This document shows positions 1-60,717 of a stretch of 60,717 nucleotides of DNA, piece by piece. The stretch comes from Candidatus Rokuibacteriota bacterium. Lineage in GTDB: Bacteria > Methylomirabilota > Methylomirabilia > Rokubacteriales > CSP1-6. Position 1 is the stretch's first letter; the number at the start of each line of letters is the position of its first letter. The notes beneath the pieces were generated by a model. That model was given only the letters and a program-made list of their open reading frames with translations, was not told the origin of the DNA and made no database searches. The stretch lies in contig QHSR01000039.1 in the NCBI GenBank assembly GCA_003221635.1, positions 1 to 60,717 on the forward strand, read 5' to 3'. The position numbers and the translations under genes were made by a program.

Positions 1-253
1 GCACCGGGTCCTTCGCGCCCTCGGACCACGACCCCTGCCAGCACCCGGCCGCAGCCTGGGAGTCACGCAACACCTCGATGGCGCCCTGCTGAAGCTCCGC
101 GTAGAGCCTCACGCCTTCCTTCGCGGTGGCCGTGGAAAACTCCACGAGGTCTCGCAGCACGCGCTGGTTTGCGTCTACCCATACCGTCATCGTCTCGACC
201 GCCTTGCCGGTGAGCTGACCGAGTAACTCCTGGGCCTTCGTCCGATCGTCCAT
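1..253 (-). CDS. Phasin-like protein (5' part of gene, 3' end beyond window)
   Basis: Reading leftward from an ATG at 253, 84 codons are open to the window edge. The product starts MDDRTKAQELLGQLTGKAVE and continues as an amphipathic helix with a pattern like STATAKEGVRLYAELQQGA. Phasins coat polyhydroxyalkanoate granules and typically have such helices with VE/TA-type repeats. AGGAGAG lies about 7 nt before the ATG, so the start is well supported. It diverges from an acyl-CoA synthetase gene across an operator-bearing region, which fits a lipid or PHA role. The family call rests on helix pattern and context, since no catalytic motif exists for phasins and the C-terminus is not visible. Confidence 0.6.
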   Translation of the reverse strand, partial: MDDRTKAQELLGQLTGKAVETMTVWVDANQRVLRDLVEFSTATAKEGVRLYAELQQGAIEVLRDSQAAAGCWQGSWSEGAKDPV

Positions 254-324
254 GTGAGCTCTCCTGCCCTTTCTCTTTCGTTTTCTCTTCCCGAGTCCGC
301 TACTTCACTCCGCTGTCGAGACCG

Positions 325-352
325 AGTATAACGCGTCGCGTTATCACGTCAA
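325..352 (-). promoter_or_regulatory. Promoter of phasin-like gene with operator dyad 1
   Basis: On the minus strand there is a -35 TTGACG (352-347), a 16-nt spacer and a -10 TATACT (330-325). A perfect inverted repeat ATAACGCG-T-CGCGTTAT (328-344) fills the spacer, which is where a dimeric repressor would block RNA polymerase. A related dyad is centred 33 bp away in the opposing promoter. The protein that binds is not in view; a TetR-type regulator of fatty acid or PHA genes is inference. Confidence 0.65.
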
Positions 353-360
353 GGGGATTT

Positions 361-389
361 TTCACGCATTGCGTTATACGCCCTATGCT
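361..389 (+). promoter_or_regulatory. Promoter of acyl-CoA synthetase gene with operator dyad 2
   Basis: The plus strand shows a -35-like TTCACG (361-366), a 17-nt spacer and a -10 TATGCT (384-389). Overlapping it is a second dyad with core ACGCA-T-TGCGT (364-374); its right arm TGCGTTAT (370-377) matches the right arm CGCGTTAT of dyad 1 except at one base. The two centres (336 and 369) are 33 bp apart, about three helical turns, so one regulator could control both divergent genes. Confidence 0.55.
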
Positions 390-441
390 AGCGTCAGTTA
401 TCCCTTTGAGATTGATGCTTTAGAGCCAGGGAGGCTGAGCC

Positions 442-2238
442 ATGGCACCCGACACCCTCGCGAGGATGTTCTGGGACCGCGTGGACCGGAGCGGTGAGCG
501 TCCCGCGCAGCAGTTCAAGCAGAGCGCCGACTGGAAGACAGTCACGTGGCGGGAAGTCGGCGACGTCGTGCGCGAGGTGGCGCTCGGCCTTCTGGCGCTC
601 GGTCGCGGCAAGGGGGACGCCGTGGCGCTCCTGTCAGCCAGCCGGGCCGAGTGGGTCCAGGCCGACTTTGCGATCTTCAGCGCCGGCTGCGTGACGGTCC
701 CGGTCTATCCGACCTATCCTCCAGACCTGATCGCCTACGTCGTGAACGATTCAGGGGCGAAGACGATCATCGTGGAGGATCCCGGGCAACTCGCGAAGGT
801 GCTCGAGGCGCGCGACAAGACGCCGGGCCTCGAGCAGATCGTGGTCATGAGCGGCTATGACGCGCCCCAGCCTCCCAAGATGGTCATGACGTGGGAGACG
901 CTTCGCCGGCTGGGACGTGAAAGCCTGGACGCGCAGGGGAGCACGCTCGCCGAGCGCGTGGCGTCGACGCGGCCGACCGACCTCGCGACGATCGTGTACA
1001 CGTCCGGCACCACGGGCCCGCCGAAAGGCGTCATGCAGACCCACGGCAATCACGTCGCCGCCGTGACCGCCTCGAAACAGGCGACGCCGGTCCAGGAGGG
1101 ATGGGTCCACCTCCTGTTTCTCCCGCTCGCGCATTCCTTTGCTCGGCTCGAGTCGTTTCTCGGCGTGGCGCACGGCCTGACGACGGCGTTTGCGGAGAAC
1201 CTGGACAAGATCGGCGAAAACCTGAGGGAGACGCGGCCACACTTCATCTGCAGCGTGCCGCGTGTGTTCGAGAAGGTCTACGGCAAGATCCTGGCCGGCG
1301 TCGAGGCCGGCTCGCCCGCGAAGAAGAAGATCTTCGGCTGGGCGGTGTCGGTCGGAAGGGACGTGAGCCGCCATCAACAACGCGGCCAGCCCGTGCCCGC
1401 GACGCTCGAGCTCAAACGGAAGCTCGCCCACACGCTGGTGTTCTCGAAGCTCCATGCCGCCCTGGGCGGGCGGCTCCAGTGGGCCGTGTCCGGTGGCGCC
1501 CCGCTCTCGCGTGACATCGCCGAGTTCTTCCACGCCGCCGGCATCCTCCTCCTGGAGGGCTACGGGCTCACCGAGACGTGCCCGGCCCTCACGTTCAACC
1601 GGCCCGATCGCTTCAAGTTCGGCTCCGTGGGCCAGACCCTGCCGGGCGTCCAGCTCAGGATCGCCGCGGACGGCGAGATCCTGGCGCGCGGGCCGAACAT
1701 CGCCACGCTCGGCTACTTCAAGCAGCCGGAGGCGACGCGCGAAGTCTTCGATCCGGACGGGTGGTTCCACACCGGCGACATCGGGACGATCGACGGGGAC
1801 GGCTTCCTGTTCATCACCGACCGGAAGAAGGATCTCATCGTGACCGCGGGCGGCATGAACATCGCGCCTCAGAACATCGAGAACCTCCTGAAGGCCGACC
1901 CGTTCATCAGTCAGGTCATGATCTACGGCGATCGGCGCCCGTACCCGGTGGCGCTCATCACCGTGAACCCCGACGAGTTGTCGAAATTCGCTCGCGAGCA
2001 GGGGATCCTCGCCAGCGAGACGGCGGTCATCGTCAAGCACCCGAAGGTCGTGGAGCGCATCGGGCGCACGGTGGAGGAGAAGAACACGCAGCTGCAGTCG
2101 TACGCCAAGATCAAGCGCTTCAGGGTGCTGGCCACCGACTTCACGCTCGACGGCGGCGAGCTGACACCGACCCTCAAAGTGAAACGCACGGTGGTGTCGC
2201 AGAAGTACCGGGACGCGATCGAGGAGCTCTACCGCTGA
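442..2238 (+). CDS. Long-chain fatty-acid--CoA ligase (AMP-forming)
   Basis: This 598-residue protein activates fatty acids to acyl-CoA through an acyl-adenylate. The ATP-binding signature YTSGTTGPPKGV lies near residues 186-197, GYGLTETCP near 373-381 and the TGDIG adenylate-binding motif near 444. Length and motifs fit the FadD15-like long-chain subfamily of ANL enzymes. GGAGG stands before the ATG at 442. The SDR gene downstream overlaps its stop codon, and the divergent gene upstream is phasin-like, so the group probably handles acyl-CoA or polyhydroxyalkanoate metabolism. Chain-length preference cannot be read from sequence alone. Confidence 0.9.
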   Translation: MAPDTLARMFWDRVDRSGERPAQQFKQSADWKTVTWREVGDVVREVALGLLALGRGKGDAVALLSASRAEWVQADFAIFSAGCVTVPVYPTYPPDLIAYVVNDSGAKTIIVEDPGQLAKVLEARDKTPGLEQIVVMSGYDAPQPPKMVMTWETLRRLGRESLDAQGSTLAERVASTRPTDLATIVYTSGTTGPPKGVMQTHGNHVAAVTASKQATPVQEGWVHLLFLPLAHSFARLESFLGVAHGLTTAFAENLDKIGENLRETRPHFICSVPRVFEKVYGKILAGVEAGSPAKKKIFGWAVSVGRDVSRHQQRGQPVPATLELKRKLAHTLVFSKLHAALGGRLQWAVSGGAPLSRDIAEFFHAAGILLLEGYGLTETCPALTFNRPDRFKFGSVGQTLPGVQLRIAADGEILARGPNIATLGYFKQPEATREVFDPDGWFHTGDIGTIDGDGFLFITDRKKDLIVTAGGMNIAPQNIENLLKADPFISQVMIYGDRRPYPVALITVNPDELSKFAREQGILASETAVIVKHPKVVERIGRTVEEKNTQLQSYAKIKRFRVLATDFTLDGGELTPTLKVKRTVVSQKYRDAIEELYR

Positions 2239-2999
2239 CTGGCGGGTCCGGCGCGCTCGCCGGCAAGGTCGCGGTGATCACGGGCGCCAGCCGCGGCCTC
2301 GGCCGCGCGATCGCCGTGGCGCTGGCCGAGGCCGGCGCCGACGTCGCCCTTGCCGCCCGCTCGAAGGCGGCGCTCGAGGAAACCGCGCATCTCGCCGCGC
2401 GGGCCGGCCGGCGAGCGATCGTCGCCCCCACCGATGTCGCGAGCTACGCCGAGGTGGACGCCCTGGTCCAGCGCGCGATTCGCGAGCTCGGTCGCCTCGA
2501 CATCGTCGTCAACAACTCGGGTGTGGCCAGGGTCGCTCCGCTGGCCGAGATGACGCCGGACGACTGGCGCTTCATGCTCGACGTGAACCTGACCGGCGTC
2601 TTCAACGGATGCCGCGCGGCGGCGCCTCACCTGATCGGCCAGAAGTCCGGCAAGGTGATCAACGTCGCCTCGGTGCTCGGCCAGGTGGGCCTGCCGGGTT
2701 ACACGATCTATGGAGCCACGAAGGGCGGCATCATTGCGCTCACGCGCGCGCTCGGCGTCGAATGGGCGCGCCACAACGTCCAGGTGAACGCGATCGCGCC
2801 CGGCTGGTTCGCAACCGACATGACCCATGAGGCGTTCGCGAATCCGAAGATCAACGAGCGGCTGACCCGTGACGTTCCGGCAAGGCGGATCGGGCAGCCC
2901 GAGGAGATCGGGCCGCTGGCGGTCTATCTCGCGTCGTCGGGCTCCGATTTCATGACCGGCCAGACGCTCTTCCTCGACGGCGGCCACTCGGCCGCCTAG
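2235..2999 (+). CDS. Short-chain dehydrogenase/reductase (FabG/PhaB-like)
   Basis: An NAD(P)H-dependent oxidoreductase of about 254 residues. The Rossmann motif TGASRGLG is near residues 16-23, NNSG near 90, and the catalytic YxxxK appears as YGATK after the serine of NVASVLG. The C-terminal FLDGGHSAA is typical of 3-oxoacyl reductases. No ATG or GTG fits the conserved N-terminus. A CTG at 2235 does: it overlaps the upstream stop as CTGA and has GAGGAG (2221-2226) 8 nt before it, so I chose it. Coupling to the acyl-CoA synthetase suggests reduction of a 3-oxoacyl thioester, but SDR substrates are hard to predict. Confidence 0.85.
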   Translation: MTGGSGALAGKVAVITGASRGLGRAIAVALAEAGADVALAARSKAALEETAHLAARAGRRAIVAPTDVASYAEVDALVQRAIRELGRLDIVVNNSGVARVAPLAEMTPDDWRFMLDVNLTGVFNGCRAAAPHLIGQKSGKVINVASVLGQVGLPGYTIYGATKGGIIALTRALGVEWARHNVQVNAIAPGWFATDMTHEAFANPKINERLTRDVPARRIGQPEEIGPLAVYLASSGSDFMTGQTLFLDGGHSAA

Positions 3000-3035
3000 T
3001 TGCCGGGACCTCCATCGTCGAGTAGATTGTGCGCC

Positions 3036-4040
3036 ATGAAAGCGGCGATTTTGCACGGGCCGCGCGATCTCCGTGTCGAGACCGCGCGTGAACCTCGACC
3101 CGAGCCGGGTGGGGTCGTGGTTCGCATCGTCGCGGCGGGGCTGTGCGGCACGGACTACCGGATCTGGACGGGCGAGCGGCCCGTCGCCTATCCACGGGTG
3201 ATGGGGCACGAGCTCGTCGGCCACGTCGAGGCGGTGGCGTCGGACGTGACGCGGGTCCGCGCCGGGGATCGAGTCGTCGTCGAGCCGAACTACGCGTGCG
3301 GCCGGTGCCCCCTCTGTCGCGAGGGCAATCGCAATCTGTGCCTCACGCGCACGGCGATCGGCATCGACGCCGACGGCGGCTTCGCCGAGCTCGTCCGGCT
3401 GCCCGCGCGCTGCTGCTGGCCGGCGCCCGCGGGGGCGGGGCTCGACGCGCTCCTGCTCACCGAGCCTCTCGCCGTCGTCGTCCGCGCCGTCGAGCGAGGC
3501 GCACCCCGGCGCGGCGAGACGGCGGCGATCGTCGGGGCGGGGACCCTCGGGCTCCTGGCCCTCCAGGTGCTTCGCGCGCGCGGCGCCCGCGTCCTCGTCG
3601 TGAGCCGCTCGCGGCGGCGCTTCGGCCTCGCCCGCGAGCTCGGCGCGGAGGCCACACACACGACGGACGACGGCGAATGCGCGGACGTCGGCCGGCAGTT
3701 TTCCGGCCGTGAGGGTGTGGATCTCGTCGTCGAGACCGCCGGGTCCGCCGAAGCCGTCACGCACGCGCTCGATCTGGTGAGACCCGGAGGCCGGGTCGTG
3801 CTGACCGGGCTTCCTCACGAGCCGACGCCGGTGCCGTTCTTCTCGGTCGTACGCCGCGAGGTCACGATCACGGGCTCGATGATCTACCAGGACGAGTTCC
3901 CCGAGGCACTCCGGCTCGTCGACAGCGGCGCGGTGCGGACCGCACCACTGATCACGCATCGGTTCAGCCTCGAGCGGATCGGCGAAGCGTTCGCCGCACA
4001 CACGGACGCCGCCTCCATCAAGGTCGCGCTGGAGATCTGA
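3036..4040 (+). CDS. Zinc-dependent alcohol dehydrogenase (MDR family)
   Basis: A 334-residue medium-chain dehydrogenase. The N-terminal GroES-like domain carries the catalytic-zinc motif GHELVGH and a structural-zinc cysteine cluster CGRCPLCREGNRNLC. The Rossmann domain has VGAGTLGLLALQ around residue 170. The family includes threonine/sorbitol-type dehydrogenases; substrate unknown. I chose the ATG at 3036 because the product starts with the usual MKAAIL. There is no ribosome-binding site, but a -10-like TAGATT (3023-3028) ends 7 nt before the ATG, so a leaderless message is likely and the gene may be transcribed separately from the two genes upstream. Confidence 0.85.
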   Translation: MKAAILHGPRDLRVETAREPRPEPGGVVVRIVAAGLCGTDYRIWTGERPVAYPRVMGHELVGHVEAVASDVTRVRAGDRVVVEPNYACGRCPLCREGNRNLCLTRTAIGIDADGGFAELVRLPARCCWPAPAGAGLDALLLTEPLAVVVRAVERGAPRRGETAAIVGAGTLGLLALQVLRARGARVLVVSRSRRRFGLARELGAEATHTTDDGECADVGRQFSGREGVDLVVETAGSAEAVTHALDLVRPGGRVVLTGLPHEPTPVPFFSVVRREVTITGSMIYQDEFPEALRLVDSGAVRTAPLITHRFSLERIGEAFAAHTDAASIKVALEI

Positions 4041-4165
4041 TGCGACCGAACCGCTCCGCGCGTCCTCGGGTCCGTCCGCCCGGAGCGAGGGGGCGCCGCT
4101 CGACGCCGTAGCGCGCTCGTCGGAACGCGACGGTCCCGCTGGACCCACGGGATAGAATCGTCCGC

Positions 4166-4571
4166 ATGTGGCTCGCCCTGGCCCCTGGCGGCGGATCAAG
4201 AAGGCGATCCTCGCGTCCAACACGGCCGTCGGCACGTTCGGCCCGTACCTCGCCGCGAGCCTGATCACCACGCCGCTCGCGCTGACGACGTCGGCGGGTC
4301 ACTTCCGGGCGGTGCCGCGGCACTGGAAGGCGTTCGTCGCGCTCGGCCTCTTCGCCGCGCTCACCACGCTGAGCCAGGGCAAGGCCTACACGCTCACGCT
4401 CGCCTCTTATGTCGAGGCCGTGAAGCAGGTCGAGATCCTCTACGCGATGGCGATCGGCATCCTGGCGTTTGGCGAGCGCCAGCGCGTCAGAGAGTCGGCG
4501 CTGGGGGCGTTCGTGATGCTCCTGGGGATGGTGCTGCTGGCACTCGCGACGTCGCCGGGCGAGGCGCGCGA
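4166..4571 (+). pseudogene. EamA/DMT-family transporter remnant (middle deleted)
   Basis: The ATG at 4166 begins MWLALA, a typical EamA start, but that frame collapses after about six codons. From about 4186 the adjacent frame reads the second half of an EamA permease: RRIKKAILASNTAVG, then hydrophobic helices around FVALGLFAALTTLSQGKAYT and VEILYAMAIGILAFGE. About half of a normal 290-residue, ten-helix protein is missing, and the frame runs past 4571 into antisense of queF without a stop. A -10-like TAGAAT (4153-4158) ends 7 nt before the ATG. Either a true relic or an assembly deletion. Confidence 0.7.
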
Positions 4572-4572
4572 C

Positions 4573-4938
4573 CTAGATGTCCGGCCGCTTGCCGTGCGTC
4601 GCGCGGACCTCGGTTTTGATGCCGCCCCGCACGTTGAAGTCGCCCATCACCTCGAGCCAGCGTGGCCTGGCGACGGCCACGAAGTCGTTGAGGATCCGGT
4701 TGGTCACGTCCTCGTGGAAGGCGCCCTCCTGGCGGTACGACCACAGGTACAGCTTGAGCGACTTCAGCTCGACCAGGTGCTGGTCGGGCACGTACCGGAT
4801 GCGGATCGTCGCGAAGTCCGGCTGGCCCGTGCGGGGGCAGAGGCACGTGAACTCGGGCACCGTCATCGTGACCTCGTAGTCCCGATCCGGGTGCGGGTTC
4901 GGCACGATCTCGAGCGTCTTCGACGGCGCGGTGGTCAT
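4573..4938 (-). CDS. queF: NADPH-dependent 7-cyano-7-deazaguanine reductase QueF
   Basis: QueF reduces preQ0 to preQ1 in queuosine tRNA-modification synthesis. The 121-residue product is a short single-domain QueF of the YkvM type. It has the nucleophilic cysteine and aspartate region [14 protein letters not shown], the family signature [12 protein letters not shown] followed by the HEDVTNRI helix, and GDFNVRGGI near the end. On the minus strand TATAAT (4950-4945) ends 6 nt before the ATG with no ribosome-binding site, which suggests leaderless transcription. It lies tail to tail with the EamA remnant on its right-hand strand partner. No other queuosine gene is in the window. Confidence 0.93.
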
Positions 4939-4961
4939 GGCGCGATTATACTCACGGGCCC

Positions 4962-5276
4962 TCAGCGACTGGCGAGCCCGATGCCCACCGCGACCGCCGC
5001 GCACGCGACGACAAGCTCGGGCGTGAGCGGGTCCGCGGCGACCAGCGCCGCCGCGACGACGCCGAAGATCGGCTGGGTGAGAAAGAACGCCGAAAGCGCG
5101 CTCGGACGGTAGTCGCGCAGGAGCGCCAGGTTCACCACGAAGTTGAAGCCGGAGATCAAGCGCATCCACGCCAGGCGCAGCGGCGGGGCGTCCTCGAGGC
5201 CGAGCTTGATCACGACGCTGTTGGCGCCCCAGAGAATCGACACGAGCACGGCGACGGCGGCGCCCTTGAGGTCCAT
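4962..5276 (-). pseudogene. EamA/DMT-family transporter remnant (about 190 residues missing)
   Basis: The 104-residue frame begins as an EamA N-terminus ([19 protein letters not shown]) and, after about residue 52, jumps to what reads as the C-terminal end of the same family ([20 protein letters not shown] ... [10 protein letters not shown]). Roughly two thirds of the usual protein is absent, yet the frame stays open. A functional ten-helix transporter is not possible. It lies just upstream of queF on the same strand, and a second EamA remnant lies on the other side of queF. The junction is near 5120-5140. Confidence 0.7.
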
Positions 5277-5335
5277 GTCCTTGGCAGGATGGCTCAGAGC
5301 GCTCTCGAGGATACGACACCTGGCATAATCCCCTC

Positions 5336-6357
5336 ATGAAGATCGGTTTGATCGGCCTCGCCAAATCGGGAAAGACCACGCTGTTCAACCTGCTCACCGG
5401 CTCCAGCATCGCGACCGCGCGCTACGACTCGGGGCGCGCCGAGCTCCATACCGGGATGGCGCGCGTGCCCGACCCGCGCGTCGACCGGCTCGCCGCCCTC
5501 TTCAAACCGCGGAAGACGACGTACGCCACGTTCGAGGTCGTGGACCTTGCGGGCATCGCGAAGGGTGAGCGCGCCGGTCTCGACACCAAGGAATTCAGGA
5601 ACGCGGACGCATTGCTCCACGTGGTCCGCGCCTTCGCCGACGAAGCCCTCGGCGCGCCCGCGCCGAAGCGAGACATCGAGGATCTCGAGACCGAGCTGAT
5701 CCTGGCGGATCTGGAGGTCATCGAGCGGCGCCTGGAGCGCCTGGAGGCTTCGATCAAGAAGCAACGGAAGGACGCGGAGGTCCGAGAGCAGGCGATCCTC
5801 GCCCGCCTGAAGACGGACCTCGAGGGCGAGACGCCGCTCCGTGCGGTCGCGCTCACCCCGGATGAGGCCAGGGTGACTCGGGGATTCACCTTCCTTTCCC
5901 AGAAGCCCATCCTCCACTGCCTGAACCTGGACGAGAAGGCGATCGGCGAAGGCGCCCGAGGCGTCGAGCGGTTCGGCCTCGAGGCCATCGCCGCCGGCGC
6001 CTGGACCCGGATCGGATGGGTCTCCGCGGTGATCGAGGCCGAGGTGGCCCAGCTCGCCGGGGACGAGCAGCGCGCGTTCCTCGCCGAGCTTGGCTTGAAG
6101 GAACCTGCGATCCACCGCGTGCTAAGTGACTGCTATGCCTTGCTCGGGGCACCCGGGCTCAGGACGCGGCGGGCACCGTCCACTCGGACATCGGCCGAGG
6201 CTTCATTCGCGCCGAGGTGAACAGTTACGACGAGCTGGTAGCGGTCGACGGATCATTGCCCGAGCTCCGCGCGCGGGGACAGCTCAGGCTCGAGGGCAAG
6301 GACTATCTCGTGCGCGACGGGGAGATCTGCCACTTCCGCTTCAACGTCGGACGGTGA
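5336..6357 (+). pseudogene. ychF: YchF-type (OLA1) ATPase, frame broken by a short internal loss
   Basis: YchF is a conserved translation-associated P-loop ATPase. The N-terminal G domain ([20 protein letters not shown]) and coiled-coil region are intact up to YALLG near 6145. There the frame shifts, and the C-terminal TGS domain resumes in another frame: DAAGTVHSDIGRGFIRAEV, then EGKDYLVRDGEICHFRFNV, ending TGA at 6355-6357. By comparison with other YchF proteins about 20 residues (the region including RAWTI) are missing. CATAAT (5324-5329) ends 6 nt before the ATG. As written the gene gives a truncated protein; an assembly deletion is plausible. Confidence 0.85.
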
Positions 6358-6365
6358 CGGAAACC

Positions 6366-7388
6366 CTACGAAGTGACCCCGGGGATCTTCTTGAGCGGCC
6401 CGCCGAGCGCCTGCACGACGGCGGCGACCGTCGCGTCCGGCGTGTTCATCGGCAGGACGCAGCCCGGACCGATGATGAGCCCCGTGCCCGCCGTTTGCGC
6501 GATCGCATCCCAGGCTTCGCCGACCGCCTGCTCCGCCGTGCCGTCGCGGAGCGTCCTCCACTGGTGGAGCCCGCCGATGACCGCGCCCGGCACCTGGGCG
6601 CGGGCGTCCTGGAGTGACGGCGGCGTCGCGCGGTCGTCCCAGTTCCAGGCGTGGCCGGGCAGGCGTGCCAACCGATCGAACATGAGCCGGTCGCCGTGGC
6701 AGTGGACGATCGTCAGCGTCGACTTCGAGCGAATCGCCTCGAGGAACTGTCGGTCGTACGGCTCGCCGAAGCGCGCGTAGTCCTCCTCAGAGGAGGCCGA
6801 CCGGCTGGCCGCCTGGATCGAGTAGAAGATGCCCGACACGCCTTCCGCCAGGGCCAGCAGGGCGAACTTGATGAGCGTCTCGGTGATCGCCTCGAGCGCG
6901 CCAGCGACGAGCGACGCATGCTCGCGCAGATCGTGCGGGAGCCGCTCGCCCGAGAGCTTTTTGGCGAGCGACAACGGCGAGAAGAGCGTCGGCACCACCG
7001 GCGCATCGCCGATCCGACGGTCGAAGCCGAGCCGAATGATCGTCTCGAGCTCCTCGGCGTAGCCGGGCGCCGCGGCGGGATCCAGCGTGCGGATCCCCTT
7101 CCAGTCCTCCGCCGAGCGCACCGCGCAGCTGGCGCACGGCCGGTGTCCGTCCTCGCGAACCGCGTCGGCCTCCACGCACCCCCAGGCCTCCACGGCGTAG
7201 CCGCCCCGCGGGGTGATCTTGAGGAAGTCCGAGCCGTACCGCTCGTGGAACCGGAGGGTCGCCTGGGCGAGGCCGGCGGGCGAGTGATCGACGCTCGGGA
7301 AATGGCGCCAAACCGCGTAGGGAACACGGTCGACGGGCTGGCGGTGGATCGCCGCAAGAATCCGCTCGCGCCGACTCATCTGTTTCAT
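6366..7388 (-). CDS. Uroporphyrinogen decarboxylase-family (URO-D fold) protein
   Basis: A 340-residue TIM-barrel protein of the URO-D superfamily, beginning MKQMSRRERILAAI, a common start in corrinoid-dependent methyltransferase relatives (MtaA, CmuA) and unassigned URO-D proteins. Zinc-ligand candidates are the HCHGD segment near residue 235 and the GPGCVLP segment near the C-terminus, as in methylcobamide:CoM methyltransferases. The ATG at 7388 overlaps the upstream stop as ATGA, which fixes the start. It is the last gene of an operon with a RACo-like corrinoid activator and a MaoC-like protein, so methyl transfer is more likely than haem synthesis. Substrate unknown. Confidence 0.8.
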   Translation of the reverse strand: MKQMSRRERILAAIHRQPVDRVPYAVWRHFPSVDHSPAGLAQATLRFHERYGSDFLKITPRGGYAVEAWGCVEADAVREDGHRPCASCAVRSAEDWKGIRTLDPAAAPGYAEELETIIRLGFDRRIGDAPVVPTLFSPLSLAKKLSGERLPHDLREHASLVAGALEAITETLIKFALLALAEGVSGIFYSIQAASRSASSEEDYARFGEPYDRQFLEAIRSKSTLTIVHCHGDRLMFDRLARLPGHAWNWDDRATPPSLQDARAQVPGAVIGGLHQWRTLRDGTAEQAVGEAWDAIAQTAGTGLIIGPGCVLPMNTPDATVAAVVQALGGPLKKIPGVTS

Positions 7389-8257
7389 GCGCGCAGAATT
7401 CCACCGCTCAGCACCGGCTCGCCTCGCTCGTCGACCGCGTCGAACGCGATCAGGCCGTCGGCGCGCCCGCGACCGCGCACCGTGAAGCTCGACGGCATGA
7501 ACACCAGTCCGGTGAAGCGCACGGCGACCTCTCCGACGCGCGTCGGGTCGCCGTCGAGGTCCTGCTGGACCACCTGCGACACGGCCAGCGCGAGCGTGGC
7601 CGAGCCGTGAAGGATGGGGGCCGACAGCCCGGCCGTGCGCGCGACGGCGACGTCGGTGTGGATCGGGTTCCAGATGCGGGCGCACTCCGAATAGACGTGC
7701 GCGGCGCGTGCCGCCACCGGAACCACCGCGGTCCAGCGTGTCTCGTCCGACGCCGGCGGGTCGGGCCGGGGCAGGCGATCGACCGCCGCGCGCGTCTCGG
7801 CCTCTGTCGAGACGCCGCGGTACACGGAGCCGTAGTCGGTCGTCGTCACGGGTCGGCCGTTCCGGTCCACCGTGGAGAAGCGCGCCACCACGAGCGTGCC
7901 GGCCCGGCTCGGCCGCACCTCGATGATCTGCGAGCGAGTGAGGAGGCGGTCGGCCGCGGCGGGCAGCCGGTGGATGATGACGTGGTGTGTCGCGTGGACG
8001 CCGAGCAGCACCCACGCCTCCCGGACGGTCTTGGCCCGCAGGGCCACGACCGACGGCCACTCGTAGCACACCGAGAAGAGCGGGTGGGCGACCGGCCCCG
8101 TGGGGGCGAGGGTATCGTAGTACCGCGGATCGTCCAGGCCGAGCGCCGCCGCATACGCCATCACCCAGCGCGCGTCCAGGGACGTGCTGAGAGCGCCCAC
8201 CTCCGTCCCCACGATCCTCGCCGTGATCGCCGCCCGCCCGCCCTCTCGCCGGGTCAT
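7385..8257 (-). CDS. MaoC-like / hot-dog-fold dehydratase family protein
   Basis: A 290-residue protein with two apparent hot-dog domains. The N-terminal half (ALGLDDPRYYD, PLFSVCYEWPS, LLGVHATHHVI) resembles the FAS1-type dehydratase region. The C-terminal half has IWNPIHTDVAVARTAGL followed by ILHGSATLALAVSQV, the MaoC (R)-hydratase active-site motif with Asp/His in NPIHTD. Such enzymes hydrate 2-enoyl-CoA. Start ATG at 8257 overlaps the upstream stop as ATGA, and its own stop overlaps the next ATG. Tight coupling to a RACo-like protein and a URO-D-like protein is unusual for a plain beta-oxidation hydratase. Confidence 0.8.
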   Translation of the reverse strand: MTRREGGRAAITARIVGTEVGALSTSLDARWVMAYAAALGLDDPRYYDTLAPTGPVAHPLFSVCYEWPSVVALRAKTVREAWVLLGVHATHHVIIHRLPAAADRLLTRSQIIEVRPSRAGTLVVARFSTVDRNGRPVTTTDYGSVYRGVSTEAETRAAVDRLPRPDPPASDETRWTAVVPVAARAAHVYSECARIWNPIHTDVAVARTAGLSAPILHGSATLALAVSQVVQQDLDGDPTRVGEVAVRFTGLVFMPSSFTVRGRGRADGLIAFDAVDERGEPVLSGGILRA

Positions 8258-10060
8258 GATGGTCGGGGAAAATTCATCGCGTCCACGAAGATCTCCTCGA
8301 AGTCGGGATGCGCCGCGAGCGAGACGTGCTCGATTCGCCGCGCGATGGTCTCGGCCCGAGCGCGCTCGGTCTCCGAGAGCAGGCAGAGCTGCGCGCCGAG
8401 CGAGGCGGCGTTGCCGACGTAGCGGATCCGCTCGGGCGGCAGCGGCGGAATGAGCCCGATCCGCAGCGCGCTCTCGATCGACACGTAGTTGCCGAAGCCG
8501 CCCGCCAGCATCAGCTCGGCGACCCGTTCCGGCGGCACGCCGGCGACACGCTGGAGCATCGCGACGCCCGAGGCGATCGCTCCCTTCGCCAGCTGGACCT
8601 GCCGAACGTCGTCCTGGGTCAGCACGATCTCCTGGCGCGCTCCGGCCTCGCCCGGCCGGAGCACGACGACCTGACGCTCCTCGCCGCGCGCGACGACCCG
8701 GTCCCGCAGCCGCGGCGGGAGCGCCTCGCGCGCGTCCGAGCGCGGCCGTCTCGCCGATCGTGTGGACGCGGATGTCGCCGTCCACGGTGACGCGGTCGAT
8801 GGCGCCGAGCGCCCCGCGCATGCCGTGACGGATCTGGGCGCCTTCGAGCGCCGGTCCCGCGGGCGCCGAGCACGCCCAGAGACGGTCGCGCGAGCCCAGC
8901 AGCACCTCCCCGTTGGTGCCGATGTCGACGGCGATGCGCACCTCGGCGCTCTCGTAGATGCGGGTGGCGAGCGCGACCGCGACGGCGTCGGCCCCGACGA
9001 ACCCCGCCACCAGGGGCAAGAGGCACACTCTCGCCTCCGGCGCGACCTTCAGGAAGAGCTCGCGGGCCGAGAGGGTCAGCGCGTGGCGCATCACTGGCGC
9101 ATACGGCGCGAGGCCGACGTGCGATGGATCGATGCCGAGCAGGATGTGATGCATGCACGTGTTGCCGACGACGACGACCTTGTAGATCCACTTCGCCAGC
9201 ACGCCGGACTCGCGGCAGATCTGCTCGACGTGCTGGTTGAGGAGGCCGACGATCCGGGTGTGGAGCTTTCGCAGATTGCCGGGATTGAACTGCGCGAAGG
9301 CGATGCGCGACATGAGGTCGCCGCCGAAGACCGCCTGGGTATTCAGACTCGAGACCGACGCGAGCTGCTCGCCCGAGTCGAGCTCGATCAGCGTCGTGAC
9401 CACGCTGGTCGTGCCGATGTCGATCGCGAGGCCGAACTTCATCCCGGCGGTGTCGCCGCGCTCGACGGCGAGGATCCGCTGCCGGCTCTCCGGCGCGCCG
9501 CCCGACGCAAACGTCGCCACGGTCACGCCGGCGGGGTCGTCGCGGAGCGCCTGCGGCAACCCCTGGAGCACCGCGGGGCCGATGTCGGCGGTGGTGAGGC
9601 CGACGGCCTCGAGGAGCTGCTCGAGGTCGGACGTCTGGTGATGCTCCTCGCGCGGCAGCGTGACCTTGACGACCTGCTTGGCGACGCCGGAATCGAGGGT
9701 GATCCGGCCGAGCTGCCGGACGCCGCGCCCGGCGCCGAGGATCTGGAACGAGCGTTCCTCGAGCGGCGGCGCGAGCTGAACGGTGACGGGCTCGTGGAGG
9801 ACGCACTGGCAGGAGAGACGATATCCCTCGCGGACGAGGTCGTCGCCCAGCTGAACCTCGTCCATGAGCGTCGGCGGCGGCGGCAAGCCCGCCAGGAACT
9901 TGACCCGGCACGAGGTGCACCGGCCGCGCCCGCCACAGGTCGCGATGATGTCGACGCCGCCCGCGTGCGCCGCCTTGAGAATCGTGGTGCCGGGCGCAAC
10001 GCTGAGCGTGCGGCGCTCGGCGTCACCGGGAGCGTGGAGGATCGTGAGCGCGACGGCCAT
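8254..10060 (-). pseudogene. RACo-like ASKHA protein with [2Fe-2S] domain, frame broken near 8735
   Basis: Such proteins reactivate Co(II) corrinoid proteins using ATP and an iron-sulfur domain. The N-terminus is a plant-type [2Fe-2S] ferredoxin: ATCGGRGRCTSCRVKF near residues 40-55 and a fourth Cys in LSCQCV near 84. The ASKHA ATPase part begins FGLAIDIGTTSVVTTLIELD near residue 207 and has VAVDIGTNGEV-type phosphate motif further on. After HTIGETAALG the frame shifts and resumes as VVVLRPGEAG ... LMLAGGFGNYVSIESAL to the stop at 8254. About 25-30 residues, including the usual CGSGL-type motif, are missing. TAGAAT (10074-10069) lies 8 nt before the ATG, with no ribosome-binding site. Confidence 0.8.
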
Positions 10061-10091
10061 GGCGTCTCATTCTAGTGGTATGCTCGCGCCG

Positions 10092-10224
10092 ATGGAAATA
10101 GGCGTGGAGACCCTGCGGCGCATGGCCGCCCTCGGCGGGTTCGTCTGGACCGACGCCGAGCTCGAGTCGATCCGGCCCGCCGTCGAGCGATCTCGAGCCG
10201 ACGACGCAGTATCGGATGTTCTGA
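10092..10224 (+). pseudogene. AtzG-like small amidase-partner protein, frame broken
   Basis: The ATG at 10092 opens a product starting MEIGVETLRRMAALGGFVW, with a helix TDAELESIRPAVERSRA. This resembles the short GatC/AtzG-like proteins found just before amidases. The usual C-terminal TTQYRMF ending is present immediately before TGA at 10222-10224 but in a different frame, so about 15 codons are missing near 10197. TATGCT (10079-10084) ends 7 nt before the ATG without a ribosome-binding site. It is directly followed by the amidase gene and diverges from the RACo-like gene. Confidence 0.6.
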
Positions 10225-11661
10225 GTGACCATGCGGAGCGCCGAGACGAACGAGCTCTGCTGGCTCTCCATGGCGGACCTCGGGCGGATGATCGCGACCA
10301 AGGAGGTCTCGCCCGTCGAGGTCGTGCGGGCTCACCTCGACCGTATCAGCGCCCTCGACGCGAGGCTCCGCGCGTTCATCACGGTCTGTGCCGATAGCGC
10401 GCTCCAGTCGGCCCGCGCGTCCGAGGCCGACCTGATGGCCGGCAAGGTCGCCGGACCGCTCCACGGTGTGCCCTGGGCGCCCAAGGACCTCTACTCGACG
10501 AAGGGCGTTCGCACGACCGGCGGCTCCAAGATCCTCGGCGACTCGGTACCGGCGGCGGACGCGACGGTCGTGGCGCGGCTCGGCGCGGCCGGCGCGATCG
10601 TGCTCGGCAAGCTGAACATGCACGAGTTCGCGTACGGGCCCGAGGGGCTCAACGCGCACTATGGCGACGCGCGGAACCCGTGGGACGCGCGCGCTCATCG
10701 CATCACGGGCGGCTCGTCCTCGGGCTCGGGGGCGGCCGTGGCGGCAGGTCTCGCGCCCGGGTCCCTCGGCTCGGACACGGGCGGCTCGATCCGCATCCCG
10801 GCCTCGCTCTGCGGCATCACGGGGCTCAAGCCGACCTACGGGCGGGTCAGTCGAGCCGGCGTGCTGCCGCTCGCCTGGTCGATGGACCACGTGGGACCGA
10901 TGACGCGCACCGCCCGGGATTGCGCGCTGATGCTGAACGCGATCGCCGGCTACGATCCGGCCGACCCGACCACGAGCGTGCTGCCGGTGCCCGATTACAC
11001 CGCGGCGCTCAGGGGCGATGTGAAGGGTCTTCGGGTGGGCCTCCTGTGCGCTCACTTCACGGACGTCGCGACCGCCGAGGTGCGCGCGGCCGTGGAGGCG
11101 GCGGCCGAGCAGCTCGAGCGGGCCGGGGCGATCCTCGACGAGGTGAACCTCGCCGGGGTCCTCCACGTTGCCGCCGCGTCCTCCGCGATCGTGGCCTCGG
11201 AGGCGCTCGCGTATCACGCCGGCTGGATGCGCGCCCGTCCCCAGGACTACCAGCCAGACGTCAGGGAGCGGCTCCGGATGGGCGCGTTCGTCAGCGGCGC
11301 CCACTACGTGCGCGCCCAGCAGCTGCGCGCCCTGGTGCGCTCGGAGATCGATGACGCCCTCGCCAAGCGCGACGTGCTCCTGGCCCCGGCGACACCGATC
11401 CCGGCGCCGGTCCTCGGCGAGCGTGAGACGACGCTCGGCGACGGCACGTCGGATGTGCGCGCAGCGTTGATCCGTCTCACGCGGCCGTTCAACTACTCCG
11501 GCCACCCGGCCGCCGCGGCGCCGTGCGGCTTCACGGCAGGCGGGCTCCCGATCGGGCTTCAGATCGTGGGGCGGCCGTTCGACGAGGCCACCGTGCTGCG
11601 CGTCGTCGACGCCTACCAGCGGCTCACTGACTGGCACACTCGCCGTCCGTCGGCCGCGTGA
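10225..11661 (+). CDS. Amidase signature-family hydrolase (AtzF/GatA-like)
   Basis: A 478-residue Ser-cisSer-Lys amidase. The catalytic lysine lies in [10 protein letters not shown] near residue 82. The amidase signature [14 protein letters not shown] near 162-175, then [16 protein letters not shown] supplies the two serines. Length and the small AtzG-like gene just upstream resemble GatA/AtzE-type amidases, which need a small partner subunit. GTG at 10225 directly follows the upstream TGA; an ATG at 10231 is an alternative. Without gatB nearby this is more likely a catabolic or biosynthetic amidase than a tRNA amidotransferase subunit. Substrate unknown. Confidence 0.88.
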
Positions 11662-11686
11662 GCGCCGCCGGTCTTCGGAGGACCCG

Positions 11687-12097
11687 ATGAGCGAAGCGAA
11701 TGTGGGCGGGCGGCTCGCGGCGCTCGAGGCGCGGCTCGGCCGGCTCGAGCAGCTCCTCGCCGCCATCAACGACAAGCTCGATGGCGCGGCCCCCAATCTG
11801 GACGAGACCAGGCGCGGGATCCAGGCCTGGGTGACCGAGTACGTGTCGCTGCGGCTCCAGCAGCTCGTCCCGGAAACGTGCGGGCATCCCGAGCGCGAGG
11901 CGGAGACGATCATCGCCGAGGGGCCCGTGCTGCCGGGAACGCGCATTCGCTGCACGGAGGAGGTCATCCATCGGCTCGGTCGCATTCCGATCCCGTTCGT
12001 CCGGCAGATGGTGACGCAGAAGGTCGCCGAGACCGCGCGTGCCGAGAGCGTGGGCCTGGTGGACGTGCCGTTCTTCGAGCGCGCGGCGACCTTCTGA
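11687..12097 (+). CDS. PCP_red-domain protein (protochlorophyllide-reductase C-terminal-like)
   Basis: The 136 codons to the TGA at 12095-12097 encode an N-terminal coiled coil (LAALEARLGRLEQLLAAIND) and a C-terminal segment CTEEVIHRLGRIPIPFVRQM followed by VTQKVAETARAESVG. The latter resembles the small PCP_red domain named after light-independent protochlorophyllide reductase but also found in non-photosynthetic bacteria, where its role is unknown. GGAGG stands before the ATG at 11687. Codon usage stays strongly coding in the same frame for 25 codons beyond the TGA, so the stop is suspicious (see 12098-12175). Confidence 0.5.
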   Translation: MSEANVGGRLAALEARLGRLEQLLAAINDKLDGAAPNLDETRRGIQAWVTEYVSLRLQQLVPETCGHPEREAETIIAEGPVLPGTRIRCTEEVIHRLGRIPIPFVRQMVTQKVAETARAESVGLVDVPFFERAATF

Positions 12098-12175
12098 CAG
12101 TGCAAGCTCTCGGGGGAGGATCTCCTGAGCTTCGATCACTGGAAGGAGCACGTGCTGGGAGGGCCGCGGCTGTAG
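12098..12175 (+). other. In-frame coding-like tail after the TGA of the PCP_red gene
   Basis: Reading on in the same frame after TGA 12095-12097 gives QCKLSGEDLLSFDHWKEHVL and a few more residues to TAG at 12173-12175. Twenty-two of 25 third positions are G or C, whereas the overlapping frame that leads into the Smr protein has many A/T third positions. So this stretch was selected as protein in the first frame. It may be the true C-terminus read through the TGA, or a fragment joined here by a deletion that also removed the Smr start codon. Confidence 0.45.
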
Positions 12176-12453
12176 ACGGCGAGCCCGTCCGCATCCCGAT
12201 CGAGGATGCCCTGGACCTCCACACCTTCGCGCCGCGCGAGGTGGCCCTGGTCGTCGGCGACTACCTGGAGGCCGCTCATGCCAGAGGATTCACCGAAGTG
12301 CGGTTGATCCACGGCCGGGGAATCGGCGTCCAGCGCAAGATCGTACGATCGCTGCTCGCCCGGCATCCCCTCGTTGCCGGCTATGCCGACGCCCCGCCCG
12401 AGCGCGGAGGTGCCGGCGCCACGCTCGTCCGATTGCGTCCCCACACGCGCTGA
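12100..12453 (+). CDS. Smr-domain protein (5' end uncertain)
   Basis: From about 12175 the frame encodes an Smr (small MutS-related) domain: EDALDLHTFAPREV, then YLEAAHARGFTEVRLIHGRG and QRKIVRSLLARHPLVAGY. The LDLHTF and HGRG motifs are those of Smr nucleases and DNA/RNA-binding proteins. The nearest starts in frame are GTG at 12100 and CTG at 12138; neither has a ribosome-binding site, and the codons before 12175 are not coding-like in this frame. The true start is probably missing. It is followed by a palindrome GCCCGACGTCGGGC (12471-12484) before the convergent methyltransferase. Confidence 0.75.
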   Translation: MQALGGGSPELRSLEGARAGRAAAVDGEPVRIPIEDALDLHTFAPREVALVVGDYLEAAHARGFTEVRLIHGRGIGVQRKIVRSLLARHPLVAGYADAPPERGGAGATLVRLRPHTR

Positions 12454-12470
12454 GGTTCTGCGCCGGTCGA

Positions 12471-12484
12471 GCCCGACGTCGGGC
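12471..12484. terminator. Perfect palindrome between convergent genes
   Basis: GCCCGACGTCGGGC lies between the stop of the Smr gene (plus) and the stop of the methyltransferase gene (minus). It could serve as a bidirectional transcription end, but there is no U tract on either strand. Confidence 0.3.
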
Positions 12485-12496
12485 AGGCCCGTGGGA

Positions 12497-13273
12497 TCAG
12501 TCGCGGTCGGCGCGAAGCAGGATCTGGCGGTCGGTGAAGGAAACGACCCTATCCGGGGTGAGCTTGAAGTCGAATGCAGCCCGGCACCGGTCGGGCGCTC
12601 GACGGACGAACGCTTCGAGCTCGCCCCGCGCCTCGGCGGTCATCCGCATCCGGCCGGTCCATTCGTCCCACTCGCGCGCCTTCCAGATGACGAAATCATC
12701 CATCACCGTCAGACCCGCCGCGCGCAGGAACGCCTTCCACTCCGCCGTCCGGTAGCTCCGCACGTGTGAGGGATCACGCCGCCGCTCGACCTCGAGGATG
12801 AACGCGCTCGCTTCGGAGTCGTCGTGGCCGAGGATATCTTGCAGCAGGAGCGTGCCGCCTGCTGTAAGAACTCGGTGGATCTGGCGGACGGCGGCCCCGA
12901 CATCGGCGAAGTGATGCGCGGCGGTGCGGCAGGTGACGATATCGAACGATCCGTCGCGGAAGGGCAAGGCGCCGGCGTCCCCGGCGACGAATCCCACGTT
13001 GGCGGCACCGCGCGCCTGCAGGTGCCCGCGCGCGGCCTGGAGCATGGGCTCCGTGAGGTCGTACGCGACCACCCGCCGCGCGATGCCGGCAAAGGCGAGG
13101 GCCGTGTGCCCCCCGCCGGTCGCGACATCGAGCACGCGGTCGCCGCGTCGGGCGGCACCCCAGGCCAAAAGCCGCTCGAGATCCTCACCCGCCGCGTGAA
13201 GGGGGCTCGCGACGTACGCCCCGGCGCTCCCGCCGAACTGCTCCTGGACGCGGCGGGTGTGCGCGTCACTCAT
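12497..13273 (-). CDS. Class I SAM-dependent methyltransferase
   Basis: A 258-residue Rossmann-fold methyltransferase of the UbiE/YcgJ type. Motif I is LDVATGGGHTALAF near residues 48-61, the acidic loop is VAYDLTEPML, and FVAGDAGALPFRDGSFDIVT is the post-motif region typical of Methyltransf_11. The C-terminal half has an extra domain with no clear catalytic clue. The ATG at 13273 overlaps the stop of a 58-residue gene, so the two are translationally coupled. Substrate cannot be assigned. Confidence 0.85.
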   Translation of the reverse strand: MSDAHTRRVQEQFGGSAGAYVASPLHAAGEDLERLLAWGAARRGDRVLDVATGGGHTALAFAGIARRVVAYDLTEPMLQAARGHLQARGAANVGFVAGDAGALPFRDGSFDIVTCRTAAHHFADVGAAVRQIHRVLTAGGTLLLQDILGHDDSEASAFILEVERRRDPSHVRSYRTAEWKAFLRAAGLTVMDDFVIWKAREWDEWTGRMRMTAEARGELEAFVRRAPDRCRAAFDFKLTPDRVVSFTDRQILLRADRD

Positions 13274-13446
13274 TTCTTCTTCACCCGCTCGGCGAGGTGA
13301 CGGAGCAGGAAGTCCGCGTCGAGCGGCGAGAGATCGAACCGCCGTGACGCTTCGTCGACGAGCGTGACGCGATCCGCGTTCGGGTTATCGACGAGCTGGT
13401 CGTCGATCCACTTCACGGCCTGCTTGATGGGTGCCTCGCCCGCCAT
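13270..13446 (-). CDS. Small 58-residue protein of unknown function
   Basis: An unrecognised small gene. It starts MAGEAPIKQAVKWIDDQLVD and ends with a lysine-rich ERVKKK. Predicted all-helical and charged, with a segment VDEASRRFDLSPLDADFLLR that could be a helix-turn-helix or a helical bundle. AGGTGAG stands 6 nt before the ATG at 13446, and its TGA overlaps the methyltransferase ATG, so it is a real gene and forms a two-gene operon with it. A similar N-terminal region sometimes precedes DUF-type helical proteins, but I do not recognise the family. Confidence 0.75.
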   Translation of the reverse strand: MAGEAPIKQAVKWIDDQLVDNPNADRVTLVDEASRRFDLSPLDADFLLRHLAERVKKK

Positions 13447-13574
13447 GGCGGCTCACCTCCCGTGCGAGCCTTACCTGTGCTCCGGCTCTGTCTTCCAATC
13501 CCTTCGAAGACTGCGCGTGCGCGGCCATTGTACCCGGGAGGCCCCCTCGGAAGGGCCCGACCACGGGCCGTGGG

Positions 13575-13638
13575 AAAATGGCCTACCGAGATCAGTCCAA
13601 TTGGCCCTTGACGATTAGACGATTCAGGCCAAAATGGC
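13575..13638 (+). promoter_or_regulatory. Candidate PdxR operator: repeated AAAATGGC
   Basis: AAAATGGC occurs at 13575-13582 and again at 13631-13638, the second overlapping the pdxR start codon at 13634; a palindrome CCAATTGG (13597-13604) and a -35-like TTGACG (13608-13613) lie between. MocR/PdxR regulators are known to bind direct repeats near pdx promoters, often their own. No ribosome-binding site precedes 13634. The operator role is inferred from the repeat and position only. Confidence 0.35.
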
Positions 13639-15187
13639 TTGGCAGGAGAACACCGGGGTGAACATTCCGCTCAACCGCGACAACCCCACGGCGCTGCCGC
13701 GCCAGATCCAGGCGCACCTGGAGCGCCTGATCCACGAGCGGCTCCTGACGCCGGGGATGAAGCTCCCGGCCACGCGCGAGCTCGCGCGGCAGCTCGGCGT
13801 CAACCGGGGAACCGTGTCGCTCGCGTACGAAGAGCTGGTTGCGGCCGGCTGGGCGCGCGCCCACGTGGGGCAGGGGACCTTCGTCGCCGCGCGGCCCGCG
13901 AGCGGCGGCGTGCCAGTGGCGTCGCCCGCCGCGCCGCCGGTGGCGCTGGACTGGTCCGGGCTCTTCTCGCGGAACGCGCAGATTCTCGGCGCCGACGACG
14001 AGCGGTCCCGCGCCGTGACTCCGATCCCGTCGAGCACGGCCATCGTGTCCTTTGCCGGCGGCATGCCGGACAGCGGCCTCTTCCCGACCGACGCCTTTCG
14101 CCGCGTGCTGAACCAGGTCATCCGCGAGGAGGGATCGTCGCTCCTGCAGTACTACGGGGCCGGCGGCTATCCTCCGCTGCGACAGTACCTCTCGACGTAC
14201 CTCTTGCGGTTCGGCCTCGAGGCGCGGCCCGAAGAGATCCTGATCGTCAACGGCTCGCAGCAAGGGTTCGATCTGATCGCCCGTACCCTGATCGATCCGG
14301 GCGACTTCGTGGCGATCGAGCAGCCGACGTACCCGCGCGCGATGCAGGTGTTCCGGTCGTTCGGCGCGCAGCTCCTCAGCGTGCCCTGGGACGGCATGGG
14401 ACCCCGGGCCGAGGTCTTCGAACGCCTGCTGGAGCGTCACACGCCGAAGCTCTTCTACTGTCAGCCGAGCGCGCACAATCCGACGGGACTGGCCGTGGCG
14501 CCGGAGACCGGCCGTCGGCTGCTCGAGGCGGCGGTGCGCCACCAGGTGCCAATCGTCGAGGACGGGTTCGACGGCAGCCTCTACTACGGCGATGGGCCCA
14601 CCCTGCCGCTCAAGGCCGCCGATCGCGGCGGAGTCGTCATCTACATCGGCACGTTCTCGAAGATCCTCTTCCCGGGCCTGCGGCTCGGGTGGCTCGTCGG
14701 GCCCCGGCCGATCCTCGAACGCCTCCAGGCGGCCAAGCAGCTCGCCGACCTACACACGAGCGCTCTGATCCAGGCGGCGGTGCACCGCTTCTGCGAGCGT
14801 AAGCTCCTCGACCGCCACGCCACGCGGGTCATGACGGAGTACGCGCGGCGGCGCTCGCTCCTGCTGGCAGCGCTGGGGCGACGCATGCCGTCCGAGGTCA
14901 CCTGGACGGAGCCGAAGGGGGGATTCTCGCTGCTGCTGACGCTGCCGGCGGGGATGGACGCGGGGGCCCTCCTCCCGCAGGCCGTCGAGCGGGGCGTCGC
15001 CTTCACGCCCGGCGCGCCCTTCTTCGTGGACGGTGGCGGCCAGCGCACGCTGCGACTCTCGTTCTCGTCGGTGGCGGCCGGGAGGATCGACGAGGGCATC
15101 CGGCGGCTCGCCGAGACGATCAAATCCGCGCGCAGCCGTCTCCGAGGCCGGGAACGGGTGGACCGCGCGGCGGTTCCGGTCGTATAG
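13634..15187 (+). CDS. pdxR: MocR/PdxR-type regulator (GntR wHTH + aminotransferase fold)
   Basis: A 517-residue transcription factor with an N-terminal GntR winged helix ([20 protein letters not shown], then [20 protein letters not shown]) to about residue 80, a linker, and a fold-type I aminotransferase domain that binds [23 protein letters not shown] (near 337-356) holds the PLP lysine. Members activate pyridoxal-phosphate synthesis when PLP is low. Here it is directly upstream of, and co-directional with, pdxS and pdxT, whereas it is often divergent. That context supports the PdxR name over other MocR roles. Confidence 0.88.
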
Positions 15188-15207
15188 CGCAAAAAAGGAG
15201 AACCTAC

Positions 15208-16104
15208 ATGTCGGACCTGAACGGACTGCGGATCGCGGACAGAAAGCACATCGGCCTCGCCGAGATGCTGAAGGGCGGGGTCATTATGGACGTCACCAAC
15301 GCCGAGCAGGCGAAGATCGCCGAGGACGCGGGTGCCGCGTCCGTCATGGCGCTCGAGCGCGTGCCCGCGGACATCCGCAAGGAAGGCGGCGTCGCCAGGA
15401 TGTCGCCCGTGAAGAAGATCAAGGAGATCCAGCAGACGGTGACGATCCCGGTCATGGCGAAGGTGCGGATCGGCCACTTCGTCGAGGCGCAGATCCTCGA
15501 AGCCCTCGCCGTCGACTACATCGACGAGTCGGAGGTGCTGACGCCCGCCGACGAGCACTTCCACATCGACAAGTTCGCCTTCCGCATCCCCTTCGTCTGC
15601 GGCTGCCGCGACCTGGGCGAGGCGCTCCGGCGCATCGGCGAGGGCGCGGCGATGATCCGGACCAAGGGCGAAGCGGGCTCCGGCAATATCGTCGAGGCGG
15701 TCCGCCACATGCGCGCGATCGTCTCCGGCATCCGCCGCCTCACCACGCTGGGGCCCGAGGAGTTGATGACCGAGGCGAAGACGCTGGGCGCCCCGTACGA
15801 GCTCGTGCGCTGGGTGGCCAAGGCCGGCAAGCTCCCCGTGCCGAATTTCTCGGCGGGCGGCATCGCGACGCCGGCGGACGCGGCCCTCATGATGCAGCTC
15901 GGGGCGGAGGCGGTCTTCGTCGGCTCCGGCATCTTCAAGTCGAGCGACCCGGCGAAGCGCGCCCGCGCCATCGTGCAGGCGACGACGCACTTCAAGGACC
16001 CCGACGTGCTGGCTCGCGTGAGCGAGGACCTCGGTGACGCGATGGTCGGGCTCGAAATCTCGAAACTCCCGGAGAAGGAACTTCTGCAGACACGGGGCTG
16101 GTAG
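15208..16104 (+). CDS. pdxS: Pyridoxal 5'-phosphate synthase lyase subunit PdxS
   Basis: PdxS condenses ribose 5-phosphate, glyceraldehyde 3-phosphate and ammonia to make PLP. The 298-residue product has the usual length and the two active-site lysines in [10 protein letters not shown] (near residue 82) and [10 protein letters not shown] (near 150). The [20 protein letters not shown] phosphate-binding segment is also present. A clear AAGGAG lies before the ATG at 15208. It is followed after 10 nt by pdxT, so both are cotranscribed, probably under PdxR control. Confidence 0.98.
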
Positions 16105-16114
16105 GTCACTCACG

Positions 16115-16702
16115 ATGCGGGTCGGGGTCCTCGCCCTCCAGGGCGACTTCGCGCTCCACGCCAGGGCGCTCGCAAAGTGCGGTGTCGAAGCGGTCGAGGT
16201 GCGAAAGCCGGCCGAGCTCGACGCCGTCGAGGGGCTCATCATCCCCGGGGGCGAGTCCACGACCCTGCTGAAGCTCATGGATGCGTGGGACTTCGCGCCC
16301 GCCATCGCGAAGTTCCACGGCAGCGGCAAGCCCATCTTCGGAACCTGCGCGGGCCTCATCCTCCTGGCGCGCGAGGTGGAGAGCCCGCGGCAGTTTTCGC
16401 TCGGGCTCATCGATGTCGGCGTCGAGCGCAACGCTTACGGCCGCCAGCGCGAGTCGTTCGAAGCCTCCGGCGTGGCAACGCTCGACGCGGGTCCGGTTCA
16501 GCTCGAGATGGTCTTCATCAGGGCGCCGAGGATCCGCCGGGTGGGCCCGAGCGTCCAGGTGCTGGCCGAGTACGCGGGCGAGCCGGTCCTGGCTCGGCAG
16601 GGTCGGGTTCTGGTGGCGACGTTTCACCCGGAGCTCACCGAGAGCACGACGGTCCATCGCTACTTCTGCGACCTGGTGGGCCGCACCAGGGTGGCCGCGT
16701 GA
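16115..16702 (+). CDS. pdxT: Pyridoxal 5'-phosphate synthase glutaminase subunit PdxT
   Basis: PdxT hydrolyses glutamine and channels ammonia to PdxS. The 195-residue class I amidotransferase has the N-terminal VGVLALQGDFALH, oxyanion region PGGESTTL, the nucleophilic cysteine in FGTCAGLILLA (near residue 76), and the His/Glu pair in TFHPELTES (near 171). The stop overlaps the GTG of the following flavoprotein gene by GTGA. Start ATG at 16115 gives the standard N-terminus. Confidence 0.97.
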   Translation: MRVGVLALQGDFALHARALAKCGVEAVEVRKPAELDAVEGLIIPGGESTTLLKLMDAWDFAPAIAKFHGSGKPIFGTCAGLILLAREVESPRQFSLGLIDVGVERNAYGRQRESFEASGVATLDAGPVQLEMVFIRAPRIRRVGPSVQVLAEYAGEPVLARQGRVLVATFHPELTESTTVHRYFCDLVGRTRVAA

Positions 16703-17334
16703 TCTTCCACGACTACTACTCGGACGTCCCGCGCGCCGAGGTCGATCGCTTCGTGCAGTCCCAGGAGCTGGCGCGGCTCATCACAGTGGGCGACGATGCG
16801 ATTCCCCACGTTGGTCTCTATCCGTTTCTCTACGACGAGAAAAGCCTGGATCTGCACCTTGTTCGATCCGATGAGCAGATCAAGGACTTGAAGGTCCGTC
16901 CCCGCTGCGTGCTCGAGGTCGACGAGGTCCTCGCGGTGATCCCATCGTACTGGGTTCATCCCGAGTACGGGGGCTCGGCGACCGCCTATCATCGGACCGT
17001 CATCTTCGAGTGCGAGGCGCGGGTCGCCGAGGATCCGGAAGCCGTCGCGGCGCAGCAGCGCCGGCTGCTCGCGCGATACCAGCCCGAAGGGGGATTCAGG
17101 CCGCTCGACCCGGCCGATCCGCTCTACCGCGGAGCGATGGCTCAGCTGGCCGCCGTGAGGCTCGAGATCAGGCGCTGGCGCGCGAAGTTCAAGCTGGGGC
17201 AGAATCGCCCTGCCGAGGCTCGGCGACGGGTGATCGCCGAGCTCCGCAAGCGCGGGCGCCCGAGCGACGGGCGCGCCGCGGAGGCGCTCCAGTGGACCAT
17301 CGACGGGCGCGAGGAACGGCCAGGTAACGCGTAA
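16699..17334 (+). CDS. PaiB-like FMN-binding protein
   Basis: A 211-residue split-barrel protein like the Bacillus PaiB family, which binds FMN and has been linked to negative regulation. Characteristic parts are PSYWVHPEYGGSATAYHRTV near residues 77-96 and KFKLGQNRPAEARRRVI near 165, equivalent to the KLSQNR box of the family. GTG at 16699 overlaps the pdxT stop, so it belongs to the pdxST transcript; a flavoprotein of the pyridoxamine-phosphate-oxidase fold near PLP genes hints at a role in vitamin B6 metabolism, but that is inference. Confidence 0.7.
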   Translation: MIFHDYYSDVPRAEVDRFVQSQELARLITVGDDAIPHVGLYPFLYDEKSLDLHLVRSDEQIKDLKVRPRCVLEVDEVLAVIPSYWVHPEYGGSATAYHRTVIFECEARVAEDPEAVAAQQRRLLARYQPEGGFRPLDPADPLYRGAMAQLAAVRLEIRRWRAKFKLGQNRPAEARRRVIAELRKRGRPSDGRAAEALQWTIDGREERPGNA

Positions 17335-17362
17335 CGCTGGACGGGGCAGGGAGGACCACGCG

Positions 17363-18154
17363 ATGAAGATCACGGCGAACGGAATTTCGATGAACTACAC
17401 GATGGACGGTCCGGCCGGGGCGCCGGTCGTCACGCTGAGCCATTCGCTCGCGACGACGCTCGCCATGTGGGAGCCGCAGCTGAAGGCCCTGACGGCGCGC
17501 TGGCGTGTCATGTCCTACGACACACGCGGCCACGGTGGGACGGACGCTCCCAAGGCCGCCTACTCCCTCGACCAGCTCGCCGACGACGCGCAGGCTCTCC
17601 TGCGCGCCCTCGGGATCCAGCGCACTCACTGGGTGGGGCTCTCGATGGGCGGCATGATCGGCCAGACCCTGGCCCTCAAGGCGCCGGAGCTCTTCACGAG
17701 CCTCGTCCTGTGCGACACCTCGAGCCGAGTTCCGCCCGAAGCGAAACCACTGTGGGACGAGCGCATCCACACCGCGGAGGCGAAGGGGATGGAGCCCCTC
17801 GTGGAGGGAACGCTCGGGCGGTGGTTCACGGCGCCGTTCAAGGAGCGGGGCGGGAGCGTCGTCGAGAGCGTGCGCACGATGATCCGGTCGACGAACCCGG
17901 CCGGCTACATCGGGTGCTGCCAGGCGATCTCGGGTCTCAATCTCACCGACCGCATCGGCGCCATCAAAGTGCCGACGCTGATCATCGTCGGGGAAGACGA
18001 CCAGGGCACGCCGGTCGCGGCGTCGAAGGTCATGCACGCGCAGATCAAGGGCTCTGAGCTGGTCGTGCTCAAGTCGGCTGCCCACCTGTCCAACATGGAG
18101 CAGCCCGGGGCCTTTACCAACGCCCTCACCGGTTTCCTGAGCAAGGTCGGCTAG
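17363..18154 (+). CDS. Alpha/beta hydrolase, 3-oxoadipate enol-lactonase-like
   Basis: A 263-residue hydrolase. The nucleophile elbow GLSMGGMIGQ is near residues 93-102, the acid is in the VGEDDQGTPV loop near 213, and the histidine in SAAHLSNMEQP near 237. The N-terminal SYDTRGHGGTDAP is close to PcaD-type lactonases. GGAGG precedes the ATG at 17363. No other beta-ketoadipate pathway gene is nearby, so the substrate is open; many proteins with this look are misannotated as PcaD. Confidence 0.8.
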   Translation: MKITANGISMNYTMDGPAGAPVVTLSHSLATTLAMWEPQLKALTARWRVMSYDTRGHGGTDAPKAAYSLDQLADDAQALLRALGIQRTHWVGLSMGGMIGQTLALKAPELFTSLVLCDTSSRVPPEAKPLWDERIHTAEAKGMEPLVEGTLGRWFTAPFKERGGSVVESVRTMIRSTNPAGYIGCCQAISGLNLTDRIGAIKVPTLIIVGEDDQGTPVAASKVMHAQIKGSELVVLKSAAHLSNMEQPGAFTNALTGFLSKVG

Positions 18155-18213
18155 CAGCGCGCCCGGGCTTTCCGGAAGGTCCTGCGCGGACTTGGAGCGC
18201 AGCCGACCGCCTC

Positions 18214-18255
18214 TTGACAGGACAAGTGGGTGGCCGTAGTCTCTGGTCAGACCAG
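18214..18255 (+). promoter_or_regulatory. Promoter and GntR/FadR-type operator of the oxidoreductase operon
   Basis: TTGACA (18214-18219), a 17-nt spacer and TAGTCT (18237-18242) form a good sigma-70 promoter. A perfect palindrome CTGGTCAGACCAG (18243-18255) follows the -10 at once, covering the expected transcription start. TGGTNNNACCA is the known core recognised by FadR-subfamily GntR regulators. The same TGGTCNGACCA core occurs in the formate dehydrogenase promoter at 40366. A regulator of that subfamily is encoded at 25744. Confidence 0.75.
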
Positions 18256-18305
18256 CCGACCACGATGAGCGCCCCACGACGTAGCGAGAGTTTGAGGAGG
18301 AGTGA

Positions 18306-19520
18306 ATGGCTGCCCTGATCTGCGAGGTCGTGTACCGCGGTATCTTTCAGAAGAACCTTGCCGCGCGCATCACGCGCGGGATCGTGCTGTCGGCGCGCAA
18401 GTCGGGCCGATGGGGCATCGCGTTCGGCCGGTACGGCGACAGCCCCCAGCGAAACGGGATCCCCGCGAAGGACTTCGCGATCGTCGCCGACACCAAGGAA
18501 GAGCTCGAGCAGAACATGGCACGCTACGAGCCCAAGCACGTGGACGTCACGATCGCCGTGGACGACACGCTGTCGAAAGGCGTCGAGTCGTGGGCGTGGT
18601 ACGGGCTGCAGCCGATCAATCGCCTCACGGTGCCGAACGGTACGCTCCTGATGACGTCGCTCCAGAGCTTCGACAGCCTGCTGAAAGACATCCACAAGAA
18701 GGACGCGCCGTACAAGCTGGCGCTCCTCCGCGCCAAGGCGTCGTTCTCCGGGCTCTGGGTCTACAAAGAGGACCACACCGAGGTCCGGATCTTGGGCGCC
18801 CTCGCGAAGATCGCGCCGTCCTTCCTGACCCTCGACGCGGTCGGCCAGGCCATCCGGGAGATGGAGTGGGGCTCCGACCTCAAGGTCGAGTCGGCGAAGA
18901 AGGCGTACGAGCGACTCGAGTCGCGCGAGGTCAAGCTGACCGAGGGCAACGCCGAGATCCCGTACTCGTTCGAGATGCCCAAGTGGTGGGAGATGCGGGA
19001 GGGCGTGACCATTCCGGCGATCCCGGTCGGTAAGCCGAAGGAGGACGGCAAGGGGTATGTGCCCGAGCGCAACCCGTACTTCAAGAAGTTCACGACGCGG
19101 ACGATGCGGCCCGTCGTCGACTTCGACACGTGCGTTAAGTGCACGCTCTGCTGGATCCAGTGCCCCGACTCCTGCTTCGACGTCATGCCCGACGGGACCT
19201 ACGACGCCAACATGGAGGCGTGTTGCGGCTGCGGCGTGTGCGAGGCGGTCTGCCCGGTGGAGCACTGCATCACCATGGTCAACGAGTCGGTGTTCGACGA
19301 CAACGCGAGCCAGTGGGAGATGTGGCGCAAGGACAAGAGTGCCTACAAGGTCTGGATGACGTCGAAGATCGGCGACAAGAACGCGACCGTGCGCTCCCAC
19401 GGTTTCCGGTTCCGTGGCCAATACGAACAGGAGCTCGAGAAGAACCTCGATGGCGGCGGTGTCGAGATCGCCGCCGGCATCCCGGGCGAGAACGCGCAGC
19501 ACAAGACGATCAAAGGGTAG
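18306..19520 (+). CDS. Fused gamma-delta subunit of a 2-oxoacid (probably oxalate):ferredoxin oxidoreductase
   Basis: The 404-residue product joins a gamma-type domain (about residues 1-190) to a delta ferredoxin domain. The latter has two 4Fe-4S motifs, CVKCTLCWIQCP near 276 and CCGCGVCEAVCP near 305. The gamma part keeps the GRYGDSPQRNGIPAKDFAIV region but lacks the usual Gly-rich GGQG-type loop near the N-terminus. A gamma-delta fusion with separate alpha and beta is the arrangement of Moorella oxalate oxidoreductase. GAGGAGG precedes the ATG at 18306. First gene of a three-gene operon that ends at a strong terminator. Confidence 0.85.
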   Translation: MAALICEVVYRGIFQKNLAARITRGIVLSARKSGRWGIAFGRYGDSPQRNGIPAKDFAIVADTKEELEQNMARYEPKHVDVTIAVDDTLSKGVESWAWYGLQPINRLTVPNGTLLMTSLQSFDSLLKDIHKKDAPYKLALLRAKASFSGLWVYKEDHTEVRILGALAKIAPSFLTLDAVGQAIREMEWGSDLKVESAKKAYERLESREVKLTEGNAEIPYSFEMPKWWEMREGVTIPAIPVGKPKEDGKGYVPERNPYFKKFTTRTMRPVVDFDTCVKCTLCWIQCPDSCFDVMPDGTYDANMEACCGCGVCEAVCPVEHCITMVNESVFDDNASQWEMWRKDKSAYKVWMTSKIGDKNATVRSHGFRFRGQYEQELEKNLDGGGVEIAAGIPGENAQHKTIKG

Positions 19521-19630
19521 GGCGAGCCGCAGGCGAGTCGAGTCGATGAACGGGGCAGTGCGGACCTCTGGATTTCGCGGGGCTGGGGCCCCGCCGTCCG
19601 AGGCGAGTGAATGAACGGAGGACCAGCGCA

Positions 19631-20863
19631 ATGGCGGTTGTGACCCAGGCGGCTCCGGCCGTCCACGAAGAGGACAAGGAACTCCTGATCTCCGGCAGCG
19701 AGGCCGTCGCCGAGGCGCTCACCCTCGCCGACCTCGACGTCGTCACGGCCTACCCGATCCGGCCGTACGACACCGTCATGCAGGCGATCGCCAAGAAGAT
19801 CTCGGGCGGCCAGCTCGTGGCCGAGTACATCGTGGCCGAGGGCGAGCACAGCCAGTTCGAGATCGTCAAGCACGCCTCGACGGTCGGCGCGCGCGTCTTC
19901 TGCGGCTCGTCCGGCGTCGGCTGGATGTACGCCATGGAATGCCTCGTCGTGACGCCCCCGCTGCGGGTGCCGATGGTGGCGCTCGTGGGCAACCGTGCCC
20001 TCGACGATCCGGGCGCCTTCGGGGTGGAGCACAACGACGCGCTCGTCGTGCGCGACCTCGGGTGGCTGCTCTGCTGGATCGACACTTCCCAAGAGGCGCT
20101 CGACACCACGCTGATCGCCTATCGGGTCGCCGAGGACCGGCGCGTGTTCCTGCCGCTGGCGATCTCGGCGGACGGCGCGTTCCTCACCCACTCCCAGGCG
20201 CTCACGATGGTGCCGCCGAAGTCGAAGGTCGACCGGTTCCTGCCGCGCTACGACCGGGGCGACCTCCTGCTGCACCCCGACAACCCGATCACCGTCGCGC
20301 CCCAGGCCAACGAGGACTGGGTCATCGAGATCCGTCGCCAGAACAACGAGGCGATGGCGCGCGCCGTGGGCGTCATCGAAGAGGCATACGCCGACTTCCG
20401 GCGCGTCTTCGGGCGCGGACCCGAGAACCCGTGGTTCGAGGAGTACATGGCCGCCGACGCCGACGTGATCCTGGTCGGCATGGGCACGATCTCGCTGCCG
20501 ATCAAAGTGGCGATCCGCGAGCTGCGCGCCAAGGGCAAAAAGGTCGGCCTCGTGCGGCTCCGCTGGTTCCGGCCGTTCCCGACCGAGCGGCTGGTCGCTG
20601 CGCTCTCGAAGGCGAAGGCGGTGGGAATCATCGACCGAGACTATTCCTTCGGCTCGCCGTTCGGGTCGGGCGTGGTCGCCAACGAGATCCGCGCGGCCCT
20701 GTATAATGCCGAGCGGAGGCCGCCGCTCCTGTCCTTCATCTGCGGCCTGGGCGGACGCGAGGTGACACTCGAGGACGTCTACAAGGCTACGGACCTCTGC
20801 TACGCAGCCGCAACGGCCGGGAAGTCCGACACCAAGACCCACTGGCTGGGCGTTCGGGAATAG
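19631..20863 (+). CDS. Alpha subunit of a 2-oxoacid (probably oxalate):ferredoxin oxidoreductase
   Basis: The 410-residue PorA-type subunit binds the substrate next to the thiamine cofactor. In pyruvate enzymes the motif is YPITP; here it is AYPIRPYDT (Arg44). Tyr41, Arg44, Arg122, Asp125 and Phe130 match, at one constant offset of 13, residues I recall as Tyr28, Arg31, Arg109, Asp112 and Phe117 of Moorella oxalate oxidoreductase. That supports oxalate cleavage to two CO2 with electrons going to ferredoxin. GGAGG precedes the ATG at 19631. The 110-nt gap upstream holds an imperfect direct repeat around ATGAACGG (near 19542 and 19611). Confidence 0.82.
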   Translation: MAVVTQAAPAVHEEDKELLISGSEAVAEALTLADLDVVTAYPIRPYDTVMQAIAKKISGGQLVAEYIVAEGEHSQFEIVKHASTVGARVFCGSSGVGWMYAMECLVVTPPLRVPMVALVGNRALDDPGAFGVEHNDALVVRDLGWLLCWIDTSQEALDTTLIAYRVAEDRRVFLPLAISADGAFLTHSQALTMVPPKSKVDRFLPRYDRGDLLLHPDNPITVAPQANEDWVIEIRRQNNEAMARAVGVIEEAYADFRRVFGRGPENPWFEEYMAADADVILVGMGTISLPIKVAIRELRAKGKKVGLVRLRWFRPFPTERLVAALSKAKAVGIIDRDYSFGSPFGSGVVANEIRAALYNAERRPPLLSFICGLGGREVTLEDVYKATDLCYAAATAGKSDTKTHWLGVRE

Positions 20864-20874
20864 GAGAAGCCACC

Positions 20875-21906
20875 ATGGCCGAGACGACCACGTTCAGCAA
20901 CGCCACGCAGATCCTCGAGCCCTTCCGCGGCGTCAAGCGGGTCACGATCGAGGAGTACTTCACCTCCGGGCATCGGACCTGTCAGGGGTGCGAGTCCGCG
21001 CTGGTCATGAAGCTCATGGTGAAGGCGGCCGGCCCGCGCACGATCGTGCTCGGCTCGACCGGATGCATGTACGTCGCGAACACGACCTATTACACGACGC
21101 CCTGGGTGGTGCCGTGGATGCACACGCAGCTCGGATCGTCCGGATCGGCGGCGCTCGGGACGGCGGCGGGGCTCAAGGCCCTGATGCGGAAGGGTAAGAT
21201 GAAGTCCGAGCCGATCAACGTCATCGCGTTCTGCGGCGACGGCGGCGGCGCCGACATGGGCATCGGCGCCATCTCGGCGACCCTGACCCACAAAGAGTAC
21301 AACTCGCTGATCCTCCTCTACGACAACGAGTCGTACGCCAACACCGACATCCAGCTCTCCGGGATGACGCCGTACGGCGCCAACACCACGTTCAGCCCGC
21401 CCGGCAAAGTGAAGCGCCTCATCCACACCCGGTGGAAGAAGAACATGGCGGGCATGCTGGCGGCGGGGCACACGGAATGCCGCTACGTGGCGACGGTCTG
21501 CGCCTCGTATGCCGTGGAGATGATGAACAAGGTGCGCCGCGCGCTGACGATCGGCGGCCCGACGTTCATCCACTCGCTGGATCCGTGCCCGAAGGGCTGG
21601 GACTACGACCCGATGCTCTCCCACGAGCTGGGCGAGCTGGCGATCGAGACCGGGATCTTCCCCCTCTACGAGGTGGAGGACGGCCAGGTCACGTACTACG
21701 GCAAGACCAAGGCGATCGTCGAGGGGCGTCCACGCAAGCCGGTCCGCGAGTATCTGCTCAAGCAGGGTCGCTTCGCGCACTTCATCGAGGAGGATCTCGC
21801 GTACTTCCAGGCGAAAGTGGACGAGATGTGGGAGAAGTGGGAGATTCCGGCGGTGGTGCCGTTCCGCCGCCTGGACGCGACGAAGGCGGCGCTGTCAGCG
21901 AAGTAA
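20875..21906 (+). CDS. Beta (TPP-binding) subunit of a 2-oxoacid (probably oxalate):ferredoxin oxidoreductase
   Basis: The 343-residue PorB-type subunit binds thiamine diphosphate through FCGDGGGADMG (near 119-129) and DNESYANT (near 149-156). A proximal 4Fe-4S cluster is expected from CQGC (near 38-41), GSTGCMYV and VCASY. TAGGAG stands before the ATG at 20875, 11 nt after the alpha stop. The operon order gamma/delta, alpha, beta matches other oxalate and 2-oxoacid oxidoreductases. A strong terminator begins 45 nt after the stop. Confidence 0.9.
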   Translation: MAETTTFSNATQILEPFRGVKRVTIEEYFTSGHRTCQGCESALVMKLMVKAAGPRTIVLGSTGCMYVANTTYYTTPWVVPWMHTQLGSSGSAALGTAAGLKALMRKGKMKSEPINVIAFCGDGGGADMGIGAISATLTHKEYNSLILLYDNESYANTDIQLSGMTPYGANTTFSPPGKVKRLIHTRWKKNMAGMLAAGHTECRYVATVCASYAVEMMNKVRRALTIGGPTFIHSLDPCPKGWDYDPMLSHELGELAIETGIFPLYEVEDGQVTYYGKTKAIVEGRPRKPVREYLLKQGRFAHFIEEDLAYFQAKVDEMWEKWEIPAVVPFRRLDATKAALSAK

Positions 21907-21950
21907 GGCCCGGATCGCCCGTGGCTCCTCCTCGCCGCCCTTAGCAGGTA

Positions 21951-21990
21951 GGGCCGGGCTCCCGTGAAACGGGACCCGGCCCTTTCGTGT
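21951..21990 (+). terminator. Rho-independent terminator after the oxidoreductase operon
   Basis: GGGCCGGG-c-TCCCGT pairs with ACGGGA-CCCGGCCC around a GAA loop: a 14-bp stem with one bulged base, followed by TTTCGTGTT. It separates the oxidoreductase operon from the tct genes. Confidence 0.85.
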
Positions 21991-22011
21991 TCCATACTTC
22001 GTGTTCCATAC
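21984..22011 (+). repeat. Perfect 14-bp tandem duplication
   Basis: TTCGTGTTCCATAC occurs twice head to tail (21984-21997 and 21998-22011), starting in the T-rich tail of the terminator. AT content is higher than around it. It may be replication slippage or a regulator half-site array upstream of tctC. Confidence 0.8.
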
Positions 22012-22070
22012 GTGGACGTATCCCAGCACGACATGGACCCGAGACCTGGCCTCGGGCAAAGGAGCGAGCG

Positions 22071-23051
22071 ATGAAGCTCGACACCGTTGTCGCCCGCGTT
22101 CTCGCGCTGCTGATCGTCATCCCCGCCTCCGCGGCCGCCTGGGAGCCGACCAAGCCGATCGAGTTCGTGGTGCCGGCCGGGACCGGCGGTGGCGCCGACC
22201 AGATGGCGCGCCTGATCGCCGGCATCGCCGAGAAGCACAAGCTCTCCCCCCGTCCGCTCATCGTCGTCAACAAGGCGGGCGGGGCCGGCGCCGAGGGGTT
22301 CCTCGACATCAAGGGCAAGAAAGGCGACGCCCACACCATCATCATCACGCTCTCGAACCTGTTCACGACGCCGCTGCACACCGGCGTTCCCTTCAACTGG
22401 AAGGACCTCACACCGATCGCCCGCATGGCGCTGGACCAGTTCATCCTCTGGGTCAACGCGGAGACGCCGTACAAGACGGCGAAGGACTACATTGCGGCCG
22501 TGAAGGAAAAGATGGGGAAGGCCGACCAGATGAAGATGGGGGGCACCGGCTCGGCGCAGGAGGACCAGATCCTCACGATCCAGCTCGAGCAGGCGCTCGG
22601 ACTCAAGTTCACCTACGTGCCGTTCAAGGGTGGTGGTGAGGTCTGCGTCAACCTCGTCGGCAAGCACGTCGATTCGACCGTCAACAACCCGATCGAGTGC
22701 GTGAGCCACTGGAAGGCCGGGCGCGTCCGTCCGCTCGCCGTCTTCGATACCGCACGAATCCCCGTCGGCGAGTGGAAGGAAATCCCGACGGTCAAGGAGG
22801 CGCTCGGCGCCGACGTGAACTATCTGATGCTACGGGGGATCTTCGGCGCGCCGAGCATGCCGAAGGAGGCGGTGGAATGGTACGTCGCCTTCCTCAAGAA
22901 GGTCAGCGAGACTCCGGAGTGGAAGAAGTACACGGACGACGGCGCGCTCAAGCCCGCCTTCGCCACCGGCCCCGAATACGTGAAGTGGGTGGAGGAGAAC
23001 GAACAGCTCCACAAGGAACTGATGGCCAAAGGGGGCCTGCTGAAGAAGTAA
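22071..23051 (+). CDS. tctC: TctC-type periplasmic substrate-binding protein (TTT transporter)
   Basis: A 326-residue Bug/TctC receptor. Residues 1-23 form a signal peptide (VLALLIVIPASAAA, then WEPTKPI). FVVPAGTGGGADQMARLIA is the first ligand-binding loop, and NKAGGAGAEGF and GGTGSAQEDQ follow as in carboxylate-binding members. AAAGGAG precedes the ATG at 22071. It delivers carboxylates to TctB/TctA encoded next. Placed after an oxidoreductase for a 2-oxoacid, it may import that acid, but the ligand is unproven. Confidence 0.92.
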   Translation: MKLDTVVARVLALLIVIPASAAAWEPTKPIEFVVPAGTGGGADQMARLIAGIAEKHKLSPRPLIVVNKAGGAGAEGFLDIKGKKGDAHTIIITLSNLFTTPLHTGVPFNWKDLTPIARMALDQFILWVNAETPYKTAKDYIAAVKEKMGKADQMKMGGTGSAQEDQILTIQLEQALGLKFTYVPFKGGGEVCVNLVGKHVDSTVNNPIECVSHWKAGRVRPLAVFDTARIPVGEWKEIPTVKEALGADVNYLMLRGIFGAPSMPKEAVEWYVAFLKKVSETPEWKKYTDDGALKPAFATGPEYVKWVEENEQLHKELMAKGGLLKK

Positions 23052-23052
23052 G

Positions 23053-23514
23053 ATGCGCGTCGCCGACCTCGCCACCGCGTCGGTCTTGATCCTGCTGGGC
23101 GGGGTCGTGGTCTTCGACTCGATACGGATCGGCATCGGGTGGGGAACGGACGGACCCAAGAGCGGATTCTTCCCGTTCTGGCTCGGGGTGATCATGATCG
23201 CGACGTGCGTCGCGATCATCGCGCGGGCCTGGCGCCGCTCGACCGACACGCCGTTCGTGACGCGCGCGCAGCTCGTTCCGGTGCTCAAGGTGCTCTGGCC
23301 GGCCACGCTGATGGTGATCCTGGTCAAGCCGCTGGGGCTCTACGTCGCCTCGGCCCTCTACATGGGGTTCTACATGCGCTGGGTCGGTCGGCACGGCTGG
23401 GTCGTGGTGGCCCTCTGCGCGATCGGCGTCCCGGTGCTCACGTTCCTGGTGTTCGAGACGTGGTTCCTGGTGCCGATGCCCAAGGGCCCGCTCGAGGCGT
23501 GGCTGGGCTACTGA
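23053..23514 (+). CDS. tctB: TctB-type small membrane subunit (TTT transporter)
   Basis: A 153-residue protein with about four hydrophobic helices (VLILLGGVVVFDSI, FFPFWLGVIMIATCVAIIA, LYVASALYMGFY, VALCAIGVPVLTFLVFETWF), the layout of TctB. It sits one nucleotide after tctC and 3 nt before tctA, the normal order of the transporter. The sequence of TctB proteins is poorly conserved, so the call leans on topology and position. Confidence 0.9.
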   Translation: MRVADLATASVLILLGGVVVFDSIRIGIGWGTDGPKSGFFPFWLGVIMIATCVAIIARAWRRSTDTPFVTRAQLVPVLKVLWPATLMVILVKPLGLYVASALYMGFYMRWVGRHGWVVVALCAIGVPVLTFLVFETWFLVPMPKGPLEAWLGY

Positions 23515-23517
23515 CCC

Positions 23518-25038
23518 ATGGGCGTCGAGAACCTCCTCCTCGGATTTCACATCGCGATCACGCCCTTCAACCTCTTCGTCGCGGTCGTCGGCATCACGCT
23601 CGGCACCGTCATCGGTGTCCTGCCCGGGCTCGGGGGCGCCAACGGCGTCGCGATCCTGCTGCCCCTCACGTTCACGATGCCACCCACCTCGGCGATCATC
23701 TTGTTGACGTCGCTCTACTGGGGGGCGCTCTTCGGGGGCGCGATCACGTCCGTGCTGTTCAACATCCCGGGCGAGCCGTGGTCGGTCGCGACCACCTTCG
23801 ACGGCTATCCGCTGGCGCGGCAGGGGAAAGGCGGCCAGGCGCTCACGGCGGCCTTCACCTCGTCATTCGTCGGCGCCCTCTTCTCGATCGTGCTCATCAC
23901 CTTCTTCGCGCCGCTTCTCGCGGAGATCGCCCTGCGCTTCGGCCCGCCGGAGTTCTTCGCGATCCAGCTCCTGACCTTCTCGAGCTTCATCGGGCTCGGC
24001 GGCGGCGATCCGCTGAAGTCGCTGGTGTCCATCGTCCTCGGGTTCGTCCTCGCCGCCGTGGGCCTCGACATCGTCACCGGTCAGCTCCGGATGACGTTCG
24101 GCTTCATCGACCTCATGAAAGGGTTCGACTTCATCGTGGCGGTCATCGGGCTCTTCGGAGTCGGCGAGATCCTCCTCAGCGTGGAGGAAGGGCTCAGCTT
24201 CCGGGGCATTGCGACGGGAATGAACCTCCGCGTGGTGCTCGACACCTGGAAGGTGCTGCCGCGCTACTACCGCACGTTCGTGCGCGGAGCCTTCATCGGC
24301 TTCTGGATGGGATTCAAGCCGGGCGGCGCGACGCCCGCCTCGTTCATGAGCTACGCCTTCGCGAAGCGCTTCTCGAAGCACCCGGAGCGGTTCGGCACGG
24401 GAGAGCTCGAGGGCGTCGTCGCGCCGGAGACGGCGGCCCACGCGGCGGGCGTGGCGGCGATGCTGCCGATGCTCACGCTCGGCATTCCGGGCTCGCCGAC
24501 GGCGGCGGTCATGCTCGGCGGCCTCATCATCTGGGGGCTCCAGCCCGGACCGCTCCTCTTCACGGAGAAGCCCGACTTCGTCTGGGGGCTCATCGCCAGC
24601 ATGTACACCGGCAACATCATCGGCGTGCTGATGGTCCTGGCGTTCGTGCCCTTCTTCGCCGCGATTCTCCGCATTCCATTCGCGATCCTCACGCCGCTGA
24701 TCGTCGCCGTCTGCGCGATCGGCTCGTACGCGGTGCACAACAGCATGATCGACATCTGGTACATGCTGATCTTCGGCGTCGTCGGCTACGTGTTTAAGAA
24801 GCTCGACTATCCGCTGGCACCGCTCGTCCTGGCGCTGGTCCTCGGCGATCTGGCCGAGAACGCGCTCCGCCAGAGCCTGATCATGTCCCAGGGATCGCTG
24901 GCGATCTTCGTGACGCGACCGATCGCCGGCGCGATCACGGCGGTCGCGATCTTCTTCTTCGTGTTGCCGGTCGTGACGCCGTGGTGGCGCCGGCGGCGCG
25001 GAACGCCCCTGCCGACCGCCTCGCTGCGGGAGACGTGA
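23518..25038 (+). CDS. tctA: TctA-type large permease subunit (TTT transporter)
   Basis: The 506-residue permease has about twelve helices and both family signature loops: VLPGLGGANGVAILLPLTF near residues 35-53 and PMLTLGIPGSPTAAVMLGGL near 318-337. Loops like these line the substrate path in TctA. Stop TGA at 25036-25038 overlaps the next ATG, so terC is translated from the same message. Full length, no damage seen. Confidence 0.95.
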   Translation: MGVENLLLGFHIAITPFNLFVAVVGITLGTVIGVLPGLGGANGVAILLPLTFTMPPTSAIILLTSLYWGALFGGAITSVLFNIPGEPWSVATTFDGYPLARQGKGGQALTAAFTSSFVGALFSIVLITFFAPLLAEIALRFGPPEFFAIQLLTFSSFIGLGGGDPLKSLVSIVLGFVLAAVGLDIVTGQLRMTFGFIDLMKGFDFIVAVIGLFGVGEILLSVEEGLSFRGIATGMNLRVVLDTWKVLPRYYRTFVRGAFIGFWMGFKPGGATPASFMSYAFAKRFSKHPERFGTGELEGVVAPETAAHAAGVAAMLPMLTLGIPGSPTAAVMLGGLIIWGLQPGPLLFTEKPDFVWGLIASMYTGNIIGVLMVLAFVPFFAAILRIPFAILTPLIVAVCAIGSYAVHNSMIDIWYMLIFGVVGYVFKKLDYPLAPLVLALVLGDLAENALRQSLIMSQGSLAIFVTRPIAGAITAVAIFFFVLPVVTPWWRRRRGTPLPTASLRET

Positions 25039-25736
25039 TGGCGATCCTGGCCGACCCGGAATTCTGGATCCGTCTCGTCGGCATCGGCGCGCTCAATCTC
25101 CTCCTGTCCGGCGACAACGCGCTGGTCATCGCCCTGGCGGTGCGCGCCCTGCCCAAGCGAAAGCGTCTGCTCGGTCAGATCTGGGGGGCGCTGGGGGCGG
25201 TCGTGCTGCGATTGATCTTCGTTGCGGTCATCAGCGTGCTCCTCAAGATTCCGTTTCTCCAGCTCGTCGGTGGGATACTCCTCGTCTGGATCGCCGTCAG
25301 GCTCGTCCGGCCGGAGCTCGGGGGCGAGAGTAACATTCGGCACGGTACCTCGCTGTGGGAGGCCATCTGGGTCATTATCGTGGCGGACGTGACGATGAGC
25401 CTCGACAACGTGCTGGCGATCGCCGCCACGGCACACGGCGATCTCTTACTCGTCATGTTCGGGGTCGGGCTCTCGCTTCCGATCGTCATCTGGGGCGCCG
25501 GCGTCCTGGCTCATCTCATGAATCGCCACGCGTGGATCGTCTGGCTCGGTGGAGGCCTCCTCGGCTATGTCGCGGGCGAGATGATGATGGACGACCCGGT
25601 CATCCGCCGATGGATGGGCGACAACGCCGCGGCGCTCCACTATCCGGTGCCGATCGCGATGGGGCTCGTGCTCACGGGGCTCGGCTGGTGGTTCGGTCGG
25701 CGCCACCCTCACGTCCACGTCCCGGAGAACCTCTGA
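25038..25736 (+). CDS. TerC/YjbE-family membrane protein
   Basis: A 232-residue protein with about seven helices. Two acidic membrane motifs, LSGDNALVIAL near residue 22 and MSLDNVLAIAATA near 121, are the TerC-family signature; characterised relatives export Mn2+ or support metal loading of secreted enzymes. A His-rich tail (RRHPHVHVPENL) could bind metal. The ATG overlaps the tctA stop (TGATG). Why a metal exporter is coupled to a carboxylate transporter is unclear. Confidence 0.85.
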   Translation: MAILADPEFWIRLVGIGALNLLLSGDNALVIALAVRALPKRKRLLGQIWGALGAVVLRLIFVAVISVLLKIPFLQLVGGILLVWIAVRLVRPELGGESNIRHGTSLWEAIWVIIVADVTMSLDNVLAIAATAHGDLLLVMFGVGLSLPIVIWGAGVLAHLMNRHAWIVWLGGGLLGYVAGEMMMDDPVIRRWMGDNAAALHYPVPIAMGLVLTGLGWWFGRRHPHVHVPENL

Positions 25737-25743
25737 GGTCTCG

Positions 25744-26509
25744 ATGAGCGTGCCCGGGCGCCGGAAGGCCGGGGGGGAGCCGGCGGACCATGCCATCGGG
25801 CTCGACCCGATCAAGTCCACGCGGATCTACGAGGAGATCGTACGCCAGGTCAAGCAGCTGATCGCAGACGGGCGCCTCAAGAGTGGCGATCGGCTGCCGC
25901 CCGAGCGGGAGCTCGCCGAGAAGTTCGTCGTCAGCCGCACCTCGGTACGCGAAGCGCTGCGGGCGCTTCATCGAGATCCGTCCGGGCGAGGGCACGTTCG
26001 TCCGCCAGGTGTCGATCGACGCGCTGGTCGCCCCCTTGGCCCTCGTGATGACGTCGCAGCGGGAGGCGATCGGGGAGCTCTTCGAGGCCCGGCGGCTCCT
26101 CGAGCCAGCCATCGCGGCCCTCGCGGCCAGTCGCGCCACGCCGGAAGAGGTCCAGGAGATGGAACGGATCCTCGACGATCAAGCGCGGGAAGTCGCGGCC
26201 GGGAGGACCGGGCTCGCCCAGGACGCCGCCTTTCACACCGCGATCGGCACAGCCGCCCACAATCGCGCGATCACGCGGATCGTGCACGCGATCATGGACC
26301 TCTTGACCCAGAGCCGTGAGGAGTCGCTCAACACGCCCGGCCGCCCCACGCGCTCGCACCAGGACCATCGCCGCATCCTCCAGGCGATCGCGCGACGCAA
26401 TGCCGCCGCCGCGCGACAGGCGATGCTCGACCACATCGTCGCGGTCGAGGGGCTCGTGCACGGCAGGACGCCGGAGCGCGGCGAGGGCGGCCGGCGCGCG
26501 GGCGCTTGA
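25744..26509 (+). pseudogene. FadR-subfamily (FCD) GntR regulator, frame broken near 25967
   Basis: The N-terminal winged helix (IVRQVKQLIADGRLKSGDRL, PPERELAEKFVVSRTSVREA) is in one frame up to LRAL; FIEIRPGEGTFVRQVSID and the all-helical FCD ligand domain are in another, to the TGA at 26507-26509. FCD ligand residues include the Asp in LAQDAAFHTAIG and His in SHQDHRRI. Only about 4-5 codons of the wing are missing, so this looks like a small deletion. It is the only FCD regulator in the window and a candidate for binding the TGGTCNGACCA sites at 18243 and 40366. If the break is an assembly error the gene is intact. Confidence 0.8.
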
Positions 26510-26534
26510 CCATGTCCGGGTGAGTCCGTATACT
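26506..26534 (+). promoter_or_regulatory. Strong sigma-70-like promoter for a short transcript
   Basis: TTGACC (26506-26511), a 17-nt spacer and TATACT (26529-26534) make one of the best consensus promoters in the window. The expected start is near 26541. It overlaps the stop of the GntR gene and faces a terminator only about 140 nt downstream. Confidence 0.7.
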
Positions 26535-26541
26535 CCGCATC

Positions 26542-26625
26542 GTGCTCGACATAACGTCGCGCGTGTTGCTGCTGGGTCTGATTCTGCTGGCGCTGCCGGC
26601 CCTGCCCGGAGCATCCGCGACGTAG
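26542..26625 (+). CDS. 27-residue micro-ORF resembling a bare signal peptide
   Basis: GTG at 26542 opens a product whose core is VLLLGLILLALPALPGASA, ending one residue later at TAG 26623-26625. It has the shape of a signal peptide with an AxA-type cleavage site and no mature protein. The start lies at the predicted transcription start (7 nt after the -10), so translation would be leaderless. It could be a leader peptide, a small membrane protein, or the relic of a lost exported protein. Confidence 0.4.
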   Translation: MLDITSRVLLLGLILLALPALPGASAT

Positions 26626-26638
26626 CGCGACATCGGAT

Positions 26639-26664
26639 GCCACGGGCGGGGACGAGCCCGTGGC
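26639..26664 (+). other. GC hairpin sharing its stem with the downstream terminator
   Basis: GCCACGGG (26639-26646) pairs with CCCGTGGC (26657-26664). The same eight-base arms recur in the terminator stem at 26679-26706, so 26639-26646 can pair with 26697-26704 instead. This permits mutually exclusive structures as in an attenuator. Confidence 0.6.
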
Positions 26665-26678
26665 GATGAGGACCTCAA

Positions 26679-26715
26679 GGGCCACGGGTGGAACGACCCG
26701 TGGCCCTTCGCTTTT
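26679..26715 (+). terminator. Rho-independent terminator upstream of ppdK
   Basis: GGGCCACGGG (26679-26688) pairs with CCCGTGGCCC (26697-26706), a perfect 10-bp stem with an 8-nt loop, followed by TTCGCTTTTG. It ends the short transcript and any read-through from the tct-terC-gntR genes. Confidence 0.8.
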
Positions 26716-26789
26716 GTGCCGCCGGATTCCGGGAATCCGGGCAGGAACGAATGACATGAGCGTGGTGGGGGTGGCGAGCGGTAGAATAA

Positions 26790-26819
26790 TTGACACTGAT
26801 GCTCGTTATCCACTAATAT
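26790..26819 (+). promoter_or_regulatory. Promoter of ppdK
   Basis: A perfect -35 TTGACA (26790-26795), 18-nt spacer and TAATAT (26814-26819) sit in the only clearly AT-rich patch of the area, followed by a short leader with GGAGACGGAG before the ATG at 26860. ppdK therefore has its own strong promoter beyond the terminator. Confidence 0.75.
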
Positions 26820-26859
26820 CACACGGCTTTTTGGTCATCGGAGACGGAGACCCGCGCCT

Positions 26860-29571
26860 ATGACGAAATACGTCTACTTCTTCGGGGGTGGGCACGCCGA
26901 GGGCTCCTCCCTCATGCGGAACCTGCTGGGCGGCAAGGGGTGCGAGCTGGCGGAGATGACGAACCTCGGGATCCCGGTCCCGCCGGGATTCACGGTGACG
27001 ACGCAGGCCTGGGCCCACTACAACCGGTCCGCGCACGAGTGGCCCGACGAGTTGTGGGACCAGACGCTCGAGAACCTCCAGCGGCTCGAGAGCGCCGCGG
27101 ATGCCGGATTGGGCGATCCCAACCGGCCGCTCCTGGTCTCCGTCCGATCGGGCGCCCGCGTGTCGATGCCGGGCATGATGGAGACGATCCTCAATCTCGG
27201 CCTGAACGACACGACCGTCGAAGGGCTCGCGACGCGTACACGCAACGAACGGTTCGCGTGGGACTGCTACCGCCGCTTTGTCATGATGTTCGCAAACGTG
27301 GTCCTGGGCGTGCGGCGCGAGGTCTTCGACGCGGAGCTCGACGCGGCGAAGTCGCGCCTCGGCGTCACGACCGATCCGGAGGTGCCGGCGGCCGAGCTCC
27401 GAAAGCTCACCGACGTCTTCAAGAACATCGTCAGCGAGCGGACGGGACGCGCCTTTCCCCAGGACGTGAAGGAGCAGCTGCGGCTGGCGATCAACGCCGT
27501 CTTCGATTCCTGGTTCGCGAAGAAGGCCGCGGAGTACCGCCGCATCCACAACGTTCCCGAGGAATGGGGCACCGCGGTGACCGTGATGGCCATGGTGTTC
27601 GGAAACCTCGGCGAGACCTCGGGGACGGGCGTCGGCTTCACGCGCGATCCACGGACCGGCGAACCGCGCTTCTACGCCGAGTTCCTGCCCAACGCCCAGG
27701 GCGAGGACGTCGTCGCCGGCATCCGTACGCCGCTGCCGATCGAGGCTCTGCGCCAGCGGATGCCGGCGATCTACGACGAGGTCCTCGAGATCGCCGGACG
27801 CCTCGAGCGGCACTACAAAGACATGCAGGACATCGAGTTCACCGTGCAAGACGGCACCCTCTACCTGCTGCAGACGCGCGCGGGCAAGCGATCCGCGCGC
27901 GCCGCGGTGAAGGTGGCCAGGGATCTCGTGAACGAGCACGTCATCGACCAGCACACCGCGCTGCTCCGCGTCCGGCCGCAGGAAGTGAACGAGGCAATCC
28001 GGCCCGTCTTCGACGACCGGGACAAGGCCGCGGCGATCGACAAGGGGCGACTGCTGGCGCGCGGCCTGCCCGCCGCGCCGGGCGCGGCGGTCGGCAAGGC
28101 GGTCTTCGACGCGGATCGCGCGGTCGAATGGGCGCACGCCAACGAAAAGGTCATCCTCGTCCGTCCTGAGACCTCGCCGGAGGACGTGGCGGGCATGTAC
28201 GCCGCGGAGGGCATCGTCACCTCGCGAGGCGGCCGGACGTCGCACGCGGCCGTCGTCGCGGTCGGGATGGGCAAGGCCTGCGTGGTCGGAGCCGCCGAGA
28301 TCGTCGTGGACGAGCATCGCCGCGTATTCGAAGTCGGCGGTCGCATCGTCCGCGAGGGCGACTGGATCTCGGTCGACGGCGGAAGCGGAGAGGTCCTTCT
28401 CGACACGGTGAAGACCGTCGAAGGCGAGCTGGGGGACGAGGTCCAAGAACTCTTGTCCTGGGCCGATCGCTATCGAAAGGAAGGGCTCGGCGTACGGGCC
28501 AACGCCGATACCCCCACCGACGCCCAGCGCGCGCGCGAGTTCGGCGCCGAGGGGATCGGGCTCGTTCGCACCGAGCACATGTTCTTCGCGCCCGATCGGA
28601 TTCCGATCGTTCGCGAGATGATCATGGCCCTCGACCAGGCCACCCGCCGCACGGCGCTCGAGAAGCTCCGGCCGTTCCAGCGCGACGACTTCATGGGGAT
28701 CTTCCGGGCGATGGATGGTCTCCCGGTGACGATCCGCCTGCTCGATCCGCCCCTCCACGAGTTCCTGCCCAACCACAAGGAGTACACGGAGCTGATCGAG
28801 ACACGGAGCCGCCTGGAGGCGCTCGGCATCAATCCCGAGGAGCAGGCGCGCCTCGAAGCGATCATCGCCAGCGTCGAGAAGCTGCGGGAGGCCAATCCGA
28901 TGCTCGGCCACCGCGGCTGCCGCCTCGGCATCACGCATCCGGAGATCTACGGCATGCAGGTGCGCGCCATCATGGAGGCGGCGTGCATGGTCGCCGAGCA
29001 GGGCGTCCATGTCGAGCCCGAGATCATGATCCCGCTCACCGGGACCGTCGGCGAGATGAAGGAAACCTTCGAGCAGACCAAGCGGGTGGCCGACGGCGTC
29101 ATCGCCGAGACGGGCATCGCCGTGCGATACCTGATCGGGACGATGATCGAGGTGCCACGGGCCGCGCTGATCGCCGCCCAGATCGCGGAGTACGCCGAGT
29201 TCTTCTCGTTCGGGACGAACGACTTGACCCAGCTCACGTACGGCTACAGCCGGGACGACGTCGCGACGTTCCTGCCCAGGTATCTGGACATGGGCCTGGT
29301 GCCGCACGATCCGTTCTCGGTCCTCGACCAGGAGGGCGTGGGCGAGATGATCACGATCGGCATCGAGCGCGGACGGAGTCGCCGGCCAAATCTAAAGATC
29401 GGCATCTGCGGCGAGCACGGCGGCGAAGCGTCGTCGGTGGAGTTCTGCCACCGCGTGAAGATGAGCTATGTCTCGTGCTCACCCTATCTCATTCCCGGGG
29501 CCCGGCTCGCGGCGGCGCAAGCACGCATCAAGGAACGCCAGGTGGGCGGCGCCGGCGACTACCGTGTCTAG
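26860..29571 (+). CDS. ppdK: Pyruvate, phosphate dikinase
   Basis: PpdK interconverts pyruvate, ATP and phosphate with phosphoenolpyruvate, AMP and PPi. The 903-residue protein has the N-terminal nucleotide domain (NLLGGKGCELAEMTNLG, then VSVRSGARVSMPGMMETI), the phospho-histidine in GGRTSHAAVVAVGMGKACVV near residue 456, and a PEP-binding barrel with GTNDLTQLTYG and the catalytic cysteine in ICGEHGGE near 848. Length is normal. It would feed gluconeogenesis or work reversibly in energy metabolism. It has its own promoter; the 3' end is followed by a 17-codon open frame and then ilvB. Confidence 0.97.
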   Translation: MTKYVYFFGGGHAEGSSLMRNLLGGKGCELAEMTNLGIPVPPGFTVTTQAWAHYNRSAHEWPDELWDQTLENLQRLESAADAGLGDPNRPLLVSVRSGARVSMPGMMETILNLGLNDTTVEGLATRTRNERFAWDCYRRFVMMFANVVLGVRREVFDAELDAAKSRLGVTTDPEVPAAELRKLTDVFKNIVSERTGRAFPQDVKEQLRLAINAVFDSWFAKKAAEYRRIHNVPEEWGTAVTVMAMVFGNLGETSGTGVGFTRDPRTGEPRFYAEFLPNAQGEDVVAGIRTPLPIEALRQRMPAIYDEVLEIAGRLERHYKDMQDIEFTVQDGTLYLLQTRAGKRSARAAVKVARDLVNEHVIDQHTALLRVRPQEVNEAIRPVFDDRDKAAAIDKGRLLARGLPAAPGAAVGKAVFDADRAVEWAHANEKVILVRPETSPEDVAGMYAAEGIVTSRGGRTSHAAVVAVGMGKACVVGAAEIVVDEHRRVFEVGGRIVREGDWISVDGGSGEVLLDTVKTVEGELGDEVQELLSWADRYRKEGLGVRANADTPTDAQRAREFGAEGIGLVRTEHMFFAPDRIPIVREMIMALDQATRRTALEKLRPFQRDDFMGIFRAMDGLPVTIRLLDPPLHEFLPNHKEYTELIETRSRLEALGINPEEQARLEAIIASVEKLREANPMLGHRGCRLGITHPEIYGMQVRAIMEAACMVAEQGVHVEPEIMIPLTGTVGEMKETFEQTKRVADGVIAETGIAVRYLIGTMIEVPRAALIAAQIAEYAEFFSFGTNDLTQLTYGYSRDDVATFLPRYLDMGLVPHDPFSVLDQEGVGEMITIGIERGRSRRPNLKIGICGEHGGEASSVEFCHRVKMSYVSCSPYLIPGARLAAAQARIKERQVGGAGDYRV

Positions 29572-29629
29572 CTTGGACGACATCAAGGAAGTCCTGGCGA
29601 CGGCCGGACTGCTCTAGGAGGAACGCGAA

Positions 29630-31384
29630 GTGAAAATGCCCGGGGCACGAATCGTTCTCGAGTGCCTGAAGCGCCAGGGAGTCGATCTCATCTTCGGCCT
29701 GCCCGGCGGCGCGGTCCTGCCCATCTACGACGCGCTGTACGACTTCCAGGGCCTGCGCCACATCCTCGTGCGCCAGGAGGCCGCCGCGGGCCACGCGGCC
29801 GAGGGCTACGCGCGAACGTCGGGCCGGGTGGGCGTCTGCCTCGTGACCTCGGGCCCGGCCGCGACGAATCTGGTGACGGCGCTCCAGGACGCGATGATGG
29901 ACTCCATCCCGATCGTCGCGTTCACCGGGCAGGTGCCCACGCACCTCATCGGCAACGACGCGTTCCAGGAGGCCGACAACGTCGGGATCACGCGGTCGTG
30001 CACGAAGCACAACTTCCTCGTGAAGGACGGCAACGACCTCGGCCCGATCATCCGCGAAGCGTTCCACATCGCCTCGACCGGGCGTCCCGGGCCGGTCCAC
30101 GTCGACCTGCCCAAGGACATCCTCGTGAAGGAGTGGGATCTCGTCTGGCCCGATCAGATCCACATGCGCTCGTACAACCCGAACTACGAGGGCCATCCGG
30201 GCCAGATCAAGCGGGCGGCCAAGCTCCTGGCGCGCGCCAAGAAGCCGGTCCTGTACGTCGGCGGCGGCGTCATCTCGGCGGACGCGAGCGCCGAGCTACG
30301 GGAGCTGGCCGAGCTGGCCCAGCTCCCGGTGACGCAGACCCTCATGGGGCTGGGCTCGTTCCCGATGGAGCACCCGCTCTCGCTCGACATGCTCGGCATG
30401 CACGGGAGCTACTACGCCAACATGGCGGTCCACCACTCGGACGTCCTCGTCGCCGTGGGCGCCCGCTTCGACGACCGGGTGACCGGCCGCGTCGACGCGT
30501 TCGCGCCGAACGCCGAGATCGTCCACATCGACATCGATCCGTCCTCGATCTCGAAGAACATCCAGGTGGGCGTGCCGATCGTGGGTGACTGCCGCCGGGT
30601 TCTCGTGAAGCTGGTGGAGGCCCTCCGCGAGGAGCTGCGGGACGAGCCGCCACCCGCCGTGGGTGAGGCGCGCCGTCAGTGGGCGACCCAGCTCGCGGAG
30701 TGGAAGCGGGACTTTCCCTTCCGCTACGAGTGGAGCGACGACGTCGTCAAGCCGCAGTACGTCGTCCAGGAGATCTCCAACGCGACCGGCGGCGAGGCCT
30801 TCATCGTCACGGGGGTCGGCCAGCACCAGATGTGGACGGCGCAGTACTACAAGTTCAAGCACCCGCGCATGTGGTGCACGTCCGGCGGCCTCGGCACGAT
30901 GGGCTACGGGCTGCCCACCGCGATGGGGGTCCAGGCGGCGAACCCGGGCAAGCTCGTGATCAATATCGACGGGGACGGCTCCTTCGCCATGAACAGCCAG
31001 GAGCTGGCCACGTGCTTCACGGAAGGGCTCCCCGTCAAGACGGTGATCATCAACAACAGCGGCCACGGCATGGTCCGGCAGTGGCAGCGGATCATCTACA
31101 AGGAACGCTACTGCGCGATCGACTTGCCCGGGATTCCGGACTGGGTGCGGCTCGCCGAGGCCTACGGCTGCGTCGGGCTCCGCGTGACGAAGCCGAGCGA
31201 GGTGGTGCCGGCCATCGAGAAGATGATCAGCACGCCCGCGCCGGTCGTCCTCGACGTGTGCGTGGACAAGGACGAGTGCGTGTTCCCGATGGTGCCGGCC
31301 GGCGGCGCCAATACCGACATGATCCTGGTGGCGCCGACCCGCGAGGTGCGGGACAAGGCCGCGAAGTCGCAGACGGGCTTCTGA
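29630..31384 (+). CDS. ilvB: Acetolactate synthase large subunit
   Basis: The TPP/FAD enzyme makes 2-acetolactate or 2-aceto-2-hydroxybutyrate for branched-chain amino acids. In 584 residues it has [14 protein letters not shown], the catalytic glutamate in [16 protein letters not shown] near residue 47, and the TPP motif [15 protein letters not shown] with the [12 protein letters not shown] segment typical of acetolactate synthase. AGGAGG lies 7 nt before the GTG at 29630; ATG at 29636 is an alternative. The stop overlaps the ilvN ATG (TGATG). Confidence 0.96.
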
Positions 31385-31959
31385 TGCCGAACGGCAACGA
31401 CCCCCGCAAGCACACGATCGCGGTTCTGGTGGAGAACAAGTTCGGCGTCCTCTCGCGCGTCGCCGGGCTCTTCTCGGCGCGCGGCTACAACATCGAGAGC
31501 ATGTCGGTCGGCGAGACGCTCGACCCGTCGGTCTCCCGGATGACGCTCGTCGTGCGCGGCGACGAGTTCGTCATCGAGCAGGTGACGAAGCAGCTGCACA
31601 AGCTCATCGACGTGATCAAGGTGACCGACCTGACCGACGAGAGCCACGTCGAGCGCGAGCTGGTCCTCATCCGCGTCAACGCCGAGCCGTCGAATCGGGC
31701 GGAGGTCCTCCGGACGGCCGACATCTTTCGGGCGCGGGTGGTCGACGTCACGGCCGTGTCGTTCGTCCTGGAGGCCACCGGCGACGAGGGCAAGCTCGAG
31801 GCGCTGATCGAGCTGCTGCGGCCGTTGGGGATCCAGGAGCTCGTCCGGACCGGCAAGGTCGTGATCGCGCGCGGCCCGAAGGCCCGCGTGCGGCGCGTCG
31901 AGCCGCCGCGGAAGCCGCGCGTCGCGGACGACCCGAAGGTGGTCGGCTTCGCCGACTGA
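31384..31959 (+). CDS. ilvN: Acetolactate synthase regulatory small subunit
   Basis: A 191-residue valine-sensing subunit. The N-terminal ACT domain is clear: [20 protein letters not shown] then [14 protein letters not shown], with a second ACT-like half ([10 protein letters not shown] ... [19 protein letters not shown]). A basic tail of about 25 residues follows. The ATG overlaps the ilvB stop, ensuring equal synthesis of both subunits. Confidence 0.95.
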
Positions 31960-31989
31960 CACTCACCGACACCGAGGAAAGGACACGCG

Positions 31990-32997
31990 ATGCCCGCCAA
32001 GATCTACTACGACCAGGACGCCGATCTCGGGCTGCTCAAGGGCCGGAAGATCGCGATCATCGGGTACGGCAGCCAGGGACACGCCCACGCGCTGAATCTC
32101 AAGGACTCCGGCCAGGACGTGGTCGTCGGGCTCTACAAAGGCTCGAAGAGCTGGGCCAAGGCCGAAAAAGAAGGCCTGCGGGTCGCGACGGTGAACGAGG
32201 CGGCCCAGATGGCGGACGTGATCATGATCCTGCTGCCCGACCAGAGCCAGCGGCACGTGTTCGAGAGCGAGATCAAGGGCGGCCTCGGCAAGGGCAAGAT
32301 GCTCATGTTCGCGCACGGCTTCAACATCCACTTCAATCAGGTCGTCCCGCCGCCGGACGCCGACGTCACCATGATCGCGCCCAAGGCGCCGGGGCACGTG
32401 ATGCGCGACCTCTTCACCCAGGGGCCAGGGGTGCCCGCGCTGCTCGCCGTCTACCAGGACGTCTCCGGCAAGGCGCGCGACCTGGCGCTGGCGTACGGCA
32501 AGGGAGTGGGCTGCACGCGGGCGGGCGTGATCGAGACGACCTTCAAGGAAGAGACGGAAACGGACCTGTTCGGCGAGCAAACGACGCTCTGCGGCGGCAT
32601 CTCGCATCTCATCAAGGCGGCGTACGAGACCCTGGTCGAGGCGGGCTACCAGCCCGAGGTCGCCTACTTCGAGTGCATGCACGAGATGAAGCTCATCGTG
32701 GATCTGTTCTACCAGGGGGGGCTCGCGTACATGCGCTACTCGGTGTCGGACACCGCCGAGTACGGCGACTACACGCGGGGACCGCGCGTCGTGAGCGAGC
32801 AAACGAAGGCCGAGATGAAGCGGATCCTCGGCGAGATCCAGTCCGGTCAGTTCGCGCGCGAGTGGGTGCTGGAAAACCAGGCCAACCGCGCCGGATTCCT
32901 CGCCATGCGACGGCGCGACGCCGAGCACCCGATCGAGGAGGTCGGCAAGCGCCTGCGGTCGATGATGTCGTGGATCAAGCCGCCGCGGATCGGCTGA
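31990..32997 (+). CDS. ilvC: Ketol-acid reductoisomerase
   Basis: IlvC isomerises and reduces acetolactate with NADPH and Mg2+. This is the 335-residue class I form. It has [19 protein letters not shown] for the dinucleotide, [15 protein letters not shown], and the metal-binding segment [19 protein letters not shown] near residues 185-203, then [21 protein letters not shown] precedes the ATG. Third gene of the ilvBNC operon; the stop overlaps the psd ATG. Confidence 0.97.
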
Positions 32998-33626
32998 TGC
33001 GCCGGCTCCCCCTCGCGGCCGAGGGCTGGCCGTTCATCGTGGTGCCGGCCGCGATCGCCGCCGGCCTCGCGCTCGTCGGGCGGCGGACGCTCGCGATGCC
33101 CTTCGCGGCCGCGGCGCTCGCGTCCCTCGGGTTCTTCCGCGACCCGGAGCGCGCGGTGCCGGCGGTTCCCGGCGCCGTGCTGGCGCCGGCCGACGGCCGC
33201 GTGATCGAGGTCGACGAGCTGAACGACCCGTTCGTCGGTCCGGCCGTGCGGGTCGCGATCTTCCTCTCACCGCTGGACGTGCACGTGAACCGCGCACCGA
33301 TCGCCGGTCTGGTCGTCCGCGCCGCGTATTCGCGGGGTCGATTCGTCCCCGCCTACCGGCCGGACGCGGGCGACATGAACGAGCGCTGCGTGCTCCACCT
33401 TCAGGGTGAAAGCGCTCGGGTGACCGTGGTCCAGATCGCGGGGGTCGTCGCACGGCGGATCGTCTGTCGCGTGGGACCCGGCGACAAGCTCGCCGCCGGC
33501 GAGCGGTTCGGCATGATCCGCTTCGGCTCTCGCACCGACTGCTGCCTGCCGCGCGGCGCCGAGGTCCGCGTGCGCGTCGGCGACCGGGTGACCGGCGGCG
33601 TCACGGTCTTGGGACTGCTGTCGTGA
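32997..33626 (+). CDS. psd: Phosphatidylserine decarboxylase proenzyme (short type)
   Basis: Psd makes phosphatidylethanolamine. The 209-residue protein has an N-terminal membrane anchor, the LAPADGRVIEVDE motif near 62-74, LSPLDVHVNRAPIAG near 86-100, and the self-cleavage site IRFGSRTDCCLP, where the Ser becomes the pyruvoyl cofactor. It belongs to the short form that partners with pssA. ATG overlaps the ilvC stop, so a lipid gene is fused into an amino-acid operon, an order also seen in several deltaproteobacteria-like genomes. Confidence 0.95.
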   Translation: MRRLPLAAEGWPFIVVPAAIAAGLALVGRRTLAMPFAAAALASLGFFRDPERAVPAVPGAVLAPADGRVIEVDELNDPFVGPAVRVAIFLSPLDVHVNRAPIAGLVVRAAYSRGRFVPAYRPDAGDMNERCVLHLQGESARVTVVQIAGVVARRIVCRVGPGDKLAAGERFGMIRFGSRTDCCLPRGAEVRVRVGDRVTGGVTVLGLLS

Positions 33627-33642
33627 TGGCCGAGGCGGGCTC

Positions 33643-34431
33643 ATGATCCGACGCCACAAGGGGCCGCGGCGGCGGCGCTGGCACGAGCTTCGCGACAAGC
33701 GGCGGCGCGGCATCGTGCTGCTGCCAAGCCTGCTCACCACCGGCAATCTCTTTTGCGGCTTCTTCGCGCTGCTGCTCACGGTGGAGGGTCGGTACGGCGA
33801 CGCGGCGCTGGCGATCTTCGTCGCGATGATCATGGACCTGCTCGACGGCCGCGTGGCGCGCCTCATGAAGGCGACCAGTCAGTTCGGGGTCGAGTTCGAC
33901 TCGCTGGCCGACGTCGTCTCGTTCTGCGTGGCGCCGGCGTTCCTCCTGTACTCCTACGCGCTCAAGGATCTGAGCCGCCCGGCCTGGTTCGGCGTCTTCC
34001 TGTTCGTCATCTGCGGCGCCTTGCGGCTCGCCCGCTTCAACGTGCAGACCGGGACCGTCGATCGGCGCTTCTTCATCGGCCTCAGCACGCCGGCGGCGGC
34101 CGGCGTGGTCGCCGCGACCGTCCTGCTGCTCGGCGACGAGCCGCTGGCTCACTGGATCCAGATCGCGCTGGCGGCCGCCGTCGGCGTCCTCGCCCTGCTG
34201 ATGGTGTCGACATTCCGTTACTGGAGCTTCAAGGAGGTCGACTTCGTCCGGCGCCGGCCGCTCCAGACGCTGCTGGTCGTCGTTCTGGCGGTCATGATCG
34301 TGGCCACCAAGCACGACCTCTTTCTCTTCATGCTCTTCACCGGCTACGCGCTCTCCGGACCGGTGCGGCGTCTGATCGTCGGACGCCCGCTGTCGGTGCC
34401 GGCCGAGCTGGTCAGCAAGGAATCGCCTTAG
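33643..34431 (+). CDS. pssA: CDP-diacylglycerol--serine O-phosphatidyltransferase
   Basis: PssA joins CDP-diacylglycerol and serine. The 262-residue membrane protein has the CDP-alcohol phosphotransferase signature [19 protein letters not shown] followed by SLAD, that is DG-x2-AR-x8-G-x3-D-x3-D, near residues 68-90. About seven helices follow, and the basic N-terminus [20 protein letters not shown] is cytoplasmic. It makes the substrate for the preceding Psd. Confidence 0.95.
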
Positions 34432-34439
34432 GAGGACGT

Positions 34440-35987
34440 ATGGACCGCGTCATCATCTTCGACACGACATTGCGGGACGGCGAGCAGGCGCCCGGCTTCT
34501 CCATGAACACGATGGAGAAGCTCGAGATGGCCCGTCAGCTGGCCCGGCTGCAGGTGGACGTCATCGAAGCCGGCTTCCCGATCTCTTCAGACGAGGATTT
34601 CGAGGCCACGCGCGAGGTAGCCCGGCAGGTCGGAACGCTGGAGAACGCGCCGTCCATCTGCGGCCTCTCGCGCGTGGGACTGGGCGACATCGACCGCTGC
34701 TGGGAGGCCGTGAAGTACGCCCGCAAGCCGCGCATTCACACGTTCGTCGCGACCTCCGACATCCATCTGAAGTACAAGCTGCGCAAGTCCCGGGCCGAAG
34801 TGCTCAAGGCGGCGGTCGACGCGGTCCGTCACGCGCGCGGGTACTGCGAGGACGTGGAGTTCTCGCCGGAGGACGCGTCGCGCTCCGACTTCGACTACAT
34901 GTGCGACGTCCTGTCGGCGACGATCGAGGCGGGCGCGCGCACGATCAACATCCCGGACACCGTGGGCTACGCCATTCCGCGCGAGTGGGGCGAGCGGATC
35001 GCGCGCATCCGCGAGAAGGTGCAGGGCCTCGACAAGGTCGTCCTGTCCGTCCACTGCCACAACGACCTCGGGCAGGCGGTCGCGAACTCGCTGACCGCGC
35101 TCATGCAGGGAGCCCGGCAGGTCGAGTGCACGATCAACGGGATCGGCGAGCGGGCCGGCAACGCGTCGCTCGAGGAGATCGTGATGGCGCTCCGGACGCG
35201 GAAAGACTACTTCGGGATCGACACCGGCGTCCGGACCGAGGAGATCTTCAAGGCCTCGCGCCTGCTCTCCCACATCACGGGCGTGCACGTGCAGCCGAAC
35301 AAGGCGATCGTCGGCGAGAACGCGTTCGCCCACGAGGCCGGTATCCACCAGGACGGGGTCCTCAAGGAGAAGCTCACGTACGAGATCATGCGGCCCGAGG
35401 ACATCGGCCGCGCGTCGAACAAGCTCGTCCTCGGCAAGCACTCCGGGCGGGCCGCCCTGACGGCGCGGTTGAAGGAGCTGGGCTTCGCGCTGGCCGGTCC
35501 CGAGCTCGATCGGGCGTTCAAGGCGTTCAAGGATCTCGCCGACCGGAAGAAGGAGGTCTACGACGAGGACCTCATGGCGATCGCGACCGACGAGGTCACC
35601 CAGACGGTGGCCCCGCTCTACGAGCTCGACTACCTCCACGTCATCAGCGGCACGGGGGTCGTGCCGTCGGCGACGGTGCGCTTGAAGAAGGAGGGGCAGA
35701 CCTTCCAGGACTCGGGCGTGGGCGACGGACCGGTCGACGCGGTGCTGGCGGCGATCGACGCGATCACCGGCCTGAAGGGCCGTCTGCAAGACTACGCCCT
35801 GCGGTCCGCGACGTCGGGCAAGGACGCGATCGGCGAGGTCGCGATGAAGGTCGACTTCGACGGCACCCTCGTGTCGGGCAAGGGCGCCTCGACGGACGTC
35901 ATCGAGGCGAGCGCCCGCGCGTATCTCAGCGCCCTCAACCGAGTGGCTCAGGCATCGGCCCAGCGAATGAAAGAAGTCGGGCCCTAA
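34440..35987 (+). CDS. leuA: 2-Isopropylmalate synthase
   Basis: First committed step of leucine synthesis. The 515-residue protein starts [20 protein letters not shown], the DTTLRDGEQ metal-binding signature. It also has [17 protein letters not shown] near 201-217 and [18 protein letters not shown], then the C-terminal LeuA dimer domain involved in leucine feedback. AGGAGG precedes the ATG at 34440 closely. Followed by leuB; no leuCD in the window, so isopropylmalate isomerase must lie elsewhere. Confidence 0.97.
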
Positions 35988-36007
35988 CCCGGGATGGGGA
36001 GCACGTG

Positions 36008-37093
36008 ATGGCGACGTATCGGATCGCGGTCCTGCCGGGGGACGGGATCGGCCAAGAGGTGATCCCCGAGGCCATCCGCGTCCTGGAGGCGGTCGGCAAG
36101 GGCACGGGGGCCGCGTTCGAGTTCGAGCGCGGGCTGGTGGGCGGCGCCGCCATCGACGCGACGGGCGCGCCGCTCGCCCCGGGAACGCTGGAGCTGTGCC
36201 GGGCGTCGCACGCGATCCTGTTCGGCGCGGTCGGCGGCCCCAAGTGGGACGACGTGCCTCACGAGCAGCGCCCCGAGCGCGGGCTCCTCGCGATTCGCAA
36301 GGAGCTCGACCTCTACGCGAACCTGCGTCCCGCGAAATGCTTTCCCATGCTGGTGGACGCCTCGCCCCTCAAGCGCCAGGTCGTCGAGGGAACCGACCTC
36401 ATGGTCATCCGCGAGCTGACGGGGGGCCTGTACTTCGGCGAGCCCCGCGGCGTCGAGCGTTTCGCCGACGGCGGCGCCCGCGCGATCAACACGATGGCGT
36501 ACACGTCGCGCGAGGTCGAGCGGATCGCCCGGATCGGGTTCGAGGTCGCACGCAAGCGCCGGCGGCGCCTCACGTCGGTCGACAAGGTGAACGTGCTCGT
36601 GGTGTCGCAGCTCTGGCGCGAGGTGGTGACGCGCGTCGGCCGCGAGTACCCGGACGTGACGCTCGACCACATGCTGGTCGACAACTGCGCGATGGCCCTG
36701 GTCCACCGGCCGACACAGTTCGACACGATTGTGACCGAGAACACCTTCGGTGATATTTTGTCGGATGAGGCGGCGATCCTCGCCGGCTCGATGGGAATGC
36801 TCCCGTCGGCATCCCTCGGCGGAGCCGTCGGCCTCTTCGAGCCGGTTCACGGGACCGCGCCGGACATCGCCGGCAAGGGCATCGCGAACCCGATCGCGGC
36901 GATCCTCTCGGCGGCGATGCTCCTGCGGTACTCGCTGAACATGACGAAGGACGCCGACCGGGTCGACCAGGCAGTGCTGCGGGTGCTCGAGGGAGGCCAC
37001 CGCACGGCGGACATCGCCGCGGCGGGGGCGCGACCGAGGGGGACGCGGGAGATGGGGGACCTGATCGTGCGCGAAGTGGAGCGCCAGTACTGA
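36008..37093 (+). CDS. leuB: 3-Isopropylmalate dehydrogenase
   Basis: LeuB oxidatively decarboxylates 3-isopropylmalate with NAD. The 361-residue protein has VLPGDGIGQEV at the N-terminus, LRPAKCFP with the substrate arginine, and the family signature NTFGDILSDEAAILAGSMGM near residues 242-261 followed by HGTAPDIAGKGIANP. Stop overlaps the asd ATG. Normal length, no damage. Confidence 0.96.
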   Translation: MATYRIAVLPGDGIGQEVIPEAIRVLEAVGKGTGAAFEFERGLVGGAAIDATGAPLAPGTLELCRASHAILFGAVGGPKWDDVPHEQRPERGLLAIRKELDLYANLRPAKCFPMLVDASPLKRQVVEGTDLMVIRELTGGLYFGEPRGVERFADGGARAINTMAYTSREVERIARIGFEVARKRRRRLTSVDKVNVLVVSQLWREVVTRVGREYPDVTLDHMLVDNCAMALVHRPTQFDTIVTENTFGDILSDEAAILAGSMGMLPSASLGGAVGLFEPVHGTAPDIAGKGIANPIAAILSAAMLLRYSLNMTKDADRVDQAVLRVLEGGHRTADIAAAGARPRGTREMGDLIVREVERQY

Positions 37094-38100
37094 TGGCCGC
37101 CGGCCTTTGCGTCGCGGTGGTGGGCGCCACCGGCGCCGCCGGGCAGACCACGCTCAAGATTCTCGAGGAGCGAAAGTTCCCCCTCCGCGAGCTGCGGGCG
37201 TTCGCCTCCGAGCGCTCGGTGGGCAAGACCGTGACCTTCCGCGGCGAGCCCGTCACCATCCGGAGAGTCGAGCCGGCGGCCTTCAAAGGCGTCGACATCG
37301 CCTTCTGCTCGGCGGGCTCCGCGCAGGCCAGGGAGTACGCGCCGATGATCGTCAAGGCCGGCGCGACCGTGATCGACAAGTCGAACGCCTATCGGATGGA
37401 CCCGGACGTACCGCTCGTCGTCCCCGAGATCAACCCGCATGCGGCCAGAGGGCACCACGGCATCATCGCGTGCCCGAACTGCACGACGATCGTGACGGTC
37501 ATGCCGCTCAAGCCGCTGCACGACGCGGGGAAGCTCACCCGCGTGATCGCGACCAGCTTTCAGGCCGTCTCCGGCGCCGGGGTCGGTGGAATCGCCGAGC
37601 TGCGCGAACAGACTCTGGCGTGGGCTCGCGGCGAGCCGATCACGCCCCGGCACTTCCCCCACCAGATCGCCTTCAACCTCATCCCGGCGATCGACAAGGT
37701 CGAGTCCGATGGCTACACCGGCGAGGAGAGGAAGCTGGTGAACGAGACGCGCAAAATCCTTGAAACCCCGGGGCTCCGCATCGCGCCGACCACGGTGAGG
37801 GTGCCGGTCTTCACCTCGCATTCGGTTTCGGTGACCGCCGAGACCGAGGTCAAAGTCTCCGCCGCGCGCGCCCGCGATCTGTTCGCGCGGTTTCCCGGCC
37901 TGAGGCTCTGGGACGACCCCGCCCAGCATCGCTATCCGATGCCGATCGCGGTCGAGGGGCAGGACGACTGCTTCGTGGGCCGGATCCGGGAGGATCTCTC
38001 GAGCCCGAATGGACTGAGCTTCTGGGTGGTCGGTGATCAGCTGCGCAAGGGCGCGGCGACGAATGCGGTTCAGCCGCGCAACGGCGCCGGCCAGACATGA
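37093..38100 (+). CDS. asd: Aspartate-semialdehyde dehydrogenase
   Basis: Asd makes aspartate semialdehyde for lysine, methionine and threonine. The 335-residue protein has VAVVGATGAAGQTTLKIL for NADP, the active-site cysteine in ACPNCTTIVTVMPLKPL near residue 131, and HSVSVTAETE near the C-terminus. ATG overlaps the leuB stop; its stop overlaps the ATG of the next small gene (ATGA), so translation is coupled through both. Confidence 0.96.
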   Translation: MAAGLCVAVVGATGAAGQTTLKILEERKFPLRELRAFASERSVGKTVTFRGEPVTIRRVEPAAFKGVDIAFCSAGSAQAREYAPMIVKAGATVIDKSNAYRMDPDVPLVVPEINPHAARGHHGIIACPNCTTIVTVMPLKPLHDAGKLTRVIATSFQAVSGAGVGGIAELREQTLAWARGEPITPRHFPHQIAFNLIPAIDKVESDGYTGEERKLVNETRKILETPGLRIAPTTVRVPVFTSHSVSVTAETEVKVSAARARDLFARFPGLRLWDDPAQHRYPMPIAVEGQDDCFVGRIREDLSSPNGLSFWVVGDQLRKGAATNAVQPRNGAGQT

Positions 38101-38426
38101 TCTCCCTCCGTCGGTACTACCACCGTCATTTCGGCTACAACGAGCGATTCCACCTGGCGGTGGTCCTCACGATCCTGGTCGTGGCCTACACGGCGGTGCC
38201 GCTCGTCGTGCGGTTCGTCGATGCCGTGCGCGGCTACGATCCCGTCTACTACGAGCCGAAAGATTTCGAGCGCCAGGACTGGCTCAAGCGCCAGGTCGCG
38301 CCGGCCGTACTGCCCGGGGTCTCGTGGGAGATCGTGATCGACATCATTCTGTTTCTGCTGGTCGCGGTCGTGTGGCTCACCTTCGTCCCGGCGCGCAGTC
38401 CGCGGCGCCACCCGCCGCCGCGATAA
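38097..38426 (+). CDS. Small two-helix membrane protein of unknown function
   Basis: A 109-residue protein I do not recognise. It has a basic N-terminus (RRYYHRHFGY), one helix FHLAVVLTILVVAYTAVPLV, a soluble loop of about 45 residues rich in aromatic and charged residues (YDPVYYEPKDFERQDWLKRQ), a second helix VIDIILFLLVAVVWLTFVPA, and a basic tail. Both ends are probably cytoplasmic. It overlaps asd and truA by 4 bp each, so it is a real gene. Confidence 0.7.
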   Translation: MISLRRYYHRHFGYNERFHLAVVLTILVVAYTAVPLVVRFVDAVRGYDPVYYEPKDFERQDWLKRQVAPAVLPGVSWEIVIDIILFLLVAVVWLTFVPARSPRRHPPPR

Positions 38427-39175
38427 CGCCGAGCCGTTCGACCTTCCGTCTGGTGCTGTCCTACGACGGCACCGACTACCATGGCTGGCAGGTTCAGTCC
38501 CGCGCCCGGACGGTGCAGGGAGCCCTGCTCGAGGCGGCGCGCCGCCGGTTCGGCCCCGAGACGCGCGTCACGGGCGCCAGTCGGACCGACGCGGGAGTGC
38601 ACGCGCTCAGGCAGGTCGCGTCGCTGACGACGGGAGCCCGGGTCCCGAGCCTCGGTCTCCGCGGCGCCCTCAACGCCGATCTCCCACGCGACATCCGGGT
38701 CCTCGACGTCCGCGAGGCGGCGGCGGGCTTCGACGCGCGGCGCGCGGCGACCGGCAAGCGCTACGCGTACCTCATCGACGTCGGATCGGTCGCGAACCCG
38801 CTGCTCCTCCGCTACGCCTGGCACATGCCCCAGGCGCTCGACGTGGACGCAATGCGGCGGGCGTTGGCCCCGCTGCGCGGCCGACACGACTTCGGCGCGT
38901 TCTGCGCGGCATCGGGGCGCGCGAAGGATCCGGTGTGTGTCGTGCGGGCTCTCCACGTGGTCCGCCGGAAGGAGCGGCTCGCCCTGCTCATATCGGCGGA
39001 CCGCTATCTCCACCACATGGCGCGCAACATCGTCGGCAGCGCCGTCGCCGTCGGGCGCGGCGGCCACGACACCGACTGGCTCGGCGCGGTCCGCGCCTCC
39101 CGCGACCGCACGCGCGCGGGCCCGACGGCGCCGGCGCAGGGGCTCGCGCTGGTTCGGGTCCTCTATCCGCGCTAG
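38423..39175 (+). CDS. truA: tRNA pseudouridine(38-40) synthase TruA (apparent ATA start)
   Basis: TruA makes pseudouridine at tRNA positions 38-40. The protein has FRLVLSYDGTDYHGWQVQ, the catalytic aspartate in GASRTDAGVHALRQVA, and RYLHHMARNIVGSAVAVGRG near the C-terminus. No ATG, GTG or TTG precedes the conserved start in frame. An ATA at 38423 overlaps the upstream stop as ATAA, exactly where ATGA would be expected, giving 250 residues. Either ATA is the start or a G-to-A change (real or sequencing) has hit an ATG; CTG at 38441 would cut into the first strand. Confidence 0.88.
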   Translation: MTPSRSTFRLVLSYDGTDYHGWQVQSRARTVQGALLEAARRRFGPETRVTGASRTDAGVHALRQVASLTTGARVPSLGLRGALNADLPRDIRVLDVREAAAGFDARRAATGKRYAYLIDVGSVANPLLLRYAWHMPQALDVDAMRRALAPLRGRHDFGAFCAASGRAKDPVCVVRALHVVRRKERLALLISADRYLHHMARNIVGSAVAVGRGGHDTDWLGAVRASRDRTRAGPTAPAQGLALVRVLYPR

Positions 39176-39192
39176 AATCGCGCGAGCGGATC

Positions 39193-39966
39193 ATGCGCAC
39201 CTACCTTCGGGTCCGCGGAGCTCACGCCGACGAGATCGCCGGTGAAGTGGTTCGTGAGCAGCCGCTGACGATCTACGTGAATAGCGAGAAGTTTCTGACG
39301 CTCCTCTGTTCGCCCCTGGACCTCGAGGCGCTCGTCGTGGGCTATCTGTGGATGGAAAAGATCATCGGCGGGCTCGACGAGATCCGCCACCTCGAGGTCT
39401 CGCCGGTCGACGGGCGCGCCGAGGTCACGCTCGCGCACCCGGTGACCCTGCCGACCGAGCGGATCCTCACCTCGGGATGCGGCGGTGGGATCACGTTCCG
39501 CATCGACCACCGGCTGTTCCCGCGCTTGTCGTCGACGCTGCGCGTTCGCCCGGACGCGCTCGTTCAGGGGATGAAGGGCCTCTTCGCCGCCGCCCTCCAC
39601 TACAAGGCATCGCGGGGCATCCACGGCGCGGCGCTGAGCGACGGCGAGCGACTCCTCTTGGTCGCCGAAGACGTGGGCCGGCACAACGCGGTCGACAAGA
39701 TCAAAGGCGCGGCGCTCCTGCGCGGGATCCCGACGGAGGGCCGCATCCTGTTCTCCACCGGGCGGGTCTCCTCCGAGATGCTCCTGAAAGCCGCGCGGAT
39801 GGGTGTGCCGCTGATCGCCTCCCGGACGTCGCCGACCGAGATGGCGGTGGCGCTGGCCGAGCAACTCAACATCACCGTGTGCGGCTACGTTCGGACCGAT
39901 GGCTTCAACCTCTACGCCGGCAACGGGCTCTTGCTCGGCGAGGAAGTTGCCGCGCCGCGTGGCTGA
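39193..39966 (+). CDS. fdhD: Formate dehydrogenase sulfurtransferase FdhD
   Basis: FdhD passes sulfur to the molybdenum cofactor before it enters formate dehydrogenase. The 257-residue protein has EQPLTIYVNSEKFLTLLCSP, the loop LTSGCGGGITFR where the conserved Cys acts, EDVGRHNAVDKIKGA near 160-174, and VSSEMLLKAARMGVPLIASR. TAGAAT (39173-39178) upstream may give it its own promoter. It precedes the structural fdh genes by 1.5 kb on the same strand. Confidence 0.95.
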   Translation: MRTYLRVRGAHADEIAGEVVREQPLTIYVNSEKFLTLLCSPLDLEALVVGYLWMEKIIGGLDEIRHLEVSPVDGRAEVTLAHPVTLPTERILTSGCGGGITFRIDHRLFPRLSSTLRVRPDALVQGMKGLFAAALHYKASRGIHGAALSDGERLLLVAEDVGRHNAVDKIKGAALLRGIPTEGRILFSTGRVSSEMLLKAARMGVPLIASRTSPTEMAVALAEQLNITVCGYVRTDGFNLYAGNGLLLGEEVAAPRG

Positions 39967-40276
39967 CGAGTCCCCGTCCCCGGACGACTCGTCCGAAACC
40001 CAGCGCCACCGCCGCGGCCTCCGGTTCCGCAAGCGCGACGACTACGCTGTCGAGCTCTTCAAGGAGGCGCAGGCCAACCTGCAGGACGTAGCCCGGGTCG
40101 ACAGGATCCTGCTCGAGCTGGGTAGATTTTACAATCCGCTCCTGGACGGCCCGATCGTGGATCTGGCGACCCGCCGGCGCATCGTCGAGCTCCTTCAGTC
40201 CTCACGGGCCGAGGAGGCCCGTCGGCTCCTCGATGAGCGTCTGGCCTCGTACGCGCGCGTCGAGGAGGGCGGATAG
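39959..40276 (+). CDS. Small 105-residue protein between fdhD and fdhA, unknown
   Basis: GTG at 39959 overlaps the fdhD stop. The product has an acidic N-terminus (ESPSPDDSSE), a basic patch (RHRRGLRFRKRD) and then helices with ELFKEAQANLQDVARVDRIL and RRLLDERLASYARVEEGG. No motif known to me. Translational coupling to FdhD suggests a role in formate dehydrogenase maturation, but that is inference. Confidence 0.6.
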   Translation: MADESPSPDDSSETQRHRRGLRFRKRDDYAVELFKEAQANLQDVARVDRILLELGRFYNPLLDGPIVDLATRRRIVELLQSSRAEEARRLLDERLASYARVEEGG

Positions 40277-40355
40277 GGAAATCTGCCCGACCGGCCATCG
40301 GAGGGAGCTGGAGAGACTTTTCGCATGAAGGCGGGCACTTAGCGAGCACCGCGCC

Positions 40356-40385
40356 TTGACAAAGCTGGTCTGACCACATTACGAT
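40356..40385 (+). promoter_or_regulatory. Promoter and GntR/FadR-type operator of the formate dehydrogenase genes
   Basis: TTGACA (40356-40361), an 18-nt spacer and TACGAT (40380-40385). The perfect palindrome TGGTCTGACCA (40366-40376) fills the spacer. It has the same TGGTCNGACCA core as the operator at 18243-18255. Binding here would block polymerase, so a repressor is the simplest reading. Confidence 0.7.
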
Positions 40386-40424
40386 GCCGTGAGCTAGGCC
40401 ACCGGCCTCAAGGAGGACACGGCG

Positions 40425-40703
40425 ATGGCGCAAGGCTTCACCGACTCCCTCCAGCAGAACCGTCTGGTGATCGTGGCCGTCGATCAAACCTCGGGGCGCG
40501 TGCGCGTCAAGAGCGCGTCCGACGCGTGCACCGATCTTTCGTGCTCCGAGCAAACCCTCGTCGTATCCGACGAAGGCACGAGCACCGATCTCCAGACACT
40601 CAACCCTGGCGACATCGTAAAGCTCGAAGGAAAGACAGGTCGTCCCCAGCGGATCGTCGTCGTGCGCCGCGTGTGGGACGAGCTCACCAGCCCCGAGTGG
40701 TAA
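40425..40703 (+). CDS. Small 92-residue protein leading the fdh operon, unknown
   Basis: First gene after the fdh promoter. AAGGAGG precedes the ATG at 40425. The product is mainly beta by composition (NRLVIVAVDQTSGRVRVKSA, LVVSDEGTSTDLQTLNPGDI), with two cysteines in DACTDLSCSE. The LNPGDIVKLEG segment resembles the small barrel of nucleotide- or cofactor-binding domains. I do not recognise the family. Position suggests it works with the dehydrogenase. Confidence 0.65.
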   Translation: MAQGFTDSLQQNRLVIVAVDQTSGRVRVKSASDACTDLSCSEQTLVVSDEGTSTDLQTLNPGDIVKLEGKTGRPQRIVVVRRVWDELTSPEW

Positions 40704-40760
40704 GCGCCGAGTCGCGAGCGCACTGATGCGACCGGTCGCCTCACCTCAAGGAGGGTCTCC

Positions 40761-43700
40761 ATGAGTTTGTCGCGGCGTGATTTTCTCAAGTTCGGGAGCG
40801 CGACGGCCGCCGGCGTCGCGGTCACGGGCAGAGGAGTCGATCTCGCGCCGGTCGAGGCCGCAGTCACGTCCCTGAAGATCAAGGAAGCCAAGGCCTTTCG
40901 TAGCGTGTGCCCGTACTGCGCGGTCGGGTGCGGCCAGCTGATCTACACCAAGGACGACAAGATCATCGACATCGAGGGCGATCCGGACACGCCGCACACT
41001 CTGGGCCGACTGTGCCCCAAGGGCGCGGCGACCATTCAGCTCTCCAACAACCCGCTCCGGCCGACCAAGGCGCTCTACCGCGCTCCCGGATCGGACACGT
41101 GGGAGGAGAAGCCGCTCGACTGGATGTACGACCAGATCGCAAAGCGCTATTACGACGCGCGCGAGAAGTATTTCATCGAGCGGGAGAAGGACAAGGACGG
41201 CCAGGCGGTGACGGTGAATCGGCTGGAGGCCATCGCCTCGCTCGGGTCGGCGTGCGCCGACAACGAGGAGTGCTACCTCCTGTCGAAGCTCAACCGAACC
41301 TTCGGCATCGTCTACCACGAGCACCAGGCCCGAGTCTGACACTCCGCCACGGTCCCAGCTTTGGGGACCACGTTCGGGCGCGGGGCGATGACGACGAACT
41401 TGATCGACATGCAGAATTCGGATGTCATCATGGCGACGTCCAATATGGCCGAGAATCACCCGGTGGGGTTCCAGTGGGTGATGAAGGCCAAGGAGCGCGG
41501 CGCGAAGCTCATCCACGTCGATCCGCGGTTCACGCGTACGAGCGCCGCGGCCGACATCCACGTGCCGATCCGGTCGGGCACGAACATCGCGTTCTTCGGC
41601 GGCCTCATCAATTACGCGATCCAGCACAACCTCTACTTCAAGGACTACGTCGTCCACTACACCAACGCGCCGTTCCTGATCGACCCCGCGTTCAAGACGG
41701 CGACAGACGGCAACGGGCTCTTCACCGGTTTCGATCCGGCGAAGGGGGCCTACGACCGGACCTCCTGGAAGTACCAGCTCGACGGCGAGGGGAACCCCAA
41801 GCGCGACCCGACGCTCCGGGATCCCAACTCCGTCTTCCAGCTCATGAAGCGGCACTACAGCCGGTACACGTCCCAGATGGTGGAGCGCGTGTGCGGCATC
41901 CCGCAGGCGAAGTTCGAGGAGGTCGCCAAGCTCTTCTGCTCCAACTCGGGGCCGGAGAAGACCGGAACCATCACCTACGCCCTCAACCTCACCCAGCACA
42001 CCAACGGCGTGGAGAACATCCGCGCGCTCTGCATGCTGCAGCTCCTGCTCGGGAACATCGGCCGGCCCGGTGGCGGTGTCACCGCGCTCCGCGGGCACGC
42101 CAACGTCCAGGGGGCCACGGACCTGGAGCTTCTCTATCACGAGCTGCCCGGGTACATGGCGCAGCCGCTGCGAGACGCCCATCCCGACCTCAATGCGTAC
42201 ATGGAGAAGGAGACGCCGAAGGGCGGGTTCTGGGTCAACAAGCCCAAGTTCTTCGTGAGCCTGCTCAAGGCCTTTTACGGCGACGCCGCGACGAAGGACA
42301 ACGAGTTCGGCTACCAGTGGCTGCCCAAGCGCGCCAAGGCAGACGCCTACAGCCACCAGCACATCTTCGTGGACATGTACAACGGGGGGATCAAGGGGTT
42401 CCTCGCCCTCGGCCAGAACCCCGCGGTCGGCGGCCCCAACGCCAAGCTCGCCCGCACCGCCATGCAGCGCCTCGACTGGCTCGTCGTCAAGGACATCTTC
42501 CTGACCGAGACGGCCGAGGTGTGGAAGGCGCCGGGCACCGATCCCAAGAACGTCAAGACCGAGGTCTTCTTCATGCCGGCGGCGCCGGCCGCCGAGAAGG
42601 ACGGGTCGCTGACGAACACGATGCGGCTGATCCAGTGGCACGAACGAGCGGCGAGCCCGCCCGGCGACGTCACCTCGGACGCCGAGTTCGTGTGCACGCT
42701 CGCGCAGCGGCTCCAGAAGCTCTACGTCGGCTCCAAGAAGGAGCGGGACAAGGGATTCCTCGCGGCGAGCTTCAAGTACGGAAACAACCCCAAAGAGCCG
42801 GCAGCCGCTCAACACCTTCGCGCACATGACCGACGACGGCAAGACGGCCGGAGGCTGCTGGATCTACACCGGCGTCACCGTCGAAGGCCCGGACGGCAAG
42901 CTCGTCAACAAGGCGAACTCGCGGAAGCCGGCCGACGACAAGGACTATCTGGGGCACGGCTGGGGATTCGCGTGGCCCGCCAACCGGCGCATCCTGTATA
43001 ACCGGGCGGCCGCCGACCCCGCCGGTAAGCCGTGGAGCGAGAAAAAGAAGCTCATCTGGTGGGACGCCGAGGCGCCCGCCAACGGGCCCGACAAGAAGGG
43101 CAAGTGGGTCGGCCTGGACGTGCCGGACTTCAACCCCTTCCTCGCGCCCGACGCCAAGAACGGCGACAAGCCCTTCATCATGCGCACGGACCTGGTGGGC
43201 GGCTTCTTCGGTCCCCTGAACGACGGCCCGTTTCCTGAGCACTACGAGCCGATCGAGTCGCCGGTCAAGAATCTGCTGTCGAAGCAGCAGAACAACCCCG
43301 TGGCGAAGATCTGGAAGGTGCCGGACCAGAAGAACGAGCTGGCGGCGGTCGGGTCGCCCGACTATCCCTACGTCATCACGACGTACCGCCTGACCGAACA
43401 CCATCTGTCGGGCGTCATGTCCCGCTACCTGCCGATGCTGGCCGAGCTGCACTACTCGCACTTCACCGAGATCAGCCACGAGCTGGCGGCCGAGCTCGGC
43501 CTCAAGAACGGCGACATGGTGACGGTCTCCACGCCGCGAGGCAAGATCCACGTGCGCGCCATGGTGACGAACCGGTTCAAGCCGTTCATCATCGACGGCA
43601 AGAAGGTGCATCAGATCGGCGTCCCGTGGCACTGGGGCTACAACGGAATCGAGCAGCTCCCCGGCAGCAAGGGCGACATCACCAACGACCTCTCGGCCAC

Positions 43701-43773
43701 CGTGGGCGATCCCAACGTCTACATCCAGGAGACGAAAGCCTTCGTGTGCAACGTGCAGAAGGGAGTGGTGTAG
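40761..43773 (+). CDS. fdhA: Selenocysteine formate dehydrogenase, catalytic subunit (frame break near 42800)
   Basis: A periplasmic molybdopterin bis-MGD enzyme oxidising formate to CO2. The twin-arginine signal SRRDFLKFG opens the protein, then the 4Fe-4S motif CPYCAVGCG ... LCPKG. At HEHQARV the frame meets TGA (41337-41339) and continues HSATVPALGTTFGRGAMTTN, the normal formate dehydrogenase active-site context for selenocysteine. The chain then runs to KYGNNPKEP near 42795; the rest (LNTFAHMTDDGK to stop TAG 43771-43773) is in the +1 frame, with perhaps 20-30 residues missing. The MopB C-terminal domain HYSHFTEISHELAAELGLKN is present. Confidence 0.92.
41337..41369 (+). promoter_or_regulatory. 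UGA selenocysteine codon and SECIS-like hairpin in fdhA
   Basis: TGA is at 41337-41339. Eleven nucleotides later GGTCCC (41351-41356) pairs with GGGACC (41364-41369) around a 7-nt loop AGCTTTG. Bacterial SECIS hairpins lie just after the UGA with a short stem and a G near the start of the loop; the 11-nt gap equals that in E. coli fdhF as I remember it. No selA, selB, selC or selD is in the window, so these must be elsewhere. Confidence 0.8.
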
Positions 43774-43775
43774 CC

Positions 43776-44549
43776 ATGGCCCGCACGCTGGCGATGTTCA
43801 CCGACACGTCGCTGTGCATCGGCTGCCGGGCGTGTCAGGTCGCGTGCAAGCAGTGGAACGAGCTCGGCCTGGAGGTACCGGAGTGGACCGGGACCTATCA
43901 GAACCACGCCCACTTCACGGACAAGACCTTCCGGCTCGTGCGCTTCATCGAGGAGCCCAAGCCCACCGGCGACCTGGCGTGGCTGCTCATGTCCGACGTG
44001 TGCAAGCACTGCGCCGACGCGGGCTGCCTGAACGCGTGCCCAACCGGCGCGATCTACCGGACCCAGTACGGGACGGTCAACATCAACCAGGACGTCTGTA
44101 ACGGGTGCCGCTACTGCGTCTCGGCGTGCCCGTTCGGCGTGGTCAGCTTCAACGAGAGCACCGGGACGGCCAAGAAGTGCACTTTCTGCAACGACCGCAT
44201 CCACAACGGGCTCGGCCCGGCGTGCGCGAAGGCGTGCCCGACCGAGTCGATCCAGTTCGGCTTCCGCGACGATCTGGTCCCGAAGGCGCAGAAGCGCGTC
44301 GAGACGCTCAAGGCAATGGGATTCAAGGACGCACAGCTCTATGGCGCCGACTCGGCCGGCTTCCTCGGCGGCCTGAACGCGTTCTTCCTCCTCCTGTCCA
44401 AGCCGTCCACGTACGGGCTACCGGACAATCCCAAGCTCCCGCAGAAGAACATCTTCGTGGACTCGCTCCTGTCGATCGGCTCGGCGCTGCTCGTCGGGCT
44501 CGGCGCGCTGGTCGCCTTCCGTCGGCGCGGCCCGGGCGGGGAGAGCTAG
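43776..44549 (+). CDS. fdhB: Formate dehydrogenase iron-sulfur subunit
   Basis: The 257-residue electron-transfer subunit carries four 4Fe-4S motifs: CIGCRACQVACKQWNE near residue 14, CKHCADAGCLNACP, CNGCRYCVSACPFGV, and CTFCNDRIHNGLGPACAKACP. A single C-terminal helix (SLLSIGSALLVGLGALVAF) anchors it in the membrane, as in FdnH/FdoH. It passes electrons from FdhA to the NrfD-type subunit. ATG lies 2 nt after the fdhA stop. Confidence 0.94.
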   Translation: MARTLAMFTDTSLCIGCRACQVACKQWNELGLEVPEWTGTYQNHAHFTDKTFRLVRFIEEPKPTGDLAWLLMSDVCKHCADAGCLNACPTGAIYRTQYGTVNINQDVCNGCRYCVSACPFGVVSFNESTGTAKKCTFCNDRIHNGLGPACAKACPTESIQFGFRDDLVPKAQKRVETLKAMGFKDAQLYGADSAGFLGGLNAFFLLLSKPSTYGLPDNPKLPQKNIFVDSLLSIGSALLVGLGALVAFRRRGPGGES

Positions 44550-44552
44550 CCG

Positions 44553-45383
44553 ATGGCCATGCTCCAGTCGGCGCACTGGCCGGTTCTGATCGACGTCTAT
44601 TTCTTCCTCGGGGGCCTCGCGGGCGGCGCGTTCGTCATCGCCACCGCGGCGCTGCTCGTCGACGCCGTGCGGTACCGGGACGTGGTGAGGGTGGGATACT
44701 ATCTGGCGTTCGTCGTTCCCCTCCGGTTTCTGAACATGGTGCTGAACTTCAACCCGCTCTCGCCGATGAGCATGGGAGCGTGGGCCCTGCTCGGCTTCTC
44801 GACCGCGGCGTTCCTGGCGGCGGTGATGACGTTGCTCGAAGACCTGGGCAAGGTCCGGGACCTGTCCGGGCCGAAGCTCATCGTCGGCGTGATCGGCGGA
44901 GCCATGGGCTTCTTCCTGGCCGCTTATCCCGGCGTGCTCCTCGGCGCGACGGCGCGGCCGCTCTGGATCAACGCCCACGTGCTCGGCGCGCTGTTCCTCG
45001 CCGTGGGGGCCTCCTCGGGCGCCGCCGCCATGGCGCTGGTCCTGGCCGTCCTCCGAGGCCGCGACCGGGACGGGGTCGCCCGGCTCGGAACGACCATCGT
45101 GCTGGCGCTGTTGATCCAGCTGCTCGCGGTGATCGGATTCGTGTGGTCCGTCCAGGCATCGGGGTCGAGCCAGGCCCTGAAGGCCCTCGCGCTGATTACG
45201 AGCGGGCCTTACAGCACGCTGTTCTGGGGCGGCGCCATCGTCGTCGGCTCCGTCGTGCCGTTGCTCCTCGGCCTGCTCGGGCTGAAGCGGCCCTCCGTCG
45301 GACTCACCGCGGTGGTGTCGGTGCTGGTCCTGGTCGGCGGGTTCCTGGTGAAGACCCTGATCATGGCGGCGGGCCAGGTCTGA
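44553..45383 (+). CDS. NrfD/PsrC-type membrane subunit of formate dehydrogenase
   Basis: A 276-residue polytopic protein with about eight helices. The first helix VLIDVYFFLGGLAGGAFVIA is the typical NrfD start, and NPLSPMSMGAWALLGFS is the conserved loop near the quinone site. Such subunits reduce quinone without haem, in contrast to FdnI. The order catalytic, Fe-S, NrfD indicates a membrane-bound, formate:quinone dehydrogenase facing the periplasm. A terminator follows 25 nt after the stop. Confidence 0.9.
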   Translation: MAMLQSAHWPVLIDVYFFLGGLAGGAFVIATAALLVDAVRYRDVVRVGYYLAFVVPLRFLNMVLNFNPLSPMSMGAWALLGFSTAAFLAAVMTLLEDLGKVRDLSGPKLIVGVIGGAMGFFLAAYPGVLLGATARPLWINAHVLGALFLAVGASSGAAAMALVLAVLRGRDRDGVARLGTTIVLALLIQLLAVIGFVWSVQASGSSQALKALALITSGPYSTLFWGGAIVVGSVVPLLLGLLGLKRPSVGLTAVVSVLVLVGGFLVKTLIMAAGQV

Positions 45384-45407
45384 ACCCGGCTCGCCCTTCC
45401 GTTCCTC

Positions 45408-45437
45408 GGGGGCCTGCGAGGGCCCCCTGGTGTTTTC
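45408..45437 (+). terminator. Rho-independent terminator after the fdh structural genes
   Basis: GGGGGCC (45408-45414) pairs with GGCCCCC (45421-45427) over a 6-nt loop, followed by TGGTGTTTT. It lies just before fdhE and argues that fdhE begins downstream of 45437. Confidence 0.65.
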
Positions 45438-45462
45438 GCGCCCTCCTGAGGAGTGTGCCCGC

Positions 45463-46350
45463 GTGGCGCTAGGGACGCTGAGGGCGGAGTGGGAGGATCT
45501 CCTCGAGCGCCGCCCTGCTTTCCGCACGACGCTGACCGTATACGGTGACGTCCTCGACCACTGGGCCCGGTGGAGTCCCGCGCGGCTGGCGCCGCTCGCG
45601 TGGAGCGCGCAGGAGTGCCGGCAGCGCTGGGAGCGGAGCGTGCCGTTGCTGCGCGAAGCGCCGTCTGCGATCGCCGTCGACGACCTCGAAGATCTGCTCG
45701 GCGGGCTGATGGAGCGCTTGGCCGAGCTGAGAGAGGATGTGGCGGCCGCCCTCCAGCGACTGGCCGAGGCGTGGGATCGGGGCGCGCTCGGCCCCGAGGC
45801 GCTGTTTCCAACTCCCGGACGCATCGGGTCGGGCGCAGTCGAGGCCACGTCCGGCCTGGCTCCAGAGCTGGTCGCCTTTCTCGCGTACGGCAGCCTGAGG
45901 CCACCGCTCGAGGTGTACTTCGCTTCCGCGCGGGCCCACCTGAGCGAGCATGTCTGGAACCTCGGGGTCTGCCCGTTCTGCGGCGGCCCACCGGGCTTCT
46001 CCGATGTGCTCGAGGACGGTCGCAGGCGGCTCGCCTGCCATCTCTGTGGCGGGGGCTGGCCGTACTCGCGCATGAAGTGCCCGTTCTGTGGGACCGAGCA
46101 GTCCCAGGATCTCGTCCGGCTCGAGCCAGAGGACCAGGACAAGGGCTACGTGGTGATCGCCTGCCGTCGCTGCCACACGTACGTGAAGGAACTCGACCGG
46201 CGCGTCCGGTGGAACGGCCAGTCCGCCCTCATCGAGGACTGGGGGTCTCCTCACTTCGACCTGGTCGCGCAGCGGGCGGGCTACCGGCGGCCGGTACCGG
46301 CGCCGATCACTCTGGCCACCGGAGGTCAATCCGCATCGGGAATGTGGTAA
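45463..46350 (+). CDS. fdhE: Formate dehydrogenase accessory protein FdhE
   Basis: FdhE helps mature respiratory formate dehydrogenases. The 295-residue protein has an N-terminal helical domain and a C-terminal rubredoxin-like zinc/iron region with four CxxC pairs: GVCPFCGGPPGFSD, ACHLCGGGWPYSR, KCPFCGTEQSQD and ACRRCHTYVKELD. A GTG at 45463 has GAGGAG 9 nt before it and lies after the terminator, so I prefer it to the GTG at 45430, which falls in the terminator tail. Confidence 0.9.
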   Translation: MALGTLRAEWEDLLERRPAFRTTLTVYGDVLDHWARWSPARLAPLAWSAQECRQRWERSVPLLREAPSAIAVDDLEDLLGGLMERLAELREDVAAALQRLAEAWDRGALGPEALFPTPGRIGSGAVEATSGLAPELVAFLAYGSLRPPLEVYFASARAHLSEHVWNLGVCPFCGGPPGFSDVLEDGRRRLACHLCGGGWPYSRMKCPFCGTEQSQDLVRLEPEDQDKGYVVIACRRCHTYVKELDRRVRWNGQSALIEDWGSPHFDLVAQRAGYRRPVPAPITLATGGQSASGMW

Positions 46351-46379
46351 ACTCTCGCTGCGCTTGAGTTTTTAGAGCT

Positions 46380-47180
46380 ATGCACCAAACCCTGCTGACT
46401 CTCGCGATCATTGGGTACGTCGTCGCTACCGGCCTGGCCCTCGCGTACCTGGTCCAGCGGGAGGAGCTGCTCCACCGCCTCGCCTCGCTCGCCACCCTGG
46501 CGGCCTGGGTCCTACACACCGGCGCTCTTCTCGCTCTGGCCATCGAGCTTGGTCGCCCCCCGCTGGCCAGCCTGCCGGAGGCGCTCTCCGTGGCTGTCTG
46601 GGTCGTCGTTGTCCTGGAGATGTGGCTCGAGCGCCGGTACGGCCTTTCGGTTCTCGGCGCCTTCGTCCTGCCGGTGGCGCTCGCGTTCAGCCTGCAGTCG
46701 ACACCGATGCGGCCGCTGATCGGCCAAACGCTCAGTGGCGCCTGGGTCTGGGTACACATCGGGCTGGCTCTCGTGGGCATCGCGGCCCTCGTATTCAATT
46801 TCGCCGGGGCGTTGATGTACCTGCTCCAGGAGCGTCAGCTCAGGGCCAAGCGCCCCGGCGCGCTCTATTACACGCTCCCGGCGCTCGCGACGCTCGATCG
46901 GCTGACCTATCGCACGCTCGCGCTCGGGTTCCCGTTCTTGACGACGGGTCTACTTCTGGGCGTCCTCTGGGCGGGGGCCGCCTGGGGCAGCGTCTTTGCC
47001 TTCGATCCGCTGGCATTTCTATCCTACGTCGCCTGGGCCGTCTATGCGGCCACCCTCGCCGGACGTGCGGTCGGGGGCTGGCACGGGCGCCGCGCGGCGT
47101 ACTTCGCGATTCTCGGATTCGCCGCCCTCGCGATCACCCTGGGGGCGGGCCTGTTCCTCCCGGGAAAGCACGGCGGCTAG
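46380..47180 (+). CDS. Cytochrome c assembly (CcsA/HemX-like) membrane protein
   Basis: A 266-residue protein with about eight helices. The haem-handling WVWVHIGLALVGIAALVFN segment near residues 122-140 is the tryptophan-rich stretch of the CcmC/CcsA/HemX superfamily. It abuts hemA with no gap, the usual position of HemX, which tunes glutamyl-tRNA reductase levels in Bacillus; a role in cytochrome c maturation is the alternative. TAAACT (46348-46353) may be part of its promoter, after fdhE. Confidence 0.85.
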   Translation: MHQTLLTLAIIGYVVATGLALAYLVQREELLHRLASLATLAAWVLHTGALLALAIELGRPPLASLPEALSVAVWVVVVLEMWLERRYGLSVLGAFVLPVALAFSLQSTPMRPLIGQTLSGAWVWVHIGLALVGIAALVFNFAGALMYLLQERQLRAKRPGALYYTLPALATLDRLTYRTLALGFPFLTTGLLLGVLWAGAAWGSVFAFDPLAFLSYVAWAVYAATLAGRAVGGWHGRRAAYFAILGFAALAITLGAGLFLPGKHGG

Positions 47181-48449
47181 ATGCCGCTCTTCGTCGCGGG
47201 CCTCTCGCACCGAAACGCCCCGGTGGCGCTGCGGGAGCAGCTCGCCGTCGACGAGGACAAGCTGCGTGAGCTGCTGCGCGACATCGGCGCAACCGGCGTG
47301 GTCCGCGAGGCTCTCATCCTCTCGACGTGCAATCGGGTCGAGGTCTACGCCGTCGCCGACGTGCCCGGAGAGGCGCGCACCGCCACGTTCCGTCGACTCT
47401 GCCACCATCGCGGTGTGGGGCCGGATTCCGTGGAGACGGCTCTCTACACGTATGTCGATGGCGAGGCGGTTCGCCATGCGTTCCGCGTGGCGTCGAGCCT
47501 CGACTCGATGATGATCGGCGAGCCCCAGATCCTGGGTCAGGTGAAGGACGCGTTCGCGCTCGCCCAGTCGTGCGAGACGGTCGGGCCGGCCCTGCACACG
47601 CTCTTCACTCAGGCCTTCGCCGTCGCCAAGAAGGTACGAACGGAAACGGAGATCGCGCGGCACGCCGTGTCCGTCTCGTTCGCCGCCGTCGAGCTGGCGA
47701 AGAAGATCTTCGCGGGGCTCGACGGCAAGGCCGTCCTCCTCGTGGGCGCGGGCAAGATGAGCGAGCTCGCCGCCCGGCACCTCATCGAGCAGGGCGCGTT
47801 TCCCCTGTACGTCGCCAACCGAACCTGGGCGCGCGCCCAGGAGCTGGCGCGCGCGCTGTCGGGCACGGCCGTCCCCTTCGACGAGCTGACGACCGCGCTG
47901 GCGGCCGTGGACATCGTGATCACCTCCACGGGGGCGCCCGCGCCGGTGATCACGCGCGAGACCGTCGACCGGGTGCTTCCCGCCCGGCGCGGACGGCCGC
48001 TCTTCTTCATCGACATCGCCGTCCCGCGCGACGTGGAGGAGGCGGTCGACATGCTCGACGGCGTGTACCGCTACGACATCGACGACCTCAAGCAGGTCGT
48101 CGACGCGAACATCCGAGAGCGCGGCCGGGAGGCGCACCGGGCCGAGGCGCTCGTCGAGCGCGAGGTGGCGAAGTTTGTCGCGCGGCTGGGCGACGTCGAG
48201 GTGATTCCCACGATCGTCTCGCTCCGGGAGCGGCTCGAGGCGATCCGGGCCGGCGAGGTCAAGCGGACGCTCGCCCGGCTCCCCGGCGCCACGCTCGAGA
48301 CGCGCGAGGCGATCGAGGCGTTGTCCTCGGCCATCGTGAACAAGATCCTGCACGCTCCGATCACCAAGCTGCGGGAGTCGTCCCGCGCGGGCTCGCCCCG
48401 CTCGTGGCTCGAGCTCGTCCACGAGCTCTTCGGGCTGGGGCGCAAATGA
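47181..48449 (+). CDS. hemA: Glutamyl-tRNA reductase
   Basis: First enzyme of the C5 route to tetrapyrroles, reducing Glu-tRNA to glutamate semialdehyde. The 422-residue protein has GLSHRNAPVALREQL at the N-terminus, the nucleophilic cysteine in LILSTCNRVEVYA near residue 50, SLDSMMIGEPQILGQVK near 110 and the NADP motif LLVGAGKMSELAARHLI near 190. The C-terminal dimerisation helices are complete. It starts directly at the upstream stop. Confidence 0.97.
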   Translation: MPLFVAGLSHRNAPVALREQLAVDEDKLRELLRDIGATGVVREALILSTCNRVEVYAVADVPGEARTATFRRLCHHRGVGPDSVETALYTYVDGEAVRHAFRVASSLDSMMIGEPQILGQVKDAFALAQSCETVGPALHTLFTQAFAVAKKVRTETEIARHAVSVSFAAVELAKKIFAGLDGKAVLLVGAGKMSELAARHLIEQGAFPLYVANRTWARAQELARALSGTAVPFDELTTALAAVDIVITSTGAPAPVITRETVDRVLPARRGRPLFFIDIAVPRDVEEAVDMLDGVYRYDIDDLKQVVDANIRERGREAHRAEALVEREVAKFVARLGDVEVIPTIVSLRERLEAIRAGEVKRTLARLPGATLETREAIEALSSAIVNKILHAPITKLRESSRAGSPRSWLELVHELFGLGRK

Positions 48450-48465
48450 CGTCGGCGCCGATCGC

Positions 48466-49313
48466 ATGACACCCGCCCCAGCACTCAGGATCGGGACCCG
48501 GGGCAGCCCGCTCGCGCTGGCCCAGGCACGGGCCGTCGCGACGCATCTGTCCGATGAGGGCGAGGCGGTCGAGATCGTGCCGATACGGACCGAGGGTGAT
48601 CGCCGTCAGGATGTCCAGCTGGCGGCCATCGGCGGCAAGGGACTCTTCGTGCGGGAGATCGAAGAGATGCTCCTCGCCGGCGCCCTCGATTGCGCCGTGC
48701 ACAGTCTCAAGGACCTGCCGGCCCAGCTCCCGGGCGGGCTGACCCTCGCGGCGTTTCCGGAGCGGGAGGACCCGCGTGACGTCCTCGTGACCCTCGAGCC
48801 GCGCCGCTTCGAGGACCTGCGCACCGGCGCGAGGCTCGGCACCGGGAGCCCGCGTCGCCGCGCGCTGGCGCTGGCGCTGCGGCCCGATCTCGTCGTCGAG
48901 CCCGTTCGTGGCAACGTGGACACACGGCTGAGAAAGCTCGAGCGGGAAGGCTGGGACGGTGTGCTGCTGGCCGCCGCCGGCCTATCCGCGCCGACGACCA
49001 CCGAGTCCGAGCCCGCCTGGAAAAGCTCGACCACGCGTCGACGCGCGCCTGCGCTCTGGCCGAGCGCGCGTTTCTCGAGCGCCTGGGCGCCTCCTGCAAC
49101 TCGCCGATGGCCGCCCACGCCATCCTCGAGGGGAACCGGCTCCGGATGCACGGGCTGGTCGCGAGCGAGGACGGACGCAAGGTCCTTCGCGCGAGCGCAG
49201 GGGGAGCGCCGGGGGAGCCGCAACGACTGGGCCGGCAACTCGCGGACGCCTTGCTCGATCAAGGGGCCACTTCGGTGACGGCGCTCAAGCCGGCGGCACA
49301 ATGGCGCGAGTGA
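48466..49313 (+). pseudogene. hemC: Hydroxymethylbilane synthase, frame broken near 48990
   Basis: HemC polymerises four porphobilinogens. Residues 1 to about 173 are normal: RIGTRGSPLALAQA, GGKGLFVREIEEML, AVHSLKDLPAQLP, GTGSPRRRALAL and RGNVDTRLRKLE. After GVLLAAAGL the frame shifts and continues RADDHRVRARLEKLDHASTR ... ERLGASCNSPMAAHA, including the cofactor-binding cysteine. About 30 residues, usually containing the GQGALA-type segment, are missing. Since haem synthesis is otherwise complete here and the two sides are well preserved, loss in assembly is more likely than a dead gene. Confidence 0.9.
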
Positions 49314-50143
49314 CCCGCGCGCTCGTCGAGCGGCCGCTCGAGGGCCGGACCATCGTGGTCACGCGAGCCCGCGCCCAGGCGCAGCGGTTCGTGCAGCTCC
49401 TGGAGGCCGCCGGCGCGCGCGTCCTGCAGGCGCCGACGATCGTCATCGAGCCCCCGGCGTCGTGGGAGCTGCTGGACACGGCCCTCGCGGCGCTCGAGTC
49501 GTTCACCTGGGTGGTCTTCACAAGCGTGAACGGTGTCGCGATGGTGGACCGGCGCCTGGCCGCGCGGGGGTTGCCGTGGGCCGCGATCGCGCGCAAGCGG
49601 GTGGCGGCGATCGGGCCGGCGACGGCCGACGCCCTCGTCGAGCACGGCGTGCGAGTCGAACTGGTCCCCACCGAGTACCGCGCCGAGGCGCTGGTGGAGC
49701 GGCTTCGCCGGGTCGTCGGGCCCGCCGATCGGGTGCTGCTGCCCCGGGCGAAGGAGACGCGCGACGTGCTGGTCGTCGAGCTCCGTCGGCTGGGCGTGGC
49801 CGTGACCGAGGTGCCCGCGTACCAGACCCGGCGCATCGACGACGGCGTCGTCCGGCTGCGCGAGGCGCTCGCGGCGGGCGCCGTCGACGCCGTCACGTTC
49901 ACGAGCTCGTCCACCGCACGAAACTTCGCGGAGCAATTCAGCGACGACGAGCGGAGCGCGTGGCGCGGCCGGATCGCCGTCGCGTCCATCGGCCCGATCA
50001 CGGCGGCAACCGCCGCCGAGTACGGGCTGTCGACCGACGTGATGCCGAGCGAATACACGATCCCCGCCCTCGCGCGGGCGCTCGCCGACTACTTCGCCCG
50101 AATCCCGAGGAATGCCGGTCGCCGACCCAGAAGGAGCGAATGA
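49301..50143 (+). CDS. hemD: Uroporphyrinogen-III synthase
   Basis: HemD closes and inverts ring D of hydroxymethylbilane. The 280-residue, two-domain protein has [20 protein letters not shown] near residue 15, [12 protein letters not shown] near 68, [20 protein letters not shown], and the conserved [16 protein letters not shown] near 200. HemD diverges strongly in sequence; position between hemC and hemB supports the call. It overlaps the end of hemC by 13 bp and hemB by ATGA. Confidence 0.92.
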
Positions 50144-51129
50144 TGGCGCATGCGATGTTCCGTCCGAGACGTCTCCGCGAGAAGCCGCTGCTCCGCAAGC
50201 TGGTCCGCGAGACGGCGCTGGCCGTCGACGATCTCATCTATCCGCTGTTCGTCGTCCACGGTCGGGGCGTGCGCGAGCCGATCGGGTCGATGCCCGGCCA
50301 GTTCCGTCTCTCCATCGACGAGCTGGTAAAGGACATGAAGGACGTCGCGAGCGTGGGGATTCCCGGGGTGCTGCTGTTCGGTTTGCCCGCCGAGAAAGAC
50401 CCGCGCGGCTCCGAGGCGTACGCCGAGGACGGCATCGTGCAGCAAGCGGTCCGGGCGGTGAAGGACGTGGTGCCGGACCTGCTGGTCCTCACCGACGTGT
50501 GCCTGTGCCAGTACACGAGCCACGGGCACTGCGGCATCGTGGAAGGCGGGACCGTCCGCAACGATCCGACGCTCGAGCTGCTCGCGCGTGTCGCGGTCTC
50601 GCACGCCGAAGCCGGTGCGGACATGGTCGCCCCTTCCGACATGATGGACGGCCGTGTCGGGGCGATCCGCGAGGCGCTCGACGACGCGAGCTTCACCGAC
50701 ACGCCGATCATGGCGTACTCGGCGAAGTACGCGTCGAGCTTCTACGGCCCCTTCCGGGACGCGGCGGACTCGGCGCCGCAGTTCGGCGACCGGCGCGCCT
50801 ACCAGATGGATCCGGCGAACGGCGTGGAGGCGATGCGCGAGATCGCGCTCGATCTCGACGAGGGAGCCGACATCGTCATGGTCAAACCGGCGCTGCCGTA
50901 CCTCGACATCATCTCGCGGGCCAAGGCGGAGTTCGGCGTCCCGCTCGCGGCGTACTCGGTCTCGGGCGAGTATGCGATGATCCGCGCCGCGGGTCGCCTG
51001 GGCTGGCTCGACGAAGAGCGGGCGATGATGGAAGCGCTGACGGCCATCCGCCGCGCCGGCGCGGACGTGGTGATCACCTACTTTGCCCGTGACGCCGCCC
51101 GCCAGCTGGAGCGTGGCGGTGCGAGCTGA
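50140..51129 (+). CDS. hemB: Delta-aminolevulinic acid dehydratase (porphobilinogen synthase)
   Basis: HemB joins two aminolevulinates. The 329-residue protein has the zinc-type cysteine motif [15 protein letters not shown] near residues 122-136, the Schiff-base lysines in [18 protein letters not shown] near 200 and [12 protein letters not shown] near 253, and [12 protein letters not shown]. The Cys motif indicates a zinc-dependent enzyme. Two adjacent ATGs at 50140 and 50143; the first overlaps the hemD stop. Confidence 0.97.
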
Positions 51130-51134
51130 GTAGC

Positions 51135-51575
51135 GTGCGCATCTCGGCGAGGGGGGAGTACGCGATCCAGGCGATGCTCGATCTGGCGCTGCACCGGGAG
51201 CACGGCCTCACGCCGATCCAGGAGATCGCCGCGCGTCAGGTCATCCCGCAGCGATACCTCGAGCAGGTGCTCCTCGCCTTGAAGCGCGCGGGCCTCCTGA
51301 CGTCCAAGCGCGGATCGGCCGGCGGCTACCATCTCACGCGTCCGCCCGAGGACATCACCGTGGGCGACGTCCTCCGCGCCGTGGAGGGCGCCGGCGCCCC
51401 GTTCGAGGCGCAGCGTCGGGGAGGCCGCGGCGCCGGCGAGCGCCACGACCTGGCGGAGCTCTGGGACGAGATCTCGAACGCGGTGTCGAAGGTCGTCGAC
51501 CAGCTGACGTTCGGCGATCTGGCCGCCCGCGCCCTCGCGCGGCGCAGCGCCGCGCGCCCGATGTACCACATATGA
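51135..51575 (+). CDS. Rrf2-family transcriptional regulator (CymR-like)
   Basis: A 146-residue winged-helix protein with [19 protein letters not shown] at the N-terminus and [20 protein letters not shown] for the wing. It lacks the three cysteines that hold an Fe-S cluster in IscR and NsrR. In that it resembles CymR, which senses cysteine synthase and represses sulfur genes. It overlaps cysM by ATGA, consistent with control of cysteine synthesis. It could also sense something related to the hem genes around it. Confidence 0.87.
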
Positions 51576-52365
51576 CGCCGTCCCCGAAGATCGCGAGCTC
51601 CGTCCTCGAGCTGGTCGGACGGACGCCGATGGTTCGACTGAACCGCCTGTCCAAGCCGGACGGGGCGGTCGTCGTCTCAACATGATCAACGAGGCGGAGC
51701 GGCAGGGCCGGCTGAAGCCCGGCGCCACCATTGTCGAGCCGACCAGCGGCAACACGGGCATCGGGCTGGCGATGGTGGCCGCGGTCAAGGGCTACCGGCT
51801 GATCCTGACGATGCCCGACGACATGAGCGTCGAGCGCCAGCGCCTGCTCGCGCGCTTCGGCGCCGAGCTCCATCTCACCCCGGCGATCGAGGGAATGACG
51901 GGCGCCGTGCATGCCGCCCGCGAGCTCCTGCGAGAGCATCCGGAGTATTTCATGCCCCAGCAGTTCGAGAACCCGGCGAACCCTGAGGCACACCGGCGCA
52001 CGACCGCGCTGGAGATCCTCGACGCGGTCGGCGGCCGGCTCGACGCCCTCGTCGTCGGAGTCGGGACAGGAGGAACGCTCACGGGAGTCGGCGAGGTCCT
52101 CAAGGCGAAGATCCCGGCGGTGCGTATCGTCGCGGTCGAGCCGGCCGGCTCGCCCGTGCTCTCCGGCGGCAGGGCGCGGCCCCACGCGATCCAGGGGATC
52201 GGCGCGTCGTTCGTGCCGGGCGTCCTGAATCGGACGATCGTCGACCGGATCATCCTGGTGCGCGACGAGGATGCGCTCGCCTGGTCGCGACGCCTCGCGC
52301 GGGAAGAGGGCCTCCTGGTGGGCGTCTCGGCCGGCGCGGCGGCGTTCGCCGCGTGGAGGCTAGGA
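51572..52365 (+). pseudogene. cysM: Cysteine synthase (CysM/CysK type), catalytic-lysine segment missing
   Basis: The start [20 protein letters not shown] is normal, but after DGAVVV the frame hits TGA at 51683. The enzyme resumes in another frame at [40 protein letters not shown] and [14 protein letters not shown]. About 20 residues, including the PLP lysine of the SVKDR-type motif, are gone. Near 52358, after [13 protein letters not shown], a second loss removes the C-terminus and joins the frame to the cysO start. Two losses in one gene, both in conserved parts, point to assembly faults; if real, the enzyme is dead. Confidence 0.88.
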
Positions 52366-52668
52366 ATGGCCGTGACGGTCTACATTCCCACCTCGTTCCG
52401 TCGCGCCACGAACAACCGAGACCGCGTCGAGATCACCGCCGTCGACGTTCGACGGCTGCTGGACCAGCTCGAGGCCTCGTACGGCGGCCTGAAGGGGCTC
52501 GTGCGCGACGAGGGCGGAGAGGTACACCATCACGTGAACATCTATGTGAACAGCGAGGCGATCGAATCGCTCCAGGGGCTGCGCACGCCGCTCCAGGACG
52601 GCGACGAGGTCACGATCATTCCAGCGCTCGCGGGCGGTGGGCGCGCGCCGGTCGTCGCCGCGGCATGA
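52366..52668 (+). CDS. CysO-like ubiquitin-fold sulfur carrier with C-terminal extension
   Basis: CysO-type carriers bring sulfur as a thiocarboxylate to CysM. The 100-residue product begins [20 protein letters not shown], like mycobacterial CysO, has the MoaD/ThiS fold segment [16 protein letters not shown] and ends [11 protein letters not shown] followed by eight residues RAPVVAAA. Working carriers end in Gly-Gly, so the tail must be clipped; the JAMM peptidase encoded next is the obvious candidate. TAGGA stands close to the ATG at 52366. As assembled, the frame is also continuous with the end of cysM. Confidence 0.85.
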
Positions 52669-53204
52669 TCGTCACGTCCGAGGAGCTCGAGGCGATCCGC
52701 CGGCAGGCGGTCGAGGAATATCCGCGCGAGTCGTGCGGCGTCGTCCTCGAGCAGGGCCGGCTGCGCCGGATCGTCAGGTGCCGGAACATCCAGGACGAGC
52801 TGCACGCCAGGGACCCCCAGCGTCACCCGCGAGACGCGCGCACGGCGTACTTCATCGACCCGCGAGACCTGCTGCGCATCGGGCGTCTCGAAGGAGAGGG
52901 GTTCACGATCGCGGTGATCTATCACTCACACGTGGACGCCGGCGCCTACTTCTCGCCCACGGACCGGCAGCAGGCGCTCATCGGCGGCGAGCCGACATAC
53001 CCCGCGGCGACGTATCTCGTGACGTCGGTGGTCGGTGGGCGAGTGGAAGCCGAGGCGGCATTCCGCTGGAGCGGGCGCGAGCGGGACTTCGTGCCGGTCG
53101 AGCTGGGCGTCGACGGGTGGCTCTTGCCCGAGCGCATTCTCTTTGCCGCCGGCCGATTCTGGGAGCGACTCCGGATCGGCGCGCTGTTCGGGAGGAAGGC
53201 CTGA
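52665..53204 (+). CDS. mec: Mec-type JAMM/MPN+ metallopeptidase
   Basis: Mec hydrolyses the CysO-cysteine adduct to release cysteine. The 179-residue protein has the JAMM zinc motif [15 protein letters not shown] near residues 86-100 (HxH, then S and D) and the upstream glutamate in [11 protein letters not shown] near 19-29. ATG overlaps the cysO stop. Order cysM, cysO, mec is that of the mycobacterial cysteine pathway. The C-terminal 45 residues extend beyond the peptidase core. Confidence 0.9.
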
Positions 53205-54482
53205 ATGCGGGACTCGAAGAGCCTCTTCGAAGCCGCCTGCCGCCGGATTCCCGGCGGCGTCAACAGCCCGGTGCGCGCCTTCCGCGGGGTCGGCGGCGAC
53301 CCGTTCTTCGTCGCGCACGGCAAGGGGGCGAGGATCTGGGACGTCGACGGGCGCTCCTACCTGGACTTTCTCGGCTCCTGGGGACCCCTCATCCTCGGCC
53401 ACGCCGCGCCGCCGGTCGTCGCCGCCATCGTCGAGGCAGCGGCGCGAGGCACGAGCTACGGCGCGCCGACGGGCCTCGAGGTCGACATGGCGGAGGCGAT
53501 CACCGCGGCGTATCCGTCGATCGAGCTGGTGCGCTTGGTCAGCTCGGGGACCGAGGCCGCGATGAGCGCGATCCGACTGGCGCGCGGCGCGACCGGCCGC
53601 TCGCTCCTCGTGAAATTCGACGGCTGCTACCACGGTCACGCTGACAGCCTGCTGGTGAAGGCGGGCTCCGGCGGCGCGACGTTTTCGATCCCCGACAGCG
53701 CCGGGGTGCCGGAGCCGCTCGCGCAGCTGACGCTGACGGCGCCGTTCAACGATCTCGACGCCGTCCGGGCGATCTTCCGTGAGCGCGGACGAGAAATCGC
53801 CGCCGTCATCGTCGAGCCGGTCGCCGGCAACATGGGCGCGGTGCCCCCGCGCCCCGGCTTTCTCGAGGCGCTCCGCGAGCTCACGCTCGCCTACGACGCG
53901 GTGCTCATCTTCGACGAGGTCATCACCGGGTTCCGCGTCGCGTACGGCGGTGCGCAGGAGCTCTACGGGATCCGCGCCGACCTGACGTGTCTCGGCAAGG
54001 TCATCGGGGGCGGGCTTCCGGTGGGCGCCTACGGAGGATCGCGGCGGCTGATGAGCCACGTCGCGCCGCTCGGCAACGTCTACCAGGCGGGAACGCTGTC
54101 GGGGAATCCGCTGGCGGTGGCGGCGGGACTCGCGACGCTGGCGCAGCTCCGCGACCGCGACGTCTACAAGCGCCTCGACGCGCTCGGCGGCGAGCTCGAG
54201 CGGGGACTGCGAAACGCCGCCGACCAGGCCCACGTCCCTCTGACCGTCAACCGGGTCGGCTCGATGCTGACGGCCTTCTTTTGCGAGGGCCCGGTGACCG
54301 ATTACGCCTCGGCCAAGCGCTCCGACACGAAACGCTACGCGCGGTACTTCCACGCGATGCTCGAGCGTGGGGTGTTTCTAGCCCCTTCCCAGTTCGAGGC
54401 CGCCTTCGTCTCGCTCGCTCACACCGAAGCCGACATCGCGATGGCGGGGCGGGCCGCGGCCGAGGCGCTGGCCGCCGCCTGA
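53205..54482 (+). CDS. hemL: Glutamate-1-semialdehyde 2,1-aminomutase
   Basis: HemL converts the hemA product to aminolevulinate using PLP. The 425-residue protein has [13 protein letters not shown] at the N-terminus, [16 protein letters not shown] near 107-122, [35 protein letters not shown] and the PLP lysine in [17 protein letters not shown] near residue 265. AGGAAGG precedes the ATG, 0 nt after the mec stop. It completes the route from glutamyl-tRNA to porphobilinogen in this cluster. Confidence 0.97.
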
Positions 54483-54622
54483 TCCGCGGCATCGCGGCCG
54501 TCCGGCGCCGTCGGCTCCTCCCGCCCGAGCGCTCGAACCGCGCGAATAGATTGACGGCCGCGATGACCGCGTGATAGGGTTCACAAGCATCGTTCAATCC
54601 CCCGGAGGGCGATCGACTGTCG

Positions 54623-55213
54623 ATGACGGCCAAGGCGGGCGTGGGCGCACTCGGCGTGGCGCTCCTCGCCGTCCTGATGTTCCTGGCGGTGTCGTCGTGG
54701 AGCCGCCAGCCGGCCGTGGCAAGGCCATCCAGCCAGCCGATCAACTTCCCCCACAACGTTCACGTCGGGACGTACAAGATCGACTGTCAGTACTGCCACA
54801 GCGAGGCGCGCCGCTCGGAGTACGCGGGGCTGCCGTCCGTCGAGCGCTGTATGGGCTGCCACAAGATCACTGGCGCGACCCTGCCGGAGGTCAAGAAGGT
54901 CGCCGAGTACTACGCGAAGAAGGAATCGATTCCCTGGGTACGAGTCAACAAGCTTCCCGAGTTCACCTACTTCCCGCACAAGGCGCACGTGCGCGCGGGC
55001 CTCAGGTGTCAGACATGCCATGGGCCGGTCGAGACCATGACCACCTTCGCCGCCGAGACGGGGCCACGCCTGACGAACGACCTCCTGAATCTCGTCGGTT
55101 TCAGGCCCGCGGCGCCGGCGCTCACGATGGGTTGGTGCGTCGACTGCCACCGCCGAGAGAACGTAACGGCCGGTCGGCAGGCGCCGCTCGACTGCGTGAC
55201 ATGCCACCATTGA
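54623..55213 (+). CDS. actA: Alternative complex III pentahaem cytochrome c (ActA)
   Basis: ActA is the multihaem subunit of the quinol:cytochrome c / oxidase-linked complex. The 196-residue protein has an N-terminal membrane anchor (GVALLAVLMFLAVSSW) and five CxxCH haem sites: CQYCH, CMGCH, CQTCH, CVDCH and CVTCH, the last at the very C-terminus. INFPHNVHVG and FPHKAHVRAG give distal His ligands. CCGGAGGG precedes the ATG. The 140 nt upstream contain a possible promoter around TTGACG (54551). Confidence 0.93.
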   Translation: MTAKAGVGALGVALLAVLMFLAVSSWSRQPAVARPSSQPINFPHNVHVGTYKIDCQYCHSEARRSEYAGLPSVERCMGCHKITGATLPEVKKVAEYYAKKESIPWVRVNKLPEFTYFPHKAHVRAGLRCQTCHGPVETMTTFAAETGPRLTNDLLNLVGFRPAAPALTMGWCVDCHRRENVTAGRQAPLDCVTCHH

Positions 55214-55226
55214 ACGGGAGCCACCG

Positions 55227-55310
55227 GTGTGTGCCACCCACGAGCGTCGGTCGGGCGCAGCGGAGCCAGTGTCTGCCACCCACGAGCGTCGATCGGGCGC
55301 AGCGGAGCCA
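55227..55310 (+). repeat. Two tandem copies of a 42-bp unit between actA and actB
   Basis: Unit 1 (55227-55268) and unit 2 (55269-55310) differ at only two positions; the core reads GCCACCCACGAGCGTC then GGGCGCAGCGGAGCCA. The intergenic space inside the act operon is otherwise short. Function unknown; it may be a dispersed intergenic repeat of this genome or an RNA processing element. Confidence 0.85.
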
Positions 55311-55364
55311 CCAGTGCCTATCACTCGCCACCCTCGGCCGGATCCGGCCTCGAGCCCTCGATAA

Positions 55365-58265
55365 ATGAAGCGACGCGACTTCTTCAAGATCGTGACGGCG
55401 TCCGGCGCTGCCGCGGCGACTGGCGGCTGCCAGCAGGCCACCGAGTCCATCCTGCCACTCGTCGTCCCGAACGAGCAGATCGTGCCGGGCGTCGCCTCGT
55501 GGTTCGCGACCGTCTGCCGCGAATGCCCGGCTGGCTGCGGCGTCCTCGCGAAGAACCGCGAAGGGCGCATCGTGAAGCTCGAAGGAAATCCGGACCATCC
55601 GGTCAACGCGGGAGCCCTCTGCCTGCGCGGGCAGGCCGCGCTCCAGGGCCTCTATCATCCCGATCGGGTCGCGGGTCCGCTCATGCGCGAGGGGAGCGGC
55701 TCGTTCGCGGCGGCGACGTGGGAAGCGGCCGAGAAGCTCGTCGCCGAACGGATCGGCGCTCTGCGAATCGCCGGGAAGGGTCGCGCGATCGCCCTCGTGT
55801 CGCAGCTCGAGAACGGAAGCCTCGGCGTGCTGCTCGACCGGTGGAGCGCGGCGCTCGGGGCGCGTCCGAGAGTGACGCTGGAGCCGTTCGCCTACGAAGC
55901 GATCCGGGCGGCGAACCGGAGCACGTTCAATCGCGACGCGATCCCGTACTACGCGTTCGAGGATGCCGAAGTGGTCCTGTCCTTCGGCGCCGACTTCATC
56001 GAGACCTGGCTCTCCAACGTGAACTACGCGCGGACGTTCGCGCGGATGCATTCGTTCAGGGACGGGCGGGCGGGGACGTTCATCCACGTCGAGCCCCGGC
56101 AGTCGCTGACGGCGTCGAACGCCGACGAGTGGGTCCGCAACGCCCCCGGGACCGAAGGGCTGCTCGCCCTCGCGATCCTCCGGGTGATGGTGGACGAGGG
56201 GATGGTGGACCGCCGCTACGGCGAGGCCGTCGCCGGCATCGACCTCAACCGGGCCGCGGACACGAGCGGCGTCGGCCTGGAGACGATCAAGCACGTCGCG
56301 AAGGTGTTCGCCCACGCCCAGCCCGGGCTCGCCGTCGGCGGCGGCGTCGCGGTCACCGGCTCCAACGCGACCGAGTCACAGATCGCGATCAATCTGCTCA
56401 ACGCGGCGGCGGGTAACGTCGGCAAGACCGTGCGCTTCGGCCCGGATTCGGCCTACGGCAAGGTCACGCCGCACACGGAGGTCGCCGCGCTGGCGCGCGC
56501 GATGGGCGGCGGCGAGGTCGAGGTCCTCGTCCTGGGTCCGGGTGTCAACCCCGCGTTCACGCTCCCGTCGGGCCTCAAGCTCGCCGACGCGATCCGCAAG
56601 GTGCCGTTCGTCGTCAGCTTCTCGAACGTGCCCGATCAGACCAGCGAGCTGGCGCAGGTCGTCCTGCCCGACACTCACTGGCTCGAGTCGTGGGGCGATT
56701 ACGCGCCGCGTGAGGGCGTGCTCGGTCTGCTCCAGCCGACGATGGCGCCGATCCGTGATTCCCGGCCCATGGGCGACATCCTCCTCCGCATCGGCCGCGC
56801 CGTGCTCGGAACCGAGGCGGGCAAGGGACCACTGCCGTGGCCGACCTTCGAGCGGTATGTGAAAGCCGCGTGGGAGCCCGTCGTGAAGGGAGCGCTCGAA
56901 GGGGCGCTCCGGCGCGGCGGCCTCTTCACCGACGTCGCGCCGGTCGCCGTGACGGCGAAGATCGCCCCGGTGGAACCGTCTCCGGCGAAGCTCGAGGGCG
57001 ACGCCGGCGGTTTCACGCTCCTCGCCTATCCGTCGCTCCGCTTCTACGACGGTCGGAGCGCCGTCAGCTCCTGGCTCCAGGAGGCGCCCGACACGATGAC
57101 GCAAGCGGTGTGGGACGCGTGGGTCGAGATCCCGGCGGAGACGGCTGGAAAACTCGGCATTGCCCAGGGCGACATGCTCGCGATCAAGTCGCCCCAGGGG
57201 AGTCTCGAGCTGCCCGCGTATATCTCGTCGACGCTTCATCCCGGCGCGATCGCGATTCCGATGGGTCACCGTTACGCGCCCTACCAGCGGCCGCGATACG
57301 TCGGGGCCGACCCGCGCTCCCTGAACCCGATGGCGATCCTGCCGGCCGCGTCCGACGCGACCTCGGGCGCGCTCGCGTTCATGAGCGTGAAGGTGACCAT
57401 CGCAAAGCTCGGCACGCGTCGCCCGCTCGCCGTGCTCCAGGCGACGCACGACCAGGACCACCGCGAACTGGCGCAGCACGTGGACCTGGGCGCGGCCCGC
57501 GAGCAAGCGCTGCGAGGCAAGCCGCCGCACGGGGCGCCCATCAGCATGTACCCCGACACGCAGTACCCGGGCCCCCGCTGGGGTATGGCGATCGACGTCG
57601 ACGCGTGCGTGGGCTGCCAGGCGTGCGTGGTCGCCTGCCAGGCCGAGAACAACGTTCCGGTGGTTGGCAAGGCCTCCGCGGCGTACGGGCGCCAGCTGCA
57701 CTGGCTCCGCCTCGAGCGCTGGGCGGAAGGGAAGCCGGAGCGGCCGACGCATCTGTTCCTGCCGATGCTCTGCCAGCACTGCGAGGTCGCGCCCTGCGAG
57801 CCCGTCTGCCCCGTGTACGCGGCGTATCGGACCGACGAGGGGCTCAACGGACAGGTCTACAACCGCTGCGTCGGGACACGCTACTGCGGCAACAACTGCC
57901 CGTACCATGTGCGCCGCTTCAACTGGTTCCAGTACGAGTTCCCGGCGCCACTCGAGGTGCAGCTGAACCCCGACGTCACCGTCCGCCAGCTCGGCGTCAT
58001 GGAGAAGTGCACGATGTGCGTCCAGCGCATCATCGCCGGCAAGGATCGGGCGCGCGACGAGAAGCGCGGGGTGCGCGACGGCGACATCGTCACCGCCTGC
58101 CAGCAGACGTGCCCGACTCAGGCGATCACCTTCGGCAACCTGAAGGACGACGCCAGCGCCGTGACCAAGCTCACCCACTCGCCCCGGGCCTACCACGTGC
58201 TCGAGGAGGTCGGCACGCGACCGTCCATCACCTATCTCCGGAAGGTCGTCCGGGAGCACGCGTGA
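55365..58265 (+). CDS. actB: Alternative complex III molybdopterin-like/iron-sulfur subunit (ActB)
   Basis: A 966-residue fusion. It starts with a twin-arginine signal KRRDFFKIVTASGAAAATGG followed by Cys, a possible lipoprotein site. An Fe-S motif CRECPAGCGVLAKNREG and a molybdopterin-oxidoreductase-like domain without evident cofactor residues occupy residues 40-680. A ferredoxin domain follows with CVGCQACVVACQAEN, CQHCEVAPCEPVCP, CVGTRYCGNNCPY and CTMCVQRIIAGKD ... ACQQTCPT. Domain order and size are those of ActB. It faces the periplasm and carries electrons from the membrane subunits. Confidence 0.95.
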   Translation: MKRRDFFKIVTASGAAAATGGCQQATESILPLVVPNEQIVPGVASWFATVCRECPAGCGVLAKNREGRIVKLEGNPDHPVNAGALCLRGQAALQGLYHPDRVAGPLMREGSGSFAAATWEAAEKLVAERIGALRIAGKGRAIALVSQLENGSLGVLLDRWSAALGARPRVTLEPFAYEAIRAANRSTFNRDAIPYYAFEDAEVVLSFGADFIETWLSNVNYARTFARMHSFRDGRAGTFIHVEPRQSLTASNADEWVRNAPGTEGLLALAILRVMVDEGMVDRRYGEAVAGIDLNRAADTSGVGLETIKHVAKVFAHAQPGLAVGGGVAVTGSNATESQIAINLLNAAAGNVGKTVRFGPDSAYGKVTPHTEVAALARAMGGGEVEVLVLGPGVNPAFTLPSGLKLADAIRKVPFVVSFSNVPDQTSELAQVVLPDTHWLESWGDYAPREGVLGLLQPTMAPIRDSRPMGDILLRIGRAVLGTEAGKGPLPWPTFERYVKAAWEPVVKGALEGALRRGGLFTDVAPVAVTAKIAPVEPSPAKLEGDAGGFTLLAYPSLRFYDGRSAVSSWLQEAPDTMTQAVWDAWVEIPAETAGKLGIAQGDMLAIKSPQGSLELPAYISSTLHPGAIAIPMGHRYAPYQRPRYVGADPRSLNPMAILPAASDATSGALAFMSVKVTIAKLGTRRPLAVLQATHDQDHRELAQHVDLGAAREQALRGKPPHGAPISMYPDTQYPGPRWGMAIDVDACVGCQACVVACQAENNVPVVGKASAAYGRQLHWLRLERWAEGKPERPTHLFLPMLCQHCEVAPCEPVCPVYAAYRTDEGLNGQVYNRCVGTRYCGNNCPYHVRRFNWFQYEFPAPLEVQLNPDVTVRQLGVMEKCTMCVQRIIAGKDRARDEKRGVRDGDIVTACQQTCPTQAITFGNLKDDASAVTKLTHSPRAYHVLEEVGTRPSITYLRKVVREHA

Positions 58266-58269
58266 GACG

Positions 58270-59610
58270 ATGAGCGACGGCCGGACCACGTCCCCCACGT
58301 TCGCCGACGTCAACCGCGACGTCCTTCGCACGCTGGACCCGCCGGGGAACCTCTACTTCGCGTGGATGTGTGTGGTCGCGCTCCTGCTCGCCGGATTCTT
58401 CGCCGCGTGGGCCGGGCAGGTCTGGTGGGGCATGGGCATGGCCGGCAAGCGCGTGCCCCAGATGTGGGCGATGTACATCACGACCTTCGTGTTCTGGATC
58501 GGCATCGGCCATGCCGGCACCCTGATCTCGGCGATTCTCTACCTCTTCCGCGCCCGCTGGCGCACGTCGATCTACCGTGCCGCCGAGGCCATGACGATCT
58601 TCGCGGTGATGACGGCGGGCCTGTTCCCGCTGATCCACGCCGGACGCATGTGGTTCGCGTACTTCCTGCTGCCGTACCCGAACCAGCGTGATCTCTGGCC
58701 AAATTTCCGGTCGCCGCTCGTCTGGGACGTGTTCGCGATCTCGACGTACCTCTCGATCAGCACCGTCTTCTTCATCGTGGGGCTCGTCCCGGACATCGCC
58801 GCCCTGCGCGACGCGTCCCGCGGCTGGCGCCGCCGCATCTACGCGATGCTGGCGCTCGGGTGGGAGGGCGCCGACACGCAGTGGCGCCATTATCGGCGTG
58901 CCTACGGCCTGCTCGCGTCGCTGGCGACGCCGCTGGTCCTCTCCGTCCACAGCGTCGTGTCGTGGGACTTCGCGATGGCGCTGGTCCCCGGCTGGCACTC
59001 CACGCTCTTCGCGCCGTTCTTCGTCGACGGGGCGATCTTCTCCGGCTTCGCGATGGTGCTCATCCTGGCCCTGCCGATGCGCCACTTCTTCCGCCTGCAC
59101 GCCTACATCCAGGAGAAACACCTGGACGCGATGGGGAAGCTGATCCTGGTCACCGGCCTGGTCCTGACCTACTTCTACCTGTGCGAGATCTTCACCTCGC
59201 TCTACAGCGGCGAGCACATCGAGAAGGCGTCGCTCTTCTGGAAGGTGACCGCCAACTACGCGTGGGCGCTCTGGACCATGTACTTCTGCAACTGCGTCGC
59301 GCCGCTGGTGCTCTTCTGGCGGCGGGCCCGCACGAGCCCGGTCGTGCTGTACATCGTGTCCATCCTGGTGCTGATCGGAATGTGGTTCGAGCGGTTCAAC
59401 ATCATCGTCCCATCGCTCGGACACGACTTCTACCCGTACACGTGGGGCATCTATTATCCGAGCCCGACCGACACGATGATCGTCATCGGCAGCTTCTCCT
59501 TCTTCTTCCTCCTGTTCCTCGGCTTCATCAAGGTGATGCCGTCGCTCTCGATCGTGGAGGTGAAGGAGACGATCCCGCCACCCGTGCGGGACCGGGCCCA
59601 TGGCCACTGA
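58270..59610 (+). CDS. actC: Alternative complex III NrfD-like membrane subunit (ActC)
   Basis: A 446-residue protein with about ten helices. Typical ActC features are FAWMCVVALLLAGFFAAWAG in helix 1, ITTFVFWIGIGHAGTLISAI with the conserved His/Glu region near 75-95, and SVVSWDFAMALVPGWHSTLF near 235. ActC is a proposed menaquinol-binding subunit. ATG at 58270 lies 4 nt after actB and its end overlaps actD by 11 bp. Confidence 0.94.
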   Translation: MSDGRTTSPTFADVNRDVLRTLDPPGNLYFAWMCVVALLLAGFFAAWAGQVWWGMGMAGKRVPQMWAMYITTFVFWIGIGHAGTLISAILYLFRARWRTSIYRAAEAMTIFAVMTAGLFPLIHAGRMWFAYFLLPYPNQRDLWPNFRSPLVWDVFAISTYLSISTVFFIVGLVPDIAALRDASRGWRRRIYAMLALGWEGADTQWRHYRRAYGLLASLATPLVLSVHSVVSWDFAMALVPGWHSTLFAPFFVDGAIFSGFAMVLILALPMRHFFRLHAYIQEKHLDAMGKLILVTGLVLTYFYLCEIFTSLYSGEHIEKASLFWKVTANYAWALWTMYFCNCVAPLVLFWRRARTSPVVLYIVSILVLIGMWFERFNIIVPSLGHDFYPYTWGIYYPSPTDTMIVIGSFSFFFLLFLGFIKVMPSLSIVEVKETIPPPVRDRAHGH

Positions 59611-60136
59611 GACGATCCTCGGCGTCTTCGCCCACGTGGACACGACGGTGCGGGCCCTCGAGGAGCTGCGGGCGCGGGGCTACCACGACCTCACGGTCTA
59701 CACGCCGTTGCCGGTGCACGAGATCGAAGAGGTGCTCGAGCGCGACCGGCCGGTGAGCCGGGTCCGCCTGTTCACGCTGATCGGCGGTCTCACCGGGATC
59801 GCCTCGGCCTTCATCCTGACGATCTGGAGCTCGCTCGTGTGGGGACAGGTCACCGGCGGAAAGTATCTCCAGCTCGTGCCCGGAGGCATCATCGGGTCCT
59901 CCTTGCCGCCCTTCTTCATCATCGCCTTCGAGCTGATGGTCCTCTTCGGCGGGCTCGCGACGGTCATCGGCCTGATCGTGCTCGGGCGGCTGCCGCGCTT
60001 CCGGCAGAGTCCGGCCTTCGATCCCCGGTTCACCAACGACCGCTTCGGGGTGGCCATCCATTGCGCCCCGGAACGGGCCGGCGCGGTTCACGAGCTCCTT
60101 CGGGCCGCAGGCGCCGAAGAGATCACGGCACGATGA
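59600..60136 (+). CDS. actD: Alternative complex III subunit ActD (DUF3341)
   Basis: A 178-residue protein with a ferredoxin-like N-terminal domain (ILGVFAHVDTTVRALEELRA) and two membrane helices (LFTLIGGLTGIASAFILTIW and FIIAFELMVLFGGLATVIGL), the DUF3341 pattern of ActD. The ATG at 59600 gives the expected N-terminus and overlaps actC. Stop overlaps actE by ATGA. Confidence 0.93.
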   Translation: MATETILGVFAHVDTTVRALEELRARGYHDLTVYTPLPVHEIEEVLERDRPVSRVRLFTLIGGLTGIASAFILTIWSSLVWGQVTGGKYLQLVPGGIIGSSLPPFFIIAFELMVLFGGLATVIGLIVLGRLPRFRQSPAFDPRFTNDRFGVAIHCAPERAGAVHELLRAAGAEEITAR

Positions 60137-60639
60137 AATACCTCTTCATCCTCATGCTGCTGGTGGTCGGCGCGGCGGCCGGGGCGTGGGGCGCCGCGAT
60201 CGTCGTGCGCTGGAACGACAACATGACGCAGACTCCGAAAATCGTGCCCGGCGAGCGCGTATTCTCGATGCCGGCCGGCGTGGTTCCCCGCGGCGGCGAG
60301 CTGATCATCCCGAAGGAACAGCGCGACGTCGCGGCCAAACGGCCGAATCCGGTGAGGGCGTCGGACGCGTCGATCGCGATCGGCCGCGAGCGGTTCACGA
60401 CGTTTTGCGTGCCCTGCCACGGCCCGGAGGCCAAGGGCGGCACCACCGGCCCCGTCGCGACGAAGTTCATCCCGACGCCCGACCTGACGAACGCCGAGCT
60501 CCAGAAGCAGCGGACGGACGGGTACTGGCACAGCTACATCGTCGTCGGGGGCGCCGTCATGCCCGCGTACGGCGAGGCGCTCTCGTCGCAAGAGGCCTGG
60601 CACATCGTGAACTTCCTGCGGTCCGTCGCACAGAAATGA
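60133..60639 (+). CDS. actE: Alternative complex III monohaem cytochrome c (ActE)
   Basis: A 168-residue membrane-anchored cytochrome c. An N-terminal helix YLFILMLLVVGAAAGAWGAA is followed by a class I cytochrome with haem site FCVPCHGPEAKGG near residue 94 and distal methionine in GGAVMPAYGEAL near 139. It hands electrons to an oxidase or soluble cytochrome. The ATG overlaps the actD stop, and its stop overlaps the next ATG. Confidence 0.93.
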   Translation: MKYLFILMLLVVGAAAGAWGAAIVVRWNDNMTQTPKIVPGERVFSMPAGVVPRGGELIIPKEQRDVAAKRPNPVRASDASIAIGRERFTTFCVPCHGPEAKGGTTGPVATKFIPTPDLTNAELQKQRTDGYWHSYIVVGGAVMPAYGEALSSQEAWHIVNFLRSVAQK

Positions 60640-60717
60640 CCGTGTTCTGGAGTCTCGTGGCGGTGCTCGGCGCGTTCGTCTTCATCGTCGGCGCGAACTC
60701 TGCGGACGCTCCCCAGG
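60636..60717 (+). CDS. actF: Start of the next act gene (ActF, NrfD-like), cut by the window end
   Basis: ATG at 60636 overlaps the actE stop (ATGA). The 27 codons visible start MTVFWSLVAVLGAFVFIVGA, a membrane helix, consistent with ActF, the second NrfD-like subunit that follows actE in known operons. Identity is inferred from gene order; too little is visible for a domain call. Confidence 0.6.
   Translation, partial: MTVFWSLVAVLGAFVFIVGANSADAPQ

Follow-up and report, generated by a model that had tools for sequence, protein, structure and literature searches.

The three genes at positions 18306–21906 of the window, by which we mean the whole 60,717-nucleotide stretch of Candidatus Rokuibacteriota DNA that was analysed, probably encode a second class of oxalate oxidoreductase (OOR), sister to the known OOR clade. 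Judged from the sequences, we give this reading a probability of roughly 0.78. The original prediction of an oxalate oxidoreductase is thereby supported by the sister position of the alpha subunit, by the alignment of its active-site residues in sequence, and by oxalate/formate antiporters encoded near its relatives. Ferredoxin-linked oxalate oxidation by a characterized enzyme is described for Moorella thermoacetica in the available portions of two papers (PMC5020499, PMC11045627). In similar excerpts, oxalate is predicted as an energy source for the Thalassonella lineage, the enzyme being unnamed there (PMC10227082), and an oxalate oxidoreductase route is named for Paraburkholderia terrae in a table footnote (PMC5986945). 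No description of the window-type clade was found in the paper listings and excerpts examined.

Subunits and family placement

As described earlier, the three open reading frames, all on the forward strand, correspond to the gamma/delta, alpha, and beta subunits of a 2-oxoacid:ferredoxin oxidoreductase. The first encodes a fused gamma/delta subunit of 404 residues (18306–19520), as against 315 in Moorella. A diverged gamma domain is joined in it to a ferredoxin-like domain, which contains two CxxCxxCxxxC motifs, and the C terminus is extended; a domain scan of this subunit gave a Fer4_21 match. The second encodes alpha (19631–20863; 410 residues from the ATG, or 418 if translation begins at the GTG at 19607), and the third encodes a TPP-binding beta subunit of 343 residues (20875–21906) that matched TPP_enzyme_C. 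Among solved structures, the best match of each subunit was Moorella OOR (5c4i, 5exd, 5exe; NF045790–NF045792), which has the subunit set in common with the window enzyme and is about 42% identical in alpha. Alpha scored 319 bits against 5c4i_A and 207 bits against 9bt4_B of pyruvate:ferredoxin oxidoreductase (POR), beta scored 297 bits against 5c4i_C and 213 bits against 9bt4_C, and gamma/delta matched 5c4i_B with an E value of 7.8e-18. An OOR model was also the top NCBIfam match for each subunit, giving 75.1 bits for gamma/delta (NF045790, cut-off 230), 365 bits for alpha (NF045791, cut-off 500), and 343.3 bits for beta (NF045792, cut-off 590). All three scores are below their cut-offs, and the window enzyme is hence outside the OOR equivalog family as NCBI defines it.

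The placement of alpha was examined using a 72-row tree rooted on PITP-type rows, which was obtained from 89 rows by removing ten outgroup rows, which were long or irregular, together with seven near-copies. The window clade and the OOR clade, each supported at 100/100, were sisters, and both were separated from the 24 PITP-type rows at 100/100, with the window alpha located outside the OOR clade. The tree check called for by the original prediction thus placed alpha inside neither the pyruvate-type nor the PadG-like rows. The same grouping was obtained with the 89-row tree and when six PadG-like rows were added. The window clade is composed of Rokubacteria, Acidobacteriota, Myxococcota, and some Bacillota.

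POR (9bt4; PorA_Arch) shares the superfamily, the subunit types, and the TPP and Fe-S residues with the window enzyme, and PorA_Arch was the second-best alpha model (324.5 bits, cut-off 550). It is nevertheless highly improbable that the enzyme is a usual ferredoxin-linked oxidoreductase of pyruvate or branched-chain 2-oxoacids whose motif contains arginine by chance, since the window lies outside the PITP rows, lacks both YPITP and the gamma GGQG stretch, and has neighbours that occur in none of the POR loci examined. Moreover, YPITP-motif mutants of a Sulfolobus OFOR lost most of their activity, according to the available part of PMC5020499. NADH-dependent phenylglyoxylate dehydrogenase (PadG family) belongs to the same superfamily, and the PadG model matched the window enzyme with 271.6 bits against a cut-off of 700. 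The six PadG-like rows, which carry YPISP, formed a separate clade away from the window and OOR rows, making an arylglyoxylate (phenylglyoxylate) dehydrogenase highly improbable as well. These six rows score 380–396 bits and are PadG-like only, and no row above the cut-off of 700 was found among 95 genomes. Membership in the 2-oxoglutarate group, judged by scores, was also rejected, as the alpha structure 8ys5_A matched with 28.6 bits and NF007206 with 48.9 bits (cut-off 579).

Active-site residues and subunit features

Alpha rows were grouped by their best BLAST score to the window, Moorella, or Pyrococcus alpha and not by motif; duplicate rows and the locus of the window itself were left out of the alignment, as were matches spanning fewer than 300 residues. 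The YPIRPY motif (alpha residues 41–46, 19751–19768; Moorella 28–33) was present in all 52 window-type rows that cover it, one of the 53 rows being without the column. The OOR rows all contain PIRPY (37/37), preceded by Tyr in 35 and by Phe in 2. YPIRP in place of YPITP was confirmed against the pyruvate-type rows, as Thr replaces the motif Arg in all 15 of these and in 11 farther rows, and Ser occupies the position in the PadG-like rows. Using numbering from the ATG, Y41, R44, R122, D125, and F130 were invariant in a 21-row alpha alignment. They aligned without gaps with Y28, R31, R109, D112, and F117 of 5c4i chain A, which agrees with the correspondence proposed originally. The constant offset of 13 between them is also present, but it is not independent evidence because a gapless homologous alignment yields a constant offset. 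Arg31 and Arg109 (Moorella numbering) are common to the window-type and OOR clades. The residue and motif agreement of alpha with OOR, as aligned here, is far beyond chance.

The window enzyme differs from Moorella OOR at several positions. In the alpha loop RALDDPGAFG (residues 122–131, 19994–20023), whose Moorella counterpart is RTLDPPGDFG (109–118), the position of Asp116 is occupied by Ala, a difference that the original prediction passed over. The same holds for 52 of 53 window-type rows, the remaining row having no such column. Moorella and 37/37 other OOR rows keep Asp116, an OOR feature that the window alpha lacks. Pro113 is replaced by Asp (alpha Asp126) in all covering window-type rows. 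The available portions of PMC5020499 document roles for Arg31 and Asp116 of Moorella OOR, the latter as a gating residue that forms part of a bait-and-switch gate. In beta, Asp158 (21346–21348; Moorella Gly145) is Asp in 54/54 window-type rows and Gly in 36/36 OOR and 16/16 POR rows, and Moorella Gly28 is replaced by Glu. Asp158 is located in the NESYANTD stretch, which we take to lie at the TPP site. The two alpha replacements, complete in covering clade rows, together with beta Gly145 to Asp and the subunit scores below the OOR cut-offs, would also fit an oxidoreductase that works without CoA on a different small polar 2-oxoacid (mesoxalate, oxamate, glyoxylate, or hydroxypyruvate), in which Arg44 would hold the second polar group and the loss of Asp116 would reflect the different substrate. 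We regard such a substrate as unlikely in view of the transporters described below.

Cys276, 279, 282, 286, 306, 309, 312, and 316 in the delta part, the eight predicted cluster ligands (codons within 19131–19253), were invariant in the gamma/delta alignment, and the TPP and cluster residues are present as in Moorella OOR. The gamma–delta fusion, which had been read as a likeness to that enzyme, exists in the window but is not diagnostic: of 33 distinct OOR gamma genes, 16 are fused and 17 unfused, and the fusion was therefore dropped as evidence. The GGQG stretch of pyruvate-type gamma, which presumably serves CoA binding, is absent from the window gamma, as it is from that of Moorella OOR. 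Among loci chosen without any gamma motif, an ORF with GxGGQG occurred within 4 kb of alpha in 18/20 POR, 0/24 OOR, and 2/50 window-type loci, and one with Y-x-D-x-P-x-R-x3-P in 0/20, 23/24, and 49/50, respectively. Earlier GGQG counts from a gamma profile comparison were not used, because GGQG itself had served to pick the POR gammas, and separate motifs had served for those of OOR and of the window type. In this comparison, the OOR gamma profile matched POR with an E value of 4e-26 and the window type with 7e-16, POR being the closer of the two, which is a point against the oxalate oxidoreductase reading.

Transporters and other neighbours

The beta gene is followed on the forward strand by the genes of a tripartite tricarboxylate transporter (TTT), namely the solute-binding receptor TctC (21987–23051; PF03401), a predicted oxalate binder, the small membrane subunit TctB (23053–23514; PF07331), and the large membrane subunit TctA (23518–25038; PF01970). 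Next are a TerC/YjbE-type membrane protein (24981–25736), also a neighbour in two OOR loci (L149 and L192), and a GntR/FCD regulator read in two frames (25744–26509). Part of the OOR clade has the same OxlT, TctC, and GntR neighbours. Each distinct alpha DNA sequence contributed one locus, giving 59 window-type, 25 OOR, and 20 POR loci, and those with less than 1 kb after beta were set aside in the transporter tally; the POR controls came from searches around Bacillota and Acidobacteriota genomes, none being from the window's phylum. An OxlT-type antiporter or TctC was located within 4 kb of alpha in 42/47 window-type and 10/21 OOR loci, as against 0/19 pyruvate-type loci. The window-type loci contained OxlT in 11/47 and TctC in 31/47, the window itself having TctCBA without OxlT. 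Neither was found in 5/47 window-type loci (L037, L038, L159, L165, and L235) and 11/21 OOR loci, and the scanned neighbours of L165, L038, and L159 showed no oxalate link. A GntR/FCD-family regulator was present within 7 kb in 38/59 window-type, 17/25 OOR, and 0/20 POR loci. In 8/8 OOR loci, gamma adjoins a gene family whose one scanned member is a Cdc48-type ATPase; this family was absent from 12/12 window-type loci. LldP-type permeases were observed near four OOR loci (L153, L155, L245, and L246).

The MFS proteins near window-type genes exceeded the cut-off of 335 for the oxalate/formate antiporter model TIGR04259 in all seven cases scanned (458.6–531.5 bits). Near true OORs, two of three did so (454.2 and 450.5 bits), the third, a 308-residue piece, scoring 270.2. 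Seven of these ten proteins also exceeded the L-lactate MFS cut-off, with scores 99–188 bits less than for TIGR04259. For the one MFS protein compared with solved structures, the nearest was the oxalate:formate antiporter 8hpj. L162, L163, L151, and L156 match themselves in the OxlT search, because the queries came from these loci. The window TctC is 63–70% identical to the TctC adjoining four true OORs; its genome contains a single further match, to which it is 27–29% identical. The TctC family comprises receptors for carboxylates in general, which leaves room for another polar 2-oxoacid; against such a substrate, the same transporter families, including OxlT above its cut-off, adjoin both clades and none of the 19 POR loci, and the TctC proteins are closely alike.

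Proposed reaction and host

For an oxalate oxidoreductase, these features suggest the following scheme. Oxalate would be imported by TctCBA, or by OxlT in some relatives, and bind TPP on beta, with Arg122 and Arg44 of alpha (Arg109 and Arg31 in Moorella) anchoring the two carboxylates. The bound oxalate would lose CO2, and the remaining one-carbon unit would be oxidized to a second CO2. This would release two low-potential electrons, which would reach ferredoxin by way of the cluster in beta and the two in delta, and CoA would not be needed. Since Asp116 is gone, the gate would have to differ from that of Moorella OOR. Candidates to stand in for Asp116 are alpha Asp126 (Moorella position 113) and beta Asp158 (Moorella position 145), which are found throughout the clade.

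In favour of the oxidoreductase reading, a single genome among 95 from the phylum gave an oxalyl-CoA decarboxylase match above the cut-off. Matches below it (up to 537 bits, cut-off 739) occur in many of the genomes, including the window's, so that a CoA route for oxalate may be present. The window's genome, about 89% complete, gave three COX1-family matches and no RuBisCO match, and oxalate carbon may therefore not be assimilated. The oxalate-acting enzyme could thus be a detoxifying or redox-balancing electron source instead of serving growth on oxalate carbon. We judge this role less probable than not, as the broadly conserved gene order includes a transporter, which argues for active uptake.

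Taking the oxalate oxidoreductase reading further, we tentatively propose, at somewhat below even odds, a mechanistically distinct second OOR class that would be widespread in uncultured soil bacteria, including the window's host with its terminal-oxidase genes. Its gating acid would have moved from alpha Asp116 to alpha 113 and/or beta 145, and it would be fed by TctCBA as a new oxalate importer; to our knowledge, no TTT is known in this function. TctC is directly testable as an oxalate-binding protein. The exchanges at Asp116, Pro113, and beta Gly145 would represent a natural experiment on oxalate entry into a TPP enzyme. If the assignment is true, the clade of Rokubacteria, Acidobacteriota, and Myxococcota would add oxalate use without the CoA pathway to abundant uncultured soil bacteria, and oxalate would become a testable energy source for them.

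Gene cluster and placement of the enzyme

Three adjacent genes in the window encode one 2-oxoacid:ferredoxin oxidoreductase, namely gamma/delta (18306-19520), alpha (starting at 19607 with GTG or 19631 with ATG and ending at 20863), and beta (20875-21906). These are followed by TctC, TctB, and TctA of a tripartite tricarboxylate transporter, a TerC-type protein, a GntR/FCD regulator, and PPDK. The nearest relatives of the locus were found in Rokuibacteriota MAGs, with alpha identity of up to 97%, which identifies the host as a Candidatus Rokubacterium. The regulator (within 25744-26509) is read in two frames, the GntR domain at 25744-26316 and the FCD domain at 25883-26506; both shared a single frame in the five relatives scanned. 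At 55365-59607, a molybdopterin oxidoreductase (966 aa) precedes an NrfD-type membrane protein, possibly forming a respiratory complex.

Against solved structures, every subunit scored higher with oxalate oxidoreductase (OOR) than with pyruvate:ferredoxin oxidoreductase (POR): 319 vs 207 bits for alpha (Pyrococcus POR), 297 vs 213 for beta, and 68 vs 43 for gamma/delta. OOR was also the top NCBIfam model for all three subunits, each score lying below its cut-off. Alpha trees of 89 rows (quick), 72 rows (careful), and 46 rows with six phenylglyoxylate dehydrogenase (PadG)-like sequences, none including 2-oxoglutarate-type (KorA) rows, each supported a window clade and an OOR clade at 99-100. 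The original prediction of an OOR-like enzyme agreed with all three trees, where the two clades stood together apart from the remaining rows with support of 100; their sister relation supposes a root among those other rows. The window clade included Rokubacteria, Acidobacteriota, Myxococcota, and two Bacillota MAGs (89-row tree). The PadG-like subunits (L253-L258), which carry YPISP and come from six genomes of the window's family, scored 380-396 bits (cut-off 700) and formed a separate long-branched clade. Among 95 Methylomirabilota genomes, six had an OOR-model match above cut-off, and 48, typed by score, had one in the window-type band of 328-426 bits. One relative genome, G003, carries a true OOR with TctCBA (L149) and a window-type enzyme (L189) on separate contigs.

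Substrate-facing residues

The window alpha aligned without gaps to Moorella OOR (5c4i chain A) across the motif region. Y41, R44, R122, D125, and F130 (ATG numbering) thus matched Y28, R31, R109, D112, and F117 with no gap between, as predicted; Tyr28, Asp112, and Phe117 presumably have a role in the Moorella enzyme. Relatives were grouped by best BLAST score to the window, Moorella, or Pyrococcus alpha. YPIRPY occurred in all 52 window-type rows covering it (53 in total), and Arg109 and Asp112 (Moorella numbering) in 53/53. PIRPY, Arg109, and Asp112 were present in 37/37 OOR rows (Moorella counted separately), with Tyr28 in 35 and Phe in two. The Arg31 position was Thr in 15 pyruvate-type and 11 farther rows. 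Passages of PMC5020499 describe YPIRP as unique to Moorella OOR, with Arg31 binding the negatively charged substrate and serving, together with Asp116, a bait-and-switch mechanism.

Asp116 was replaced by Ala in the window and 52 of 53 relatives (the remaining row lacks that column), and Pro113 by Asp in 53/53 window-type rows; both residues were kept in 37/37 OOR rows. In beta, Gly145 to Asp and Gly28 to Glu marked 54/54 window-type rows, with Gly at both positions in 36/36 OOR rows. Beta Asp110, Asn138, Cys24, Cys27, and Cys225 were common to all these rows, Gly111 (GDG) was retained in 51 of the 54, and eight delta cysteines were invariant in a 21-row alignment. Conservation makes alpha Asp126 and beta Asp158 candidate gate residues in an enzyme lacking Asp116.

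Gamma subunit and neighboring genes

An ORF with GxGGQG, in which GGQG is the presumed CoA-binding stretch, lay within 4 kb of alpha in 18/20 POR, 0/24 OOR, and 2/50 window-type loci (L022 and L238), while one with Y-x-D-x-P-x-R-x3-P did so in 0/20, 23/24, and 49/50, respectively. In profile comparison, window-type gamma matched OOR at E 7e-16 and POR at E 1e-11, and OOR and POR were closer to each other (E 4e-26); gamma alone is therefore no argument for special window-OOR kinship. The Moorella-like fusion of gamma and delta noted earlier characterized 52/55 window-type genes; in the loci of the exceptions (L022, L051, and L059) the gene is fragmented. Among OORs, 16/33 distinct gamma genes carried the fusion, all obtained through the Bacillota search. 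The Acidobacteriota search yielded a true-OOR locus (L151, 9978-11810, minus strand) whose delta part continues into an FAD/NAD(P) oxidoreductase (Fer4_20 and Pyr_redox_2) as one fused protein, which suggests an OOR passing electrons to NAD(P). A further family adjoined OOR gamma in 8/8 OOR loci (L149, L151, L153-L158) and 0/12 window-type loci analyzed; the member scanned (L154:11343-13544, minus strand) is a Cdc48-type AAA ATPase.

Another family recurred in the vicinity of the enzyme in 8/12 window-type and 3/8 OOR loci analyzed, its three scanned members being MFS proteins. Nine of ten MFS neighbors exceeded the NCBIfam cut-off for the oxalate/formate antiporter (OxlT; TIGR04259), the tenth being a 308-aa piece; seven also passed that for L-lactate, at scores 99-188 bits lower. 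The best solved structure for one neighbor was the oxalate:formate antiporter 8hpj (220.6 bits), followed by an L-lactate transporter (136.9). TctC takes the place of OxlT in most Rokubacteria loci, but one, L019 (sharing a contig with L236), has OxlT directly after beta; the true OOR loci L149 and L190-L193, from another family of the same class, likewise have TctC behind beta. When each distinct locus was counted once and beta had to be followed by 1 kb or more of sequence, matches within 4 kb of alpha were OxlT 11 and TctC 31 (either, 42/47) for the window type and OxlT 6 and TctC 4 (either, 10/21) for OOR; neither was found within 4 kb of alpha in 19 POR loci. GntR lay within 7 kb in 38/59 window-type, 17/25 OOR, and 0/20 POR loci, counted without control for flank length. 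The window TctC was 63-70% identical to TctC of four OOR loci, higher than the 40-51% to seven window-type loci, and 27-29% identical to the one other own-genome match at E 1e-10. The TctC tree, several forks of which are weak, did not cleanly separate OOR-side and window-side proteins.

Host metabolism and the proposed reaction

Among the best first-look candidates per genome, oxalyl-CoA decarboxylase exceeded cut-off in 1/95 and OxlT in 6/95 genomes of the phylum, and neither did so in the window's genome. Sub-cut-off matches to the decarboxylase model were common in the phylum, up to 537 bits (cut-off 739). In the window's genome, the COX1 family had three matches and RuBisCO had none; at ~89% completeness, such absences are soft.

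The window enzyme and OOR have in common their ancestry, the arginines that face the substrate, and oxalate-transporter neighbors, and the gamma differs from its POR counterpart; oxalate oxidation is the simplest account of these findings. We put the probability that oxalate is the main substrate at nearly four in five. The enzyme would oxidize oxalate to two CO2, and the electrons would reduce ferredoxin. Judged from its sequence, it is a sister class to the described OOR family rather than a member.
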